Assembly (NCBI RefSeq): GCF_000022085.1
Contig: NC_011894.1
Coordinates: forward strand, 1,886,501 to 1,950,500
Length of the DNA stretch: 64,000 nt
Source of the DNA: Methylobacterium nodulans ORS 2060
GTDB taxonomy: Bacteria > Pseudomonadota > Alphaproteobacteria > Rhizobiales > Beijerinckiaceae
Direction: 5' to 3'
Numbering within the stretch: position 1 is the first letter of the stretch; each line of letters starts with the position of its first letter. Under the pieces are notes generated by a model, which was not told where the DNA came from, searched no databases, and was given only the letters and a program-made list of their open reading frames with translations. Below are positions 1-64,000 of the stretch, piece after piece. The position numbers and the translations under genes were made by a program.

Positions 1-321
1 CCGCCTCCGCCTCCACCTCCGCCGAAACCGGCGCCTCAGCTGCACTTGGTCGGCGTCGTGGAGGGGCTCGACCGGCCGCTCGCGCTCCTGCGCCGCGCGC
101 CCGGGGACAGGGCGCTGACCGTGCGGGTCGGTGACCGGGTCGAGGACTGGGAGGTCGCCAGCATCGAGGCGGGCCGCGTCCTGCTGCGGGATGGCTCGCG
201 CGAGCAGGATTATCGGCTCTTCGCCAGGGAGGGAGCAGCCAAGGGCCCCGCTGCCGCGACGCTCGGCGCCGCACCGGCGGGGCTGCCGATGATCACCGGA
301 TCGGGCCGCATCCTGCGCTGA
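1..321 (+). CDS. Type II secretion GspC-like protein, 3' part only
   Basis: The frame is open from the first base of the window, so the N-terminus is missing. What remains is a run of eight prolines followed by about 90 residues resembling the periplasmic HR domain of GspC/PulC-type proteins (LALLRRAPGDRALTVRVGD, then a strand-rich stretch ending in RILR). In type II secretion systems this domain contacts the secretin; here it sits 223 bp upstream of gspD on the same strand, which is the main support. The similarity is short, so a different small secretion-associated protein is possible. The proline run fits a flexible periplasmic linker. Confidence 0.5.
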   Translation, partial: PPPPPPPPKPAPQLHLVGVVEGLDRPLALLRRAPGDRALTVRVGDRVEDWEVASIEAGRVLLRDGSREQDYRLFAREGAAKGPAAATLGAAPAGLPMITGSGRILR

Positions 322-486
322 TCCGGCCCGGCGGATGCGGTCCACCGCGCATCTCCGGCCAGGATTCTGGTCGAGCAATACAGATGCCATTGCCATGATC
401 TTGTCGTGGTTATGGATCTATTTCTAGATGGCGTGACAAATCAGGCACAGACGGTTCGTCACAAGTCCTAATAACGTGAAACCAAT

Positions 487-515
487 TTGACACCCTGGCA
501 GGCCCTGCCTACGGT
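487..515 (+). promoter_or_regulatory. Candidate sigma-70 promoter of gspD
   Basis: TTGACA at 487-492 and TACGGT at 510-515 are separated by 17 bp, 29 bp before the gspD start. The stretch 360-490 is clearly lower in GC than its surroundings, as expected for a promoter region. Only the -35 hexamer is a perfect match; the -10 is weak. Confidence 0.4.
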
Positions 516-544
516 CGGGCCGACGCACTTCGGAATGAGTTCTC

Positions 545-2899
545 ATGCAGGTCGCGCGCATTGGCTCCGGAGCGCTGTTGATTGCGGGGCTTCTGGGCGT
601 GTTCGGTCCGGCGCGGTCGGAGGATCTGTCGCGTGCGACGCTGGCCGGTCCGGAGATGAGCCTGGACCTGAGCGCGCGGCCGACCCGGCCGGCGGGTGCG
701 AAGGCGGGGCGCGAGGGCGGCCTCGTGCCTCGCGACGGCAAGCTTGGGCGCAGCTACCACTTTCCTCCTGAGCCGGTGGAGACGACCGCCGGCCTCCCCA
801 TCGACCTCAACGAGCCGCTGGAGGTGGGCAACGGGCCGGGCGGGGAGGGAAGCTACCGCCTGAATTTCGAACGGGCCGACATCAAGGACGTCCTGCGCAC
901 GGTGCTCACCGAGACGCTCGGCCTCAGCTACAGCCTGGGCGCGGACATCTCGGGCCAGATCACCATCTCGTCGCCGCGCCCCCTGACCCGGGCCGAGATG
1001 CTGGGCGCCATCGAGAGCGTGCTCGCGAGCCAGGGCCTCGCGCTCACCCGCAACGGCGCGGGCTACCTGATCGCCCCGACGGCCCTCGGGGCGGGCTCGG
1101 TGAATTTCGGTGCCGGCGCGCAGGCCGGCTACGGCGTCTCCGTCGTCCCCCTCCGCTACGTCTCGGCCGCCGTGATGTCGCGCCTCGTCTCGGGCTTCGT
1201 GACGGAGGCGGACGGGGTGCGCTTCGACATCTCCCGCAACACCATCGTGCTCAAGGGGCCGGGCCCGAAGCGGCAGGAGGCGGTGAGCGCCATCCTCTCG
1301 CTCGATGCGGATTGGATGCGGGGTCAGTCGGTCAGCCTGTTCGAGCTGCGCCGCGTGCGGCCCGAGGCCGTGGTGGCCGAACTCGCCCAGCTCTTCGACA
1401 CCGGCGAGAACGGCGCCGGCTCCGGCCTCATCCAGTTCAAGCCGGTGTCGCGGATGCGCGCCGTGCTCGTCCTGTCGAAGAACCCGACCCTGATCCGCCG
1501 GGCTGAGACCTTCATCCGCAAGCTCGACACCATGAGCGAGGCCGCGGAGGAGAACGTCTTCGTCTACAAGGCGCGCTACCGCGACGCGCGCGAACTCGCC
1601 CGCGTGGTCAATGGCCTGTTCGGCAACGGCCAGGGTGGCGTCGGGCCGGCGGGCCCGGCCGGGACCGGTTTCGCGCAGAACCGCGCCGGCGCGGGGAGCG
1701 GGGCCGGCGGCGGGCTCGGCGGCCACGGCCTGTCGGGCGGCGGGCTCGGCGGGTCGGGCTTCGGCGGGGGCGGCCTGTCCGCTCCGGGCGGGTCCAGCCT
1801 CGGCGCGCCCGGACAGCAGCCCGGCGGCAACGGCACCGACCTCCTGCGGGCACGCTTCGCCTCGGCCTTCGGGGATGCGGTGCCGGCCGCTCCGGCCGAT
1901 GCGCCGGGCGCGGGCACCAACAGCGCGATGATCGACCTGACGACGCAGCCCGGCGCGCGCGGCCGCGGTGTCGCCATCAGCGCCGATCCGGCCAACAACT
2001 CGGTCATCACCTACGCGGACGGCGACACCTACAAGAAGGTCTACGCCGCTCTGCGGCGCCTCGACGCCACCCCCGCCCAGGTCGCCGTCAACGTCACCAT
2101 CGCCGAGGTGCGGCTGAACGATCAGCTGAAATACGGCGTGCAGTACTTCCTCGACAGCAGCCGCATCGGGCTCGGCAAGAACAAGGGCTCCTTCGGGCTC
2201 GTCAGCGCGGCAGCGACCGGCGCCACGAACGTGCTGAAGCCCGGGGCCGGGTTCAACTTCCTGGTCGGCGGCTATTCGGGGCCGGACGTGGTGATCTCCG
2301 CCCTCGACGGCTTCACGGACGTGAAGGTGCTGTCCTCGCCCTCGCTCGTCGTGCTGGAGAACCAGCCAGCGACGCTGCAGGTGGGCGATTCGGTGCCGAT
2401 CACCACCCGCCAGGCGCAGAGCATCGACTACGCCAACGCGCCGCTCATCAACCAGGTCGAGTTCCGCGATACCGGCATTATCCTCAATGTGATTCCGCGC
2501 ATCGGCCAGAACGATGCGGTCACGATGCAGATCGAGCAGGAGATCTCGGCGGTGGTGGGCGGCTCCGACACCCTGACGCCGACCATCTCCAAGCGCCGGG
2601 TCGCCAGCACGATCTCGGTGGCGAACGGCCAGACGGTGCTGCTCGCGGGCCTGATCAGCGACAAGCACCAGCGGGAGCGCGACGGGATCCCGTTCCTCAA
2701 CCGCCTGCCGCAGATCGGCCAGCTGTTCAGCTCGACGGATAACGGCGCCGAGCGGACGGAACTCGTGGTGTTCATCCGGCCGGTGGTGGTGCGCAACGGC
2801 CGTGACGCGCAGCGCGTCGCAGAGGATTACCGCGGCCAGCTCCTCGATGCGGGTGTGCGCCGCGGCGCCCGCGCCGCGGCGCCGGTCCACAAGCCATGA
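545..2899 (+). CDS. gspD: Type II secretion outer-membrane secretin GspD
   Basis: 784 residues. Forms the outer-membrane ring through which folded periplasmic proteins leave the cell. A signal peptide covers about residues 1-25 (AGLLGVFGPARS). The N0 domain follows at about 100-175 (YRLNFERADIKDVLRTVL), then N1-N3 ring-building repeats, and the C-terminal secretin domain at about 520-765 with the typical VLSSPSLVVLENQPA and VGDSVPITT segments and an ending rich in IRPVVVRN. Between the last two N domains (about 360-425) there is a long glycine-rich insertion of GGG/GLGG units, probably a disordered loop. Start chosen at the ATG giving the signal peptide. The downstream genes gspO, gspF, gspG and gspI-like support the assignment. 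No pilotin or gspE is in view, so the locus must continue upstream or elsewhere. Confidence 0.93.
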   Translation: MQVARIGSGALLIAGLLGVFGPARSEDLSRATLAGPEMSLDLSARPTRPAGAKAGREGGLVPRDGKLGRSYHFPPEPVETTAGLPIDLNEPLEVGNGPGGEGSYRLNFERADIKDVLRTVLTETLGLSYSLGADISGQITISSPRPLTRAEMLGAIESVLASQGLALTRNGAGYLIAPTALGAGSVNFGAGAQAGYGVSVVPLRYVSAAVMSRLVSGFVTEADGVRFDISRNTIVLKGPGPKRQEAVSAILSLDADWMRGQSVSLFELRRVRPEAVVAELAQLFDTGENGAGSGLIQFKPVSRMRAVLVLSKNPTLIRRAETFIRKLDTMSEAAEENVFVYKARYRDARELARVVNGLFGNGQGGVGPAGPAGTGFAQNRAGAGSGAGGGLGGHGLSGGGLGGSGFGGGGLSAPGGSSLGAPGQQPGGNGTDLLRARFASAFGDAVPAAPADAPGAGTNSAMIDLTTQPGARGRGVAISADPANNSVITYADGDTYKKVYAALRRLDATPAQVAVNVTIAEVRLNDQLKYGVQYFLDSSRIGLGKNKGSFGLVSAAATGATNVLKPGAGFNFLVGGYSGPDVVISALDGFTDVKVLSSPSLVVLENQPATLQVGDSVPITTRQAQSIDYANAPLINQVEFRDTGIILNVIPRIGQNDAVTMQIEQEISAVVGGSDTLTPTISKRRVASTISVANGQTVLLAGLISDKHQRERDGIPFLNRLPQIGQLFSSTDNGAERTELVVFIRPVVVRNGRDAQRVAEDYRGQLLDAGVRRGARAAAPVHKP

Positions 2900-3109
2900 T
2901 GGCGCGGCGCGGCCGCAGACGGGATCGGGAGATCGCGCGGCGCCCATCCCTGCCCCTGAAAACGGTCGTGGGGGCTTCCTCGGACGTCGTCGGGCGGCCC
3001 GGTCAACGCCGGCCTCATGGCGAACGGTTTCGATGTCGAGGCGGGCCATCTGCCGCAACCCTCGCGCAGGCCGCGCTCCGGGAGACCGTCTTGAGATCCC
3101 CGTGAGCCG

Positions 3110-3688
3110 ATGACGCCATCCCCCTCCGCCATCGCCGTCGGGCCCGCCGAGAGGGTGGGCCGTTGGGTCCTGCCCCTGGTGGCCGCCGCGCTCGCGCCCG
3201 CGCTCTGGCTCGGCTCGGAGGCTCCGCTCTCCCTGATGCTCGGCCTCGCCCTCGCGGTCGCCGTCGCGCAGATCGTCTGGCAGGACATCGCGACCCTGAC
3301 GATCGCCGACGGGACGGTGGTCGCGGTCGGACTCGTCGGCATCGTCGCGCGCGTGACCGCGCAGGAGCCTGCCGCGGCGGCGCTGCCGCTCGCGGTCGAC
3401 GCTCTCGTGTGCGGGGGCAGCTTCTGGCTGATCCGGGAGGTCCATTATCGGCGCCGCGGCCATGATGGCATCGGCATGGGGGATGTGAAGCTCGCCGCTG
3501 CCGGCGGCCTCGTCGCGGGCCTCGACGGCTTCGCCTGGGCCGTCCTGCTCGCGAGCCTCGCCGGGCTCGCCCTCGTCGGGGCGAGCCGCCTGCGCCCGCG
3601 CCCCCTCGGGACGGCCGATCGCCTGCCCTTCGGCGCCTTCTTGGGTCCGGCGCTGCTGGCGGTCTTCGCCTGGGGGCCTCCGCCGTGA
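3110..3688 (+). CDS. Prepilin peptidase, A24 family, without methylase domain
   Basis: 192 residues, nearly all hydrophobic. This inner-membrane aspartyl protease would cleave the leader peptides of pseudopilins GspG and GspI encoded just downstream. The two catalytic aspartates of the A24 family are visible: D59 in WQDIATLTI and D125 in the GMGDVKLA motif. The N-terminal methyltransferase domain with its cysteine zinc site, present in full-length PilD/GspO, is absent, as in the short CpaA-like forms. Its 3' end overlaps gspF by 4 bp (GTGA), so the two are translationally coupled. The 210 bp between gspD and this gene holds no convincing gene. Shine-Dalgarno is poor; a GTG a few codons upstream could also be used. 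Confidence 0.85.
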   Translation: MTPSPSAIAVGPAERVGRWVLPLVAAALAPALWLGSEAPLSLMLGLALAVAVAQIVWQDIATLTIADGTVVAVGLVGIVARVTAQEPAAAALPLAVDALVCGGSFWLIREVHYRRRGHDGIGMGDVKLAAAGGLVAGLDGFAWAVLLASLAGLALVGASRLRPRPLGTADRLPFGAFLGPALLAVFAWGPPP

Positions 3689-4902
3689 GCACGACCTTCG
3701 AGTACCGCGCCCTCGACGCGGCGGGCCGGATGCTGACCGGCACGATCGAGGCGGAGAGCCGCGCCGCCGTGATGGCGCAGCTCGATCAGGCGGGCTTCAC
3801 TCCGCTTGCCGCCGAGGCGCGGGGGCCGGCGGGCGAGGCGCGCCGCTGGCGCGACCTCCTCACGCCGGAGCCGCGGCCGAACGACATCACCGCGATGACG
3901 CTCGACCTCGCGATGCTGCTGCGGGGCGGCGTCGCGCTGACCGACGCCCTGATGATCCTGGCGCAGCTCGACACCCGGCGCTGGCTGGTGCGGGTGCTGC
4001 GCGACCTCCACCTCTCGCTGAGCCAGGGCCGGAGCCTGTCCCAGGCGGTGGCCCGCCATCCCCGCCTGTTCCCGCCGATCTACCGCAAGATGGTGGAGGT
4101 GGCCGAGGCGGCCGGGCGGCTCGAACAGGCGCTCACCAGCCTTGCGGCGGAGCGGCAGCGCAGCGAGCGGCTGCGCCGCCGCTTCGTCTCGGCCATCGCC
4201 TATCCGCTCTTCCTGGTCGCCGCCGCCCTCGCGGTGCTGGCCTTCGTGCTGATCTACCTGATCCCGAAATTCGAGGTCGCCCTGCAGGGATTCCGCGACC
4301 GCATCGATCCGTCCGCGCTCTTCGTCTTCAACCTGTCGGCCGTGGTGAACGGCCATCTCGACCTGATCGTGCTCGGGCTCGCCGGCCTCCTCGGCGGCGG
4401 GATGGTGCTCGCGCGCATCGGCCGCGAGCGCGGCTTGTGGATCGGCCTGCTCGCTCGGCTGCCGGTCACCGGCACGCTGCTCGCGCACGAACTCACCGTG
4501 ACCTTCTGCCGGACGCTGGCGATCCTGGTCGGCGGTGGCGTCGACATCTCGACGGCGCTGCGGCTGATCCGCGGCGTCGTGCGCCTCCCGGGTGCCGGCG
4601 CGGAGATCGACCGGGTCATCGCCGATGTGCGCCAGGGCCAGCGCCTCTCGGAGGCCCTGGGCCAGCGCCGGCTCTTTCCCCGCCACGTGGTCCAGATGCT
4701 CCGGGTCGGCGAGGAGGCGGGCGAGCTGCCCGACAGCGCCGGGCGGGTCGCGGAATTCTACGAGACCAAGCTCGACGCGGCGCTCGGCCGCCTGATCGCC
4801 ATCGTCGGTCCGGCCGTGATGGTGCTGGTGAGCCTCCTCATCGCCTGGCTGATCATCTCCGTCATGACGGCGCTGATGAGCATCAACGACCTGCTCACCT
4901 GA
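3685..4902 (+). CDS. gspF: Type II secretion inner-membrane platform protein GspF
   Basis: 405 residues. Polytopic platform protein that links the secretion ATPase to the pseudopilus. Starts MSTTFEYRALDAAGRMLTGTIEAESRA, the usual GspF/PilC opening, then two T2SSF domains at about 70-190 and 270-395, each with the leucine-rich helix bundle and a GGGV...A motif (LLRGGVALTDALMIL and LVGGGVDISTALRLI). Three membrane segments are at about 170-195, 220-240 and 370-400. GTG start overlaps the stop of the prepilin peptidase by 4 bp. Length is normal for the family. Confidence 0.93.
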   Translation: MSTTFEYRALDAAGRMLTGTIEAESRAAVMAQLDQAGFTPLAAEARGPAGEARRWRDLLTPEPRPNDITAMTLDLAMLLRGGVALTDALMILAQLDTRRWLVRVLRDLHLSLSQGRSLSQAVARHPRLFPPIYRKMVEVAEAAGRLEQALTSLAAERQRSERLRRRFVSAIAYPLFLVAAALAVLAFVLIYLIPKFEVALQGFRDRIDPSALFVFNLSAVVNGHLDLIVLGLAGLLGGGMVLARIGRERGLWIGLLARLPVTGTLLAHELTVTFCRTLAILVGGGVDISTALRLIRGVVRLPGAGAEIDRVIADVRQGQRLSEALGQRRLFPRHVVQMLRVGEEAGELPDSAGRVAEFYETKLDAALGRLIAIVGPAVMVLVSLLIAWLIISVMTALMSINDLLT

Positions 4903-4972
4903 TCTCATCCGCGATGAGGCCGACCCGCATCCACATCCCGCCGTCTTCGTCCTGCAAGGGAGGTCCGCAGCC

Positions 4973-5437
4973 ATGATGATCCTCGGGTTCCGGCGCATGA
5001 TCGTCGATCGCTCCCGCTCCGCCCCGGCCCCGGCCCGCGATGCGCGCGGGGGCTTCACGCTCGTCGAGCTGCTCGTCGTGCTGGTGATCCTCGGCCTGGT
5101 CATGGGGCTCGCCGGCCCCCGGGTGCTCGGCTACCTGTCGAGCTCGCGCGAGCGCACGGCGAAGCTCCAGATCGAGTCCTTCGCCTCGGCGCTCGATCTG
5201 TTCTTCCTCGACAACGGGCGCTATCCCTCCACCAGCGAGGGGCTGCAGGCCCTGGTGCAGCGCCCGGCCGCCGCCGACAGCTGGGGCGGTCCCTACCTGA
5301 AGCAGGGGACCGTGCCGGCCGATCCCTGGGGACACCCCTACGAGTACCGGGCGCCGGGCAAGAGCGGTCCCTACGCGATCATCTCTCTGGGGCCGGACGG
5401 GCAGCGCGGCAGTGGCGGCGCGATCGGGCGCGAGTGA
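4973..5437 (+). CDS. gspG: Major pseudopilin GspG
   Basis: 154 residues. Main subunit of the periplasmic pseudopilus. Type IV prepilin motif RGGFTLVELLVVLVILGLV follows a 26-residue leader; cleavage would fall after the glycine, leaving N-terminal Phe with Glu5 (FTLVE). The globular part carries the GspG signature residues: NGRYPSTSEGL, PYLKQG, DPWGHPYEYR and the C-terminal ISLGPDGQ...GG. Shine-Dalgarno GGGAGG lies 9 bp before the ATG. The leader is longer than the usual 6-10 residues, and the second in-frame ATG or the one at codon 9 could also start the protein. Substrate for the peptidase encoded upstream. Confidence 0.93.
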   Translation: MMILGFRRMIVDRSRSAPAPARDARGGFTLVELLVVLVILGLVMGLAGPRVLGYLSSSRERTAKLQIESFASALDLFFLDNGRYPSTSEGLQALVQRPAAADSWGGPYLKQGTVPADPWGHPYEYRAPGKSGPYAIISLGPDGQRGSGGAIGRE

Positions 5438-5984
5438 GACGGTTTCCGGACGATCCGTTCGGAAACCGTCTCACCAAGCCCGCGCGGCGCGGAGCTCTGC
5501 TCCGCGCCCCCTTGAGCGAAGCCGAAATCCGCATGGCGAAGCAATCAATCGGATTTCGGAAGAGCGCGGCCCGCGCAGCCGCGACGGCTTCACGCTGGTC
5601 GAGGCGCTCGCCGCCTTCGCCATCGTGGCGATGCTCGGCCTCGCGATTCAGCGCGGGCTGGTGCAGTCGCGCCTGGGCTGGCTGTGGATCGACGATCGGA
5701 TCGCGGCCGAGCGCGTCGCCCGCTCGCTGCTCGCCCAGCCGGTCAGCCTCACGCAGGCCCGCGAGGGCGGCTGGACCGGGACGGCGGACGGCCGCCGCTT
5801 CGCGGTGCGCCTGTCCCCCGTGAACCTGCCGCTGCCGGAGCCCGAACCCGCCGCCCGGCCCGGCGCGCAGGCTCCCGCGCCGGCGCCGCCGATCCGCTGG
5901 GTTCCGCTCCGCCTGCGCATCGAGGTCGCCACCGCCCGCGGCAGCCTCTCCCTCGAGACGATCCGGCTCTGCCCGTTCGAGTGA
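5412..5984 (+). CDS. Minor pseudopilin, GspI-like, with repeat-derived leader
   Basis: 190 residues from a GTG that overlaps the end of gspG by 26 bp. The prepilin motif DGFTLVEALAAFAIVAMLG is preceded by an unusually long leader of about 58 residues. The rest (RLGWLWIDDRIAAERVARSLL and a short beta-rich C-terminal half ending LCPFE) looks like a GspI-class minor pseudopilin. There is no other ATG, GTG or TTG in frame between 5412 and the motif, so this start is forced. Most of the leader is encoded by three adjacent inverted repeats (5436-5559) of a kind also found between genes elsewhere in the window, so the repeat appears to have entered the translated leader, which prepilin peptidase would remove. 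Confidence 0.75.
   Translation: MAARSGASETVSGRSVRKPSHQARAARSSAPRPLERSRNPHGEAINRISEERGPRSRDGFTLVEALAAFAIVAMLGLAIQRGLVQSRLGWLWIDDRIAAERVARSLLAQPVSLTQAREGGWTGTADGRRFAVRLSPVNLPLPEPEPAARPGAQAPAPAPPIRWVPLRLRIEVATARGSLSLETIRLCPFE
5436..5559. repeat. Mosaic of three inverted repeats inside the pseudopilin leader
   Basis: Three perfect stems follow one another: GAGACGGTTTCCG (5436-5448) with its complement at 5460-5472; GGCGCGGAG (5486-5494) with 5500-5508; CCGAAATCCG (5522-5531) with 5550-5559. The last part (GCGAAGCCGARATCCGCATG) recurs at about 43485, between ilvD and opgD, so it is an interspersed repeat. Confidence 0.8.
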
Positions 5985-6022
5985 TCCGGTTTCCGGCCGG
6001 ATGGTCCGGCAATCCGGATCAC
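5981..6022. terminator. Hairpin between convergent gspI-like and cysA
   Basis: GTGATCCGG at 5981-5989 pairs with CCGGATCAC at 6014-6022, overlapping the stop codon of the pseudopilin gene; a GC-rich stem follows at 6023-6048. No T-run, so a bidirectional terminator is only inferred from position. Confidence 0.4.
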
Positions 6023-6047
6023 GGCGGCCGGCGCGCGCCGCCGGCCG

Positions 6048-7178
6048 TCAGCCGCGCGGGAACACCCGGGCCTCGCTCGCCAGAAGCGCCACCCGGTCGC
6101 CCTTCCGGTAGACCTCCGTCACCGTCACCTCGACCGCGCTGTCCGCGCCGTCGAGCTGGATCTCGGCCACGGTGCCGCGGGCGGTGCGGCGCCACTCGCG
6201 CACCGTGCCGTAGAGGGCGGCCGGATCCTGGCGGACCGAGAGGTGCCAGGGCCGCAGGCAGAGATCGACCGGCCCTTCCGGCCAGCCGGGCTCGGCACGG
6301 AGCGTCGGGCGCCCGTCCACGACGACGCGCCCGCCCATCACCTCGGCCGCGAGCCGCGCCGTCTCGCCCACGAAGGACATCACGAAGCGCGAGGCCGGAT
6401 CGTCCTGCACCTCGTGCGGCGCGCCGACCTGCTCGATGCGGCCCCGGTTGAGGATCGCGATGCGGTCGGCGAGTTCGAGCGCCTCGTCCTGGTCGTGCGT
6501 GACGAAGATCGTGGTCTGGCCGGTCTCCCGGTGGATCTCGCGCAGCCAGCGGCGCAGGTCCTTGCGCACCTGCGCGTCGAGGGCGCCGAAGGGCTCGTCG
6601 AGGAGGAGCACCGAGGGCTCGACCGCGAGCGCCCGGGCAAGCGCGACGCGCTGGCGCTGCCCGCCCGAGAGCTGGCCCGGATAGCGCGAGGCGAGGGTGG
6701 GCAGCTGCACGAGATCGAGGAGATGGCCGACCCGCCGCCGGATCTCCGCCTCGGGCGGGCGGCGGCGGCGCTCGCGCGAGCGCAGGCCGTAGGCGATGTT
6801 CTCGAACACCGTGAGGTGCCGGAACAGGGCATAGTGCTGGAACACGAAGCCGACGCCGCGGCGCTGCACCGGCACGTCCGTCGTATCCTGGGCGCCGAAG
6901 AACACGCGGCCGGCATCCGGGATCTCGAGGCCCGCGATCACCCGCAGGAGCGTGGTCTTGCCGGAGCCCGAGGGGCCGAGCAGCGCCAGGAGCTCGCCCG
7001 GCGCGATCACGAGGCTCACGCCCTCCAGGGCAGCCGGACCGCCGCCGCTGAAGTTCTTCACGATGCCCTCGACGCGCACCTCGGTGCCCGCGCTGCTGAG
7101 CGTGCGTGCGGCGGCGCTCTCCTCACTGCGCGCGCGGGCGCGCGGGGCGGTCAGCGCGTCGGCATAGCCCGCCACCAT
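6048..7178 (-). CDS. cysA: Sulfate/thiosulfate ABC transporter ATPase CysA
   Basis: 376 residues. Cytoplasmic ATPase that energises sulfate import through CysT/CysW. Walker A ([11 protein letters not shown]), Q-loop, signature [15 protein letters not shown], Walker B ([12 protein letters not shown]) and the switch histidine ([16 protein letters not shown]) are all present, followed by the C-terminal TOBE-like regulatory domain of the CysA/PotA class. The ATG at 7178 is one base after the cysW stop (TGAGATG); the open frame runs further upstream but overlaps cysW. About 20 residues before the ATPase core ([20 protein letters not shown]) are low-complexity and unusual. Last gene of the cys operon. 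Confidence 0.93.
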
Positions 7179-7179
7179 C

Positions 7180-8058
7180 TCAGTGCGCTCCCCGGCCGCC
7201 GAGGGCGTCGGCATGGCGCCATTCGAGGAAGGTCTTCCCCGCGAGGGTGACGAGGGCCAGGAGAGCCAGGAGAGAGGCGATCCCGAAAGCCGCGACGTAG
7301 TTGTATTCATTGTACAGAATCTCGACGTGAAGCGGCATGGTGTTGGTAAGACCCCTGATCCGTCCCGACACCACCGAGACGGCGCCGAACTCACCCATCG
7401 CCCGGGCGTTACAGAGAAGCACGCCGTAGAGCAGCGCCCAGCGGATGTTGGGCAGCGTCACCGTGCGGAAGACCCGCCACGGACTCGCACCGAGAGTCAA
7501 CGCGGCTTCCTCGTCCGTGGTGCCCTGGTCCTGCATCAGGGGGATCAACTCGCGCGCGACGAACGGGAAGGTGACGAACACCGTCGCCATCACGATGCCG
7601 GGCACCGCGAAGATGATCTCGACGCCGTGGCGCTGCAGGAACGGCCCGAACAGGCCCTGGGACCCGAAGATCAGGACGTAGATCAGCCCCGCGACCACCG
7701 GCGAGACGGAGAAGGGCAGGTCGATCAGGGTGATGAGGAGGTTGCGGCCGCGGAACTCGAACTTCGCGATCGCCCAGGAGGCCGCGATGCCGAACACCAC
7801 GTTGAGCGGCACGGCGATGAAGGCGACGAGGAGCGTGAGCCGGATCGCCGCCTGCGCGTCCGGCTCCGCGAAGGTGGCGAAGTAGGTCCCGAGCCCACGG
7901 CTCAGCGCTTCCGTGAAGACCACGACCAGCGGCAGCAGCAGGAACAGGGCGAGGAACGTCACCGCCACTCCGGTGAGGGCGATGCGCACGCCCCGGGGCT
8001 CGGTGAGCGGCGAGGGCCGGGAGGAGGTTGCGGTCTCAGACATGGCCGAGTCAGACAT
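7180..8058 (-). CDS. cysW: Sulfate ABC transporter permease CysW
   Basis: 292 residues with six predicted membrane segments. One of the two inner-membrane permeases of the sulfate importer. The permease EAA loop that docks on CysA is visible as [23 protein letters not shown], preceded by the CysW hallmark [15 protein letters not shown]. The C-terminus has the [13 protein letters not shown] tail. Overlaps the end of cysT by 8 bp; alternative starts a few codons downstream exist (MSETATSS). Confidence 0.92.
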
Positions 8059-8929
8059 GGCCGAACCTGCGGCGGCTGTAATCCTGGATCAGGTTGATGG
8101 AGAGCAGCGCCCCGAAGGACATCAGCAGCATCACGGCGGCGATCGCGGTCGCGCCCGTATAGTTGAACTCTTCGAGCTTGATCACGATCAGGAGCGGCGC
8201 GATCTCGGAGACGTAGGGCAGGTTGCCGGCCACGAAGATCACCGAACCGTACTCGCCGACCGCCCGCGCGAAGGCGAGAGCGAAGCCGGTGAGCACCGCC
8301 GGGATCAGCGGCGGCAGGATCACCGTGACGACGGCCCGGAAGCGCGAGGCGCCCAGGATCGCGGCCGCCTCCTCGCTCGACTTGTCGATCTCGGCGACGA
8401 GCGGCTGCACCGTGCGCACGCTGAAGGGCAGGCCGACGAAGACCAGCGCCACCAGGATGCCGAGCGGCGTGTAGGCGACCTTGAGGCCGAGGGCCTCGAG
8501 CGGCGCGCCAAGCCAGCCGTTGCTCGAATAGAGCGTGGCGAGGCAGATGCCGGCCACCGCAGTCGGCAGCGCGAAGGGCAGGTCGACGAGGGCATCGATC
8601 ACCTGGCGGCCGGGAAACCGGTAGCGGGTCAGCACCCAGGCGATCAGCAGGCCGAAGACGGCATCGATCGCCGCCGCGGCGAGCGAGATCCCGAAGGAGG
8701 TGCGCAGGGCCGCGAGGTTGCGTGCGTCGGCGAGGAGTTCCCAGAGGCCCACCGGGCCGATCGCCGAGGCGCGCAGCAGCAGCACCGCGAGCGGGATCAG
8801 CACCATGAGGCTCAGGTAGACGATCGCGAAGCCGAAGGTCAGCCGGAAGCCCGGCAGCGCGCTCGGCCGCCGGAACCGCCGCCGCGCCGCGACCCCGCCC
8901 GGAAGCGGAAGGGCCGGGGCCGTGGTCAC
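8051..8929 (-). CDS. cysT: Sulfate ABC transporter permease CysT
   Basis: 292 residues, six membrane segments; partner permease of CysW. Characteristic CysT/CysU stretches: [34 protein letters not shown] and the EAA loop [23 protein letters not shown]. The family-typical [18 protein letters not shown] is intact. GTG start overlaps the stop of the upstream cysN-sbp frame by 4 bp (GTGA), pointing to translational coupling between the binding protein and its permease. Confidence 0.93.
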
Positions 8930-11349
8930 TGTCGGGCCTTCAGGATGGAATCGAGGACGCCGCCATCGTCGAAATGCGTCTTCTGCGCCTTGGCCCAGCC
9001 GCCGAACGCATCGTCGATGGTGACGAGCTTCAGCTTCGGGAAGCGGGCGAGGTCCTCCTTGGCGACGGCGGATTCGTCGCGCGGCCGGTAGAAGTTCTTG
9101 GCGATGATGGCCTGCGCCTTCGGCGTGTAGAGGAACTGCAGGTAGGCCTCGGCCTGGCGGCGGGTGCCCTTCTGGTCGACGTTGCCGTCGACGAGCGCCA
9201 CCGGCGGCTCCGCCAGGATCGACAGCGAGGGCACGACGATGTCGAACTTGCCCTTGCCGAACTCCTCGTCGGCCAGGAAGGCCTCGTTCTCCCAGGCGAT
9301 CAGCACGTCGCCGAGGCCGCGCTGCACGAAGGTCGTGGTCGCGCCCCGCGCCCCTGTGTCCAGCACCGGCACGTTCTTGAACAGGGCGGAGATGAACTCC
9401 TTCGCCTTCTCGTCACCATTGCCGTTCCGGGCAAGCCCGTACGCATAGGCGGCGAGATAGTTCCAGCGCGCGCCGCCCGAGGTCTTCGGGTTCGGCGTGA
9501 TCACCTGGACGCCCGGCTTCACGAGGTCGTCCCAGTCCTTGATGCCCTTCGGGTTGCCCTTGCGCACCAGGAACACGATGGTCGAGGTGTAGGGCGTCGA
9601 GTTGTGCGGCAGCCGCTTCTGCCAGTCGGCCGGGATCTTCTTCGAGCGCGCCGCGATCGCGTCGATGTCGCTCGCGAGCGCGAGCGTCACCACGTCGGCG
9701 GGCAGCCCGTCGATGACGGCGCGGGCCTGCGCGCCCGAGCCGCCATGGGAGGCGCGCACCGTTACGCTCTCGCCGGTCTTCTGCTTCCACTCGGCCGCGA
9801 AGGCGGCGTCGATCGCCCGGTAGAGTTCCCGGGTCGGGTCGTAGGAGACGTTCAGCAGCACCTGGGCATCGGCCCGCTCGGGCGCCGCGAGGCCGCCGAG
9901 GAGGGCTGCGCCCGCGAGGAGCGCGAGGCTCTTCGCGCCGAACAGGCGGCGCAGGCCGGCGAGCAGCCCGCCGCGCCGCGGCGCCGTCTCCCCGGACGCG
10001 GCCGGCGTCGCTGCTGTAGTCTCGGCTGCAGTCTCCGCTGCAGCCTTGGCCGGAGCCTGGACGAGGCCGAGCGCCGCCGTGTCGGTGGTCTCGCGGTCGA
10101 TCAGAATCAGGCTGCCGGTGTCGCGGTTGTCCCGGTACGCATCCACCGCCACCGCGCGGTCGAGGCTCAAGGTCACGTCGCCGATGTCGTTGACCGCGAG
10201 GCTTTCCGCCGCCTGCGACAGGCCCGTCTCCGGGTCGATGCGCGAGACGATGCGCTCGACCACCGCATTCGCCGTCACGGTGCCGACCTTGGCGATGAGC
10301 GTCGCGCCGGGGGTGAGCTCCGTCTCGCGCGCCCAGAACAGGCGCACGTCGAGCCGCTCGGAGACGCGCGGCGGGGCGTCCGCCGCCGCGATCACGCTGC
10401 CGCGCGAGGCGTCGAGCTCGTCGGCCAGCACCAGCGTCACCGATTGCCCGGCGATCGCCACCGGCAGGTCGCCATCCGCCGTGACGATGCGGGCGATGGT
10501 CGAGGAGCGGCCCGAGGGCAGCACCGTCACGGCGTCGCCGGGCGCCACCCGCCCGGAGGCGATCAGGCCCGAGAAGCCGCGGAAATCGGAATTCGGCCGG
10601 TTCACCCACTGCACCGCCATGCGGAAGGGCGCGACCTCCTCCTCCAGATGGGCCGGCACCTCCTCGAGGTATTGCAGCAGCGGCGGGCCCGCATACCAGG
10701 GCGCCGCCGCGCCCGGCAGCACGACGTTGTCGCCGTTCGCCGCCGAGAGCGGGATCGCCGTCACGTCGGCGAAGCCGAGGGCCTGAGCGAAATCCTGGAA
10801 CTCGGCCGCGATCGCCTCGAACCGGCTTTCGGACCAGCCGATCAGGTCCATCTTGTTGACGGCCAGCACCACGCGCCGGATGCCGAGCATGGAGACGAGG
10901 AGCGCGTGGCGCCGGGTCTGGCGGCTGAGGCCCTTACGGGCGTCGACGAGCAGCACGGCGACCTCGGCCGTGGAGGCGCCCGTCGCCATGTTGCGGGTGT
11001 ACTGCTCGTGGCCGGGCGTGTCGGCAACGATGAAGGAGCGCCGCTCGGTGGAGAAGAACCGGTAGGCGACATCGATGGTGATGCCCTGCTCGCGCTCGGC
11101 CTGCAGGCCGTCGACCAGGAGGGCGAGGTCGAGCTCCGCCCCGCGCGTGCCATGGCGGCGGGAATCGCGCTCCAGCGCGCTCACCTGATCGTCGAAGATC
11201 TGCTTGGTGTCGTGCAGCAGGCGCCCGATCAGGGTCGACTTGCCGTCGTCGACGGAGCCGCAGGCGATGAAGCGCAGCACTTCCTTGCGCTGATGGACTG
11301 CCAGGAACGCCTCGTAGCCGAAGGCGCGCGTGGACTGATGCACCGTCAT
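8926..11349 (-). CDS. Fusion of sulfate adenylyltransferase GTPase subunit CysN to a sulfate-binding protein
   Basis: 807 residues in one uninterrupted frame. Residues 1-430 are a complete CysN: G1 [10 protein letters not shown]3 [13 protein letters not shown]4 NKMDL, then the two beta-barrel domains ending [19 protein letters not shown]. CysN with CysD makes APS from ATP and sulfate in the cytosol. Residues 431-457 are an Ala/Thr-rich linker. Residues 460-496 look like a signal peptide: [12 protein letters not shown], a hydrophobic core [17 protein letters not shown] and a signal-peptidase-like ADA|Q. Residues 497-807 are a complete periplasmic sulfate-binding protein of the Sbp/CysP class ([71 protein letters not shown]). 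No CysC kinase domain is present. Between residues 431 and 496 there is no in-frame ATG, GTG or TTG, only CTG, so a separate start for the binding protein is not obvious. Lies between cysD and cysT and supplies the only binding protein in the operon. Confidence 0.9.
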
Positions 11350-12287
11350 CAGAAGTAGCCTTCCTGCTTCTTGCGCTCCATGGCGCCCGCCCCGTCCTTG
11401 TCGATCACCCGGCCCTGGCGTTCGGAGGTGCGGGCGGCCAGCGTCTCGCCGATGATCTCCGGCAGGGTCGCGGCGTCGCTCTCCACCGCCCCGGTGAGCG
11501 GATAGCAGCCGAGGGTGCGGAACCGCACCTTACGCAGCTCGGGCGTCTCGCCCGGCTCGAGCGGCAGCCGCTCGTCGTCGACCATGATGAGCTGGCCGTC
11601 ACGCCGCACCACCGGCCGCTCGGCCGAGAAGTAGAGCGGCACGATCGGAATCCTCTCCTGCTCGATGTAGAGCCAGATATCGAGCTCGGTCCAGTTCGAG
11701 AGGGGGAAGACGCGCAAGGATTCGCCGCGCTTCTTCTTGAGGTTGTAGAGGTGCCAGGGCTCGGCGCGCTGGCGCTTCGGGTCCCAGCGGTGCTGCGCCG
11801 TGCGCAAGGAGACGATGCGCTCCTTGGCGCGCGAGGCTTCCTCGTCGCGCCGCGCGCCGCCGAACGCGGCGTCGAACTTGTACTTGTCGAGGGCCTGCCG
11901 CAGGGCCTGCGTCTTCATCACGTCGGTATGGACCTCGGAGCCGTGGCTCACCGGCCCGATGCCGCGGGCGAGCCCGTCCGGGTTCGTGTAGACGAGGAGG
12001 TCGAGCCCGAGCTCCTTCGCGCGCGCGTCGCGGAAGGCGATCATCTCCCTGAACTTCCAGGTCGTGTCGACATGGAGGAGCGGGAAGGGCAGGCGGCCCG
12101 GCGCGAAGGCCTTGAGCGCGAGGTGCAGGAGGACGGAGGAGTCCTTGCCGATCGAGTAGAGCATCACCGGGTTCTCGGTCTCGGCGACCGTCTCCCGCAT
12201 GATATGGATGCTCTCCGCCTCCAGGCGCTGAAGATGGGTCAGGCGCGGCGTGTCGAGCTGCGCGAGGGGCTTGAGCGCGGCGCTCAT
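11349..12287 (-). CDS. cysD: Sulfate adenylyltransferase small subunit CysD
   Basis: 312 residues. PP-loop ATP-pyrophosphatase that forms APS with the CysN part of the downstream protein. The adenylation motif is [18 protein letters not shown]; further CysD signatures are [48 protein letters not shown] and the C-terminal [12 protein letters not shown]...ERKKQEGYF. Start set at the ATG giving [16 protein letters not shown]; the frame extends upstream only inside cysH. Stop and the cysN start share one base (TGATG), and its own start overlaps the cysH stop by 4 bp. Confidence 0.95.
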
Positions 12288-13078
12288 GCGGCCAACTCCG
12301 GTTTGGACGAATGCGGGACCGTGCCGGTCGATTGCGCCGCCGTGGTGGCATGGCTGCCGGGGGCGCCTGCGACGTGCAGGCCGCATTCCTTCTTGGATTC
12401 CTGTTCCCACCACCAGCGTCCGGCCCGCTCGGGCTCGCCGACCTTCACCGCCCGCGTGCAGGGCGCGCAGCCGATCGACGGGAAGCCCCGGTCGTGCAGG
12501 ACGTTGTAGGGAACGAAGTTTTCGTGCACCGCGCCGGCCACGTCCTCCCGGGACCAGTCCGCGAGCGGGTTGATCTTGATGAGGCCGCGGGCGGCATCGG
12601 CCTCCGCGAGCGGGGTGGCGGCGCGGTTCGCCGACTGGCCGGCGCGAAGCCCCGTGATCCAGGCCGCGGCGCCTTCGAGCGCACGGGCGAGCGGCACCAC
12701 CTTGCGGAAGCCGCAGCAGGCCTGCCGCGCCTCGACCGAGTGCCGGAAGCCGTTGATGCCGGATTCCGCCACGAAGAGCTCCTCGGCCTCGCGGTCGGGC
12801 ACGTAGGCGCGGATGCGGAAACCATAGGCCGCCTCGGTCTCCGCCCAGACGTCGTAGGTCTCGGGGAAGAGGCGGCCGGTATCGAGGGTGACGATCTCGG
12901 CCCGCGATTTCGCCATGCGCAGGAAATGCGTGAGCGCCTGATCCTCGAGCCCGAAGCTCGTGGTGAAGACCAGCCGGCCCTCCACGCTCCGGTCGATCAG
13001 CGCGAGGCGGGCGGCGATGTCGAGGGGGGCGAGCGCAGAGGCCAATTCCTGCGCCGCACGGTCGAGAGCCACTGTCAT
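12284..13078 (-). CDS. cysH: APS reductase CysH (iron-sulfur type)
   Basis: 264 residues. Reduces adenylyl-sulfate to sulfite. Four cysteines for a [4Fe-4S] cluster are present: C121-C122 (CCGFRK) and C204-x2-C207 (CAPCTR), plus the catalytic C232 in the ECGLH motif. This four-cysteine arrangement marks enzymes that accept APS; consistently, no CysC kinase is encoded in the cluster, so the pathway would run APS to sulfite directly. Substrate-binding stretches [15 protein letters not shown] and [13 protein letters not shown] are intact. A tail of about 30 residues after ECGLH ([21 protein letters not shown]) is longer than usual. First gene of the operon cysH-D-N-T-W-A. Confidence 0.93.
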
Positions 13079-13115
13079 GGGATCCGTCGGGAACGCCTTG
13101 TCGGATCCGCTAAGT

Positions 13116-13139
13116 GTTCGCTATACCGAACGGTGTCAA
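13116..13139 (-). promoter_or_regulatory. Candidate promoter and palindromic operator of the cysH operon
   Basis: On the minus strand TTGACA (13139-13134) is followed immediately by the palindrome GTTCGGTATAGCGAAC (13131-13116), about 40 bp before the cysH start. The palindrome would occupy the spacer and -10 region and so could be a repressor or activator site. No good -10 hexamer at 17 bp (CACTTA). Confidence 0.4.
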
Positions 13140-13236
13140 GGCATGACTGCCTTACATGCGCAGCGTTTTCCGCGCCGCAGCGCGATCCGACGCAGGGGCA
13201 GGCCGGCCCCGATCGGGCTGGACGGCCGAAGAATTA

Positions 13237-13246
13237 GAATGTTCTT
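13237..13246 (+). promoter_or_regulatory. GAATGTTCTT element upstream of the Lrp gene
   Basis: GAATGTTCTT at 13237-13246, in the spacer between divergent cysH and the Lrp/AsnC gene, recurs on the other strand at 13862-13871 (AAGAACATTC), after the same gene. A shared site for the encoded regulator is an inference. Confidence 0.35.
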
Positions 13247-13301
13247 CTCTCCGGGCCACCCTGCGGCTCAAGATTCTTCTCCAGAACCGGGAGCACCCGT
13301 C

Positions 13302-13802
13302 GTGGATGCCATCGATTTGAAGATCCTGGCCCTGCTGCAGCAGGACGCGACCCTCTCGATCGCCCAGATTGGCGAGCGCGTCGGCTTGTCGCAGACGCCC
13401 TGCTGGAAGCGGATCCAGCGACTCGAGGCCGAGGGCGTGATCGACCGGCGCGTGGCGGTGCTGGACCCGGTGAAGCTCGGGCTCGGCCTCACCGTCTTCG
13501 TCTCCGTGGAGACGAGCGACCATTCGCGCGAGTGGCTCGACCGCTTCGCCGCGGCGGTCGCCGCCATGCCGGAGGTGCTCGAATTCTACCGGATGGCCGG
13601 CGACGTGGACTACATGCTGCGGGTCGTCGTCTCCGACATGCAGGCCTACGACGCCTTCTACAAGCGGCTGATCGGCTCGCTCCCGCTGAAGAACGTGACC
13701 TCCCGCTTCGCCATGGAGAAGGTGAAGAGCACCACGGCTTTGCCCCTGCCGGCGGCGCCGTTCGCGCCGGCCGTCGTGGCTGCCGGACTCGGGGGAAAAT
13801 AA
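13302..13802 (+). CDS. Lrp/AsnC-family transcriptional regulator
   Basis: 166 residues. N-terminal winged helix-turn-helix (AIDLKILALLQQDATLSIAQIGERVGLSQTPCWKRIQRLEAEGVI, about residues 3-48) and C-terminal RAM ligand-binding domain (FVSVETSDHSREWLDRFAAAVAAMPEVLEFYRMAGDVDYMLRVVVSDM). Start set at the GTG 13302 because GGGAG lies 8 bp upstream; an ATG at 13239 has no comparable ribosome site and overlaps a likely operator. Transcribed divergently from the cysH operon and followed by cysJ and cysI, so control of sulfur assimilation, perhaps with cysteine or another sulfur amino acid as effector, is a reasonable guess but not shown by sequence. A low-complexity tail (LPLPAAPFAPAVVAAGLGGK) follows the RAM domain. 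Confidence 0.88.
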   Translation: MDAIDLKILALLQQDATLSIAQIGERVGLSQTPCWKRIQRLEAEGVIDRRVAVLDPVKLGLGLTVFVSVETSDHSREWLDRFAAAVAAMPEVLEFYRMAGDVDYMLRVVVSDMQAYDAFYKRLIGSLPLKNVTSRFAMEKVKSTTALPLPAAPFAPAVVAAGLGGK

Positions 13803-13850
13803 TTTTCTCCCGCGCTGCGTCACGGCAGTGGCGTTGATCTCCAAATCGCC

Positions 13851-13868
13851 TGTTCTTCAAAAAGAACA
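13851..13868. promoter_or_regulatory. 18-bp palindrome upstream of cysJ
   Basis: TGTTCTTCAAAAAGAACA: 7-bp perfect arms around a 4-bp A-rich centre, 44 bp before the cysJ ATG. The right arm extends into AAGAACATTC, the reverse complement of the element at 13237-13246. This is typical of an operator for a dimeric regulator such as the adjacent Lrp/AsnC protein. TTGACT at 13875-13880 may be the -35 of the cysJ promoter. Confidence 0.5.
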
Positions 13869-13911
13869 TTCCCGTTGACTTGCGGCCCTCGGGGTCGCAC
13901 ATGGTGCACAC

Positions 13912-15693
13912 ATGTCACGATCCGCCCTGCTCCCCCGCACGGCCCCCTTCGGCGACGCCGAGCGGGCCCATCTCGATGCCGCCCTCGGGGCGGCGACGCC
14001 GATTCAGCGCGCCTGGCTCGCGGGCTTCCTCGCCGGCCTCGACGCCGCCGCGATCGCCCCTGCCGCCGCCGAGCAGCCTCAGGCCGCCGCGCCCCCGCGT
14101 GCGGCCGAGCCGCTGACGGTGCTGTTCGCGAGCGAGTCGGGCAATTCGGAGAAGCTCGCGGGCGACGTCGCCAAGCTTGCCCGCAAGAGCGGCTTCAAGC
14201 CCAAGGTGGTCGATTTCGCCGATCTCGACGTGGCGACGCTCGCCAAGGAGAAGCGCGTCATCGTGGTTGCGGCGACCTGGGGCGAGGGCGAGCCCCCGGC
14301 GCGGGCCGTGCGGGCCTACAACGAGCTGATGGGGCAGGGCGCCCCGCGCCTCGACGGCGTCGAGTTCGGGGTGCTGGCGCTCGGTGACACCTCCTACGCG
14401 GAGTTCTGCGCGATCGGGAAACGGCTCGACGCGCGCTTCGAGGCGCTGGGCGCCACGCGCGTGCTCGACCGGGTCGATTGCGACCTCGACTTCGACAAGC
14501 CTGCCGCCGCCTGGATCAAGGACGCCCTCAAGGCACTGACGCCGGCCGAGCCTGCCGGCAACGTCGTGGCGGTCGATTTCGCCCGCGCAGCGCCGGGCGA
14601 GGCGGAGGAGGTCGAGGTCAGCCGCGAGCCCGTCGCCGCCGAGGTGATCGAGCACGTCAACCTGAATTCGTCGCGCTCCGACAAGGAGACGATCCACCTC
14701 GCGCTCGCCTTCGAGGATGGGGCGCCGGCTTACGAGCCCGGCGATTCCCTCGAACTCTACCCCGAGAACGACCCGGCCCTCGTCGATGAGATCCTGAAGG
14801 CGGCGGGCCTTGCGGGCGATGCGGCCCTGCGGCAGGCGCTGCTCGCCGAGCGCGACATCACCACGCTCTCAGCCGCGACGGTGGAGCGCTTCGTCAAGGC
14901 GACCGGCCACGCGGAGGCCCGCCGCCTGCTCGAGAGCGGCGAGGTGAAGGCCTGGATCGAGGGGCGCCACCTCATCGACCTGCTCGAGACCTATCCGGCG
15001 GCGCTCTCGGCCGCGCAGCTGTCGGAGATCACGCGACCGCTACCGCCGCGGGCCTATTCCATCGCCTCCTCGCGCAAGGAGGTGGGGGACGAGGCGCATC
15101 TGACCATCGCGGCGGTGCGCTACACCAGCCATGGCCGCGCCCGCACCGGCGTCGCCTCGGTCCACGTGGCCGACCGCATCCGCAACGGCGCCAAGGTCAA
15201 GGTGCGGGTGAAGCCCAACAAGCATTTCCGCCTGCCGAGCGACCCTGCGACCGACATCATCATGGTCGGGCCCGGCACCGGTGTGGCGCCCTTCCGGGCC
15301 TTCGTGCAGGAGCGCCGCGCCACCGAGGCGCCGGGCCGCAACTGGCTGTTCTTCGGCGACCGCCGCTTCACCCACGACTTCCTGTATCAGCTCGAATGGC
15401 AGGACGCTCTGGAGGACGGCTCGCTCCACAGCATCGACGTTGCCTTCTCGCGGGATCAGCCCGAGAAGATCTACGTGCAGGACCGCCTCTACGCGCGGCG
15501 GCGCGAGGTGGTGGAGTGGCTTGAGAACGGCGCGCATTTCTATGTCTGCGGCGACGCTAAGGCGATGGCCAAGGACGTGCGGGCCGCTCTGGTGCGGGCC
15601 TATGCCGACGTGAAGGCGCTCTCGCCGGAGGCCGCCGAGGCGGCGGTCGCCGCGCTGGAGCGCGCCAAGCGCTACCAGCAGGACGTTTACTAA
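13912..15693 (+). CDS. cysJ: Sulfite reductase flavoprotein subunit CysJ
   Basis: 593 residues. Passes electrons from NADPH through FAD and FMN to the CysI haemoprotein. Domains in order: N-terminal helical extension (AHLDAALGAATPIQRAWLAGFLAGLDAA), FMN-binding flavodoxin domain at about 68-205 (LFASESGNSEKLAGDVA, WGEGEPP, LALGDTSYAEFC), a connecting domain, the FAD site RAYSIASS at about 378 and the NADPH site GPGTGVAPFRAF at about 450, ending with the aromatic C-terminus DVY typical of this reductase class. No Shine-Dalgarno precedes the ATG at 13912 and the best promoter candidate lies close to it, so the transcript could have a very short leader. cysI follows 205 bp downstream, after a repeat element. 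Confidence 0.92.
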   Translation: MSRSALLPRTAPFGDAERAHLDAALGAATPIQRAWLAGFLAGLDAAAIAPAAAEQPQAAAPPRAAEPLTVLFASESGNSEKLAGDVAKLARKSGFKPKVVDFADLDVATLAKEKRVIVVAATWGEGEPPARAVRAYNELMGQGAPRLDGVEFGVLALGDTSYAEFCAIGKRLDARFEALGATRVLDRVDCDLDFDKPAAAWIKDALKALTPAEPAGNVVAVDFARAAPGEAEEVEVSREPVAAEVIEHVNLNSSRSDKETIHLALAFEDGAPAYEPGDSLELYPENDPALVDEILKAAGLAGDAALRQALLAERDITTLSAATVERFVKATGHAEARRLLESGEVKAWIEGRHLIDLLETYPAALSAAQLSEITRPLPPRAYSIASSRKEVGDEAHLTIAAVRYTSHGRARTGVASVHVADRIRNGAKVKVRVKPNKHFRLPSDPATDIIMVGPGTGVAPFRAFVQERRATEAPGRNWLFFGDRRFTHDFLYQLEWQDALEDGSLHSIDVAFSRDQPEKIYVQDRLYARRREVVEWLENGAHFYVCGDAKAMAKDVRAALVRAYADVKALSPEAAEAAVAALERAKRYQQDVY

Positions 15694-15715
15694 AGACCCG
15701 ATCTCTCGATCGAAT

Positions 15716-15879
15716 CGCGGGATCCCCTCTCCCGAGTGGGAGAGGGGTAGGGGTGAGGGTGGAGACGGTGCAGCAAGGATTCTGAGCCGTGCCGCTGCCA
15801 ACACCACGGTCAGTGATCAATCCTGAACCGTAGCACCCTCACCCCTGCCCCTCTCCCACCCGGGAGAGGGGATCCCGCG
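15716..15879. repeat. Long inverted-repeat element between cysJ and cysI (copy 1)
   Basis: A 45-bp left arm (15716-15760) is the reverse complement of 15835-15879 with only two mismatches; arms carry nested CCCTCTCCC...GGGAGAGGGG hairpins. The interior GGAGACGGTGCAGCAAG recurs in opposite orientation in the element at 17727-17904. This is a REP/MITE-like non-coding repeat of about 164 bp, which could also form a strong hairpin in a cysJ-cysI transcript. Confidence 0.85.
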
Positions 15880-15898
15880 TCTGGCACGGATTCCCGCG

Positions 15899-17707
15899 AT
15901 GGACGACCACAAGACAGCCTCTCCCCCCCGCGAGCGCAGCTACGAGACGCCTCCGGCCGAGCGGCCGATCACCGATGCCGAGGCGGCGCGGGCGGCGGCG
16001 CTCTCGGCCAACGAGCACATCAAGATCGCGAGCGGGTACCTGCGCGGGACGCTGGCGGACGGGCTCCTGAAGCACGCCACCGGCGCGATCTCCGACGATG
16101 ACGGCCAGCTCGTGAAGTTCCACGGGATGTACCTGCAGGACGACCGCGACCTGCGGGCCGAGCGGACGAAGAAGAAGCTGGAGAAGGCCTATTCCTTCAT
16201 GATCCGCCTGCGCATCGCGGGCGGGGTCGTGAGCCCGAAGCAGTGGCTCGCCCTCGACGAGATCGCCCGCACCTACGCCAACGGCACGCTCCGGGCGACG
16301 ACGCGCCAGACCTTCCAGTACCACGGCGTGATCAAGTCGAACCTCAAGCGCACCATGCAGGCGATCGACGCGGTGCTGCTCGACACCATCGCGGCCTGCG
16401 GCGACGTCAACCGTAACGTAATGGCGGCGACGAACCCGGCCCAGACGGGCGCCCACAAGGCCGCCTATCAGCTCGCCAAGACCATCTCCGACACGCTGCT
16501 GCCGAAGACCAATGCCTGGCGCGAGATCTGGCTCGACGGCGAGCGCGTGGTTGGCGGCGAGGACGAGGCGGTGGAGCCGATCTACGGCAAGACCTACCTG
16601 CCGCGGAAGTTCAAGATCGTGGTGGCGGTGCCGCCCTCGAACGAGGTCGACATCTTCGCGCATGATCTCGGCTTCATCGCCATCTTGGACAAGAAGAACA
16701 AGCTCAAGGGCTGGAACGTCACGGTCGGCGGCGGCATGGGCATGACCCATGGGGAGACCGATACCTTCCCGCGCACCGCCGACGTGATGGCCTTCTGCGA
16801 GCCCGAGGATGCCCTCAAGGTCGCGGAGGCGGTCATGACCGTCCAGCGCGACTGGGGCAACCGCAAGTCGCGCAAGAACGCCCGCCTCAAATACACGATC
16901 GAGCGCTACGGGCTCGCCGCCTTCCGGGCCGAGGTGGAGCGCCGGGTCGGGCGCAAGCTCCAGGATCCGAAGCCCTTCCGGTTCGAGAGCAACGGCGACC
17001 GCTACGGCTGGGTCGAGGGCGAGGACGGGCGCCACCACCTGACGCTCTACCTGCCGTCGGGCCGCATCAAGGATGTCGAGGGCGGGCCCCGGTACCTCTC
17101 GGGCCTGCGCCGCATCGCCGAGGTCCACCAGGGCGACTTCCGCCTCACCGGCAACCAGAACGTCATCGTGGCGAATGTGCCGGCGGACAGGAAGTCCGAG
17201 ATCGACGCGCTGGTGGCGGAATACGGGCTTAACCTTGGGGTGACGGCGCTGCGCCGCAACAGCCTCGCCTGCGTGGCGCTGCCGACCTGCGGCCTCGCCC
17301 TCGCGGAGAGCGAGCGCTTCATGCCGGGCCTCCTCACCGAGCTGGAGGAGAGCCTCGCCGCGCACGGGTTGCAGGACGAGGACATCACCATCCGGATGAC
17401 CGGCTGCCCGAATGGCTGCGCCCGGCCCTACATCGCCGAGATCGGCTTCGTCGGCCGCGGCCCTGAGCGGTACAACCTCTATCTCGGCGCGGCCTTCGAC
17501 GGCTCGCGGCTCTCGAAGCTCTACGCCGAGGATGTGGCCGCCAAGGACATCCGCGCCACGCTCGATCCGCTCTTCGCCGCCTATGCGCGCGATCGCCAGC
17601 CTGGCGAGCGGTTCGGCGATTTCGTGATCCGGGCCGGCTTTGTCGCCAAGACCATCAACGGGCCGGACTTCCACGACCGCACGGGAGCGCTCAAGGCGGT
17701 GGCGTGA
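15899..17707 (+). CDS. cysI: Sulfite reductase haemoprotein subunit CysI
   Basis: 602 residues. Six-electron reduction of sulfite to sulfide at a coupled sirohaem-[4Fe-4S] centre. Two ferredoxin-like halves and two sirohaem domains are recognisable; first-half hallmarks are TRQTFQYHGV and CGDVNRNVMA. The four cluster cysteines are in CVALPTCGLALAE (about 458-464) and TGCPNGCARPY (about 500-504). Length and the ending GDFVIRAGFV fit the NADPH-dependent CysI family; the partner flavoprotein CysJ is just upstream. ATG preceded only by the repeat element, so it has either its own promoter in the repeat flank or read-through from cysJ. Confidence 0.94.
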   Translation: MDDHKTASPPRERSYETPPAERPITDAEAARAAALSANEHIKIASGYLRGTLADGLLKHATGAISDDDGQLVKFHGMYLQDDRDLRAERTKKKLEKAYSFMIRLRIAGGVVSPKQWLALDEIARTYANGTLRATTRQTFQYHGVIKSNLKRTMQAIDAVLLDTIAACGDVNRNVMAATNPAQTGAHKAAYQLAKTISDTLLPKTNAWREIWLDGERVVGGEDEAVEPIYGKTYLPRKFKIVVAVPPSNEVDIFAHDLGFIAILDKKNKLKGWNVTVGGGMGMTHGETDTFPRTADVMAFCEPEDALKVAEAVMTVQRDWGNRKSRKNARLKYTIERYGLAAFRAEVERRVGRKLQDPKPFRFESNGDRYGWVEGEDGRHHLTLYLPSGRIKDVEGGPRYLSGLRRIAEVHQGDFRLTGNQNVIVANVPADRKSEIDALVAEYGLNLGVTALRRNSLACVALPTCGLALAESERFMPGLLTELEESLAAHGLQDEDITIRMTGCPNGCARPYIAEIGFVGRGPERYNLYLGAAFDGSRLSKLYAEDVAAKDIRATLDPLFAAYARDRQPGERFGDFVIRAGFVAKTINGPDFHDRTGALKAVA

Positions 17708-17726
17708 GGCCGCCGCGCCGGGGAAC

Positions 17727-17904
17727 CCCTCTCCCGAGTGGGAGAGGGGCTGGCGATCGAAGATCGCGCGTGAGGGTGCTACGTTTCAGAACAAGGCACT
17801 GAGCGTCGCGCTGGCAGCGGCACGGTTCAGACTTCTTGCTGCACCGTCTCCACCCTCACGTGGGATCTTCGATCCCCATACCCCTCTCCCACTCGGGAGA
17901 GGGG
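17727..17904. repeat. Long inverted-repeat element after cysI (copy 2)
   Basis: Left arm 17727-17779 and right arm 17851-17904 are near-perfect reverse complements of about 54 bp, with the same CCCCTCTCCCGAGTGGGAG hairpin at each end. The interior matches copy 1 at 15716-15879 in inverted orientation. Lies between convergent cysI and the aminotransferase gene, where the hairpin may also terminate transcription. Confidence 0.85.
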
Positions 17905-17932
17905 ATCCCGCACGGACTCGTCTCGGAACAGA

Positions 17933-18790
17933 TCAACCGGAAGTCGTGTGCGCGAAGCTCCAGTAGAGGTCCCGCGCCTGCCGGTAGAACGGTCCCGGCT
18001 CCAGCTCCCGCCCGTCGATCGCCGTCACCGGCATCACCTTCGCGAAGTTGCCCGTCGAGAAGATCTCGTCGGCCTGCGCGAAATCGCCGTAGGTCAGCGT
18101 GGCCTCGACCACGCTCACGCCGGCTTCGCGCAGCAGGGCGATGACCCGGTTGCGGGTGATGCCGGCCAGAAAGGTGCCGTTCGGGGCCGGCGTGTAGACC
18201 ACCCCGTCGCGCGCCATGAAGGCGTTGGCATTGGCGAATTCCGCGATATTGCCGAGGGCGTCGCGCACGAGGCAGTTGCCGAAGCCGCGCGACTGCGCCT
18301 CGGACAGCGCCCGCGCGCCGTTCGGGTAGAGGCAACCGGCCTTCGCCTCGACGGGGGCCGATTCGGCGGTGGGGCGCCGGAAGGGCGACAGCGTGACGGA
18401 GAGCCGTCCGGGCACCGGCATCGGCGCCTCGTAGAGGCACAGGCACCAGGCGGTGGAATCGGGGTCGAAGCGCACGCCGCCCGCAAAGCCGTCCTCGGCC
18501 CAGTACATCGGGCGGATGTAGAGGGGCGTGCTCGGATCGAAGCGGCGCAGGCCCTCCTGCACGAGGTCGCGCCAGGCCTCGACGGCGACGACCGGCTTGA
18601 GGCCCAGAGCCGTCGCCGACCGGTTCACCCGAGCGAGGTGGAGGTCGAGGTCGGGCGTCACGCCTTCGAAGGCCCGCGCGCCGTCGAACACGGTCGAGCC
18701 GAGCCACGCGCCGTGGGTGCGCGGACCCATCATCCGGACATTGCCGGGGTGCCACGCATCCTCGAAGAAGGTCCAGGTCGTCTCGGCCAT
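17933..18790 (-). CDS. Branched-chain amino acid aminotransferase (class IV)
   Basis: 285 residues. PLP enzyme of fold type IV; transfers the amino group between glutamate and branched-chain 2-oxoacids, the last step of valine, leucine and isoleucine synthesis. Signature segments: GSTVFDGARAFEGV, LYIRPMYWAEDG, the PLP-binding lysine K150 in PVEAKAGCLYPN, and the phosphate-binding LAGITRNRVIALLREAGVSV. ilvD, the preceding enzyme of the same pathway, is at 41.5 kb but not linked. The substrate specificity inside class IV (IlvE versus D-amino acid or aminodeoxychorismate enzymes) cannot be settled by eye; the length and motifs favour IlvE-like. ATG at 18790 is in frame with no better start. Confidence 0.82.
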   Translation of the reverse strand: MAETTWTFFEDAWHPGNVRMMGPRTHGAWLGSTVFDGARAFEGVTPDLDLHLARVNRSATALGLKPVVAVEAWRDLVQEGLRRFDPSTPLYIRPMYWAEDGFAGGVRFDPDSTAWCLCLYEAPMPVPGRLSVTLSPFRRPTAESAPVEAKAGCLYPNGARALSEAQSRGFGNCLVRDALGNIAEFANANAFMARDGVVYTPAPNGTFLAGITRNRVIALLREAGVSVVEATLTYGDFAQADEIFSTGNFAKVMPVTAIDGRELEPGPFYRQARDLYWSFAHTTSG

Positions 18791-18884
18791 GCGCGTTCCT
18801 CTGCCGCTGTGCGATTCATCCGGTGATCAGATCGCGAAAGGCGCGCCCGGTCCAGGCGGACGGCTTTAAGCGCCGCCCCACCGC

Positions 18885-19337
18885 TCATGCGCCGAGAGAG
18901 AGCGTGGGCGCCGGCGCGGCACGGCCGCCGAGCATGCGCTTGGCGAAGGCGGCGCCCCGGATGGCGAGCCCGAACAGCTTGGGCTGCGGACGCAGGCAGA
19001 AGGCCACCTTCTTGACGTAGGATTCGACGTGCCAGTTCGCGACCGCGCCCTTGGGCAGGAACAGCACGTCTCCGGCGACGAACCGCCGCGGCGTCGTGGT
19101 CGCATCGCCGATGATCGCCGAGCCTTCGAGGAAGTAGATCGTCTCGTCGATATCGTAATGCCAGACGAACTCGCCCGCCGTGCAATCCCACAGGATCGTG
19201 CTCGCGGTCCCGTCCGAACTGCGCGACAGCAGCGCGTTGCGGGCCTCCGGCGTTCCCACGCGGACCCAGTGCGGGTTGATCGGGGCGGGCTTGAGCGGCA
19301 CGTCGGTTGGGCAGTAGACAATCGGCGGCAGCGACAC
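18885..19337 (-). CDS. Cupin-domain protein
   Basis: 150 residues. A single cupin fold is visible: WDCTAGEFVWHYDIDETIYFLEGSAIIGD holds the first motif (H...E) and RRFVAGDVLFLPKGAVANWHVESYVKKVAF the second (P.G...H), resembling the DUF861/(S)-ureidoglycine-type small cupins. Start set at GTG 19337, which has a strong AGAGGAGG 7 bp upstream; the frame extends further but without a ribosome site. A C-terminal stretch of basic and hydrophobic residues (LFGLAIRGAAFAKRML) follows the cupin. Metal binding is likely; the substrate is unknown. Confidence 0.78.
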   Translation of the reverse strand: MSLPPIVYCPTDVPLKPAPINPHWVRVGTPEARNALLSRSSDGTASTILWDCTAGEFVWHYDIDETIYFLEGSAIIGDATTTPRRFVAGDVLFLPKGAVANWHVESYVKKVAFCLRPQPKLFGLAIRGAAFAKRMLGGRAAPAPTLSLGA

Positions 19338-19605
19338 GGTGGGGCCTCCTCTGAACGGCGCGGGAACGCGCCCTGTCGTGACTGTGGTGCCGCCATCCTC
19401 GGGGGCGAGGAACTGACGCGCCGGCCGACCGGGTCTCCCGCAAGACCGCGAGTAGCATCCTGCCATTGAGCCGAGCTGAATCCGATCCGCGAAAACCACG
19501 CGATCCCCTCAGAGTTTCGCAAGGATTGTCCTGCCGGATGATCTCGGGCGGATCTTCCGTAAGGATCGGTGCCGGGTCGTTTGTCCGAACGGAGTTTCAT
19601 CGCCG

Positions 19606-20526
19606 ATGCCGCTCGATCCCCGGCTCCGCCGCTATCTGGACGTCATTGCCTTTGCGGGGGGGCGGCTGACGACGATCGAGGCCCGCCGCACCGGCCTCGA
19701 AGGACTCGGCCGGCTCGCCGGCGCGCCGGTGCCCGTGGCCGCGGTCGAGGATCTCATCCTGGACGGGCCGGCCGGTCCCATGGCCGCGCGGCTCTACAGG
19801 CCGCGGGACGAGACCGGGGCGGTTCTCCTCTATTTCCACGGCGGCGGCTTCGTGGGCGGCAGCCTGACCGCCCATGACGGGATCTATCGGCGGCTCGCGG
19901 CGGCGAGCGGCTGCGCGCTGCTCGCGGCCACCTATCGTCTCGCGCCCGAGCACCCGTTCCCGGCCGCCTGCGAGGATGCGGCGGCATCCCTGTCGGGCCT
20001 CGCCGCGCGCGGCCGGGCTCTGGGCTTCGATCCGGCCCGGCTCGCGGTCGGCGGGGACTCGGCCGGCGCCAATCTCGCGGCCGGGCTGTGCCAGGCGGCC
20101 CGGGATGCGGGCGGGCCGGCAATCGCCGTCCAGCTCCTCCTGTGCCCCGTCCTCGATGCGGCCGGGGACGGGGAATCCTACCGTCTCTACGGGGAGGGCC
20201 ACGGTCTCGATCGGGCGACGCTCGCCCTCGACATCGCCTCCTACGCGGCGGGCGCGGATCCGGCCGATCCGCGCCTCTCGCCGCTGCGGGCGCCCTCGCT
20301 CGCGGGCCTGCCCCCGGCGCTGATCCACACGGCGGAGTACGACATGGTGCGCGATGACGGCGCGGCCTATGCGGCCCGCCTGGCGCAGGCCGGCGTGCCG
20401 GTCCGCCATACCTGCCATCCGGGGATGATCCACCATTTCTACGGAATGGGCGGCCTCGTTCCGGACGCGGCGCAGGCGCTCGACGGGATCGGCGCCGAGC
20501 TCAGCGCGGTGCTGGCGGGCGGGTGA
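19606..20526 (+). CDS. Alpha/beta hydrolase, hormone-sensitive-lipase-like esterase
   Basis: 306 residues. Member of the bacterial HSL (family IV) esterases: oxyanion-hole motif HGGGF at 78-82, nucleophile motif GDSAG at about 149-153, acid around AEYDMVRDDG and catalytic histidine in HTCHPGMIHHFYGMGG near the C-terminus. Would hydrolyse short-chain carboxyl esters in the cytosol; natural substrate unknown. Full family length, no signal peptide. Monocistronic by position; 268 bp upstream separates it from the divergent cupin gene. Confidence 0.87.
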   Translation: MPLDPRLRRYLDVIAFAGGRLTTIEARRTGLEGLGRLAGAPVPVAAVEDLILDGPAGPMAARLYRPRDETGAVLLYFHGGGFVGGSLTAHDGIYRRLAAASGCALLAATYRLAPEHPFPAACEDAAASLSGLAARGRALGFDPARLAVGGDSAGANLAAGLCQAARDAGGPAIAVQLLLCPVLDAAGDGESYRLYGEGHGLDRATLALDIASYAAGADPADPRLSPLRAPSLAGLPPALIHTAEYDMVRDDGAAYAARLAQAGVPVRHTCHPGMIHHFYGMGGLVPDAAQALDGIGAELSAVLAGG

Positions 20527-20692
20527 CGGCTCCGGACGCAGGGGCATCCTTCCGAGAGCCGTCCGGCAAGGGCACGTGCCGGGGCGCGGGCGCCCCCGAG
20601 CGATTCACGCGGATCTTCCGCTCGGCGGCCGGGCCGCTCCGTGAAGGGCAGGGAGAGCCGACGTCGCGGAAGGCGGACGAGGCAGGCCGGGA

Positions 20693-21175
20693 CTACGAGG
20701 CCGATTTGCGGCGACGTGGGGCCGGAGCGCGCACGACCGCATCGGGGGCCGCAGCCTTGGCGGCGGCCGGCCGGCGCTTCTGGCCGAGGCCGATGCTCTT
20801 GGCGAGTTCCGAGCGCTGCGCGGCGTAGTTCGCGGCCACCATCGGATAGTCCGGCGGCAGGTTCCACTTGCGGCGGTATTCCTCGGGCGTGAGGCCGCGG
20901 GTGGCGAGGTGCCGCTTGAGCGACTTATATTGCCGCCCATCCTCCAGGCTGATGATGTAGTCCGGCGTGACCGACTTGCGGATGGAGACGGGCGGAACCA
21001 GCTTCTCGGGCTCGGGGGCAGCCGCCTTCTGAAGATCGCGCAGGGCCGCATGCACCGACGTCAGCAGCTCCGGCAAGGACGAGGCCGGCACTGCATTCCG
21101 GGTGACGTAGGCCGAGACGATATCGCTCGCGAGCGCGATGTAGTCGGCAGCATCCAGATTCGTTTCCGCCGTCAT
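20693..21175 (-). CDS. MucR/Ros-family regulator with degenerate zinc site
   Basis: 160 residues. The conserved MucR core runs from VSIRKSVTPDYIISLEDGRQYKSLKRHLATRGLTPEEYRRKWNLPPDYPMVAANYAAQRSELAKSIGLGQ, about residues 63-132. In zinc-binding Ros/MucR proteins this segment has C-x2-C/D-x9-H-x3/4-H; here the ligands read S76, D79, H89 and R93, so at least two are lost. Similar variants that fold without zinc have been described in Mesorhizobium. The N-terminal oligomerisation region (ADYIALASDIVSAYVTRNAV) is intact, and the C-terminal tail is Lys/Arg/Ala rich. Start at 21175, 8 bp after AAGGGG. MucR proteins act as global H-NS-like repressors in alphaproteobacteria. Confidence 0.9.
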   Translation of the reverse strand: MTAETNLDAADYIALASDIVSAYVTRNAVPASSLPELLTSVHAALRDLQKAAAPEPEKLVPPVSIRKSVTPDYIISLEDGRQYKSLKRHLATRGLTPEEYRRKWNLPPDYPMVAANYAAQRSELAKSIGLGQKRRPAAAKAAAPDAVVRAPAPRRRKSAS

Positions 21176-21300
21176 ATGGCTGGTCCCCTTCTCAAATATC
21201 TGCGGTGCCGGGGTCACCCGGTGCCCGAGAATGCCTCAAGACCTGGGCCAAAGGTCGAAGGGTGGTCGGGCCGATGCCCGATGACCTAATCCCAGGCCAG

Positions 21301-21316
21301 TCACCCAAATGGGTGA
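21301..21316. promoter_or_regulatory. Palindrome upstream of the MucR gene
   Basis: TCACCC-AAAT-GGGTGA, a perfect 6-bp inverted repeat around an AT spacer, 126 bp upstream of the MucR start and 41 bp before a small divergent gene. Operator candidate; no protein can be assigned. Confidence 0.35.
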
Positions 21317-21356
21317 TGACGGGGGTAAGTCAATCGCTTCTGCTGCCGTTTGGTGA

Positions 21357-21596
21357 ATGGAGGCAGCTTTGAGCGAGTTCGGTCCTGTACCGTCCTGGGC
21401 CCGGCGGCGCATGCAACGGCTTCATGAGCGTAGTCCCGGCGGGAAGGTCGTCCGTTGGATCGCCTTCGTCGCTCGCGATGGTGCGCAACGTCTGTCGGAG
21501 GCGCGTGAGGACGCGGCGTCGGCGAGGCAACCCGACAACATCATCCCGTTCGCGCTGCGCGCGAGCGGCGCCGCAGCCGGCAACGCCGCCGCGTAG
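21357..21596 (+). CDS. Small hypothetical protein
   Basis: 79 residues, basic and alanine-rich (PSWARRRMQRLHERSPGGKVVRWIAFVARDGAQRLSEAREDA), no recognised domain. ATG 21357 has no ribosome site; the in-frame TTG at 21369 has GGAGG 6 bp upstream and would give a 75-residue product. Transcribed away from the MucR gene. The codon use resembles neighbouring genes, but the reading is uncertain. Confidence 0.45.
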   Translation: MEAALSEFGPVPSWARRRMQRLHERSPGGKVVRWIAFVARDGAQRLSEAREDAASARQPDNIIPFALRASGAAAGNAAA

Positions 21597-21600
21597 TCGC

Positions 21601-21648
21601 TTGGCAGGGGCAGGACCTGGCAGGGGCAGGACTTGGCAGGGGCAGGAA
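21601..21648 (+). repeat. Three tandem 16-bp repeats
   Basis: TTGGCAGGGGCAGGAC, CTGGCAGGGGCAGGAC and TTGGCAGGGGCAGGAA follow head to tail directly after the small gene. Candidate variable-number repeat. Confidence 0.85.
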
Positions 21649-21727
21649 TGGGGGCATGAAAAAGGCGGGTCGGCGCTCGCGCGCCGCCCGCCTCATGCAT
21701 GAAGCCGGCCGTGGATCCTTCAGAGCA

Positions 21728-21824
21728 GGATCCGTTCACGGTGGACCGGATGCCGCTCTCGCTCTTTCGAGTTTGCCGCATTTTCTGCGACGAACCGGCA
21801 TCCACCTCGTCGGAAAATCCTCTA
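21728..21824 (+). repeat. Interspersed repeat family C, copy 1
   Basis: Shares the block CGAACCGGCATCCACCTCG and an upstream GAtCCGTTC...GCTCTC pattern with 41320-41424 in the same orientation. Non-coding, about 97 bp. Confidence 0.6.
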
Positions 21825-22049
21825 ATGCACCTCGCGCAGCGCCACCGCGTTCGGCCTCAGGCCGAAGCGCTCGGCCAGATGCCAGCGCAGCTCGCGGGAG
21901 GAGTGATAGCCGTAGCTTCTGTCGATGAGATGGCTGATGTCGATCGGGCCACTGCCCTCGCCGTGCCGGCTGATCTGATCGACATGGAACGTGATGCCGT
22001 CGTTGAAGACGGTCGGGGCGCCGGAGCGCCGGGTGTACTCGAACATCAT
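21822..22049 (-). CDS. Small hypothetical protein
   Basis: 75 residues, soluble, mixed charge (MMFEYTRRSGAPTVFND; HVDQISRHGEGSGPIDISHLIDRSYG; LRWHLAERFGLRPNAVALREVH). I do not recognise it. An A-rich leader (GAAAAGAAAAGACAAC) precedes the ATG without a canonical ribosome site. Its stop overlaps the end of a family C repeat by 3 bp. The ordered sequence with balanced aromatic and charged residues looks more like a real protein than a chance frame. Confidence 0.5.
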   Translation of the reverse strand: MMFEYTRRSGAPTVFNDGITFHVDQISRHGEGSGPIDISHLIDRSYGYHSSRELRWHLAERFGLRPNAVALREVH

Positions 22050-22076
22050 TTGTGTTGTCTTTTCTTTTCTCGTTGC

Positions 22077-22178
22077 GGCGCTCCCGGAGGGAGCGCCTGT
22101 GAGGTCTTGCGCGGCAGCCGGATGATCCGGTGCCGGGGCGGACGGAACGCCGCCGAGGGCGGGCCCGACGGCCCGCCA
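22077..22178 (-). terminator. Two GC hairpins downstream of the cold-shock gene
   Basis: GGCGGGCC-CGAC-GGCCCGCC lies just after the csp stop (about 22158-22178) and GGCGCTCCC-GGA-GGGAGCGCC at 22077-22097. Neither has a T-run. Termination of csp is inferred from position. Confidence 0.4.
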
Positions 22179-22189
22179 GGGCTGATCCC

Positions 22190-22399
22190 TCAGGCCGCCT
22201 GCAGGTTGCCGGCCGAGACCTTCCCGCTGCGCTTGTCGGTCTGCAGCTCGTAGGAGATCTTCTGGCCCTCGACGAGGCCGCGCAGTCCGGCCCGCTCCAC
22301 CGCGGAGATGTGGACGAAGACGTCCTTGCCCCCATCATCCGGCTGAATGAAGCCGTAGCCCTTCTGGTCGTTGAACCACTTGACAGTACCAGTATTCAC
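22190..22399 (-). CDS. Cold-shock protein (CspA family)
   Basis: 69 residues. Single OB-fold RNA/DNA-binding domain: RNP1 KGYGFIQ and RNP2 DVFVHISAV are intact, preceded by the standard opening TGTVKWFNDQ. Acts as an RNA chaperone in the cytosol. Start set at GTG 22399 with GAGGA about 10 bp upstream; an ATG is not available near the domain. Typical family length. Surrounded by very small stress-type proteins on the same strand. Confidence 0.93.
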   Translation of the reverse strand: MNTGTVKWFNDQKGYGFIQPDDGGKDVFVHISAVERAGLRGLVEGQKISYELQTDKRSGKVSAGNLQAA

Positions 22400-22593
22400 G
22401 AAGGTCGTCCTCGTCTCGTGCAGGATTCCCCGACCGGAGCGGCCTGACGGGCCGGTCGGCGCGACAGCATCTGCGGAGGGGGAAAGCGATGAGGGTGATC
22501 GGCCCGGCTTGCGCCGGGCGCAAGCCGTCCGCCCGATTCGCTGATCCCTATGTAGGGGGCGTATGAGGCCGGAACAAGGCCGGGAGGCGGGCG

Positions 22594-22800
22594 TCAGGGA
22601 TTGGTGCGCCCGCGCTGGTTCGGGTCGACACCGCCCTCGGGGGTGGTGTCGTTGGAGACGTCGCCCTCGTAGGTATTGGCGCCTTCGAGCTCTTCCGGGT
22701 CGGCGCCGGCCTGGGTCATGCCCTTGCTGGTTCCGATGCCGGGATTGCCCTTGAGGTCGGCGTCGGTCGGGGTTTTGGTTTTCGGCTGCTTCGAACTCAT
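22594..22800 (-). CDS. Small disordered hypothetical protein
   Basis: 68 residues, hydrophilic and apparently unstructured (MSSKQPKTKTPTDADLKGNPG; QAGADPEELEGANTYEGDV; DTTPEGGVDPNQRGRTNP). No hydrophobic core, no recognised domain. ATG 22800 is preceded by GGCAAGGC. Composition recalls small stress-induced hydrophilic proteins; function unknown. Confidence 0.6.
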   Translation of the reverse strand: MSSKQPKTKTPTDADLKGNPGIGTSKGMTQAGADPEELEGANTYEGDVSNDTTPEGGVDPNQRGRTNP

Positions 22801-22927
22801 GAGCGTGCCTTGCCTGGAGCATTCTTCGGTGACGCGGGTGCCGGTCGTCGGAGACATGCCTTCGCATCGACGATTGAGAGCGGCGTGCGACCCATCGTGA
22901 CCGGATGCGCACGATGGGCGACACCGC

Positions 22928-23248
22928 TCAACGGTTGAGGGCCTGCTCCAGTTCGCTCCGGCTCATGCGCGAGCGGCCCTTGATGTTGCGGCGCTTCGCC
23001 TCCTCGTAGAGGTCGGCGCGGCTCGCCTGCGCGCGCGTCTCCCGTTCCTTGTGGCGGGTGCGACGGAAGGTGCTGCGGTTCTGCTCGGGCGTCTCCTGGT
23101 TCGAGGCGCCGGCCTCGCGCAGCGCAATGGCGATCGCCTGTTTGGGGTTGGTGACGCGGCGGCCGCTGCGCTGCTCGAGTTCGCCCTCCTTGAACTCGTG
23201 CATCACGCGTTCGATGGTGTGCTTCTGCGCGGGGGTAGTGCGGGCCAT
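22928..23248 (-). CDS. DUF6496-like small protein with Rho-N/SAP-like tail
   Basis: 106 residues. Opens MARTTPAQKHTIERVMHEFKEGEL, with a conserved-looking GRRVTNPKQAIAIALREAG block seen in small proteobacterial proteins of unknown function, and ends SRADLYEEAKRRNIKGRSRMSRSELEQALNR, which resembles the short helix-turn-helix Rho N-terminal/SAP motif that binds nucleic acid. Strongly charged. Start at ATG 23248; the frame extends upstream without a ribosome site. A chromatin or RNA-related role is only a guess. Confidence 0.72.
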   Translation of the reverse strand: MARTTPAQKHTIERVMHEFKEGELEQRSGRRVTNPKQAIAIALREAGASNQETPEQNRSTFRRTRHKERETRAQASRADLYEEAKRRNIKGRSRMSRSELEQALNR

Positions 23249-23392
23249 GGCATGACTCCGACTGTCCGATTGGCGGGTCTGCACCCTCAACGCCGCAATG
23301 CGCCGGCCGTTCGCCGGCCACCCGCAACCGTACCTGTCGCATCTGCGCCGCACTCCCCATATAGAAGACGATTGCAGACGGTCGGATCATTC

Positions 23393-23782
23393 ATGGCGGG
23401 TATCTCGGTTTCTCTCGAAGGCTCCAACATCCAGCTCTCGTTCCAGAAGGATGATCAGGCCACTGCGGTGATCATGGACGCGCGGGCGGCGCGGGCACTG
23501 GTGCGCGCGGTCGGTCAGCTCCTCACGGCCATCGACGAAGGCGAGGAGACGGATCAGGCGGACGAGATGAACGAGGAGGAGGTCGCCATGCTCGACGTCA
23601 CCTCCTCGGTGATCGAGGTCGGGACCGACGAGAGCGGCCAGGCGGTCGTTGCCCTCCAGGCTGGCGCCCTGCCGCCTTTCCAGCTTCGCCTCACGGACGA
23701 GGAGGCCCGTCACGTGGCGACGAGCCTCAATCAGATCCTCAGCGCGCCGCGCGACGTGCGCACGTCGCACGGCGGCCATTGA
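23393..23782 (+). CDS. Hypothetical acidic protein
   Basis: 129 residues. A beta-rich first half (ISVSLEGSNIQLSFQKDDQATAVIMDARAARALVRAVGQLL) and an acidic linker (DEGEETDQADEMNEEE) lead to a second half with an LRLTDEEARHVATSLNQIL helix. No family recognised. The ATG is inside a longer open frame but is the first start after the divergent DUF6496-like gene. Converges on the proline-rich gene downstream. Confidence 0.62.
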   Translation: MAGISVSLEGSNIQLSFQKDDQATAVIMDARAARALVRAVGQLLTAIDEGEETDQADEMNEEEVAMLDVTSSVIEVGTDESGQAVVALQAGALPPFQLRLTDEEARHVATSLNQILSAPRDVRTSHGGH

Positions 23783-23789
23783 GCCCGGA

Positions 23790-23996
23790 TCAGCGCCGGG
23801 TACCGGGATCGGTGGGGCCGCCCGGCAGGTAGTCGGGTTCGGAGCCGGGGCCCTTGGGGTCGGTCACGCCGGGATCGTTGACGGGGTAGGGGCTGCGCGG
23901 GCCGGTCGGTCCGGTATCCGGCAACTCGTCCGGCGGTTTGGGCGGCAGGTCGGTGGGAGGGGTGCCGCCGGGATCGGGCAGGCCAGGGTTGGCCAT
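23790..23996 (-). CDS. Small proline-rich hypothetical protein
   Basis: 68 residues, about one third proline and glycine (MANPGLPDPGGTPPTDLPPK; PDELPDTGPTGPRSPYP; TDPKGPGSEPDYLPGGPTDP). No signal peptide or domain. The ribosome site is excellent: AGGAGG 7 bp before the ATG, which makes it a convincing gene despite its composition. Disordered; function unknown. Confidence 0.65.
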   Translation of the reverse strand: MANPGLPDPGGTPPTDLPPKPPDELPDTGPTGPRSPYPVNDPGVTDPKGPGSEPDYLPGGPTDPGTRR

Positions 23997-24150
23997 GGTC
24001 GTGCCTCCTCTGTTGGCGTTCGGGAGACAACCGAAGGGCCGCAGAGGAGTTCCGGTGGGGAACCGCTGCGGGCGGGAAACGGTCGCAGGCGGGAACTGCG
24101 GCAGGCGGGCTCTGTTGCCCGGTCGAGTTCCCTTACCTTGGAGACATCCG

Positions 24151-24723
24151 ATGCCCGATATTCGGCAGGCGAAGATCCTCATCATGGCGACCGACGGTTT
24201 CGAGCAGTCGGAACTCGAAGTGCCGAAGGCGAAGCTGAGCGAAGCCGGCGCCACGGTCACGGTGGCGGCTCCGAAGTCCCGCCGGAGCGGCGATTCCATC
24301 CGCGGCTGGGACAAGACGGATTGGGGGCGCCCGGTGAAGGTCGATGCCGACATCGAGAGCGTGGATCCGTCCGCCTACGACGCCCTGGTGCTGCCCGGCG
24401 GTCAGATCAATCCGGACAAGCTGCGGCTGGAGCCGAAGGCGCTGGAGATCCTGCGCGGCTTCCTCGCCAGCGGGAAGGTCGTCGCCGCGATCTGCCACGC
24501 GCCCTGGCTGCTGGTCGAGGTCGGCGCCGCCAAGGGGCGCCGGATGACCTCCTACGCCTCGATCAAGACGGACGTCATCAACGCGGGCGCCGATTGGCGC
24601 GACGAGGCCGTCGTCACCGATCAGGGCATCATCACGAGCCGCAATCCCGGCGACCTCGACGCCTTCTCGGCCAAGATCATCGAAGAGGTCCAGGAAGGCC
24701 GCCACGGCCGCGCCGCAGCCTGA
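24151..24723 (+). CDS. DJ-1/PfpI-family protein
   Basis: 190 residues. Class I glutamine amidotransferase-like fold: KILIMATDGFEQSELEVPKAKL carries the conserved Glu, and AAICHAPWLLVEVGAAKGRRMTSY carries the nucleophilic-elbow Cys followed by His, as in PfpI protease/YhbO-type deglycases. Cytosolic; members act on glyoxal-modified proteins or nucleotides and in stress protection. ATG 24151 with TTGGAG about 8 bp upstream. A rho-independent-like hairpin follows at once. Confidence 0.88.
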   Translation: MPDIRQAKILIMATDGFEQSELEVPKAKLSEAGATVTVAAPKSRRSGDSIRGWDKTDWGRPVKVDADIESVDPSAYDALVLPGGQINPDKLRLEPKALEILRGFLASGKVVAAICHAPWLLVEVGAAKGRRMTSYASIKTDVINAGADWRDEAVVTDQGIITSRNPGDLDAFSAKIIEEVQEGRHGRAAA

Positions 24724-24733
24724 CAGCGGGAGC

Positions 24734-24757
24734 CCAGAGGGCCTTTCGGCCCTCTGG
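24734..24757 (+). terminator. Hairpin after the DJ-1/PfpI gene
   Basis: CCAGAGGGCC-TTTC-GGCCCTCTGG, perfect 10-bp stem, 10 bp after the stop. More GC hairpins at 24757-24800 lie downstream of ftsK on the other strand. No T-run. Confidence 0.6.
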
Positions 24758-24806
24758 CGCGGGGTGCGCGGGCACTTGAGCCCCCGCGCGGGGCGTAAGC
24801 CCCGGA

Positions 24807-27365
24807 TCAGGCATCCTGTCCCTCGGGCTCGACCAGGATCTCGCGCTTGCCGGCATGGTTGGCGGGACCGACGATGCCCTCGCGCTCCATCCGCTCCATC
24901 AGCGAGGCCGCCCGGTTGTAGCCGATCTGCAGCCGCCGCTGGATGTAGCTCGTCGACGCCTTCTTGTCCCGCAGCACCACCGCCACCGCCTGGTCGTAGA
25001 GGTCGCCGCCCGGCTCGCCGAAGGAGCCCTGGTCGAACACGGCGCTGTCCGGCTCGGCGGCACCCTCCTCGCCCTCCTCCGCGGTGATCGCGTCGAGATA
25101 GGCGGGCCGGCCTTGGCGCTTGAGATGGGCCACCACCGCCTCGACCTCGTCGTCCGACACGAACGGGCCATGCACCCGGGTGGTGCGCCCGCCGCCGGCC
25201 ATGAACAGCATGTCGCCCTGCCCCAGCAGCTGCTCGGCCCCCATCTCCCCCAGGATGGTGCGCGAGTCGATCTTGCTGGTCACCTGGAACGAGATCCGGG
25301 TCGGGAAATTCGCCTTGATCGTCCCGGTGATCACGTCCACCGACGGACGTTGCGTCGCCATGATCAGGTGGATGCCCGCGGCGCGGGCCATCTGCGCCAG
25401 GCGCTGGATCGCCCCCTCGATGTCCTTGCCGGCCACCATCATCAGGTCGGCCATCTCGTCGACGATCACCACGATGTAAGGCAGCGCCCCGAGGTCCATC
25501 ACCTCGTCCTCGTACACCGCCTCGCCGGTCTCCCGGTCGAAGCCCGTCTGCACGGTGCGGGTGATCACCTCGCCCCGCTCGCGCGCCTCCGCCACCCGGG
25601 CGTTGAACCCGTCGATGTTGCGCACGCCGAGCTTCGACATCTTCTTGTAGCGTTCCTCCATCTCGCGCACGGCCCATTTCAGGGCGATCACCGCCTTCTT
25701 GGGGTCGGTGACCACCGGCGAGAGCAGGTGCGGGATGCCGTCGTAGACGGACAGCTCCAGCATCTTGGGATCGACCATGATCAGGCGGCACTCCTCGGGT
25801 TTCATGCGGTAGAGCAGCGAGAGGATCATGGTGTTGATGGCCACCGACTTGCCCGAGCCGGTGGTGCCGGCGACGAGCAGGTGGGGCATGCGGGCGAGGT
25901 CGGCGATGATGGCCTCGCCGCCGATGTTCTTGCCCAGGCAGAGGGCGAGCTTCTGCTTGGTTTCGGCGAAGGCCGGCGAGGCGAGGAGTTCGCGCAGGAA
26001 GACGGTCTCGCGCTTGATGTTGGGCAGTTCGATGCCGATGGCGTTGCGGCCCTGGACCACGGCGACGCGGGCGGAGACGGCGGACATCGAGCGGGCGATG
26101 TCGTCGGCGAGCGAGATCACGCGCGAGGACTTGGTGCCCGGGGCCGGTTCGAGTTCGTACAGGGTGACGACGGGTCCGGGCCGCACGGCCAGGATCTCCC
26201 CCCGCACCCCGAAATCCTCGAGGGTCGATTCGAGCAGCGTCGCGTTCTGCTCCAGCGCATCGGTCGAGACGGCGGCGCTGGGGGAGGGGCCGCGCGGCTC
26301 GGCGAGGAGCGCGAGCGCGGGCATCTCGTAGGCATCCGCGGGCGCGGCGGCCGGCGGGGCCCGGCGCGAGGCGAGCGGCGGCGGCGGGGGCGCGACCCGG
26401 CTGATGGGCGCGGGCACGGTCTCGGCCTCCATCGGAGCGGCGGGCGGCGCCTTGCGGGCCTTAAGCCTCACATCGTCGAAGACCGGCTCGCGGCGGCCGG
26501 TCTCCGCGGGCGCGTCGTCCCAGAGGGCATCGTCGCTCTCCGCGAAGGCGCGCCGGGCCGCGAGGGCCGGGGAGGCGTCATCGGTGACCGCGGGGGCGGG
26601 TCCGAGCCGCGACTCGCGCCATGACACGATCCGCTGCGCCACGTGGTCGCGCGCGCTCAGCGCCAGATGGGCCAGGGTGTCGAGGCTCGCGATCCCGAGG
26701 CCCGGGCCGTCGTCGTCCGGGGCGCGGTCAGCCGGGCGGCGGCTGCGCGTCGGCGTCCGGGTCGGTGCCGAGAGATAGAGCTCGGCCTCGTCGTCCTCCT
26801 CGTCGTCGGCATCGGCGAGGCTGCAGGCCGCGGTGAGGCAGATCACGGCGGCAGCCGCATAGGCGAAGCCCGCGATGGCGCCCACCGGTCCCAGAACCGC
26901 CTTCGCGGCGCCGAGCAGCGCATCGCCCGCGACGCCGCCGAGCCCGGTCGGCAGGGGCCAGCGGGCGGTCGGCGGCAGGGCGCTCGCCACCGCGCTCGCC
27001 GCCGCCGCGCCGACGAGCCACAGGCCGATCCGGGCCCGCAGGCGGCCGAGCCGGTGCGTGCGCAGGATCTGGACGCCCCAGACGGCGAGCGGCAGCGCGA
27101 ACGCCAGCGCCCCGAAGCCAATGAGCTGCATGCCGAGATCCGAGACGATGGCCCCGCCCGAGCCCAGCAGGTTGCGGGCGGGCCGGCTGGTCGCGTGGTT
27201 GAGGCTCGGATCCTCGATCGACCAGGTCGCCAGGGCGAGGGTGAAGGCCACCGACCCGAGCAGGAGGGCGAGCCCTGCCAGCTCGGTCATGCGCCGCTTC
27301 AGGAACGAGCGGAGCGTGTCGACGAGTGCATCGTAGGGCGATGCCGAGCGGCGAAGCGAACGCAT
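24807..27365 (-). CDS. ftsK: DNA translocase FtsK
   Basis: 852 residues. Septal motor that pumps chromosome ends through the closing division site. N-terminal membrane part with about four helices (residues 20-190), a variable linker rich in Ala/Pro/Arg (about 200-360), then the RecA-like motor: Walker [12 protein letters not shown] at about 495, Walker [15 protein letters not shown] at about 630. The C-terminal gamma domain (about 785-840) has [28 protein letters not shown], the winged helix that reads KOPS polarity sequences. Start at ATG 27365 ([18 protein letters not shown]). A CtrA box lies 51 bp upstream, matching cell-cycle control. Confidence 0.95.
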
Positions 27366-27415
27366 GCGGAAGCGAACCGGGTACGCGGAACCTTCCACAA
27401 CCTAAGGCTGGCGAG

Positions 27416-27431
27416 GTTAATGCCCGTTTAA
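27416..27431 (-). promoter_or_regulatory. CtrA box upstream of ftsK
   Basis: TTAA-ACGGGCA-TTAAC on the minus strand is an exact match to the full CtrA consensus TTAA-N7-TTAA(C), 51 bp before the ftsK start. TTAA is very rare in this GC-rich window, so chance is less likely. CtrA is the alphaproteobacterial cell-cycle response regulator. Confidence 0.7.
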
Positions 27432-27540
27432 GACTAACGTCGGCGAGACGCTTTGAGAATCAAGGATTTGGCGCGTTCGCGGGCGGTCCTGCAACGCGGG
27501 AGGCCCGATCCGGCGCGGCCGGTCCGAAGCCTGACAGAGG

Positions 27541-27609
27541 CGAGCCCCGGCCCTTGCGGGCCGGGGCTCGTTCGCAGCGATCGAGGAACGGCCGCCCCGA
27601 GGGCGGCCG
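27541..27609 (-). terminator. Tandem strong hairpins downstream of amtB
   Basis: CGGCCGCCC-CGA-GGGCGGCCG at 27589-27609 lies 7 bp past the amtB stop, and a 13-bp perfect stem CGAGCCCCGGCCC/TTGC loop at 27541-27570 follows. Terminator by position and stability; no T-run. Confidence 0.6.
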
Positions 27610-27615
27610 CTCGGA

Positions 27616-29118
27616 TCAGTAATTGTAGGCGCGCTCGCCGTGATCCGCGAGGTCCAGACCCTCGCGCTCCTCCTCCTGCGTGACACGCAGGCCGACCAGG
27701 AGGTCGACGACCTTGTAGAGGATCGCCGAGCCGATGCCCGACCACAGAATGGTGAAGCCGACCGCCTTGGCCTGCGCCAGGAAGGCAGGGCCGAACTCGT
27801 AGGCGGCCGCGACCAGCTCGCCGGGCTTGGTGGCGTAGTCGGGCGCGCCGGTGCCGCCGAGGGCCGGGTTGACCAGGATGCCGGTCGCGAGCGCGCCGAT
27901 GATCCCGCCGATGCAGTGCACGCCGAAGACGTCGAGCGAGTCGTCGTAGCCGATGGCGTTCTTCACCGCCGAGCACATGACGAAGCAGACGGCGCCCGCG
28001 ACGAGGCCGAGCACGATCGAGCCCATCGGGCCGGCGAAGCCGCAGGCCGGGGTCACGGCGACGAGACCGGCGACGGCGCCCGACAGCATGCCGAGGAGCG
28101 AGGGCTTGCCCTTGGCGGCCCATTCCACGAAGAGCCAGGACAGGCCCGCCGCGCAGGTCGCCACGAAGGTGTTGATCATCGCGAGCGCGGCGTTGCCGTT
28201 CGCCTCGAGATTCGAGCCGGCGTTGAAGCCGAACCAGCCCACCCACAGGAGCGAAGCGCCGATCAGGGTCATGGTCAGCGAGTGCGGGGCGAGGAGGTCG
28301 CGGCCGTAGCCGATGCGCTTGCCGATCAGCAGGCAACCGACGAGGCCCGCGATGCCGGCATTGATGTGCACCACGGTGCCGCCCGCGAAGTCGAGGGCGC
28401 CCCACTTGAAGAGCATGCCCGCATCGGCGTTGACGGCGTCGAGCGCGTCCTGGGCGGTCTTCTTGGTGGCCTCGTCGGTGGCCGCAGCGAGCGCCTTGGC
28501 GGCGTTGCCGACCGCGTCCGGGCCGCTCCAGTACCAGACCATGTGCGCCATCGGGAAGTAGATGAAGGTGACCCACAGCGCGATGAACAGCATCAGGGCC
28601 GAGAACTTCATCCGCTCCGCGAAGGCGCCGACGATCAGCGCGGGCGTGATCATCGCGAAGGTCATCTGGAAGCAGATGTAGACGTATTCGGGGATGACGA
28701 CGCCGTTCGAGAAGGTGGCCGCCGTGGAGCTGGGATCGACGCCCTTCAGGAAGGCCTTCGAGAAGCCACCCACGACGTCGTTGAGGCCGCCGCCATTGGT
28801 GAAGGCGAGGCTGTAGCCGTAGAAGACCCAGAGGATGCCGACGAGGCTGACGATCGCGAAGACCTGGGTCAGCAGCGACAGCATGTTCTTGGTGCGCACG
28901 AGGCCGCCGTAGAAGAGCGCCAGGCCCGGCACCGACATCAGCAGCACCAGGGCGGTGGAGATCAGCATCCAGGCGGTATCGCCCTTGTTGGGCACCGGCG
29001 CCGCGGCCGCGGCCGGCGCGGCCTCGGGGGTCGGCGTCTGCGCCAGCGACGGCTCCACCAGGAGGAGCGCCAGGGCGGCGCCTCCCAGGCCGAGAGCCAG
29101 GAGGTTGCGAAGCTTCAT
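27616..29118 (-). CDS. amtB: Ammonium transporter AmtB
   Basis: 500 residues. Trimeric ammonium channel of the inner membrane. A cleavable signal peptide (LALGLGGAALALLLVEPSLA|Q) and an Ala/Pro-rich periplasmic tail of about 25 residues precede eleven membrane helices. The twin pore histidines are in DFAGGTVVHINAGIAG and FGVHCIGGIIGAL; the Phe gate and the ammonium-site LFYGGLVRTKNML are also present. A cytoplasmic tail (VGLRVTQEEEREGLDLADHGERAYNY) matches the usual GlnK-contact end. Lies 73 bp after glnK in the same direction, the classical glnK-amtB operon: GlnK blocks the channel when nitrogen is sufficient. Confidence 0.96.
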   Translation of the reverse strand: MKLRNLLALGLGGAALALLLVEPSLAQTPTPEAAPAAAAAPVPNKGDTAWMLISTALVLLMSVPGLALFYGGLVRTKNMLSLLTQVFAIVSLVGILWVFYGYSLAFTNGGGLNDVVGGFSKAFLKGVDPSSTAATFSNGVVIPEYVYICFQMTFAMITPALIVGAFAERMKFSALMLFIALWVTFIYFPMAHMVWYWSGPDAVGNAAKALAAATDEATKKTAQDALDAVNADAGMLFKWGALDFAGGTVVHINAGIAGLVGCLLIGKRIGYGRDLLAPHSLTMTLIGASLLWVGWFGFNAGSNLEANGNAALAMINTFVATCAAGLSWLFVEWAAKGKPSLLGMLSGAVAGLVAVTPACGFAGPMGSIVLGLVAGAVCFVMCSAVKNAIGYDDSLDVFGVHCIGGIIGALATGILVNPALGGTGAPDYATKPGELVAAAYEFGPAFLAQAKAVGFTILWSGIGSAILYKVVDLLVGLRVTQEEEREGLDLADHGERAYNY

Positions 29119-29191
29119 GAAACGGAACTCCCGATCGACATCGTCATGAAACGGGTCAGGTTACGAAGGCCGCCGCGCCGGACGGGGCGGG

Positions 29192-29572
<381 letters not shown>

Positions 29573-29636
29573 TCAGGCCCGGCCGGCAGCTGCCGTGGGA
29601 CCACACCCTCAGCGTGCCCCCGGTCGCGCCCGGCAT

Positions 29637-29653
29637 ATCAAGGAACGTGCCAG
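29637..29653 (-). promoter_or_regulatory. Candidate sigma-54 promoter of glnK-amtB
   Basis: CTGGCACGTTCCTTGAT on the minus strand, about 107 bp before the glnK start. The -24 part TGGCACG and the spacing match the sigma-54 consensus; the -12 part reads TTGA instead of TTGC, a mismatch in the conserved GC. The nitrogen-regulated operon downstream makes it plausible. Confidence 0.5.
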
Positions 29654-29803
29654 CATCTTCGGCGGGGCTTACGGACAAGCTGCCCGGTAGCTGCCCGGTT
29701 CTTGGGCCGATTGCGGAGATTGAAGCCGCCTCGGCCGGCAGATCGGATTAAAAATTGGGCATTTGACAATAAAGTCATCAAATCCGGCGCCGACGGGCCA
29801 GGA

Positions 29804-30685
29804 TCAGCCGGGGCCCGGCGCCTCCTCCCGCACCGGGCGGATCATGCCCTCCTGGGCCACGGAGGCCACGAGGGTGCCGTCGCGGGTGAAGATCAATCCG
29901 CGGGAGAAGCCGCAGGCGCCCGATGCGCTCGGGCTGTCCTGGGCATAGAGCAGCCACTCGTCCGCCCGGAACGGCCGGTGGAACCAGAGGGCGTGGTCGA
30001 GGCTGGCAGGCTGGATCGTGCGCTCGAAGACGGTCCGCCCATGCGCCACCAGGGCGGTGTCGAGGAGCGTCATGTCGGAGGCATAGGCGAGCACGCTCTG
30101 GTGCACCGCCGGGTCGTCCGGCAGCGCTGCGGTGGCGCGGATCCAGACGTGGAAGCGCGGCGCGCGGGGCTCTGGGTAAGCGTAGCGCTCGAATTCCACG
30201 GGGCGCAGCTCGATCGGGCGCTCGCGCTCGAAATAGGCCCGCACGGGTTCGGGCATGCGGGGCATGATCGAGTCCCTGAGGCGGCTGTCGTCGGCGAGCG
30301 CCTCCGGCATCGGCACGTCGGGCATCGGCAGCTGGTGGTCGAAGCCCGGCTCCTCCAGGTGGAAGGAGGCCGACATGGAGAAGATCGGCCGCCCGTGCTG
30401 GATCGCGTTGACGCGGCGCGTGGTGAAGCTGCGCCCGTCGCGGATGCGGTCGACCTCGTAGATGATCGGCACGCGCGGGTCGCCGCCGAGCAGGAAATAG
30501 GCGTGGAGCGAGTGGGGCCGGCGCTCGGCCGGCACGGTCCGTGTCGCGGCGACGAGGGCCTGCCCGATCACCTGGCCGCCAAAGACGCGCTGCCAGCGGT
30601 CCTTCGGCGAGCGCCCGCGGAAGAGGTTCTGCTCCAGCTGCTCCAGATCGAGGATGTCGAGGAGTTCGTCGACCGCGCGCGTCAT
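29804..30685 (-). CDS. tesB: Acyl-CoA thioesterase II (TesB-like)
   Basis: 293 residues. Double hot-dog fold enzyme hydrolysing acyl-CoA to fatty acid and CoA. Family segments: N-terminal LDLEQLEQNLFRGRSP, QRVFGGQVIGQALVAATRTV, RPHSLHAYFLLGGDPRVPIIYEVDRIRDGRSFTTRRV, and in the second half SDMTLLDTAL (catalytic Asp/Thr), FHRPFRADEWLLYAQDSPSASGA, GLIFTRDGTLVASVAQEG. Start at ATG 30685; about 15 further codons are open upstream without a ribosome site. Divergent from the hydroxylase gene. Confidence 0.92.
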   Translation of the reverse strand: MTRAVDELLDILDLEQLEQNLFRGRSPKDRWQRVFGGQVIGQALVAATRTVPAERRPHSLHAYFLLGGDPRVPIIYEVDRIRDGRSFTTRRVNAIQHGRPIFSMSASFHLEEPGFDHQLPMPDVPMPEALADDSRLRDSIMPRMPEPVRAYFERERPIELRPVEFERYAYPEPRAPRFHVWIRATAALPDDPAVHQSVLAYASDMTLLDTALVAHGRTVFERTIQPASLDHALWFHRPFRADEWLLYAQDSPSASGACGFSRGLIFTRDGTLVASVAQEGMIRPVREEAPGPG

Positions 30686-30823
30686 CGGCTGTTCCGCTCC
30701 GGAGCCTGGATCCGCCCGGCCGGGCGGCAAGCGGGTCGATCTGGCGCGGGGGCGCCCGTGCCGTCAAGCGGCGGCTCCTTACGCTTCGTGCTATGGCGGA
30801 ATGTCGGCAGGGAGGGCGGCGGT

Positions 30824-32107
30824 ATGGCGGCACAGGCTCGGCCTCATCGGGAGATCATCGTGGCGGGGGGCGGGCTGCCCGGCCTCTCGCTGGCCCTGGC
30901 GCTGCGCCGCTCGCTCGGCGACATGGTCCGGGTCACGGTCTGCGACCCGGCCTTCGCACAGGCCTCCGGGCAGGCCTCCGGGCGGGCCTCAGGCCCGGCC
31001 GGCCGGCCGGACCTGCGCGCCTACGCGGTGGCGGCGGGCGGGCGGCGGATGCTGGAGCGGCTCGGGGTCTGGCCGGCCGTGGCGGCGGGCGCGCAGCCGA
31101 TCCGCGAGATGGTCATCACCGACAGCCGGCTCTCCGATCCGGTGCGGCCGGTCTTCCTCACCTTCGCGGGCGAGGTGGCGGAGGGCGAGCCCTTCGCGCA
31201 TATGGTCGAGGGCGGCGGCCTGCTCGCGGCCCTGCGGGAGGCGGCAGCCGCCTCCGGCGCGATCCTCGATCCCGTGCCGGTGAAGGCGGCACACCCCGAA
31301 GGCGGCGCCATCACGGCGCGTCTTGCCGACGGGCGGAGCTTGCACGCGAGCCTCGTCGTCGCGGCGGACGGCGCGCGCTCGCGCCTGCGCGAGGCGGCGG
31401 GGATCAGCTGGATCGGCTGGTCCTATCCGCAATCGGGCATCGTCGCGACGGTATCGCACGAGCGCGACCACGAGGGGCGGGCGATCGAGCATTTCCTGCC
31501 CTCCGGCCCCTTCGCGGTGCTGCCGCTCTCGCCCGGCGGCTCCCTCGGCCATCGCTCCTCGATCGTCTGGACCGAGCGCCAGACAGAGGTGCCGACGCTG
31601 CTCGGCGGCGGTCCGGAGGAGGCGCTGCGCGAGGTCGAGCGCCGCTTCGGCCTGACGCTCGGCCCGCTCGCGCTCGAGACCGAACTCGCCGCCTATCCGC
31701 TCTCCTTCGGCATCGCCCGGCGCTTCTCCGCCCCGCGCCTCGCGCTGCTCGGCGACGCGGCGCATGTCATCCACCCGATCGCCGGCCAGGGCCTCAATCT
31801 CGCCCTCAAGAGCGCCGCGGCTTTGGCCGAGGTGCTGACCGACGCGATGCGGCTCGGCCTTGACCCGGGCGGCCCGGACGCGCTCCGGGCCTACGAGCGC
31901 AGCCGGCTTGCCGACACGCTGGCGATGGGGGCCGCCACCGACGGGCTCAACCGCCTCTTTTCCAACGACGCCCTGCCGATCCGCCTCATGCGCGATTTCG
32001 GCCTCGGTCTGGTGGACCGGATGCCGGCGCTCAAACGCTTCTTCATTCAGGAGGCGGCGGGCCTACGCGGCGTGCAGCCGCGGCTGATGCGTGGCGAGGC
32101 GCTTTGA
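30824..32107 (+). CDS. FAD-dependent monooxygenase of the UbiH/UbiF/Coq6 class
   Basis: 427 residues. Flavoprotein hydroxylase family of ubiquinone synthesis. FAD dinucleotide fold IIVAGGGLPGLSLALALRRS at 11-30; the mid-chain DG motif VVAADGARSRLRE; the second FAD motif LALLGDAAHVIHPIAGQGLNLALKSAA at about 306-332. The UbiH-type QGLN and GAATDGLNRLFSND regions identify the family, though which ring position it oxidises cannot be read. Residues 45-58 hold a short ASG repeat (AQASGQASGRASG) from a 12-bp DNA repeat. ATG 30824, 8 bp after GGGAGG. Its last 45 bp overlap a small antisense gene. Confidence 0.9.
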   Translation: MAAQARPHREIIVAGGGLPGLSLALALRRSLGDMVRVTVCDPAFAQASGQASGRASGPAGRPDLRAYAVAAGGRRMLERLGVWPAVAAGAQPIREMVITDSRLSDPVRPVFLTFAGEVAEGEPFAHMVEGGGLLAALREAAAASGAILDPVPVKAAHPEGGAITARLADGRSLHASLVVAADGARSRLREAAGISWIGWSYPQSGIVATVSHERDHEGRAIEHFLPSGPFAVLPLSPGGSLGHRSSIVWTERQTEVPTLLGGGPEEALREVERRFGLTLGPLALETELAAYPLSFGIARRFSAPRLALLGDAAHVIHPIAGQGLNLALKSAAALAEVLTDAMRLGLDPGGPDALRAYERSRLADTLAMGAATDGLNRLFSNDALPIRLMRDFGLGLVDRMPALKRFFIQEAAGLRGVQPRLMRGEAL

Positions 32108-32218
32108 GGCCTGGGCCTTGATGTCGGCGCAGAGGATGGCGGCGGCGAGATAGCCGGTGAGCGAGACGGCGATGCGGTCAGGGTGGATCGGCTGTTCGAA
32201 ATGGGCGCTGACGCTCAT
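32063..32218 (-). CDS. Small hypothetical protein antisense to the hydroxylase 3' end
   Basis: 51 residues (MSVSAHFEQPIHPDRIAVSL, TGYLAAAILCADIKAQASKR, LATHQPRLHAA). One weakly hydrophobic helix; no family. GGGAGAAGC stands 3-8 bp before the ATG, a fair ribosome site. The 45-bp antiparallel overlap with the hydroxylase gene is larger than usual, which lowers confidence. Confidence 0.45.
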   Translation of the reverse strand: MSVSAHFEQPIHPDRIAVSLTGYLAAAILCADIKAQASKRLATHQPRLHAA

Positions 32219-32453
32219 TCGCTTCTCCCGATTCGGTGCCGGCCGATGAGACGCCAATCCGGCGCGGGCGTGAAGCCTGTCCCGGGTCACGGTTTCTCGA
32301 TCGGATTCCCCGGCGGAACCGGGTCGACGACATCTATCCCACCCGCAGCCTCATCCTGAGCAATCATGAGATTGAGGGCCGGGGTTGGCTGCCCCAGGCG
32401 GGAACGCTCGGACAGCATGGTTTTGCTCAGATGGGCGCGATGATCCGGTCTCC

Positions 32454-32525
32454 GCCTCTGTCCCGCTCCCTCTTTGCCGGATCTCCTTCCGCTGCCGCTG
32501 CATGCGCCCGGGACAGGGAGGAGCG
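32454..32525 (+). repeat. Interspersed repeat family A, copy 1 (empty IS110 target)
   Basis: Contains CGCTCCCTCTTTGCCGGATC followed by TCCTTCCGCTGCCGCTGCAT and GCGCCCGGGACAGGGAGG. The same sequence occurs reversed at 43392-43463 and, split by the IS110 element, at 47133-47153 plus 48329-48378. Confidence 0.85.
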
Positions 32526-32568
32526 GACGTCCTCGCGTGGGCCGCCTGGGCTGACGCGGTCTCAATCG

Positions 32569-32730
32569 AACCTGACATGCGTGGAAGCGGCCACGCCCCT
32601 CAGGCTGAGATGTTGGCGATCAGAGATCGCACGGCCTCGTAGGAGGGCTCCAGAGAGCGCTGTGATTCCTGGAGCCGTCCTTCGAGGCTCCTTCGGAGCA
32701 GCTCAGGATAAGGCCGCGGGCGGGATGGAG
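32569..32730 (+). repeat. Interspersed repeat family B, copy 1
   Basis: Starts TCTCAATCGAACCTGAC and shares blocks (GCTGAGATG, GGCGATCAGAGATCGC, CTTCGAGG, GCTCAGGAT) with the better preserved copy at 52979-53187. Degenerate inverted-repeat element. Confidence 0.55.
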
Positions 32731-32802
32731 CCGGAGGCTGCAGATGCCTGGTTCAGGGGAGGGCGGCGCCCCGGCCCGCGAGACCGATGCGGCATCCGCC
32801 CC

Positions 32803-34938
32803 CTATTCCGGCAGCCCCGCCAGCGTCTCCACGAGGCGCGGATCGTGCAGCGCGGCCATCCGCTCCTTCGGGGTCAGCCACGCGGCGGCTTCCGCGGCGC
32901 TCACGGCCTCCGCGAGCTTCGCCTCGGCCAGCGTCCGGTCCGGGTCGATCCGACCCCGCGGCCGGGCCGAGGGCGGCGGCAGCATGGCGAGATGGCCTTC
33001 GCGCAGGGCGGGATCGGCATGGAGCGCGCCGATCGCGTCCGCGTCGTCGAAGCCCCGCGCGGCATTCTCGGCCTCGAGGGCCTTGGCGCGCAGCGCGATC
33101 GGCGGCGGCACCCGCTCCTCGGGCGTCATCAGCAGGCCGAGGCGCTTGAGGGCGAGGCCCCAGGCGAGCTGACCGCTCGCCCAGGAGATCGGGATGGCGA
33201 GCACGAGGCCGAGGATGGTCGGCGACATCCAGAGGAACAGCGAGGTCGCGATCGCGAAAGCCGCCGCCCCGGTAACGAGGCCCAGGATCGCGTGCCAGCG
33301 GTGGCGGCGCACGATGTCGCGGAACGGGATCGAGCCGTCGTCGCGCCGCTGCGGGTTCCAGCCGGTGTCGCGCCCGAGCAGGATCTGCAGCACCGAGCCC
33401 GACTGGATCAGCATGGCGATCGGGGCGATCAGCGCCGAGAGCAGCGTCTCGATCAGGGCCGAGAGGACGAGGCGCATGGCGCCCCCGCTCGCGCGCCGCA
33501 CCGCGCCGTCGAGGAGCCCGAGGATCAGGCCGAACAGCTTCGGGGCGAGCAGGATCCCCATGGTGAGCCCGAAGAGCTGGAGCGCGCGCACCGGATCGAA
33601 GCGCGGCCAGATCGGGTAGAGCCGGAACTCGCTCGGGAAGTATTCCGGACGGATATAGGCGGTCTGGAGGACGAGGGCGACGCCGACCACGAGCTGCGCC
33701 GCCCAGAGCGGCGAGGCGACGTAGCTCGCGATGCCGGTGGCGAAGTGCTGGCGCGAGGGGAGCCGAAGGCCCGCGGTGCCGATGACGCGGGCGTGCTGCA
33801 GGTTCCCCTGCGCCCAGCGCCGGTCGCGGATGGCGATGTCGATGAGGGAGGGCGGGCTCTCCTCGTAGGATCCGGCGAGGTCGGGGAGCATGTAGACGCC
33901 CCAGCCCGCGCGCCGGATCAGCGCCGCCTCGACGAAGTCATGGCTGAGCACGTGGCCGCCGAAGGGCGGCTTGCCGGGCAGGTCCGGCAGGCCGCAATGG
34001 GCCGCGAAGGCCCGGGTCCGGATGATCGCGTTATGGCCCCAGTAATTGCCGTCCCGGCCCGACCACAGCGCGAGGCCGGTGGCGATGACCGGCCCGTAGA
34101 TCCGCGCCGCGAATTGCTGCACGCGGGCGAAGAGCGTGTTGCGGTTGATGATGAGCGGCAGCGACTGGATGATGCCCGCATCCGGATCCGCCTCCATGGC
34201 GGCGGCGAGGCGCAGGACGCACTCGCCGCTCATCAGGCTGTCGGCGTCGAGCACCAGCATGTGGTCGTAGTGACCGCCCCAGCGGCTGACGAAGTCGGCG
34301 ATGTTGCCCGCCTTGCGGTGGTGGTTCTTGGGCCGGTGGCGGTAATAGAGGCGCGCCCCCGGCCCGAGCTTCTCGCGCAGGGTGAGGTAGGCCCGCTCCT
34401 CGGCGATCCAGGCATCGCTCTGCGTCGAATCCGACAGGACCCAGTAGTCGAAACGGGCGCCCTGGCCGGTGGCCTCGATCGATTCGCGGATCGCCTCGAT
34501 CGCCGCGAAGGTGCGGGCCGTGGCCTCGTTGTAGACGGGCATCACCACCGCAGTGCGGCTCGTCAGGGGGCCGGGCGGCGGGGCGGGGCGGCGCTGGCGC
34601 AGGAGCGCCACGAAGCCGAGGAGCCCCGAGGTGAAGGCGAGCGCGATCCAGGAAAAATTCAGCGTGAACAGCAGCAGCAGCAGCAACTGCAGCCAGGTCG
34701 CGCTGCCCGCCACCGAGACCACCTGGTACATCTCGTAGGCACCGTAGGCGGTGAGCAGCGCCGCCGCCCCGAACACGAAGAGCCGTGCCGGCCACGGCGT
34801 CGGGTGCGGCCCCTCCCGGTGCCCGTCCTCCGGCGACCAGCGGCGCAGGTCCTGCACCGGCATGGCGAGCGGGGCCTCGGGCGGCACAGCGGGGGCGAGG
34901 GACGCCACCGGCGTCACGGGGTCCAACGATACAGCCAT
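32803..34938 (-). CDS. opgH: Glucan glucosyltransferase OpgH (MdoH)
   Basis: 711 residues. Inner-membrane GT2 enzyme polymerising the glucose backbone of osmoregulated periplasmic glucans. Two membrane helices at about 50-105, then the catalytic domain: TAVVMPVYNEA, the first Asp in VLSDSTQSDAW, DxD in VLDADSLMSGE, the acceptor-loop HDFVEAALIRRAGW, and the RDRRWAQGN motif in place of Q-x2-RW. Several C-terminal helices form the export path. The start overlaps the end of opgG by 25 bp, so opgG-opgH form a coupled operon. Shorter than the 850-residue enterobacterial enzyme at both ends, as in other alphaproteobacteria. Confidence 0.95.
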   Translation of the reverse strand: MAVSLDPVTPVASLAPAVPPEAPLAMPVQDLRRWSPEDGHREGPHPTPWPARLFVFGAAALLTAYGAYEMYQVVSVAGSATWLQLLLLLLFTLNFSWIALAFTSGLLGFVALLRQRRPAPPPGPLTSRTAVVMPVYNEATARTFAAIEAIRESIEATGQGARFDYWVLSDSTQSDAWIAEERAYLTLREKLGPGARLYYRHRPKNHHRKAGNIADFVSRWGGHYDHMLVLDADSLMSGECVLRLAAAMEADPDAGIIQSLPLIINRNTLFARVQQFAARIYGPVIATGLALWSGRDGNYWGHNAIIRTRAFAAHCGLPDLPGKPPFGGHVLSHDFVEAALIRRAGWGVYMLPDLAGSYEESPPSLIDIAIRDRRWAQGNLQHARVIGTAGLRLPSRQHFATGIASYVASPLWAAQLVVGVALVLQTAYIRPEYFPSEFRLYPIWPRFDPVRALQLFGLTMGILLAPKLFGLILGLLDGAVRRASGGAMRLVLSALIETLLSALIAPIAMLIQSGSVLQILLGRDTGWNPQRRDDGSIPFRDIVRRHRWHAILGLVTGAAAFAIATSLFLWMSPTILGLVLAIPISWASGQLAWGLALKRLGLLMTPEERVPPPIALRAKALEAENAARGFDDADAIGALHADPALREGHLAMLPPPSARPRGRIDPDRTLAEAKLAEAVSAAEAAAWLTPKERMAALHDPRLVETLAGLPE

Positions 34939-36557
34939 GTCTCACTGACGGGTTGGTCGCCGTTCTTGACGACGAGACGCATCTCGCAGGCGGTCTCGCC
35001 GCCGGGATCGAGCTCGAAGACGGCGCGCACCGTCTTGCGCTCGGGATAGAGGTAGAGCAGGGGCCGGAACTGGGGATCCCGCTTCACCGGTGGCGCGTCG
35101 GGTTTCGGCTGCACGATGGCGCCCGGCGACGCGGTGACCGACAGCTTCAGGGCCTCGGGTGCCGTGCCCGGCGCGAAGAGCGCCTCCCCGGTGAAGTCCA
35201 CCAGGAAGAGCCGGCGCTTGCCCCCGCTGCCCTTGCCGACCCGCGTGCCGGTGCAGCGCGCGAGCGGCGGCGCCCCGGGCACGTCCCAGCACCAGAACTG
35301 CCGGTAGCTGAACGCGGTCTCCGTGGTGACCGGCTCCTTCGGGCGCCAGTAGGCCAGGATGTTCTCGTTGACCTCGGACTCGCTCGGGATCTCGATGAGC
35401 TGCACCGCGCCCGCCCCCCAGGGGCGCTGCTCCCGGTCCGGCCCCCAGGTGTTGTAGGGCTCGACCCACAGGCTCGGCCGGCGTTCCCAGCGCTGCACGT
35501 CGTCCTGGAAGGCCGCGTAGTCGCGGTCGCGCTGCACCAGCCCGAAACCCTTCGGATCCTGGTCGAGGAAGGAGGAGATCTGCAGGGTCTCGGGGTTCTG
35601 CACCGGCCGCCAGATCGCCTCGCCCCAGCCGTTGCGGATCTGCAGGCCGCCGACCTCGTGGGCCGCGGTGCGGGCATCGTCGACGTTGCGGTGGTCGGTC
35701 GGGCCGAACAGGAAGGCGCCGGTCATGCCGCCGATGCCGACATGGTCGAGGGTCTTGCGCGGGAAGAGCGTCGCCTCGATGTCGACGATGGTGGCGTCGC
35801 CCGGGCGCAGGGTCATGTGCAGGGCCGCCGCCGCCGATTCGGAATCGAGCAGCGCATGCATCACGATCTGCCCGCTCGCGGGCGTCGGGCGCTCCAGCCA
35901 GAAGGCCCGGAACATCGGGAATTCCTCGCCCCGCGCCTCGGCCGGGCGCAGGGTGAGGGCGCGGGCGGTGACGCCGTAGCTCTGGCCCGCCGCCAGCGCC
36001 CGGAAGAACGAGGCGCCCTGGAAGATGGCGCAATCGGTGGGCGGCCCGCCGCCGAAGCTCGCATAGAGCCGGAAGCCCGAGAAGCCGAGGTCGCGGCCCT
36101 CCTCGGGCGGGCTGGCCTTGCGGAACTCGAAGCGGCTGCGGTCGTAGGCGATGCGCCGCACGATCCCGTCCTCCACCGTGTGGAGGGCGACCGGGTTGGT
36201 GAACAGGTAGCCCCGGTGCAGGGGCTCGACCACGAAGCCGCGGCCCTCGTCGCGCCAGACGAGCAGCTCGGGCTTGGGCCGGATGGCCACGTACTGCTCG
36301 TAGGAGAGCTTGCCGAAGGCATCCGGCAGGTCGTTCGGCGGGGCGGCGTAGGCCTTGGCGGCAAGGGCGCGGGCGAGCGCCACGACGGTCCCGGGATCGA
36401 AGTGGTCGCCGTCATTCAAGGTCGCAGCCGGCGGGTCCTCGGCCCGGGCGCCGCCCGCGACGGCGAGACCGGCGCCGGCGAGCGCCAGCACCGCGCGACG
36501 GTCGAGCCCGCTTCTGTCGTCGGTCGTCCGGGGGGAGGCGGGGCGGTGTCGCGTCAT
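34914..36557 (-). CDS. opgG: Periplasmic glucan biosynthesis protein OpgG (MdoG)
   Basis: 547 residues. Periplasmic protein needed for making or branching osmoregulated glucans exported by OpgH. Export signal with a twin-arginine look (GLDRRAVLALAGAGLAVAGGARA). The beta-sandwich OpgG domain is recognised by [79 protein letters not shown] and the FGLVQRDRDYAAFQD segment. Homologous to the OpgD-like gene at 43.6 kb. First gene of the opgG-opgH pair; glmU is divergent, 179 bp away. Confidence 0.93.
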   Translation of the reverse strand: MTRHRPASPRTTDDRSGLDRRAVLALAGAGLAVAGGARAEDPPAATLNDGDHFDPGTVVALARALAAKAYAAPPNDLPDAFGKLSYEQYVAIRPKPELLVWRDEGRGFVVEPLHRGYLFTNPVALHTVEDGIVRRIAYDRSRFEFRKASPPEEGRDLGFSGFRLYASFGGGPPTDCAIFQGASFFRALAAGQSYGVTARALTLRPAEARGEEFPMFRAFWLERPTPASGQIVMHALLDSESAAAALHMTLRPGDATIVDIEATLFPRKTLDHVGIGGMTGAFLFGPTDHRNVDDARTAAHEVGGLQIRNGWGEAIWRPVQNPETLQISSFLDQDPKGFGLVQRDRDYAAFQDDVQRWERRPSLWVEPYNTWGPDREQRPWGAGAVQLIEIPSESEVNENILAYWRPKEPVTTETAFSYRQFWCWDVPGAPPLARCTGTRVGKGSGGKRRLFLVDFTGEALFAPGTAPEALKLSVTASPGAIVQPKPDAPPVKRDPQFRPLLYLYPERKTVRAVFELDPGGETACEMRLVVKNGDQPVSETWLYRWTP

Positions 36558-36736
36558 GCGATCTCGTCAGGCGTGAGGATCGGACAGGGCAGGGCTCACG
36601 GGCCGTTTACCACGCCGGAAGATGAATTGGGGGTTAAGATCGCGGGCCGGCGGCGCGGCCTGCGGTCGGCGGCCCGCGTTTGCCCGCGCGCGCGATTCGG
36701 CTAGACCGGGGCCCCCGCAGCCGGACCAAGAGCCCG

Positions 36737-38086
36737 ATGACCTCGACCCCGACCGCCCCCGGCGCCCGCTCGCTCCTCTGTGTCGTGCTCGCCGCCGGCA
36801 AGGGCACGCGGATGCGCTCCGACCTGCCGAAGGTGCTCCATCCCCTGGCCGGCCGGCCGATGCTCGGCCACGTGCTCGCCGCCGTGCGCGCGGCAGGGGC
36901 GGACGCGGTCGCCGTGGTGATCGAGCCCGGCCGGGCGGATGTCGCCGCCGCCGTCGAGGTCGCCGCCCCCGGCGCGCAGGTCTTCCCGCAGGCCGAGCGC
37001 CTCGGCACCGCCCATGCGGTGCTCGCCGCCCGTCCGGCCCTGGAGGCGGGCTGCGACGACGTGGTGATCGCCTTCGGCGACACGCCCCTGATCCGGCCCG
37101 AGACCCTCGCCCGCCTGCGCGCGCCCCTCGCCGAGGGCGCAGGCGTCGCCGTCCTGGCCTTCGAGGCCGCGGATCCGACCGGCTACGGGCGGGTGCTGAC
37201 CGACGGCGACCGCGTCGTCGCGATTTGCGAGGAGAAGGATGCGGGCCCGGAGGAGCGCCGGGTCAGCTTGAGCAATGCGGGCCTGATGGCGCTCTCAGGA
37301 AGGCTCGCCCTCGATCTCCTCGGGCGCATCGGCAATGCGAATGCCGCCGGCGAGTACTACCTGCCCGATGCGGTCGCCCTCGCGGTCGCCGACGGCGAGC
37401 GGGTCGCGGTCGTCCCGGTCGAGGAGGCGGAGGCGCAGGGCGTCAACGACCGGGTCCAGCTCGCCGCGGCGGAAGCCGTCATCCAGGCGCGCCTGCGGCG
37501 GGAGGCGATGCTCGCCGGCGCGACGCTGATCGCGCCCGAGACCGTCTTCCTCAGCCACGACACCCGGCTCGGGCGCGACGTGGTGGTGGAACCGCACGTG
37601 GTGTTCGGGCCGGGGGTCGTCGTGGGCGACGGCTGCACCATCCATGCGTTCTCGCATCTGGAGAAGACCGTCCTGGAGCCGGGCGTGCAGATCGGCCCCT
37701 ATGCCCGGCTGCGGCCCGGCGCGCATCTCGCCCGCGGGGCGCGCATCGGCAACTTCGTCGAGGTGAAGAACGCCGCGATCGGGGCCGGGGCCAAGGTCAA
37801 CCACCTCTCCTATGTCGGCGACGCCGAGGTCGGGGCGGGCGCCAATCTCGGGGCCGGCACCATCACCTGCAACTACGACGGCGTGAACAAGCACCGGACG
37901 GTGATCGGGGCGGGGGCCTTCGTCGGCTCGAACTCGGCCCTCGTCGCGCCGGTGACGATCGGGGCGCGGGCCTATGTGGGCTCGGGCTCGGTGGTGACCG
38001 ACGACGTCCCCGCCGAGGCGCTGGCCCTCGGCCGCGGCCGTCAGGTCGTCAAGCCGGGCTGGGCAAAGGGCAAGGGGAAGGCGTGA
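36737..38086 (+). CDS. glmU: Bifunctional UDP-GlcNAc pyrophosphorylase/glucosamine-1-P acetyltransferase GlmU
   Basis: 449 residues. Makes UDP-N-acetylglucosamine for peptidoglycan and lipid A. Uridylyltransferase domain 1-225: [46 protein letters not shown]. The left-handed beta-helix acetyltransferase domain follows (255-440) with hexapeptide repeats, [22 protein letters not shown] and the acetyl-CoA site [16 protein letters not shown] 36737 has only AAGAG as ribosome site; the frame is open for 19 more codons. glmS, the first enzyme of the same pathway, lies 224 bp downstream. Confidence 0.96.
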
Positions 38087-38310
38087 GGCCGGAGGCGCCG
38101 CGCGCCTCGTTCGGAAACGACTCGGGCTTAGCCGCGCGCCCGCACCGCGCGGCTCCCCTCCGCGCCGACTGGCGGGACCGGGGGCGGACCGGCTACATTG
38201 CTGCGGTCGAGGCCCCGCACGGGGCGGTCCGGAGCTTGCGCCGGGCCAGGCAGGCAGGCGCGCGGCTGCCCCGGATCGGGATGCCGCCGTCCAGAATCGA
38301 GGCGGTCAGC

Positions 38311-40137
38311 ATGTGCGGCATCGTGGGAATCGTCGGCCGTGAGGCCGTGGCGGGACAGGTGATCGATGCGCTGCGGCGGCTCGAATACCGCGGCTACGAC
38401 TCGGCCGGGATCGCCACCCTGGAGGGCGGCCGCCTGGAGCGGCGGCGCGCCGAGGGCAAGCTCACCAACCTGCAGTTGAAGCTGCTGCAGAACCCGCTCT
38501 CGGGCGCCATCGGCATCGGCCACACCCGCTGGGCCACCCATGGCCGGCCCAACGAGACCAACGCCCATCCGCACGCCACCGCGCGCCTCGCGGTGGTGCA
38601 TAACGGCATCATCGAGAATTTTCGCGAGCTCAAGGCCGAGCTCGAGGCGCAGGGCTGCGTCTTCGAGACCGAGACCGACACCGAGGTGGTCGCCCAGCTC
38701 GTCAGCCGCCAGCTCGACCAGCAGATGACGCCGCAGGCGGCCGTGGCCGCCACCCTGCCGCGCCTGCGCGGTGCCTTCGCGCTCGCCTTCCTGTTCGCGG
38801 GCGAGGAGGACTTTCTGATCGGCGCCCGCCACGGCGCCCCGCTCGCCATCGGCTTTGGCGACGGCGAGACCTATCTGGGCTCCGACGCGCTGGCGCTCGC
38901 CCCCTTCACGGACGAGATCACCTATCTGGACGAGGGCGACTGGGCGATCCTCACCCGCGCGGGCGCCGAGATCCGCGACCAGGCGGGGACCATCGTCGCC
39001 CGGCCCCGGCAGAAGATCGCGACCCAGGCCTTCCTGATCGACAAGGGCAATTTCCGCCACTTCATGGCCAAGGAGATCCACGAGCAGCCGGAGGTGGTCG
39101 GGCGCACGCTGGCCCATTACGTCGACCTCGCGAGCGGCCGCATCGCCCTGCCCGCGGCGCTACCCTTCGACTTCGCCAGGCTCTCGCGCCTGTCGATCAC
39201 CGCCTGCGGCACCGCCTATTATGCGGGCTTGGTCGCCAAGTACTGGTTCGAGCAGCTGGCGCGGCTGCCGGTCGAGATCGACGTCGCCTCGGAGAGCCGC
39301 TACCGCGAGCCGCCCCTCGCGACGGACGGGCTGACGCTGGTGATCTCGCAATCGGGCGAGACGGCCGACACGCTGGCCTCGCTGCGCTATGCCAAGGGCC
39401 AGGGCCAGCCCGTGCTGGCGGTGGTCAACGTGCCGACCTCGACCATCGCGCGCGAGGCCTCCGCCGTGGTGCCGACGCTGGCCGGCCCCGAGATCGGGGT
39501 GGCCTCGACCAAGGCCTTCTCGTGCCAGCTCACGGTGCTGCTGTGTCTCGCCATCGCGGCGGGCCGGGCGCGGGGCAGCCTGGATGCGGCCGCGGAGCGC
39601 CGGCTGATCGACGCGCTCATCACGGTGCCGGGCCTGATGGCGGAGGCGGTCAAGCGCGAGGCGGAGATCGAGGGGCTGGCGCGCGAGATCGCCAAGGCGC
39701 GCGACGTGCTCTATCTCGGCCGCGGCACCGCCTACCCGATGGCGCTCGAAGGGGCGCTCAAGCTCAAGGAGATCTCCTACATCCATGCGGAGGGCTATGC
39801 GGCGGGCGAGCTGAAGCACGGCCCGATCGCGCTGATCGACGACAGCGTCCCGGTGATCGTGATCGCGCCGCACGACGCGATCTTCGAGAAGACCGTGTCG
39901 AACATGCAGGAGGTGGCGGCGCGCGGCGGGCGGATCGTGCTGATCGGCGATGCGCGGGGGGCGGCTGCGGCCGGCCTCGACACGCTGGCGACGCTGATGA
40001 TGCCGGATCTCGACCCGGTGGTGGCGCCGATCGTCTACGCGGTGCCGATCCAGCTGCTGGCTTACCACACCGCCGTGGTGCTCGGCAAAGACGTCGACCA
40101 GCCGCGCAACCTCGCCAAGTCCGTCACCGTGGAGTGA
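38311..40137 (+). CDS. glmS: Glutamine-fructose-6-phosphate aminotransferase GlmS
   Basis: 608 residues, standard length. Converts fructose-6-phosphate and glutamine to glucosamine-6-phosphate. N-terminal class II amidotransferase begins with the catalytic Cys (MCGIVGIVG; Cys2 after Met removal) and has the HTRWATHG motif; two SIS sugar-binding domains follow (SITACGTAYYAGLVAKYWFEQ; VISQSGETADTLASLRYAK; LYLGRGTAYPMALEGALKLKEISYIHAEGYAAGELKHG). The C-terminus NLAKSVTVE is canonical. The start is fixed by Cys2. Only 4 bp separate its stop from the convergent transporter gene. Confidence 0.97.
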   Translation: MCGIVGIVGREAVAGQVIDALRRLEYRGYDSAGIATLEGGRLERRRAEGKLTNLQLKLLQNPLSGAIGIGHTRWATHGRPNETNAHPHATARLAVVHNGIIENFRELKAELEAQGCVFETETDTEVVAQLVSRQLDQQMTPQAAVAATLPRLRGAFALAFLFAGEEDFLIGARHGAPLAIGFGDGETYLGSDALALAPFTDEITYLDEGDWAILTRAGAEIRDQAGTIVARPRQKIATQAFLIDKGNFRHFMAKEIHEQPEVVGRTLAHYVDLASGRIALPAALPFDFARLSRLSITACGTAYYAGLVAKYWFEQLARLPVEIDVASESRYREPPLATDGLTLVISQSGETADTLASLRYAKGQGQPVLAVVNVPTSTIAREASAVVPTLAGPEIGVASTKAFSCQLTVLLCLAIAAGRARGSLDAAAERRLIDALITVPGLMAEAVKREAEIEGLAREIAKARDVLYLGRGTAYPMALEGALKLKEISYIHAEGYAAGELKHGPIALIDDSVPVIVIAPHDAIFEKTVSNMQEVAARGGRIVLIGDARGAAAAGLDTLATLMMPDLDPVVAPIVYAVPIQLLAYHTAVVLGKDVDQPRNLAKSVTVE

Positions 40138-40141
40138 CGGC

Positions 40142-40741
40142 TCACGCCTCCGCGCGGTGCTCCTCCCGCGCGGCCTCCCAGACCTCGCGCGCCGCATCGG
40201 CATTCATGGCCGCGATCCCGAGCCCGACCAGCAGGTCGGGCCAGGCCGAGCGCCACAGGAAGGCCGTGACGAGGCCAGCAGTGACAATCGCCACGTTGGC
40301 GACGGCGTCGTTGCGGGCCGACAGGAAGGCGGCGCGGGTCAGGCTGCCGCTCTGCCTCCGGTAGGCGGCGAGCACGACCGCGCAGGCGAGGTTGACCGCG
40401 AGCGCGCCGAGACCTGTCAGCGACAGCGCCAGGGCCTGCGGCGGAACCGGCGCGTTGAACTTCTCCCAGGCCGTCCAGAGCGTCGCCAGACCCGGCACCA
40501 GCAGGATCGCCGCCAGCATCATGCCGACCCGGGCGCGGTTGCGGGCGCGCCAGCCCAGCGCCGCCAGGATCAGCAGGTTGATCGAGGCATCCTCCAGGAA
40601 GTCGATGCTGTCGGCGAACAGCGACACCGATCCGATCGCCACCGCCACGGCGAATTCGACGCCGAAATAGCTGAGGTTGAGTGCCGCCACGAGCGCCACC
40701 GCGCGCCGCAGGCCGGCCTCACCCATTGCGGGCCGCATCAT
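40142..40741 (-). CDS. Minimal cation-diffusion-facilitator-like transporter
   Basis: 199 residues, six membrane helices, no C-terminal cytoplasmic metal-binding domain. The second helix region FADSIDFLEDASINLLIL corresponds to the CDF metal site but reads D-x3-D where zinc transporters have H-x3-D; the fifth-helix site reads SARNDAVANVAI, without the His. This belongs to a short cation transporter subgroup; the substrate is unknown, and manganese, iron or another ion is possible. Start at the first of two ATGs (40741), with GGGAGACG 9 bp upstream. Confidence 0.78.
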   Translation of the reverse strand: MMRPAMGEAGLRRAVALVAALNLSYFGVEFAVAVAIGSVSLFADSIDFLEDASINLLILAALGWRARNRARVGMMLAAILLVPGLATLWTAWEKFNAPVPPQALALSLTGLGALAVNLACAVVLAAYRRQSGSLTRAAFLSARNDAVANVAIVTAGLVTAFLWRSAWPDLLVGLGIAAMNADAAREVWEAAREEHRAEA

Positions 40742-40966
40742 CGATACTCGTCTCCCGTTCGGAGGCTGCGCGGCCCCTGTTGCCGGAGCGGTTGCCGTCC
40801 CGCGGATCGGCGAAACGGGAGAGGGGATCAAGGGCCTCGCGCCGCCAAGGGCCTCATGCCGCATGGCGTTCCCCGCACCTGCCATCCGGTTCACGATGCG
40901 GGCCCCTCTGTGGCATGGTCCGCCCCGAGGCCGGCCCGCGCGTGCCGCCGGAGGCAGAGAGGACCC

Positions 40967-41320
40967 ATGCGGCGAGGTGTGATCGCTCTGGCCGCCGCCG
41001 GCCTTCCGCTCGCGGCCCTCGGGCAGGGGCCATCCGGGCAGCGCTTCCTGGTGCGTGAGGGCGCGCTCCTGTGCGTCTCGCCCTACAGCCTCCCGGTAGC
41101 GGCCAGGGCGGCGCAGGATTCCCGCTGGCTGGCCGAGAACGGCTGCCTTCGCGCCACGGGCGGCGTCACGGTTCGGCGCCTCCCTAAGACCACCACGACG
41201 GCGAGCGGACTGATCTGGAACGTCCAGCTGGCGGATCCCGATCAGGCGGGCCTCGTGCTCTGGGGCTATGCCCGGGACTTCCGGCTGGAGAGCGGCGAGC
41301 CCCTCGCACAGGATTACTAG
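40967..41320 (+). CDS. Secreted hypothetical protein
   Basis: 117 residues. Signal peptide MRRGVIALAAAGLPLAALGQ, then a small domain with two cysteines (LCVSPYSLPVAARAAQD; NGCLRATGGVTVRRLP) that could form a disulfide, and a beta-rich end (LIWNVQLADPDQAGLVLWGYARDFRLE). No family recognised. AGAGAGGA lies 4 bp before the ATG. Confidence 0.7.
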   Translation: MRRGVIALAAAGLPLAALGQGPSGQRFLVREGALLCVSPYSLPVAARAAQDSRWLAENGCLRATGGVTVRRLPKTTTTASGLIWNVQLADPDQAGLVLWGYARDFRLESGEPLAQDY

Positions 41321-41424
41321 AGCCGTTCCCGACCTGATTGCATCAGGTCTGCGGCTCTCAAGCTCTTGATGTGACGTGCTTCCTGACGCCGAACCGGCCT
41401 CCACTTCGGCGGGGAGCGCTCCAA
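41320..41424 (+). repeat. Interspersed repeat family C, copy 2
   Basis: Begins GAGCCGTTCCCGACCTGATTG, contains the short hairpin GACCTGAT-TGC-ATCAGGTC (41334-41352 approximately), and later CCGAACCGGCCTCCACTTCG matching copy 1 at 21728-21824. It lies upstream of ilvD; the rest of the spacer to 41520 shows nothing recognisable. Confidence 0.6.
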
Positions 41425-41520
41425 GGGGCGCCGCCCTGGGGGACGGGGAAGCGCGACCATTGCGGCCTTGAATGCGGGCGCCGTCGCGCGCAGAAGGCGC
41501 CAGCAGTCTGGAACCGATCG

Positions 41521-43350
41521 ATGCCCACCTACCGCTCCCGTACGACCACCCATGGCCGCAACATGGCCGGCGCCCGCGGCCTCTGGCGCGCCACCGGCAT
41601 GAAGGATGCCGATTTCGGCAAGCCGATCATCGCGGTGGTCAATTCCTTCACGCAGTTCGTGCCCGGCCACGTGCACCTGAAGGATCTGGGACAGCTGGTG
41701 GCCCGCGAGATCGAGCAGGCCGGCGGCGTCGCCAAGGAGTTCAACACCATCGCGGTCGATGACGGCATCGCGATGGGCCACGACGGCATGCTCTACTCGC
41801 TGCCCTCGCGCGAGCTGATCGCGGATTCCGTCGAGTACATGGTCAACGCGCATTGCGCCGACGCGATGGTGTGCATCTCGAACTGCGACAAGATCACCCC
41901 CGGCATGCTGATGGCGGCTCTGCGCCTCAACATCCCGGCGGTGTTCGTCTCCGGCGGGCCGATGGAGGCCGGCAAGGTGGTGCTCGGCGGGGCGCGCAAG
42001 AAGCTCGACCTCGTCGACGCCATGGTGGCGGCCGCCGACGACCGGGTCGGCGACGCGGACCTGCAGGTGATCGAGCGCTCGGCCTGCCCGACCTGCGGCT
42101 CCTGCTCGGGCATGTTCACGGCGAACTCGATGAACTGCCTCACCGAGGCGCTCGGCCTGTCGCTGCCGGGGAACGGCTCGGTGCTCGCCACCCATGCGGA
42201 CCGGCGCCGGCTCTTCGTCGAGGCCGGCCACCTCATCGTGGATCTGGCGCGGCGCTACTACGAGCAGGACGACGACAGCGTCCTGCCGCGCGCGATCGCG
42301 AGCTTCGCTGCCTTCGAGAACGCGATGACCCTCGACATCGCCATGGGCGGCTCGACCAACACGGTGCTGCACCTGCTGGCCGCGGCCCACGAGGCTGGCG
42401 TGCCCTTCAGCATGACCGATATCGACCGCCTCTCCCGGCGGGTGCCGGTGCTGTGCAAGGTCGCCCCGGCGGTGCCCGACGTGCACATGGAGGACGTGCA
42501 CCGGGCCGGCGGCATCATGGGGATCCTGGGCGAGCTCGACCGGGCCGGTCTCCTCGACACATCGGTCGGCAGCGTGCATGCGGAGAGCCTCGCCGCCGCC
42601 CTCGAGCGCTGGGATGTCCGGCGCAGCGACAGCCCGACCGTGCACGCCTTCTACCGCGCCGCCCCCGGCGGGGTGCCGACCCAGACGGCCTTCTCGCAGG
42701 AGGCGCGATTCGATGCGCTCGACCTCGACCGCGCGGGGGGCGTCGTGCGCGATGCCGAGCACGCCTATGCGCGCGACGGCGGCCTCGCCGTGCTCTACGG
42801 CAACCTCGCGACGGACGGCTGCATCGTGAAGACCGCCGGCGTCGATGCGAGCATCCTCGCCTTCGCCGGGCCAGCCCATGTCTTCGAGAGCCAGGACGCG
42901 GCGGTGGACGGGATCCTCTCCGGGCGGGTGAAGGCCGGCGAGGTGGTGCTGATCCGCTACGAGGGGCCGCGCGGGGGGCCCGGCATGCAGGAGATGCTCT
43001 ATCCGACGAGCTACCTGAAGTCGAAGGGCCTGGGGAAGGCCTGCGCCCTCGTCACGGACGGACGCTTCTCGGGCGGCTCCTCGGGCCTGTCGATCGGCCA
43101 CGTCTCGCCGGAGGCGGCCGAGGGCGGCCTGATCGGCCTCGTCGAGCAGGGCGACCGGATCGAGATCGACATCCCCAACCGGCGCATCCACCTCGCGGTG
43201 GACGAGGCCGAACTGGAGCGGCGGCGGGCCGCCCAGGAGGCCCGCGGCTGGCAGCCGGCCGTGCCGCGCAAGCGCAAGGTGTCGGCGGCTTTGCGCGCCT
43301 ACGCCATGCTCACCACCAGTGCCGCGCAGGGGGCGGTGCGGAAGCTCTGA
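41521..43350 (+). CDS. ilvD: Dihydroxy-acid dehydratase IlvD
   Basis: 609 residues. Iron-sulfur dehydratase making the 2-oxoacid precursors of valine, leucine and isoleucine. Cluster and metal residues: [15 protein letters not shown] and [24 protein letters not shown]; the domain-closing serine region [19 protein letters not shown] is intact. Opening [21 protein letters not shown] is standard. The C-terminal part is slightly shorter than in enterobacteria. Start at ATG 41521. Monocistronic by position; a repeat-rich spacer follows. Confidence 0.96.
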
Positions 43351-43391
43351 GGGCAGTGGCGCGCCCCTCTCGCCGGCCTCCTCTCGTCCGC

Positions 43392-43550
43392 TCCCCCCTG
43401 TCCCGGGCGCATGCAGCGACAGCGGAAGGAGATCCGGGAAGGAGGGAGTGGGAAGGGGCGGAGGCAGAACTCCGCCCGCACCCAAGCGAAGCCGAGATCC
43501 GCATGGCGAGGCCATCCCGTATGGCGAAGCCATCGACCGGATGTCGAATG
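43392..43550 (-). repeat. Family A repeat copy 2 joined to the gspI-type repeat
   Basis: 43392-43463 is family A in reverse orientation (TCCGGGAAGGAGGGAGTGGG etc.). 43483-43550 shares GCGAAGCCGAGATCCGCATG with the repeat at 5515-5560. A hairpin CGGAGGCAGAACTCCG at 43459-43474 lies between them. Downstream of ilvD and convergent opgD. Confidence 0.7.
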
Positions 43551-43557
43551 AAAGACG

Positions 43558-45117
43558 CTAGCCTGGCGGGATGTACTGGTAGGTCCAGGTCTCGCTCAGG
43601 GTCTCGGTGCCCCGGCGCAGGAACAGGCGCAGCTCCACCGGCTCGGGCCCCGTCACCGCGAGGTCGAACTCGGTGCGCCAATGGCCCGGCACGTCGTCGG
43701 GCACCGCCTCGGTGCGGGCGAGCGGGAAGGCGCCGCGCGAGGCGGTGAGGACGGGCTCGGGCTTCACCCCCGCGGGAAGGCGCGCCAGCGGCTCGCCGAG
43801 GAACTCCACCACGAACTTGCGCACGCCCTTCGGGCGCTCCGTCCCCGCTTGTCCTCCATTGCCCTCGCGGGTCGCCACGCAGCGCGCGAAGGCCGAGGGG
43901 TAGGGCTCGTCCGCTACCCAATGCAGCCGATAGGCGAGGTCGTGCACGCTGCCGGCGCGGGCCGGCTCGGCCGGCACCCACATCGCCACGACGTTGTCGT
44001 GGATCTCGTCGTCGGTCGGATTCTCGACGAGCTGCACGCTGCCGCGACCCCAATCGCCCAGCGGCTCGACCCAGAGCGAGGGCCGGCGGTCGTAATAGAC
44101 CCCGTCCTGGTAGTGGTCGAAGACGCGGTCGCGCTGCATCAGGCCGAAGCCGCGGGGGCGCTCGTCCGAGAAGGCCGAGACCATGGTGCGGGGCGGGTTG
44201 CGCAGCGGCCGCCAGATGCGCTCGCCGGTGCCGGTCCAGAGGGCGAGCCCGTCCGAATCGTGCACCTCCGGCCGCCAGTCGACGGCGTTGGGCTTGGCCG
44301 TCTCCGAGAACCAGTACATGGAGGTGAGGGGAGCGAGGCCGAAACGCCCCACATCCCGGCGCAGATGCAACTGCGCCTCGATCTCCATCACCACCGACTT
44401 GGTACGCCGCATGCGGAACCGGTAGGCGCCCGCGACTGACGGGCCGTCGAGGAGCGCCATCACCGTCACGGTGTCGGAATCCGGTGCCGGCGTCTCGAAC
44501 CAGACATGAGTGAAGTCCGGGAATTCCTCGGGCCGGTCCGGCATCACCGTGTCGAGGGCCAGCCCCCGCGCGGACAGGCCGTACTGGTAGAGTTCGCCGA
44601 TGGCCCGGAAGTAGGAGGCGCCGAGGAAGGCGACCCAGTCGTTCCGCCGCCAGTCGAGGGCGCCGCCGCGCCGCTCCTGGAAGCGGAAGCCCGCAAAGCC
44701 CGGATTCGGCGGCAGGCGCCGGGCGGGCGAATCCGCCGGCATCTCGAAGGCGTTCGGGTCGTAGATGATCTCACGGGCCTGCCCGCCCTCGACCGCGTGC
44801 ATCCGCACCGGCTTCTGGAAGTAGCGGCCGAGATGGAAGAAGGTCACCGGGAAGGCGCTCGGGCCGTCCGCCCACAGGGCGTGGTCCGGCTTGAACCGGA
44901 GCTTGCCGTGGGCATCGTAGTCGATCGCCTGGAGCACCTCGCGGTCGGGGATCGCGGGCGCCGCATAGGGGGCGGCGGCGAGGGCGCGGGCCCGGTCCTT
45001 CAGGCTCTCGAAGCTGAACGGGGCCGGGGCGCCGAGCGGCAGGCCGGAGGCTGCGGCGGGGAGGCCGGAGCCGACGAGAAGCGCGGCTCCGGAGAGGAAC
45101 GTGCGGCGGTTGAGCAT
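43558..45117 (-). CDS. Glucan biosynthesis protein OpgD-like (Tat-exported)
   Basis: 519 residues. Paralogue of OpgG with an explicit twin-arginine signal MLNRRTFLSGAALLVGSGLPAAA, the feature that distinguishes OpgD, which trims or controls glucan length. MdoG-family segments: FSFESLKDRARALAAAPYAAP, YDAHGKLRFKPDHALW, EFPDFTHVWFETP, GLAPLTSMYWFSET, FGLMQRDRVFDHYQD. Only about 7 kb from opgG-opgH but not in the same operon. Starts at ATG 45117; a small membrane protein gene immediately precedes it. Confidence 0.88.
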   Translation of the reverse strand: MLNRRTFLSGAALLVGSGLPAAASGLPLGAPAPFSFESLKDRARALAAAPYAAPAIPDREVLQAIDYDAHGKLRFKPDHALWADGPSAFPVTFFHLGRYFQKPVRMHAVEGGQAREIIYDPNAFEMPADSPARRLPPNPGFAGFRFQERRGGALDWRRNDWVAFLGASYFRAIGELYQYGLSARGLALDTVMPDRPEEFPDFTHVWFETPAPDSDTVTVMALLDGPSVAGAYRFRMRRTKSVVMEIEAQLHLRRDVGRFGLAPLTSMYWFSETAKPNAVDWRPEVHDSDGLALWTGTGERIWRPLRNPPRTMVSAFSDERPRGFGLMQRDRVFDHYQDGVYYDRRPSLWVEPLGDWGRGSVQLVENPTDDEIHDNVVAMWVPAEPARAGSVHDLAYRLHWVADEPYPSAFARCVATREGNGGQAGTERPKGVRKFVVEFLGEPLARLPAGVKPEPVLTASRGAFPLARTEAVPDDVPGHWRTEFDLAVTGPEPVELRLFLRRGTETLSETWTYQYIPPG

Positions 45118-45125
45118 GGGGGGCG

Positions 45126-45371
45126 TCAGCGCCGGATGCGGATCGGCTCGATGCTGGAGGCACGGCGCCAGAGCTGCACCATGATGTAGAGGGCGATGAG
45201 GCTGAAGGCGCCCATCAGGATATGGCCGACGAGGTCGCCGAGCTCGAACAGACCGGCGATGGCCCAGCCCGCCGCAACCGCCACGCCGAACACCTCCGTG
45301 CCCACCAGCACCATGATGCTGATGAGAGTGACGAGGTTGCGGGTGCTGATGGATCCGGAGGGGGCGGACAC
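45126..45371 (-). CDS. Small two-helix membrane protein
   Basis: 81 residues. Two hydrophobic helices (LVTLISIMVLVGTEVFGVAVAAGWAIAGLF and GHILMGAFSLIALYIMVQLW) and a basic C-terminus. No family recognised. Start placed at GTG 45371 with AGAAGG 8 bp upstream; GTG 45380 is an alternative. It ends 8 bp before the opgD start, so the two are probably cotranscribed. Confidence 0.65.
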   Translation of the reverse strand: MSAPSGSISTRNLVTLISIMVLVGTEVFGVAVAAGWAIAGLFELGDLVGHILMGAFSLIALYIMVQLWRRASSIEPIRIRR

Positions 45372-45505
45372 GGGCGACACCTTCTGGCGGGGAGCGGCAC
45401 AGCCGCGGATCGGGCCGGATCGTATTCCGTTCGGCGCCGCGCGGCAGTAGCGTGAAGCCCCCCTCCGGCGCAACCCGCGCCATCGTCACGCCCTCGAAGA
45501 GCGAC

Positions 45506-47104
45506 ATGCCCGAGACGCCCGTCTTCGCCCGTGCAGCCTGTGCGGCCCCCCACCATTTGGCTGCCGAGAGCGGCCGCGCCGTCCTGGCCGAGGGCGGCAA
45601 CGCCGTCGAGGCGATGCTCGCCATGGCGGCCACCATCGCGGTGGTCTACCCGCACATGAACGGCATCGGCGGCGACGGCTTCTGGCTGGTGCGCGAGCCG
45701 GGCGGGCGTGTCCACACCATCGAGGCCTGCGGCCCGGCCGGCGCCCTCGCGACGATCCGGCGCTACCGCGACAAGGGCTACGATTCGATCCCCGACCGCG
45801 GCCCGGACGCCGCCGTCACGGTGGCGGGCGCGGTCGGCGGCTGGGCCCTAGCGCGGGAACTCGCCGGGTCCCTCGGCGGGCGGCTGCCGCTGTCCCTCCT
45901 GCTCGGCGAGGCGATCCGGCACGCCCGGGAGGGCGTCGCGGTCTCGGCGTCCGAGGCCCGCTATGCTCCGAAGGAGCTCGATACGCTCTACGACCAGCCG
46001 GGCTTCGCCGCGACCTTCCTGATCGACGGCAAGCCGCCGCAGGCCGGCGCGATCCGCGCACTGCCGGCGCTCGCCGCGACCCTGGAGCAGCTCGCCCATG
46101 CGGGGCTCGACGACTTCTACCGGGGGGATGTGGGGCGCGAGATCGCGGCCGACCTGGAGCGGGCCGGAAGCCCGGTGACACGCGCCGATCTCGACGGCTA
46201 CCGGGCGCTGGCCCGCGCGCCGCTCGCGGTGCGGCTCGCCAAGGCCACGGTCTATAACTGCCAGCCGCCGAGCCAGGGCCTCGCCGCCCTGATGATCCTC
46301 GGGATCGTCGAGAAGCTGGGATCGATCCCGCCCGAGACGCCGGCCTGGTGCCACGCGCTGATCGAGGCGACGAAGCGCGCCTTCCGGGTGCGCGACGCGG
46401 TGGTGACGGATTTCGACCGGCTGCGGCACGACCCCGCCGCCTTCCTCACCCCCGAGCGCCTCGCCCGGGAGGCCGCCGCCATCGCGATGGACCGTGCCGC
46501 GGCCTACCCGCTGCGTGCGTCCGGCGATGGCGACACGGTGTGGATGGGCGCGATCGACGGCAGCGGCCTTTCCGTCTCCTACATCCAGTCGGTCTACTGG
46601 GAATTCGGGTCCGGCCTCGTCCTGCCGGCGACCGGCATCGTGTGGCAGAACCGCGGCACCTCCTTCTCGCTCGATCCCAAGGCCACCAACCCGCTGGAGC
46701 CCGGCCGCAAGCCCTTCCACACGCTCAACCCGGCGCTCGCCGTCCTCGATGACGGCCGGGTAGTCTCCTATGGCAGCATGGGCGGGGACGGGCAGCCGCA
46801 ATTCCAGGCGCAGGTCTTCACCCGCTACGCCCTGTACGGGATGGGCGTCGCCGATGCGGTCGACGCGCCGCGCCTCCTCTTCGGGCGCACCTGGGGCGCC
46901 GAATCGATGACCGTGAAGGTGGAGGACCGCTTCGATCCCTCCTGCATCGCCGCTTTGCGCCGCTTCGGCCACGAGATCGAGGAGCTCGGCGGCTCCTACG
47001 TCGACTCGCTCGGCCATGCGGGACTGCTGGTGCGCCATCCCGGCAACGGGCGGGTCGAGGCGACGCACGATCCGCGCTCGGATGGCGGGGCGGCCGGGAT
47101 CTGA
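45506..47104 (+). CDS. Gamma-glutamyltransferase family protein (YwrD-like)
   Basis: 532 residues. Ntn-hydrolase of the gamma-glutamyltranspeptidase family; autocleavage would expose the nucleophilic Thr in GDGDTVWMGAIDGSGLSVSYIQS at about residue 345. Other signatures: GGNAVEAMLAMAATIAVVYPHMNGIGGDGFWLV, NCQPPSQGLAALMIL, LDPKATNPLEPGRKPFHTLNPALA, SMGGDGQPQ. No signal peptide, so cytosolic, unlike periplasmic GGTs; this fits the YwrD/acylase-like branch of unknown substrate. ATG 45506 follows GAAGAG. A family A repeat and the IS110 element start right after its stop. Confidence 0.87.
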   Translation: MPETPVFARAACAAPHHLAAESGRAVLAEGGNAVEAMLAMAATIAVVYPHMNGIGGDGFWLVREPGGRVHTIEACGPAGALATIRRYRDKGYDSIPDRGPDAAVTVAGAVGGWALARELAGSLGGRLPLSLLLGEAIRHAREGVAVSASEARYAPKELDTLYDQPGFAATFLIDGKPPQAGAIRALPALAATLEQLAHAGLDDFYRGDVGREIAADLERAGSPVTRADLDGYRALARAPLAVRLAKATVYNCQPPSQGLAALMILGIVEKLGSIPPETPAWCHALIEATKRAFRVRDAVVTDFDRLRHDPAAFLTPERLAREAAAIAMDRAAAYPLRASGDGDTVWMGAIDGSGLSVSYIQSVYWEFGSGLVLPATGIVWQNRGTSFSLDPKATNPLEPGRKPFHTLNPALAVLDDGRVVSYGSMGGDGQPQFQAQVFTRYALYGMGVADAVDAPRLLFGRTWGAESMTVKVEDRFDPSCIAALRRFGHEIEELGGSYVDSLGHAGLLVRHPGNGRVEATHDPRSDGGAAGI

Positions 47105-47132
47105 CCCGCGATCCGGTTCGCGGCAGGCGCGC

Positions 47133-47153
47133 TCCGCTCTTCCCGCTCCCTCT
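47133..47153 (+). repeat. Left part of the family A repeat split by IS110
   Basis: TCCGCTCTTCCCGCTCCCTCT up to the CT core at 47152-47153; the repeat resumes with TTCCCGGATC at 48329. Joining both halves gives CGCTCCCTCTTTCCCGGATC, one base different from copy 1 at 32454-32525. Confidence 0.85.
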
Positions 47154-47189
47154 TGCATGTTTGACGGGCCGACCAGCGCACCAAGCTGT

Positions 47190-47360
47190 GAGGTGCGTCG
47201 CGGCCGGTGGCCACCGGCCGCGACGCGGGCGGCCGGGATCGATCTCCCTCTAGGATTGGCACCGTGGGAAAGCAGGATCCGGCCGCCCTCTGGCTCTTGT
47301 CCTGAACAGATGCTGGGGAGCAAGTCCCGTATGCAAGGCAAGGAAGTGTCCAAACAAGAG
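47190..47360 (+). ncRNA. Bridge RNA of the IS110 element
   Basis: Predicted from structure and pairing. 5' hairpin: 16-bp perfect palindrome at 47195-47226. Target loop: 10-bp stem 47227-47236/47279-47288 enclosing CTCCCTCT (47244-47251), identical to the left target and core at 47146-47153, and GGGAAAG (47266-47272), complementary to core plus right target CTTTCCC at 48327-48333. Donor loop: stem CTCTTGT (47294-47300)/ACAAGAG (47354-47360) enclosing ACAGATGCT (47306-47314), identical to the right end 48320-48328, and ATGCAAG (47331-47337), complementary to CTTGCAT at the left end 47152-47158. The arrangement and order match the bridge RNA described for IS621. Exact transcript ends are not visible. 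Confidence 0.85.
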
Positions 47361-48311
47361 ACCGCGGGCAAGTCTAGCGTGGGGATCGACGTCAGCAAGA
47401 GCTGGCTCGACGTCCACGTCCTCCCCTCCGGCCAAGCCCAGCGGTTCGCCAATACCGAGGTCGGCATCCGGCAGCTCAAGCGCTGGCTTGGGCGCTTTGC
47501 TCTGGGGCTGGTCGTGGTCGAGGCCACCGGCAAGTGGCACCGCCAGACCCGCCGCAGCCTGCATGCCTCGGGCCTGCCGGTCGCCGTCGTCGATCCGTTT
47601 CGGGTGCGCATGTTCGCCAAGGCGCAAGGCATCTGGGCCAAGACCGATCGGCTCGATGCCCGCGTGCTGGCGCAGTTTGCCGCGGTGATGGCCCCCCCGC
47701 AGCGCCCGCCGGCCTCGGACGCGCTCGAAGCGCTCCAGGAACTGGTCGCGGCCCGCGACAGCGCCGTGGCCGAACAAACCGCCCTCAAGAACCAGCTGGC
47801 CGCGGCCGCAAGCCCGTTCCTGATCCGCCAGCTCCAGGACCGTCTGGCCAGGATCGCCGCGGACATCGAGGCCCTTGCCGGCGAGATCCGCCGGCTCATC
47901 GCGGCCGATCCCGGACTGGCCCGGCGGCATGCCATCCTGGTCTCGATCCCCTCGATCGGGGACACGATCGCGGCCACCCTGGTGGCCAGCCTGGCCGAGC
48001 TGGGCACCTGCAGCAGCCGGCAGATCGGCCTGCTGGCGGGCCTGGCGCCGGTCGCCGACGATTCCGGCGCGCGCCAGGGCGTGCGGGTCATCTGGGGCGG
48101 CCGCCCGCCCGTGCGCCGCGTCCTCTACCTCGCGGCGCTCTCGGCCGCCCGCCACAACGCCGGCCTGAAAGCCTTCCACGAACGCCTGATCGCCAACGGC
48201 AAGAAGCCAAAGTGCGCCATCATCGCCGTGGCCCGCAAGCTCGCCGTGCTGGCCAACAGCCTCATCGCTCAGGACCGCCTCTGGACGCCAAATCAGCCCC
48301 AACAGGCTTGA
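47331..48311 (+). CDS. IS110-family bridge-RNA-guided recombinase
   Basis: 326 residues, complete. N-terminal RuvC-like DEDD domain: D20 in VGIDVSKSW, E64 in VVEATGKW, D106 and D109 in AKTDRLDA. A coiled-coil region (about 125-200) joins it to the C-terminal Tnp_20 domain (LVSIPSIGDTIAATLVASLAELG; GLAPVADDSGARQGVRVIWGG) with the candidate catalytic serine S245. All key residues are present, so the enzyme looks active. The ATG at 47331 is also the first codon of the right donor guide; GTG 47346, or GTG 47379 just before the domain, are alternative starts that would free the RNA from translation. Codon use is similar to the host. Confidence 0.93.
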   Translation: MQGKEVSKQETAGKSSVGIDVSKSWLDVHVLPSGQAQRFANTEVGIRQLKRWLGRFALGLVVVEATGKWHRQTRRSLHASGLPVAVVDPFRVRMFAKAQGIWAKTDRLDARVLAQFAAVMAPPQRPPASDALEALQELVAARDSAVAEQTALKNQLAAAASPFLIRQLQDRLARIAADIEALAGEIRRLIAADPGLARRHAILVSIPSIGDTIAATLVASLAELGTCSSRQIGLLAGLAPVADDSGARQGVRVIWGGRPPVRRVLYLAALSAARHNAGLKAFHERLIANGKKPKCAIIAVARKLAVLANSLIAQDRLWTPNQPQQA

Positions 48312-48328
48312 CGCCAAACACAGATGCT

Positions 48329-48378
48329 TTCCCGGATCTCCTTCCGCTGACGCTGCATGCGCCGGGACAGGGAGGGAA
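48329..48378 (+). repeat. Right part of the family A repeat split by IS110
   Basis: TTCCCGGATCTCCTTCCGCT continues to GCGCCGGGACAGGGAGG, as in copies 1 and 2. Confidence 0.85.
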
Positions 48379-48439
48379 GCTCTGCCGCGGGTCGGATCGT
48401 CAGGTCTCAGCAGGACGAAGCGATCATGCGGGTATCATA

Positions 48440-48474
48440 CGAAAAACCCCTCTCCCGGTGACGGGCGAGGGGTT
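48440..48474 (-). terminator. Rho-independent terminator for the actR direction
   Basis: On the minus strand AACCCCTC-gCCCG-TCAC-CGGGa-GAGGGGTT is followed by a T-run (TTTTT opposite 48442-48446). It is 130 bp beyond the actR stop. The region between (48475-48603) has other stems: CCTAAGC/GCTTAGG (48502-48508/48540-48546) and GGTTTT/AAAACC (48563-48579). Confidence 0.75.
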
Positions 48475-48603
48475 GTGGTGCCCCCGGGCATCTCGGGCGG
48501 CCCTAAGCAGACTTGGCGGGGCGTGCCACCCCTTCGTCCGCTTAGGCTTTTGCTGGGTCGCAGGTTTTGACGGAAAACCGCAAGGCACTGTTCCGAAACC
48601 TGC

Positions 48604-49203
48604 TTAGCGCGGCGCGCGCTTGGCCAGGATCCGCTGCAGGGTGCGGCGGTGCATGTTGAGCCGGCGGGCCGTCTCCGAGACGTTGCGGTTGCACAGCTCG
48701 TAGACGCGCTGGATGTGCTCCCAGCGCACCCGGTCGGCGGACATCGGGTTCTCCGGCGGGTCGGCCCGCTCGCCCGGCTGGGCCATCAGCGTGCCGTGGA
48801 TCTCGTCCGCATCGGCGGGCTTCGCGAGGTAGTCGAACGCGCCGAGCTTCACTGCCGTCACGGCGGTCGCGATGTTGCCGTAGCCCGTCAGGATCACGCC
48901 CCGGGCCTCCGGGCGGCGCTCCTTCAGGCGGGCGATCACGTCGAGGCCGTTGCCGTCCGCAAGCCGCATGTCGATGACCGCGAAGGCCGGCGGATGGGCA
49001 TCCACCAGCGACACGCCCTCGGCCACGCTCTCGGCCACCTGCACCTGATAGCCGCGCGCCTCCATGGCGCGGGCGAGCCGGGTCGAGAACGGCTTGTCGT
49101 CGTCCACGATCAGCAGGCTGCGATCCGCATGAGCGGCGAGCGGATCGCCCTCCGGGACGGTGCCGGAACTCGCCGGCGTGCTCAAGGTTCCGTGCTGCGT
49201 CAT
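48604..49203 (-). CDS. regA: Redox response regulator RegA/PrrA/ActR
   Basis: 199 residues. Receiver domain at 30-145 with acidic pocket DDD 35-37, phospho-acceptor D79 (AVIDMRLADGNG), the T/K switch residues (VILTGYGNIATAV; YLAKPADADE). A Pro-containing linker (ERADPPENPMSADR) leads to a Fis-type helix-turn-helix (VRWEHIQRVYELCNRNVSETARRLNMHRRTLQRILAKRAPR), nearly invariant in the RegA family. Controls photosynthetic, respiratory, carbon and nitrogen genes in response to quinone redox state. ATG 49203 with GAGGAG about 9 bp upstream; a TTG one codon earlier is possible. regB follows upstream in the same direction, 41 bp away. Confidence 0.95.
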   Translation of the reverse strand: MTQHGTLSTPASSGTVPEGDPLAAHADRSLLIVDDDKPFSTRLARAMEARGYQVQVAESVAEGVSLVDAHPPAFAVIDMRLADGNGLDVIARLKERRPEARGVILTGYGNIATAVTAVKLGAFDYLAKPADADEIHGTLMAQPGERADPPENPMSADRVRWEHIQRVYELCNRNVSETARRLNMHRRTLQRILAKRAPR

Positions 49204-49244
49204 CAAGCGACGCTCCTCACCATTCGTTCTGTTTCTTCAGCACC

Positions 49245-50624
49245 TTATATAGGAACATCGCGGGCCTGCGTCAGGGGGAGGGGTCCGTTCGTCCCCCCGA
49301 ATCGTCGCACAGTCACCTCCCTCTCGAAAACGTGACGGGGCCACGCGATCCGCACCACGGCGCCGGTCGAGGGGGCGGCGGCGTTGGCGAGCATGATCTG
49401 GGCGCCCGAGCGCTCGATCAGGGTCTTGGCGATGAACAGGCCGAGGCCAAGGCCCGACCCGCCCTCCTGGCTGTCCGTCCGGGATGCGCCGCGCGTGGTG
49501 ACATAGGGCTCGCCCACCCGCAGCAGCACGTCGGGAGCGAAGCCCGGGCCGTCGTCCCGGATCTCCAGCCAGACCCGGTCGGCATTCCAGCGCGCCTCGA
49601 TGATCACCCGGCTCTCCGCGAAGTCGACGGCGTTGTCGACGATGTTCGATAGGCCGTAGAGCACGCCCGGATTGCGCCGGCAGGTCGGCTCCGGCCCGTC
49701 CCCGCGGGCCGAGATGTCGAGCACGATGCCGAGCGCCCGCTGGGGGGCCACCAGCTCCTCCACGAGGTGGCTGAGGGTGATCGTCTCGAGGAAGCCCGAC
49801 TGGTCGTCGTCGAGGGAGGTCAGCTTCGAGAGGATGCCGCGGCAGCGCTCCACCTGCTCGCGCAGGAGCTTCAGGTCCTCGGCGACGGCGGGCGTGGCGG
49901 TGGGGCCGAGCGCCCGGTCGAGCTCGTTGACGACGACCGTGATGGTGGCGAGCGGCGTGCCGAGCTCGTGCGCCGCCGCTGCCGCGAGCCCGTCGAGCTG
50001 CGAGAGGTGCTGCTCGCGGGCGAGGACGAGTTCGGTCGCGGCGAGGGCCTGGGCGAGCTGGCGCGCTTCCTCGGCGACCCGCCACGCATAGACGCCCGTG
50101 AAGGCGATGCCGAGCAGGATCGCCGTCCAGACCCCCGACACATACAGGAAGGGGAACTCCATCTTCTCCGCCGAGAACCAGGGCAGCGGGCGGTGAACGA
50201 GGGCGAGGAGCGTCGAGAGACCCACCGCGAACAGCCCGAGGGCGAGCGTGTGGACCGGCGGCAGCGCCGTCGCCGAGATGAGGACCGGGGCGAGGAAGAG
50301 CAGGGAGAACGGATTCTGCAATCCGCCCGTCAGGAACAGGAGAGCGGCGAGCTGCACGATGTCGAAGGCCAGCAGCAGGGCGGCGGCGGTGTCGCTCAAT
50401 CGGTAACTCGCAGGAAACCGGACCCGCAGCAGCAGGTTGAGCCACGACGAGGCGGCGATGACGAGGAAGCACCAGCCGAAGGGCAGGGGCAGGCCGAGGC
50501 CGAAATGCGCGCCCGCCACGGCCGCGCTCTGCCCCGTGATGGCGAGCCAGCGCAGGCGCACGAGGGTGTCGAGGCGCAGGTGGCGCGCATCGTGCACGAG
50601 ATCGATCGGCGTGGCCTCTGTCAT
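49245..50624 (-). CDS. regB: Redox sensor kinase RegB/PrrB/ActS
   Basis: 459 residues. Six membrane helices at about 25-180 include the ubiquinone-sensing motif GGLQNPFSLLF at 100-110. The H-box AAAAHELGTPLATI has phospho-His H219; a cysteine at about residue 261 (VERCRGIL) sits where the redox-active Cys of RegB is found, about 40 residues after the His. The ATP-binding lid shows NIVDNAVDFA, DDGPGF, GGSGLGLGLFIAKTL. Start at ATG 50624 (MTEATPIDLVHDARHLRLDTLVRLRWL). Cotranscribed with regA. Confidence 0.93.
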   Translation of the reverse strand: MTEATPIDLVHDARHLRLDTLVRLRWLAITGQSAAVAGAHFGLGLPLPFGWCFLVIAASSWLNLLLRVRFPASYRLSDTAAALLLAFDIVQLAALLFLTGGLQNPFSLLFLAPVLISATALPPVHTLALGLFAVGLSTLLALVHRPLPWFSAEKMEFPFLYVSGVWTAILLGIAFTGVYAWRVAEEARQLAQALAATELVLAREQHLSQLDGLAAAAAHELGTPLATITVVVNELDRALGPTATPAVAEDLKLLREQVERCRGILSKLTSLDDDQSGFLETITLSHLVEELVAPQRALGIVLDISARGDGPEPTCRRNPGVLYGLSNIVDNAVDFAESRVIIEARWNADRVWLEIRDDGPGFAPDVLLRVGEPYVTTRGASRTDSQEGGSGLGLGLFIAKTLIERSGAQIMLANAAAPSTGAVVRIAWPRHVFEREVTVRRFGGTNGPLPLTQARDVPI

Positions 50625-50879
50625 GCCACCACGATAGCGCGGGAAAGGCTGCCGGCCAGAGGCTGCCGCCGCCGAAGGCGCGGCAGGATAATGCCGATCT
50701 CGCGGGCATGCCTGCGACGAAAATGGCACAGCGCTGTCTCTTTGGTATGATATTGCACTTTGGTCGAGTCTCTTGCCCTTGCGTCCGCTCAGTGGAACCA
50801 TAACTTAGAATCAGCAGTTGGGACCGGGCTCTTTGGCGGCGTCCCGGCGCTGCTGGTTCCGAGAACGGGCGGTGGCGGC

Positions 50880-52148
50880 ATGGATCTCTCTTATTTCTGG
50901 TACGAAGCAGCCCACTGGATGCTGACGCCGGCACGCGCCGCAGCCGATGCGACCCAGCTCGTGTTCCAGAACCCGGTCAACCCGATCTCCTACACGCCCT
51001 ACGGCCGCACGGTCTCGGCAGCCTGCGAGATGTTCGAGCGCACCACGCGCCGATACGGCAAGCCGGCCTTCGGCCTGCCGACGACGGAGGTGGAGGGCTT
51101 GACCGTCGAGGTGACGGAGCGGCTGGTCTGGGAGAAGCCGTTCTGTCGCCTGATCGCCTTCGATCGGGCGCTGAAGCGCCCGACCCTGCGGGCCCAGCCC
51201 AAGGTGCTCGTCGTCGCTCCGATGTCGGGTCACTACGCGACGCTCCTGCGCGGCACCGTCGAGGCGCTGCTGCCGGCTCACGAGGTCTACATCACCGACT
51301 GGGTCGACGCCCGCATGGTGCCGCTCGACGAGGGCCGCTTCGACCTCGACACCTACATCGACTACCTGATCGAGCTGTTCCAGCATCTCGGCCCCGACCT
51401 GCACGTGATGGCGGTCTGCCAGCCGGCCGTGCCGGTCTTCGCCGCGGTGGCGCGGATGGAGGCGGAGGGGCTTCCGGGCGTGCCCACCTCCATGACGCTG
51501 ATGGGCGGGCCGATCGACACCCGCCGCTCGCCCACCGCGGTGAACTGCCTCGCCGCCGAGCGCGGCATGAGCTGGTTCAAGCGCAACTGCATCACGGTGG
51601 TGCCGCCGGGCTATCCGGGCTCCTGGCGCGAGGTCTATCCGGGGTTCTTCCAGCTCTCCGGCTTCATGGGCATGAACCTCGACCGGCACCTGACGGCGCA
51701 CTGGGACATGTTCAAGCACCTCGTGCGCAACGACGGCGACTCGGCCGAGAAGCACCGCGAGTTCTACGACGAGTACCTGTCCGTGATGGATCTCACGGCG
51801 GAGTTCTACCTCCAGACCGTCGAGACCGTGTTCGTGGAGCATGCCCTGCCGAAGGGCGAGATGCGCCACCGCGGCGCGATCGTCGATCCGGCGGCGATCC
51901 GCCATTGCGCCATCATGGCGGTGGAAGGCGAGAAGGACGACATCTCCGGCGTCGGCCAGACCAGGGCCGCGCTCGAACTCGCCGTGAACCTGCCGGAGCA
52001 CCGCAAGCTCTACCACCTGCAGCAGGGCGTGGGGCATTACGGCGTGTTCAACGGCTCGCGCTTCCGCACCCACATCCTGCCGCGCATCTCGGCCTTCATG
52101 CACGAGATGCAGGGCACCGCGGTTCCGGTGCTGCTCCAGGCAAGCTGA
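50880..52148 (+). CDS. phaZ: Intracellular polyhydroxyalkanoate depolymerase PhaZ
   Basis: 422 residues. Breaks down storage poly-3-hydroxybutyrate granules in the cytosol. Opening MDLSYFWYEAAHWMLTPARA is typical. LVVAPMSGHYATLLRGTVEALLPAHEVYITDW begins the alpha/beta hydrolase core; the nucleophile is a cysteine (VMAVCQPAVPV, about residue 180), as in Ralstonia-type intracellular PhaZ, rather than Ser. C-terminal PHB-depolymerase domain: MAVEGEKDDISGVGQT and the catalytic His in QGVGHYGVFNGSRF. ATG 50880; an open frame extends 40 codons upstream from a TTG without support. Divergent from regB with a lower-GC spacer (50690-50830) that probably holds both promoters. Confidence 0.94.
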   Translation: MDLSYFWYEAAHWMLTPARAAADATQLVFQNPVNPISYTPYGRTVSAACEMFERTTRRYGKPAFGLPTTEVEGLTVEVTERLVWEKPFCRLIAFDRALKRPTLRAQPKVLVVAPMSGHYATLLRGTVEALLPAHEVYITDWVDARMVPLDEGRFDLDTYIDYLIELFQHLGPDLHVMAVCQPAVPVFAAVARMEAEGLPGVPTSMTLMGGPIDTRRSPTAVNCLAAERGMSWFKRNCITVVPPGYPGSWREVYPGFFQLSGFMGMNLDRHLTAHWDMFKHLVRNDGDSAEKHREFYDEYLSVMDLTAEFYLQTVETVFVEHALPKGEMRHRGAIVDPAAIRHCAIMAVEGEKDDISGVGQTRAALELAVNLPEHRKLYHLQQGVGHYGVFNGSRFRTHILPRISAFMHEMQGTAVPVLLQAS

Positions 52149-52209
52149 GGCGCGCCGACCCGCAACCGGCAAGCTGACAGGAGCCCTGCCGACCGCCTAG
52201 AATGCCCCT

Positions 52210-52953
52210 ATGCGAGTCGCGTTGCTGCGCCGGTCGGCGCCCGATCCCACCCACCTCACGGTCGTGCATGAAGGCACCAGCTTTCGCGTCGCGATGCGGC
52301 GACGCGCCAGCGCCCGCCGGATCACGCTCCGGGTCTCGAGCGCGACCGGCGAGGTGGTCCTCACGCTGCCCGAGCGCACCGCCGTCTCGACCGCGCAGCT
52401 TTTCGCCGACGCGCATGCCGGCTGGATTGCCGCACGCGTCGCCAAGGTGCCGGCCCGGGTCGCCCTCGAACCGGGGGCGATGGTCCCGCTGCGGGGCGTG
52501 CCGCACCGCATCCTGCACTGGTCCGTGACCTCGGGCGCGACCGTCGCGACCCGCGATGGGACCGATGCCCCCATCATCGCCGTCGCGTGCCAGCCGCCCC
52601 ATGTCGGGCGCCGCGTGCGGGACTTTCTCGAAGCCGAAGCCCGCCTGGACCTGCGCGAGGCGGTCACCCGTCACGCGCGGGCGCTCGGCCGCGCGCCGAG
52701 GCGCCTGACAGTGCGCGACACGCGCAGCCGTTGGGGCTCCTGCTCGGCCCAGGGCCACCTCAACTTCTCCTGGCGGCTGATCCTCGCGCCGTCCTTCGTG
52801 CTCGACTACCTCGCCGCCCATGAGGTCGCCCATCTCGCCGAGATGAACCATTCCGACCGGTTCTGGAGCCTGCTCGAGCGCCTCTATCCGCGGGTCGATG
52901 AGGCCGAGCGCTGGCTCAAGCGCCACGGCACGGAGCTGCACCGCTACGGCTAG
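52210..52953 (+). CDS. YgjP-like zinc metallopeptidase (DUF45/M48-related)
   Basis: 247 residues. Zinc motif HEVAHLAEMNHSDRFW at about 204-219 (H-E-x2-H ... H) with the preceding RDTRSRWGSCSAQGHLNFSWRL block that defines the YgjP family. N-terminal half is beta-rich (RRRASARRITLRVSSATGEVVLTLP). Cytosolic; substrate not known. ATG 52210, 61 bp after phaZ in the same direction. Confidence 0.9.
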   Translation: MRVALLRRSAPDPTHLTVVHEGTSFRVAMRRRASARRITLRVSSATGEVVLTLPERTAVSTAQLFADAHAGWIAARVAKVPARVALEPGAMVPLRGVPHRILHWSVTSGATVATRDGTDAPIIAVACQPPHVGRRVRDFLEAEARLDLREAVTRHARALGRAPRRLTVRDTRSRWGSCSAQGHLNFSWRLILAPSFVLDYLAAHEVAHLAEMNHSDRFWSLLERLYPRVDEAERWLKRHGTELHRYG

Positions 52954-53277
52954 GGTGGTCGGCCTTGGCTGTGTCGGTTCGTCTCAAGCGAACCTGACCT
53001 GCGCGGCAGCCGCCCCGCTCCTCGTGCTGAGGTGCAGGCGATCGAAGATCGCGCAGGCTGCCTCGAAGCACCCCGGACCGGTGCTCCCAGCCACCAGAGC
53101 CTTGGACCAGCGGTCAGGCGTGCTTCGAGGGCCGGCTCCGCCGGCCACCTCAGCATGAGGAGCGGGGCGGCTGCCACGAGCGTCGGAGGATCCACGCGCG
53201 TCGGAAGGCTTGTGCCGGATCCTTGTCTCCTGTCCGCGGCCGCTTCAGACGCCCGGGAACGGCGGGGAGGCGCCGGC
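52954..53277. other. 324-bp intergenic region largely occupied by a family B repeat
   Basis: Apart from the inverted-repeat element at 52979-53187, about 90 bp remain downstream of the convergent secreted-protein gene; nothing else recognised. Confidence 0.6.
52979..53187. repeat. Interspersed repeat family B, copy 2, with long inverted arms
   Basis: A 30-bp arm at 53005-53034 is the reverse complement of 53146-53175 with one mismatch. Inner features: GGCGATCGAAGATCGC hairpin near 53037 and GAAGCACC...GTGCTTCG. Related to 32569-32730 through TCTCAAGCGAACCTGAC and shared inner blocks. Confidence 0.85.
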
Positions 53278-53649
53278 TCAGCCCTTCGTGCGCACCACGA
53301 CCGAGGTCACCGAGGGCCAGGTCGGCCGGGGATCGATCTGGCCCGGAGCGAGCGTGCGCGGCGCGATCGCGTCGCAGATCTCGCGCTGGCGGATGATCAC
53401 CACGCCGATCTCGTCCCGGCGGCGGATCAGGCCGCCGTCGCGGCAGAAGCCCGCGATCTCCGCCGAGCGGGCCGCCCGCCGTCCCCGCGGATTGCGCGGG
53501 ACGGGAGGGTGCTCGATGGTGAGCGGCGCGTAACGGTTGAGCGAGCGCTCGATGTAGGTCGTGTCCTCCACCGGCAGCGGATCGGCATGGGCAAGGGCCG
53601 GTGCGGCCAGCAGCAGGGCGAAGGAGACGGCTCTCAGGGGCGGGCGCAT
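53278..53649 (-). CDS. Secreted hypothetical protein
   Basis: 123 residues. Signal peptide MRPPLRAVSFALLLAAPALA|HA, then a basic segment (VPRNPRGRRAARSAEIAG) and two cysteines (GFCRDGGLIRRRDEIGV; REICDAIAPRTL). No domain recognised. ATG 53649; ATG 53658 adds three residues. No clear ribosome site. Confidence 0.65.
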   Translation of the reverse strand: MRPPLRAVSFALLLAAPALAHADPLPVEDTTYIERSLNRYAPLTIEHPPVPRNPRGRRAARSAEIAGFCRDGGLIRRRDEIGVVIIRQREICDAIAPRTLAPGQIDPRPTWPSVTSVVVRTKG

Positions 53650-53852
53650 CGGCGGCATCCGGTCGGACAAGTGTGAGCTCAATCTAGGGCGGCCTCGGTG
53701 CCGGAGAAAGCTGCGGCGCAGGCAGTCCGGCGCTTGGGCGGCGTCTGTGTCTTTGCTGCCGTGACGCTCCTTCGCTTGACAGTCACGGGTCCCCGTGGTC
53801 GGAAGCCGCCCGGGATGCGGCGCCCGACGGCGCAGAACGGAGCGGGAGAGGC

Positions 53853-54362
53853 GTGCGAGACATGGTGCGATGGGCCGGGATCCTGGCGGCCCTGCTGCTC
53901 GCGGCGGGGCTCGCCGCCGGATCGGCCGCGGCCCAGGGGGCGGTGAAGCAGACCTTCGACGACTGGCAGCTGCGGTGCGAGACGCCGGCCGGCGCCAAGG
54001 CCGAGCAATGCGCCCTCGTCCAGTACGTCGCGGCCGAGGACCGCCCGAACCTCACCCTGGCGGTGATCGTGCTGAAGACCGCCGACAACCGCGGCACGCT
54101 GCTGCGGGTGGTGGCGCCGCTCGGCATCCTGCTGCCCTCAGGGCTAGGGCTCAAGATCGATCAGGCGGATATCGGCCGCACGCTGTTCGTGCGCTGTCTC
54201 TCCACCGGCTGCGTCGCTGAGGTCGTGATGGACGAGAACCTGATCAAGCAGCTCAAGTCCGGCCAGCAGGCGACCTTCATCGTGTTCCAGACCCCCGAGG
54301 AGGGCGTGGGCATCCCGCTTTCGCTCAAGGGCTTCGCGACCGGGTTCGACAAGCTGCAATAG
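53853..54362 (+). CDS. Invasion-associated locus B (IalB) family protein
   Basis: 169 residues. Signal peptide (WAGILAALLLAAGLAAGSAAA|Q), then the IalB fold: FDDWQLRCETPAGAKAEQCALVQYV, VIVLKTADNRGTLLRVVAPLGILLPSGLGLKIDQ, RTLFVRCLSTGCVAEVVMDENLIKQLKSG, GIPLSLKGFATGFDKL. Four conserved cysteines are present. Periplasmic; members are widespread in Hyphomicrobiales and their role outside Bartonella is unclear. GTG 53853 lies 4 bp after GGGAGAGG; ATG 53862 is an alternative. Confidence 0.87.
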   Translation: MRDMVRWAGILAALLLAAGLAAGSAAAQGAVKQTFDDWQLRCETPAGAKAEQCALVQYVAAEDRPNLTLAVIVLKTADNRGTLLRVVAPLGILLPSGLGLKIDQADIGRTLFVRCLSTGCVAEVVMDENLIKQLKSGQQATFIVFQTPEEGVGIPLSLKGFATGFDKLQ

Positions 54363-54377
54363 CCTGAGGACAGCATC

Positions 54378-54980
54378 GTGACGGCAGGCGGATTTCTGAA
54401 GGGGTGCGCGGTTCTTCTCTGCGGGGCGGCGCTCGCCGGGAGCCCGGCCCGGGCCCAGGAGGACGACGGCAGCAACCCGTTCCTGAACATCCTCCGGTAC
54501 GGCGGCACCACCAAGCCGCCGGAGGCGCCGCCGAATCCCGACGACACCTACTGCCCGATCATCGACATCCCGGAGGGCGGTGCCTCCCTGCAATCGCTCG
54601 CGGGCGGGACGGTGCGCCACCAGATCGCCCTGGCACAGGTGAGCCGCGAATGTGCGCCCGGTCCGGGCGGCTCGGTCCTCGTCAAGGTGGGCGTCCAGGG
54701 GCGGGCGCTGCTCGGGCCCGGCGGATCGCCGGGGCGTTTCGAGGCGCCCGTCACCGTGACCGTCAAGCACGGCAGCACGATTCTCGCCCGCCGCAGCCGG
54801 CGCGCCGCCGTCACGATCCCGACTGGCGCGGCGAGCGCGACCTTCGCCTTCGTGGAGGACGGCATCACGGTGCCGGCGACCGCCGCGGCGGATTTCGAGA
54901 TCGAGGTGGGCCTCGGTGGCGGCGCCTCCAAGCCCGCCCGCCGCAGCCGCAAGCCCGCCGCGGCGGCGCCTGCCGGCTGA
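54378..54980 (+). CDS. Secreted hypothetical protein
   Basis: 200 residues from GTG 54378, 15 bp after the IalB gene, so probably one operon. Signal peptide GCAVLLCGAALAGSPARA|Q. The mature part starts with a Pro-rich stretch (TTKPPEAPPNPDDTYCPIIDIPEGG), has three cysteines, and a beta-sandwich-like middle (VLVKVGVQGRALLGPGG; PVTVTVKHGSTILARRS) and ends in a basic Ala/Pro/Lys tail (KPARRSRKPAAAAPAG). No family assigned with confidence. Confidence 0.72.
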   Translation: MTAGGFLKGCAVLLCGAALAGSPARAQEDDGSNPFLNILRYGGTTKPPEAPPNPDDTYCPIIDIPEGGASLQSLAGGTVRHQIALAQVSRECAPGPGGSVLVKVGVQGRALLGPGGSPGRFEAPVTVTVKHGSTILARRSRRAAVTIPTGAASATFAFVEDGITVPATAAADFEIEVGLGGGASKPARRSRKPAAAAPAG

Positions 54981-54997
54981 GCCCCGGCCCAGGCCCC

Positions 54998-56956
54998 GTG
55001 TCCGCGCCGCCGCTCCGCCTCGCCCCCCATGACGACCCGGACTTCACCCGCCGCCTCGTCCTGCCGCGCGACCCGGGCGGGCGCTGGCTGTCGCTGACCC
55101 TCGCGGCGAACCGCTTCGCGCGGCCGAGCCGCCCGATGCTGCGCTTTCTGCGCGCGGAGGGGCATGCGGATGTTCTGCTGCCCGGCCCCGTGCTCGGGCG
55201 GGCCTCCTGGCTCGGGCCGGTCCCACGCGGCACCACCGCCATCCTGCTCGCCGCGCCGGCCGGGGAGGTCCGGATCGAGGCGGCGCGGCTCCTCGGCCTG
55301 ACTTCCGTGCTCGCCCGGGCTTCAAGGCGCCGGCCCGCCATGCTCGCCGCCGCCCTGTTCCATGCGGGGCGGCGCGACCTGCGGCGCTTCCACACCATGC
55401 TGCGCATCGCCGCCGCCGTGACCCCGCTCGACGGCTACGCCGCCTGGCGGGCCGAGCGCGCCCGCGCCTTCGAGCCCGCCCTCGACCGGCGCGCGCCGTC
55501 CTCCCGGCGCATCGGCCTTCGGCTCGAAGCCGAGGCCACCGAGCTTGCCGCCGTGCGGCGCAGCCTGTCGGCGCTGCTCGCCCAGAGCCACCGCGACTGG
55601 CGTCTCGCCCTGGCGTGGCGCGGGGCGCCGCCCGGCCAGGGCAGTCTGCCGCAGGATTCCCGGATCCTGTCCGGCCCCGGCTTCCCCGAGGCGGAGGCGG
55701 TGGGCGTCCTGCATCCGGGCGATGTGCTGGCGCCCGACGCCCTCGCCCAGCTGGCGGATGCGCTGGATGAGGCCGATCTCGTCTATGCGGACGAGGAGGT
55801 CGAGACCGGCGCCGGATTGCGTCCGCGCCTCAAGCCCGCCTGGAGCCCCGATCTCGCCCTTGCGACGGGCTATCCCGGCCGGCCGCTGCTGATCGCGCGG
55901 CCCCTCCTCGAATCCTGCGGCTGGGATCCGGCGCAGGGGCTCCGGGCCTTAGCCCCCGCCGCCTTCCTGGCCGTTGCCCCGGAGCGCGTCCGCCACGTCG
56001 CCCGCCTGCTCTGCCGCCGCCCCGATGCGCCGGAGGAGCCGGTTGCGGACCTCGCGGCGGCCCTGCAGCGGGCAGGCTCGACCGCGACGCTGCGGCGGGA
56101 GGGCGCCGATCTCCTCTGGCCGCTGCCCGCGCCGCCGCCTCTCGTCTCGGTGGTGATCCCGACCCGCGACCGTCCCGACCTGATCCGCGTCGCGGTGCGG
56201 GGCGTGCTGGAAGAGACCGACTACCCGGCGCTCGAACTGGTCCTCGTCGACAACGGCTCGGTCGATCCCGAGGTCGCGGCCTTCTATGCGGGCCTCGCCA
56301 CCGATGCGCGGGTGCGCCGTCTCGACCGGCCCGGGCCGTTCAACTTCTCTGCGCTCGTCAATGCGGGCGTGGCGGCATCGCGCGGGGCCGTGGTGGTGCT
56401 CCTCAACAACGACGTCGCCGTGCGCGAGCCGCGCTGGCTCGCCGAGATGGTGCGGCTTGCGGTGCGCCCCGGCATCGGTGCGGTGGGGGCGAAGCTCCTG
56501 TATGGGAATGGGCGCCTGCAGCATGCCGGCGTGGTCGTGGGGCTCGGCGGCCGGGCGGGCCATATCCTCCGCAACCGTCCGGCGGATACGCCGGGCCATC
56601 TCGGCCGCCTGCGGGTCACGCATGAGGTCGCGGGCGTCACCGCCGCCTGCCTCGCCGTGACGCGCGCGGCCTTCGACCGGGTCGGCGGCTTCGATGCGGA
56701 GGACTTCGCGGTCGACTTCAACGACATCGACTTCTGCCTGCGCCTGCGCGAGGCGGGTCTGCGCAACCTCTGGACGCCGCACGCGGTGCTCGATCACCAC
56801 GAATCCGTGAGCCGCGGCCCCTCCGTCGGCGCCGCGCGGGTACGCTTCGAGGCGGAGGCGGAGCGGTTCGCCGCCCGCTGGCGCGGCGTGATCCGCGACG
56901 ACCCCTACTATCATCCGGCCTTCTCGGTCACGACCTTCGGGGAGGATCTGGAGTGA
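54998..56956 (+). CDS. GT2-family glycosyltransferase, large
   Basis: 652 residues from GTG 54998. The C-terminal half is a GT-A glycosyltransferase: VSVVIPTRDRPDLIRVAVRGVLEETDYPALELVLVDNGS at about 378-416, FNFSALVNAGVAASRGAVVVLLNNDVAV with the DxD-like NND, GAVGAKLLYGNGRLQHAGVV, and AVDFNDIDFCLRLREAGLRNLWTPHAVLDHHES. This pattern matches rhamnosyl/galactosyltransferase-like enzymes of capsule or LPS assembly. The N-terminal half (about 360 residues) looks like a second, degenerate GT-A domain (VYADEEVETGAGLRPRLKPAWSPDLAL). No membrane helices. Overlaps the next glycosyltransferase by 4 bp. Confidence 0.85.
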   Translation: MSAPPLRLAPHDDPDFTRRLVLPRDPGGRWLSLTLAANRFARPSRPMLRFLRAEGHADVLLPGPVLGRASWLGPVPRGTTAILLAAPAGEVRIEAARLLGLTSVLARASRRRPAMLAAALFHAGRRDLRRFHTMLRIAAAVTPLDGYAAWRAERARAFEPALDRRAPSSRRIGLRLEAEATELAAVRRSLSALLAQSHRDWRLALAWRGAPPGQGSLPQDSRILSGPGFPEAEAVGVLHPGDVLAPDALAQLADALDEADLVYADEEVETGAGLRPRLKPAWSPDLALATGYPGRPLLIARPLLESCGWDPAQGLRALAPAAFLAVAPERVRHVARLLCRRPDAPEEPVADLAAALQRAGSTATLRREGADLLWPLPAPPPLVSVVIPTRDRPDLIRVAVRGVLEETDYPALELVLVDNGSVDPEVAAFYAGLATDARVRRLDRPGPFNFSALVNAGVAASRGAVVVLLNNDVAVREPRWLAEMVRLAVRPGIGAVGAKLLYGNGRLQHAGVVVGLGGRAGHILRNRPADTPGHLGRLRVTHEVAGVTAACLAVTRAAFDRVGGFDAEDFAVDFNDIDFCLRLREAGLRNLWTPHAVLDHHESVSRGPSVGAARVRFEAEAERFAARWRGVIRDDPYYHPAFSVTTFGEDLE

Positions 56957-58548
56957 GGGCGCCGGGTCCGCTGCGCTTCCCCCCGCACGCCGCCTTCGAC
57001 GCGCTGCGCTTCGCCGAGCCGCTGCGGCCCTCGCCCTGGCGCCGGCTTGCGGCGCTGAGACTGCTCGTCCGGCATCCGCGGGAGGCGCTCGCCATCGCGC
57101 GGGCGTGGCTCGGCGGCAAGCGCGTGCGGGCTCGCAATCTCGCGACGGCGCTCCTCGGCGCCGCGCACCGGCTGCATCCGCATCCCGTCCCGGAGGCAGG
57201 GCCAGAGGCCGCGCCCGCCACCTTTCCGGTCATCCTCTGCCCGCCCGGCCACAGCCTCGCGGCGGGGGCCGTCGCCCTCATCGAAGACGCCTTCCGCGCG
57301 GAGCCGTCGCTGCAGGCGCTCTACGGCGACGCGCTGGTTCTCGGGGCCGACGGGGCGCCGCTGCTGCCGCTGCTGCGCCCGGCCTTCGACCCCGACTTCC
57401 TGCTCGCGGTCGATGCGGTGGGACCGGTCGTGGCGGTCCGGCGCTCCGCCCTGGAGGAGGCCGGTCCTGCGGAGGGGCCGGCGCTGCTCTTGGCGCTCCA
57501 CGACCGGCACGGCCCACGGGCCGTGCGGCATCTGCCGCGGATGCTCTCGCTGTGGCGGCCTTTCGCGGCGGAGCCGCCTGGGCCGAGCAAGGCCGTCCGC
57601 GAGGCGCGCCGCGCCCTCGCACAGGCCCGCGTTCCGGGCGCCGTCGTCGAGACCGGGCCGGACGGGGTGCTGGCGATCCGCCGCCCGCTGCCAGACCCGC
57701 TGCCGCTGGCGAGCCTGATCGTGCCGACCCGCGATCGGGTCGATCTCCTGCGCACCTGCCTCGACAGCCTGCGGGCCTGCACCGACTGGCCCGCCCTCGA
57801 GATCATCGTTTGCGACAACGACAGCCGCGAGCCCGAGACGCTCGCCTGTTTCCGGGAACTCGAAGCGGCGGGAGCCGCCCGGGTGCTCGCCTGCCCGGGT
57901 CCGTTCAACTTCGCGGCCATGAACAACCGGGCGGCTTCGATCGCCCGCGGCCAACTCCTCGGCTTCGTCAACAACGACGTCGAGGCGGCTCAGTCGGACT
58001 GGCTGCGGCGGATGGCCGAGGAGGCGCTGCGGCCGGAGGTCGGTGCCGTGGGGGCGAAGCTCCTCGACGGGGCCGGACGCATCCAGCATGGCGGCATCGT
58101 GCTGGGCACGGGCGGGCTCGTCACCCATGCCCACCGCCACTTCCCGGGCGATGCGCCGGGCTACCTCCACCGGCTTGCCGCGACGCACCGGGTCTCGGCC
58201 GTCACGGCGGCCTGCCTCGTGGTGGAGGCGCGGAAATTCGCGCAGGTCGGCGGCTTCGACGAGGCCGCCTTCGCGGTCGATTTCAATGACGTCGACCTCT
58301 GCCTGCGCCTCGATCGCGCGGGCTACCGTACCCTGATGGTGCCGGGCGCGGTGCTGCATCACCGCGAGGCGGCGAGCCGCCGCTGGACGCCGGAGGCGCG
58401 GGTGCGCCACGCGGCCGAGGTCGCCGCCCTGCGGGCCCGCTGGGACGCGGCGCTCGCCGCCGATCCCTGGTATCACCCGGGCTTCGACCCGCAGGCCCCG
58501 ACCTATACGCGCCTCGGGCCGCCGCCCGACGCCTCACCCTTGCGCTAG
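56953..58548 (+). CDS. GT2-family glycosyltransferase
   Basis: 531 residues from GTG 56953. Same architecture as the upstream protein: degenerate N-terminal part (LYGDALVLGADGAPLLPLLRPAFDPDFLLAVDAVGPVVAV) and a GT-A domain with SLIVPTRDRVDLLRTCLDSLRACTDWPALEIIVCDND, FVNNDVEAA, GAVGAKLLDGAGRIQHGGIVLG, AVDFNDVDLCLRLDRAGYR, HHREAASR. The two genes look like a tandem duplication that has diverged. GTGA overlap indicates coupled translation, suggesting consecutive steps on one glycan; donor and acceptor unknown. Confidence 0.86.
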   Translation: MRAPGPLRFPPHAAFDALRFAEPLRPSPWRRLAALRLLVRHPREALAIARAWLGGKRVRARNLATALLGAAHRLHPHPVPEAGPEAAPATFPVILCPPGHSLAAGAVALIEDAFRAEPSLQALYGDALVLGADGAPLLPLLRPAFDPDFLLAVDAVGPVVAVRRSALEEAGPAEGPALLLALHDRHGPRAVRHLPRMLSLWRPFAAEPPGPSKAVREARRALAQARVPGAVVETGPDGVLAIRRPLPDPLPLASLIVPTRDRVDLLRTCLDSLRACTDWPALEIIVCDNDSREPETLACFRELEAAGAARVLACPGPFNFAAMNNRAASIARGQLLGFVNNDVEAAQSDWLRRMAEEALRPEVGAVGAKLLDGAGRIQHGGIVLGTGGLVTHAHRHFPGDAPGYLHRLAATHRVSAVTAACLVVEARKFAQVGGFDEAAFAVDFNDVDLCLRLDRAGYRTLMVPGAVLHHREAASRRWTPEARVRHAAEVAALRARWDAALAADPWYHPGFDPQAPTYTRLGPPPDASPLR

Positions 58549-58556
58549 GCAAACGA

Positions 58557-58584
58557 AACGGGGCCGCCGATCGGCAGCCCCGTT
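58557..58584. terminator. Bidirectional hairpin between glycosyltransferase and purC
   Basis: AACGGGGC (58557-58564) pairs with GCCCCGTT (58577-58584), with an inner GCCGATCGGC stem. It lies 8 bp after one stop and 30 bp from the other in a convergent arrangement. Confidence 0.65.
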
Positions 58585-58614
58585 CCATGAACGCCGCTGA
58601 GGCCGGCCCCGAGG

Positions 58615-59409
58615 CTACTGGACGAGCCGCGGGCCGCCGCTCTGAACCTTCTCGTTCTCACCGAGGATCCCGAGGCGGCGCGCCACCTCCGAATAGGCCT
58701 CGATCAGGCCGCCCAGATCCTTGCGGAAGCGGTCCTTGTCGAGCTTGTCCTGGCTCTTGATGTCCCAGAGACGGCAGGAATCGGGAGAGATCTCGTCGGC
58801 GACGACGATGCGCATCAGGTCGCCTTCCCAGAGCCGGCCCGTCTCCATCTTGAAGTCGACGAGGCGGATGCCGACGCCGAGGAAGAGACCGGACAGGAAG
58901 TCGTTGACCCGGATGGCCAGGGCCATGATGTCGTCGATTTCCTGGGGCGTCGCCCAGCCGAACGCGGTGATGTGCTCCTCCGACACCATCGGGTCGTTGA
59001 GCTGGTCGTTCTTGTAATAGAACTCGATGATCGAGCGCGGGAGCTGCGTGCCCTCTTCAAGACCGAGCCGGGTTGCCAGGGATCCGGCCGCCACGTTGCG
59101 CACCACGACCTCAAGCGGGATGATCTCGACTTCGCGGATCAGCTGCTCGCGCATGTTGAGGCGGCGGATGAAATGAGTCGGCACGCCGATGTCGTTGAGA
59201 TGCTGAAAAATGAACTCGGAGATCCGGTTGTTCAGCACGCCTTTGCCGTCGATCACCTCGTGCTTCTTGGCGTTGAAGGCGGTCGCATCATCCTTGAAGT
59301 GCTGGATGAGCGTGCCCGGCTCCGGCCCCTCGTAGAGGACCTTCGCCTTGCCCTCGTAGATGCGACGGCGGCGGTTCATAGGCGTGTACCGTGGTTTGAG
59401 GAAATCCAT
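58615..59409 (-). CDS. purC: SAICAR synthetase PurC
   Basis: 264 residues. ATP-dependent ligation of aspartate to CAIR in purine synthesis. Family motifs: [104 protein letters not shown] 59409 has GGAG about 10 bp upstream; ATG 59379 ([11 protein letters not shown]) gives the commoner 254-residue protein but has no ribosome site. Both motifs and length leave no doubt about the function. Confidence 0.96.
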
Positions 59410-59847
59410 GGGGCCGTGGCTCCAAATAAGATGTGAGGCCCGCGGCGCGGCGACCCGAAACCAGGTCGGGCCGGGGACGTGATCGTCCCGGCAGCCGGTT
59501 GCAAACTACCCGAAGCGGGAAGGCAGCACAACGCATCGGCCGGGCCGCGGCGGGCGGCTCGTCCCAAGCTCTCCGGGCGGATCGGGGCCGCCCTCCCTGT
59601 CGTGCGCTGCAATGCCCGGCATGTGGTTCCGGGCAGTCCGCATGTCAAGAATCGCCGATTTTCGGCGCGGATCAAGCCGCCTCGACGCGGCCCGGTCCGC
59701 CGCTCAAGCCGGCGCGGCTGCGCCCCGCTGCTTGGATTTCTTTGCTTCCGCATCATTCTGATCGCCGAGCCGCGGGACACGTCGGCGAAGGATGCTTAAG
59801 CTCGGGCGGGACCGGCCGGAGCGCCGGAGCGGACAGGGAGAAACGGC
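59410..59847. other. 438-bp intergenic region between divergent purC and aldolase genes
   Basis: No convincing coding frame, repeat family or RNA gene seen. It should hold both promoters; a slightly AT-richer patch at 59635-59670 is the only feature noted. Confidence 0.5.
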
Positions 59848-60633
59848 ATGGCGGAACGGGGTGGGGCGGTCGCCGCCCTGGCGGCGCGGTTTCGGGAGGG
59901 CACGCCTCTCGTCTCCGCCTGGTGCGGGATCGCCGAGCCGGCCGTGGCGGGACTGCTCGCGGCCGAGCCCGGCTTCGATACCGTCACGCTCGACATGCAG
60001 CACGGCGCCCACGACTTCGACAGTATCGCACGGACCGTCCCGCTGGTGGCGGCCCGCGGCAAGCCGACCATCGCGCGGGTGCCGGTGGGCGCCTTCAGCA
60101 CCGTCTCGCGGCTCTTCGATGCGGGTGTGTCGGCGGTGATCGCCCCGATGGTCAACAGCGCCGAGGATGCCCGGCAATTCGCCGCCTTCGCCAAGTATCC
60201 GCCGCTTGGCGCGCGCAGCTGGGGGCCGCTGCCGGCCCTCGCGCTCTCGGGGCTCCCGGCCGATTCCTACCTCAGGGAGGCGAACGGGTTCTGCCTGTCG
60301 CTCGCCATGGTGGAGACCCGCGAGGCGCTCGACGCCGTCGATGCGATCCTGGCGGTCGAGGGGATCGACGGCATCTTCATCGGGCCCTCCGACCTGTCGA
60401 TCGCGCTCTCGGGCGGGGCCGGCCTCGACCCGGGCGGATCCGTGGTGCGCGCCGCCCTCGACCACGCCCGGGCCCGGGCCCGCGCGGCGGGCAAGCGGAT
60501 CGGCGTCTATGCCCATTCGGCGGCCCGCGCCCGCGAGAACGTTCAGGAGGGCTTCGACCTGATCGCGCTCATGGGCGATGCCGGGCTGCTGCGGCTCGGC
60601 GCCCAGGCGGCGCTGAAGGAAGTGCGGGGATAG
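59848..60633 (+). CDS. HpcH/HpaI-family aldolase
   Basis: 261 residues. Class II pyruvate aldolase fold: VSAWCGIAEPAVAGLLAAEPGFDTVTLDMQHGAHD contains the catalytic region (D-x-QH-G), ARVPVGAFSTVSRLFDAGVSAVIAPMVNSAEDA the substrate Arg and metal loop, AMVETREALDAVDAILAVEGIDGIFIGPSDLS the metal-binding Glu and Asp. Cleaves 2-oxo-3-deoxy acids or related compounds to pyruvate and an aldehyde; exact substrate unknown. GGGAGA is 8 bp before the ATG. Confidence 0.9.
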   Translation: MAERGGAVAALAARFREGTPLVSAWCGIAEPAVAGLLAAEPGFDTVTLDMQHGAHDFDSIARTVPLVAARGKPTIARVPVGAFSTVSRLFDAGVSAVIAPMVNSAEDARQFAAFAKYPPLGARSWGPLPALALSGLPADSYLREANGFCLSLAMVETREALDAVDAILAVEGIDGIFIGPSDLSIALSGGAGLDPGGSVVRAALDHARARARAAGKRIGVYAHSAARARENVQEGFDLIALMGDAGLLRLGAQAALKEVRG

Positions 60634-60666
60634 AGGCAGGCCGGATCCCCGGATCGATCCCTGCTT

Positions 60667-61341
60667 TCACCGGGGGAGGCTCTCACCGAGCCGTTGCGCC
60701 AGAAACAGCCCCGCATGGTGCAGCGCCCCCTCGTCGATGCCGTGGCCCATGCCGGCCGAGAGATGCCATTCCACCGGCACCTCAGCGCCCGAGAGCAGGT
60801 CGGCCGAGAGGAAGAGCGCCTCGACCGGGATGACGTCGTCCTGATCGCCATGGACGAGGAGGACCGGCGGCACGGAGCGGATCGCGGGCTTGAGGCTCTC
60901 GGGCCCCTTGCCCTCCTCGATCACCAGCATCCCGGACAAGCCGACCAGGGCCGCGAGGCGCCGCTTGCGCCGCAGGGCGACGTGGAGCGCCATCATGCAG
61001 CCCTGGCTGAACCCCACCAGGGCGAGGCGGCTCTCGTCGAGCCCGGTCTCGGCGAGCTCCGCGTCCAGGAAGGCATCCAGCGTGGGCGCGGCCCGGTTCA
61101 CGCCGCGCCAGCGTTCGTGCGGGTCCCGGAAGGTGAGGGGGAACCATTGCCGGCCGAAGCCCTGGAGGCAGGGCTCGGGCGCGTGCGGCGACACGAAGGC
61201 GGCATCGGGCAGGAGCGGCTGCCAGGCGTGGGCGAGATCGATCAGGTCGTTGCCGTCGGCCCCGAAGCCGTGCAGCAGCACCACGAGCTGGCGCGGGCGG
61301 CCCGAACGGGGCGGGAGGCGCGGGCCGGTGAGCGTCGTCAT
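60667..61341 (-). CDS. Phospholipase/carboxylesterase family serine hydrolase
   Basis: 224 residues. Alpha/beta hydrolase of the YpfH/acyl-protein-thioesterase type: opening LVVLLHGFGADGNDLIDLAHAWQPLLPDAAFVSPHAPEPC, nucleophile LALVGFSQGCMMALHVALR, acid LLVHGDQDDVIPVEA, histidine SAGMGHGIDEGALHHAG. Cytosolic; substrate unknown. Convergent with the aldolase gene. ATG 61341. Confidence 0.9.
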   Translation of the reverse strand: MTTLTGPRLPPRSGRPRQLVVLLHGFGADGNDLIDLAHAWQPLLPDAAFVSPHAPEPCLQGFGRQWFPLTFRDPHERWRGVNRAAPTLDAFLDAELAETGLDESRLALVGFSQGCMMALHVALRRKRRLAALVGLSGMLVIEEGKGPESLKPAIRSVPPVLLVHGDQDDVIPVEALFLSADLLSGAEVPVEWHLSAGMGHGIDEGALHHAGLFLAQRLGESLPR

Positions 61342-61371
61342 CGCGAGACCTCGGGATCAGGAGGGCGGAAT

Positions 61372-62088
61372 TCAGGAGGGAAGAGGCGCCGCGTCGCGCG
61401 CCTTGGCCACGCGGTAATACGCCCACAGCACCTTGGCGGCGACCCCGCGCCAGGGGCGCCAGAGCTCGGCGCGTTCTTTGAGCGCCGCGGCGCCCGGCCG
61501 GGCATCGAGGCCGTCCGCGAGGCGGGCTGCCTCCTGGAGCGCGAGGTCGCCCGCCGGAAAGGCGTCCGGATGGCCGAGGCAGAACAGCAGGTAGACATCA
61601 GCCGTCCAGGGGCCGATGCCGTGCACCGCGACCATCAGGCGGTGGGCCTCGTCGGCACCGAGGATGTGGAGCGCGTCGAGCGGAAGCCGGCCCGTCCCCA
61701 CCGCCTCCGCCACCGCTCGCAGGGTGCGGATCTTCGGCCCGGAGAGGCCGGCCGCCTTGAGATCCGGGTCCGCCGCGGCCGCGAAGGTCTCAGGGGTCAG
61801 GTCCGGCAGCAGGCGCTTGAGGCGGCCCCAGATCGCGCCCGCGCTCGCGGTCGAGAGCTGCTGGGCGACGATGATGCCGGCCAAGCCCTCGTAGCCCGGC
61901 GGGCGCTTGCGCAGGGGTGGCACCGCGCCTGCGGCGACGATGCGGGCCATCACCGGGTCGCAGGCGGTGAGGGCCTCGACGCCTTCATGCAGCACCGCCT
62001 CCGAATCGAGGAGCCGCGCGGGCGGGCCCGCGGCATCGACGGCGCCGGCAGCAATCCCCATCTGTGGCTCAGCCGCTCTTCGTCCCAT
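61372..62088 (-). CDS. DNA-3-methyladenine glycosylase (AlkA-like)
   Basis: 238 residues. Base-excision enzyme of the helix-hairpin-helix superfamily: IIVAQQLSTASAGAIWGRLKRLL, LSGPKIRTLRAVAEAV, the HhH LMVAVHGIGPWTADVYLLFCLGHPDAFPAGDLALQEAARL containing the catalytic Asp, WRPWRGVAAKVLWAYYRVAK. Removes alkylated bases. The start is unsure: ATG 62088 has GGAGGAG about 11 bp upstream, ATG 62061 is later, and ATG 62133 would overlap gluQ. The divergent gluQ start lies only 7-34 bp away. Confidence 0.88.
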   Translation of the reverse strand: MGRRAAEPQMGIAAGAVDAAGPPARLLDSEAVLHEGVEALTACDPVMARIVAAGAVPPLRKRPPGYEGLAGIIVAQQLSTASAGAIWGRLKRLLPDLTPETFAAAADPDLKAAGLSGPKIRTLRAVAEAVGTGRLPLDALHILGADEAHRLMVAVHGIGPWTADVYLLFCLGHPDAFPAGDLALQEAARLADGLDARPGAAALKERAELWRPWRGVAAKVLWAYYRVAKARDAAPLPS

Positions 62089-62095
62089 CGCCGCC

Positions 62096-62980
62096 GTGTC
62101 TCCTCCGGTCTTCCGCTTCGCCCCGAGCCCCAACGGGCGCCTCCATCTCGGCCATGCCTATTCGGCCCTGCTCAACGCGGCCTTCGCCGACAGAATGCAG
62201 GGCCGCCTCATCCTGCGCCTGGAGGATATCGACATCACGCGCTGCCGGCCGGAGCTGATTGCGGCGATGCTCGACGACCTGCGCTGGCTCGGCCTGCCCT
62301 TCGAGGAGCCGGTGCGGCGCCAATCCGCGCATTTCGCGGAATACGCGGCGGCCCTCGACCGGCTGCGGGCGCGCGGCCTCGTCTATCCGTGCTTCTGCTC
62401 GCGCCGGGAGATCGCGGCGGCGAGCCATGCCCGCGACCCGGACGGGGCGCCGCTCTACCCGGGCACCTGCCGGAGCCTCGCCGCGGCGGAGGCTGAAGCC
62501 CGAATCGCGGCGGGAGAGCCGCATGCATGGCGCCTCGACATGGGGCAGGCCCGCGCCGCGTGCCCGGGGCCGCTCGTGATCGAGAGCTTCGATGAGGCGG
62601 GCGCGGTCACGCAGCGCCTCGCCGCACCGGAGCGCTGGGGCGACGCGGTGCTCGCCCGCAAGGACGCGCCGACGAGCTATCATCTCGCCGTGGTCCATGA
62701 CGACGCGCTGCAGGGCGTCACCCATGTGGTGCGGGGCCGGGATCTCGATGCCGCCACCGACCTGCACCGCCTGCTCCAGGCCCTGCTCGGCCTGCCGGCG
62801 CCCCGCTACCATCACCATGCCCTCCTGGTTGATGCGGAGGGCGGGAAGCTCGCGAAATCGCGCGGCTCCGAGCCGCTTGCGGCCCTGCGCGCCCGGGGCG
62901 TCACCGCCGCGGAGCTGCGCGCGCAATGGGGCTTTGCCGCCGAGGCTCACGCGGAGCGCCCCGAGAAGCGCTCGCGATAG
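62096..62980 (+). CDS. gluQ: Glutamyl-Q tRNA(Asp) synthetase GluQ
   Basis: 294 residues. Truncated GluRS paralogue that attaches glutamate to queuosine in tRNA-Asp. Class I motifs RFAPSPNGRLHLGHAYSALLNA and KLAKSRGS (KMSKS-like); zinc site CFCSRREI...YPGTC; no anticodon-binding domain, as expected. GTG 62096 start fits the alignment start (VFRFAPSP); no ribosome site is visible and upstream frame is open. The 3' end overlaps the convergent regulator gene by 34 bp. Confidence 0.92.
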   Translation: MSPPVFRFAPSPNGRLHLGHAYSALLNAAFADRMQGRLILRLEDIDITRCRPELIAAMLDDLRWLGLPFEEPVRRQSAHFAEYAAALDRLRARGLVYPCFCSRREIAAASHARDPDGAPLYPGTCRSLAAAEAEARIAAGEPHAWRLDMGQARAACPGPLVIESFDEAGAVTQRLAAPERWGDAVLARKDAPTSYHLAVVHDDALQGVTHVVRGRDLDAATDLHRLLQALLGLPAPRYHHHALLVDAEGGKLAKSRGSEPLAALRARGVTAAELRAQWGFAAEAHAERPEKRSR

Positions 62981-63915
62981 GCCCGCGGCCCGGTGCCGAT
63001 CACCCGCAGGAAGCCGCGCCGCATGGTCTCCTCCGATCCGAACCCGCACTGGGCCGCCGCCCGCGCCACGGGCGCGCCCTGCTCCAGCAGCCGGCGGGCC
63101 GCCTCGACCCGGATCTCCTCGACCGCCCGCGCGGGCGTGCGCCCGGTCGCCTGCCGGTAATGGCGCGAGAAGCTGCGGGCGCTCATGGCGGCCCGGTCCG
63201 CCAGGGCCGCGAGCGAGAGGTCGGCCCTCAGGTTCTCGGCGATCCAGGCATGGAGCCGGTCGAAGCGTCCCGCCTCCTGGAGGGCGAGGAGCGTGCTGAA
63301 CTGCGCCTGCCCGCCGGGGCGCTTGAGGAAGATGACGAGCTGGCGGGCCACCGCCAGGGCAGTGGCGCGGCCGAGATCGTCCTCCACCAGGGCGAGGGCG
63401 AGGTCGATGCCCGCCGTGACCCCCGCGGAGGTCCAGACGCTGCCGTCCCGGACGAAGATCGGATCGGGATCGAGCCGCACGGCGGGAAAGCGCGCGGCGA
63501 ACTGGGCGCAGCGACCCCAATGGGTGACCGCGCGCCGGCCGTCGAGGAGCCCCGCCCCGGCGAGCACGAAGGCACCGCTGCAGACGGAGGCCGTGCGGAT
63601 CGCCGCATCGGCTCGGCGCCGGACCCAGGCGAGCAGCGCCGGATCCTCGCTCACCGCATCGACCCCGCGCCCGCCCGCCACCATCAGCGTGTGCAGGGGC
63701 GCGTCGGCCGGGGGCAGGGGCTCGGTGGCGAGCGCGAGGCCGGCCGTGCTCGTCACCGAGGCCTCGGCCGCGACCACGGTGGGGGCATAGGGGAGCGGCG
63801 CGCCTCCTGCGGCCGCGATGTCGTTGGCGGTGGAGAAGACCTGGAGCGGCCCGGCCACGTCGAGCAGCTGGACATCGGGAAAGGCCAGGATCTCGATGCG
63901 GCGTGCGTTTGGCAT
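62947..63915 (-). CDS. GlxA-type AraC-family regulator with DJ-1/PfpI domain
   Basis: 322 residues. N-terminal DJ-1/PfpI-like sensor domain (RRIEILAFPDVQLLDVAGPLQVFSTAN; TASVCSGAFVLAGAGLLDGRRAVTHWG) and C-terminal AraC double helix-turn-helix (LSLAALADRAAMSARSFSRHYRQATGRTPARAVEEIRVEAARRLLEQ; CGFGSEETMRRGFLRVIGTGPRAYRERF). Such regulators usually control an adjacent divergent gene, here the one starting at 63991. ATG 63915 is chosen; ATG 63963 or TTG 63975 would extend it. Confidence 0.9.
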   Translation of the reverse strand: MPNARRIEILAFPDVQLLDVAGPLQVFSTANDIAAAGGAPLPYAPTVVAAEASVTSTAGLALATEPLPPADAPLHTLMVAGGRGVDAVSEDPALLAWVRRRADAAIRTASVCSGAFVLAGAGLLDGRRAVTHWGRCAQFAARFPAVRLDPDPIFVRDGSVWTSAGVTAGIDLALALVEDDLGRATALAVARQLVIFLKRPGGQAQFSTLLALQEAGRFDRLHAWIAENLRADLSLAALADRAAMSARSFSRHYRQATGRTPARAVEEIRVEAARRLLEQGAPVARAAAQCGFGSEETMRRGFLRVIGTGPRAYRERFSGRSA

Positions 63916-63990
63916 GAAGCGAGGGATGTTTGGCGTCTCCGCCAAAGCCTGCGCCGGTAGCATCCGGGCCGTCAATCGGGAGCCGCCGTC

Positions 63991-64000
63991 ATGTCCCTGC
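63991..64000 (+). CDS. Start of a divergent gene, cut by the window end
   Basis: ATGTCCCTGC with GGGAG 8 bp upstream. Only three codons are visible. Divergent from the GlxA-type regulator, so probably its target. Confidence 0.4.

Follow-up and report, generated by a model that had tools for sequence, protein, structure and literature searches.

An insertion sequence of the IS110 family in the genome of Methylobacterium nodulans ORS 2060 raises the question of whether its copies are led to their sites by an RNA encoded in the element itself. The element lies in a stretch of 64,000 nucleotides (contig NC_011894.1, positions 1,886,501 to 1,950,500), here called the window, by whose numbering its features are given, on the plus strand unless stated otherwise. 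Its body covers 47154..48326 (1,173 bp, or 1,175 bp with one core), the ends being set from 15 differently flanked copies. To its left is a gene which we take, from its translation, to be gamma-glutamyltransferase-like (45452-47104), and to its right presumably a response regulator/histidine kinase pair (48604-50801), likewise named from the translations. The element, whose recombinase gene is open, very probably belongs to the IS621-like group of IS110; it carries a predicted left-end bridge RNA that matches both the target and the element's own ends, and it likely works like IS621. An intact RNA-guided recombination system had been proposed here in a preliminary description of the locus, and this proposal is supported by sequence tests, i.e., Pfam domains, kinship with IS621 and ISCro4, a covariance match, the agreement of guides with flanks and the flanks of further copies. 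Among the matches listed in literature searches on ISMno/IS110 and on M. nodulans insertion sequences, no paper dealt with this element.

The element, its recombinase and its guides

The recombinase gene (47331..48311) encodes a protein of 326 aa, with a DEDD_Tnp_IS110 domain in its N-terminal part (Pfam, 1e-22) and a C-terminal Transposase_20 domain (PF02371, 3.3e-16). The residues that had been claimed for it are all present, i.e., D20, E64, D106 and D109 in the N-terminal part and S245 within a DDSGAR motif that aligns with the S-G of ISCro4. By sequence, the recombinase resembles two solved chains in a phmmer search, those of ISCro4 (5.8e-38) and IS621 (2.2e-35), and no others matched. The stop codon is followed by 15 bp only before the right end is reached.

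A core CT, as proposed earlier, was seen at both the left junction (47152..47153) and the right junction (48327..48328) in 15/15 copies. The left core is preceded by the host sequence CTCCCT (47146..47151), which is the left target (LT) flank, and the right core is followed by the host sequence TTCCC (48329..48333), the right target (RT) flank, which is the same in 15/15 copies; the right end of the element, i.e., the left donor, reads ACAGATG (48320..48326).

Four guide segments can be read in the left end. The left target guide (LTG) CTCCCTCT at 47244..47251 equals 47146-47153, its positions 47244-47249 being the LT flank, and the match stops at 8 nt, with a different ninth base. The right target guide (RTG) GGGAAAG at 47266..47272 is the reverse complement of CTTTCCC at 48327-48333. 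The left donor guide (LDG) ACAGATGCT at 47306..47314 equals 48320-48328, and the right donor guide (RDG) ATGCAAG at 47331..47337, which also contains the recombinase start codon, is the reverse complement of CTTGCAT at 47152-47158. The preliminary description had reported these matches to the element's own ends and to both target sides, and they proved exact base for base and correctly placed. Each of the four words occurs once within the 247 bases of 47154-47400, in the bridge-RNA order; when the left end was shuffled 20,000 times with its dinucleotides preserved, at least two of the four were found in 10 shuffles, and at least three in none.

Copies in the M. nodulans genome

A search of the genome (8,839,022 bases in 8 contigs) yielded 15 full copies among the best 40 of 416 candidates, of which contig C7 carries 14 and C1 the other, and the covariance model R1 described below finds the same 15 places. 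The copies, each at a different place, differ from the window copy by 0–2 changes, and the bridge-RNA region is identical in 15/15. In three of them (L011, L012 and L013), the recombinase gene has a 1-bp frameshift while the bridge-RNA region is unaltered, suggesting that they are likely mobile only with the enzyme of another copy. These frameshifts would fit an element that is an immobile relic, with inherited structure and guides and nothing moving today. However, the gene is open in 12/15 copies, among them the window copy, with which seven others are identical, and the 0–2 differences point to recent spread, all of which makes a relic improbable.

The right flank is CT-TTCCC, matching the right guide, in 15/15 copies, whereas the left flank is CTCCCTCT in 12, CACCCTCT in one, CTCCCGCT in one and TGACCTCT in one. 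The left guide is thus matched in full in 12/15 copies, while two miss 1 base and one, L014, misses 3 and matches at 5/8 positions only, suggesting either that left pairing is not strictly needed or that the flank of L014 was rearranged later. The flanks of other copies had been named beforehand as the place where the guide assignment could fail; the right guide was matched in all 15 and the whole left guide in 12, counts that are not fully independent because the sites are repeats. Around the core, filled and empty sites (at different loci) read alike, in keeping with insertion at a specific target and no further duplication.

REP-like repeats as targets

The target is held by a REP-like palindromic repeat (48329..48367). 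A 24-base piece of this repeat has 144 occurrences in the genome with at most two mismatches, compared with 1 for the reversed control. All 15 copies touch this dispersed repeat family, at least on the right side (L014 on the right side only), and it is likely because of such targets that the element has 15 dispersed copies. IS110 members in REPs, ISRm19 of Sinorhizobium included, appear in the available text of an earlier report (PMC1525189).

The exact 13-base target CTCCCTCTTTCCC was found unfilled six times, which together with the 12 filled ones makes 18 exact sites. The comparison of filled with empty sites used 61 unfilled sites within one mismatch of CNCCCTCTTTCCCGG, 30 of which were read for their repeat context; unfilled sites that depart further from it do not enter the counts. 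Sorted by the position of the mismatch, the ratio of filled to empty was 12/6 for exact sites, 0/26 for sites with a mismatch in the right half only, 3/24 for the left half only, 0/3 for core-only mismatches and 0/2 for mixed ones. A mismatch in either half goes with an empty site (Fisher, exact vs. right half, 9e-7; exact vs. left half, 2e-4). The right half tends to be stricter than the left, a difference that is not significant between the two mismatch classes (Fisher p 0.24), and the TTCCGGG subfamily, which is never filled, also departs further downstream of the target. The genome presents a natural experiment on bridge-RNA specificity, in which a constant guide faces many REP-like sites that are nearly identical and show a clear pattern of filled and empty ones, and the six empty exact targets, all located, predict where the element would land next.

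The REP-like repeats often occur as inverted pairs about 109–111 bases apart, resembling BIMEs, e.g., at C7:1482066-1482198 and C7:2041610-2041744. An origin of the repeats from a RAYT was considered but found no support, as the search returned one Y1_Tnp fragment of 34 positions that reached the family cut-off only together with its neighbours.

Guides and flanks in related elements

Relatives of the recombinase were found by protein search in 27 of 61 genomes, in 41 of 397 genomes of the same order (E 1e-40) and in 5 of 385 genomes of the same class (1e-60), with the M. nodulans genome counted each time. The nearest relative (75% aa identity, genome G240) has 8 copies among the best 40 of 241 candidates. 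Its RTG is GGGAGAG, facing CTCTCCC, and this right guide is matched 7/7 in 8/8 copies, including four copies (L123-L126) at sites that by eye are unlike its repeat. Its left guide is matched partially; by eye, the four copies that lie in repeats agree with it at 4 of 6 bases outside the core. In four elements on Rhizobium plasmids, the RTG is GGATGAG and the right flank CTCATCC in 4/4.

Across 8 related elements, the RTG slot matched its own flank at 4.6 of 5 non-core positions, compared with a mean of 2.75 when flanks were reassigned. The true assignment was the best of all 40,320, with two equally good (itself and the swap of two identical guides); the RTGs of L031, L093 and L095 each missed one base. 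A broader test searched the whole left end with no slot chosen and covered 33 element families at 68 loci. The 126 loci entered were reduced to 120 (5 lacked a usable match and 1 was a duplicate), of which 49 were dropped for the absence of the fixed end motifs, and the 71 kept included 3 duplicates. On the left, own flanks matched at 6.52 of 8 positions vs. 5.73 ± 0.10 for swapped ones, and on the right at 6.49 of 7 vs. 5.34 ± 0.11; in both cases, 0 of 20,000 swaps were as good, and the outcome was unchanged when the family of the window element was taken out. A full 7/7 right match was present in at least one copy in 18/33 families.

Guides thus change together with flanks, which bears on whether the recombinase protein itself might read the REP-like hairpin, the guide-like words being coincidence or remnants. 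Although all 15 copies in M. nodulans touch one repeat family, at least on the right side, as such recognition would have it, related recombinases are found at different targets with guides changing along, and L123-L126 are off their repeat (by eye) yet retain a right guide matched 7/7. Recognition by the protein itself is therefore very unlikely, and steering of the copies to their sites by the predicted RNA is the likely reading of these sequence comparisons.

A second IS110 element in the same genome (41% aa identity) has five copies, L153-L157 (C1:99454, C5:431337 and C7:4877471, 1247929 and 5928829), with weak left matches of at best 5–6 of 8 anywhere in its left end. Two of its copies, L156 and L157, sit in the same REP-like repeat, with the core about 16 bases upstream of the site used by the first element and with an RTG GACAGAG facing CTCTGTC. 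Two relatives have unusual ends. L093 carries the 18-base CTTGCATATTGGATAGGC in tandem duplicate at its left end and an extra G before its right core, and in L185, by eye, the gene is preceded by two runs of left-end sequence and the right end is followed by a further target-loop-like stretch, a layout resembling two elements inserted in tandem.

Predicted structure of the RNA

No Rfam family matches the window at the gathering score, and a covariance model, R1, was therefore made for this study from seven relatives, with the window sequence excluded. A covariance search over the left end had been called for in the preliminary description, and R1 finds the predicted bridge RNA there, matching 47195..47343 with 140.6 bits (E 1.4e-25). 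Over the whole genome, R1 finds the 15 element copies and nothing further at E 0.001 among the best 150 of 5,112 candidates. A weak minus-strand match on the palindrome (47151-47226, 28.9 bits, E 4e-4) was taken as an echo of the palindrome, and five more matches in the window (E 0.23 to 8.5) were taken as noise.

Structure statistics were obtained from ten aligned left ends, with that of the window among them. The 5′ stem-loop is a perfect 32-bp palindrome (47195..47226) and shows double changes in 9 of its 12 outer pairs. The stem of the target-binding loop, formed by 47227..47241 and 47275..47288, shows double changes in 9/13 pairs, and its 13 pairs replace the 10 bp described previously. 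The stem of the donor-binding loop consists of CTTGTC (47296..47301) and GGCAAG (47337..47342), the latter inside the recombinase gene; it has 6 pairs instead of the 7 bp described previously, is poorly paired in two of the ten aligned rows, and has 86.7% of its cells paired and no double changes. The donor loop also contains a hairpin with a Shine-Dalgarno-like GGGGAG (47315..47320), in which GGGA pairs with TCCC (47325-47328), and 3/4 pairs of this hairpin are invariant across the ten left ends.

For the named structure as a whole, 93.1% of cells are paired and 19/37 pairs show double changes. Its values of pairing, double changes and covariation were reached by 0/500 shuffles, and 12/500 attained the count of further pair types, which is one of five measures of covariation; when the partners were slid along the alignment, the pairing fell to 36–50%. 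The covariation sits in the 5′ and target stems, whereas the donor stem and the hairpin are nearly invariant and show none. The window RNA folded alone is moderately better than its shuffles (z −2.35). RNAalifold also proposed that the RDG side pairs with the nine bases that open the left end; this pairing was read as donor complementarity rather than a stem and was excluded from the structure counts.

Membership of the IS1111 group, with its RNA in the right end and longer subterminal repeats, can practically be dismissed, since the element has the DEDD and Transposase_20 domains in common with that group but carries the full-strength predicted RNA match in its left end, has merely 15 bp between stop codon and right end, and matches only ISCro4 and IS621 among solved chains.

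A start codon inside the donor loop

The RDG ATGCAAG supplies the first two recombinase codons, and the hairpin of the donor loop contains GGGGAG ten bases upstream. All 111 proteins of 326 aa (of 120 listed, that of the window included) begin with MQG; position 4 is K in 107/111 and position 5 is E in 100/111, after which conservation falls. At the nucleotide level, nine elements share with the window an identity of 1.00 over the RDG and 0.92 over the stem, then 0.58 and 0.42 over the next stretches and 0.79 at the GID. Residues 1-11 of the recombinase are predicted to be disordered (pLDDT <50, a range shared by the catalytic-serine loop 241-255), and residue 15 is where the first strand starts, suggesting that it is likely the RNA, and not the protein fold, that keeps the first codons conserved.

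Alternative GTG starts at codons 6 and 17 of the window gene are possible but unlikely, because the former is not conserved among relatives and the latter is inside the first strand. In five relatives (L093, L198, L095, L204 and L094), no ATG, GTG or TTG was found by eye between the donor loop and the GID; in L204 and L094, the RDG is altered and the start is just upstream of it (by eye). In other lineages, comprising 39 elements, the start is downstream of the RDG; in four of these (L097, L099, L100 and L101), the RDG contains an ATG in frame as well, which makes their start ambiguous. In a tree of 49 proteins, a single change accounts for the ten elements starting in the donor loop (support 76/67; 74% of bootstrap trees), which form one group with moderate support; 24 of the 39 outside elements had been labelled first and were checked afterwards.

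The donor loop encloses the start codon together with a likely ribosome site, so that the RNA would serve both as guide and as leader of the message. A switch between these two roles is plausible. The predicted mean unpaired probability is 0.39–0.42 for the ribosome site (47316-47321) and 0.42–0.49 for the AUG, i.e., the fold hides the ribosome site only partly, which speaks against a switch by fold alone. A fuller version, which we offer tentatively and would not rate an even bet, makes the donor loop a double-duty switch; with the RDG as start codon and the ribosome site in the loop hairpin, one transcript could not be guide and message at once, the recombinase, by binding its own leader as bridge RNA, would stop its own translation, and the left end would be locked to the first codons. 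If the overlap does regulate the recombinase, it would answer how the element balances the production of guide and enzyme, and a class of programmable recombinases would have a built-in off switch. A literature search combining bridge RNA, recombinase, start codon and IS110 gave nothing matching beyond a gene-editing review (by title), and the term "start codon" is absent from the main text of PMC11208160.

Proposed mechanism and comparison with known systems

We infer transcription, RNA–protein binding, a circle and catalysis, in the following order. The element would excise as a circle, in which a predicted −35 half TTGACG (48308..48313), overlapping the stop codon, and a predicted −10 half CATGTT (47156..47161) would be joined as TTGACG-N17-CATGTT. 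The best hexamer pair across the joint is likewise a TTGA word with a 17-nt spacer in 29/33 families, with L072, L107, L113 and L204 as the exceptions. The promoter so formed would give an RNA of roughly 180 nt. Its first loop would pair with the target CTCCCTCT|TTCCC and its second with ACAGATG-CT-TGCAT at the joint of the circle, after which the recombinase would exchange strands at the CT core.

Bridge RNAs have been predicted in 85.7% of IS110-group elements by Durrant et al., whose report, in the portion available, also describes REP targets, a joint promoter and longer RTGs in orthologues (PMC11208160). As this kind of system is described there, the present element belongs to a known kind, while its overlap of guide and gene is unusual. 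According to the accessible parts of two reports (PMC11208160; PMC11208158), it shares with IS621 of E. coli a DEDD-serine recombinase, the CT core, a left-end RNA (predicted here) with the order LTG-RTG-LDG-RDG and a 5′ stem-loop followed by two looped stems, and REP targets; the circle-joint promoter of IS621 has a predicted counterpart in the present element. In contrast to these likenesses, the two recombinases are only distantly alike (phmmer 2.2e-35), and the start codon lies inside the donor loop in the present element, unlike in IS621. The RTG pairs here through 5 non-core bases, whereas that of wild-type IS621 is given in those parts as 4 bp with the core, and the RDG is contiguous over 7 bases here but discontiguous in IS621 (PMC11208160; PMC11208158). 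The nearest solved recombinase is that of ISCro4 (chain 9t56, 5.8e-38), a comparison made by recombinase sequence alone.

Two further systems share some of these features. ISPpu9 of Pseudomonas putida also has its copies, seven in number, in REPs, and its 5′ leader folds, hindering tnp translation; unlike what is seen here, it is regulated by two small RNAs, and an overlap of donor guide and start codon is not mentioned for it in the available excerpt of that report (PMC8450116). The seekRNA of ISEc21, another IS110 family member, is, in the text available, a left-end RNA selecting the target, with a circle and joint promoter, all of the kind predicted here; it is reported as 74 nt, and ISEc21 has another target than the present element (PMC11187229).
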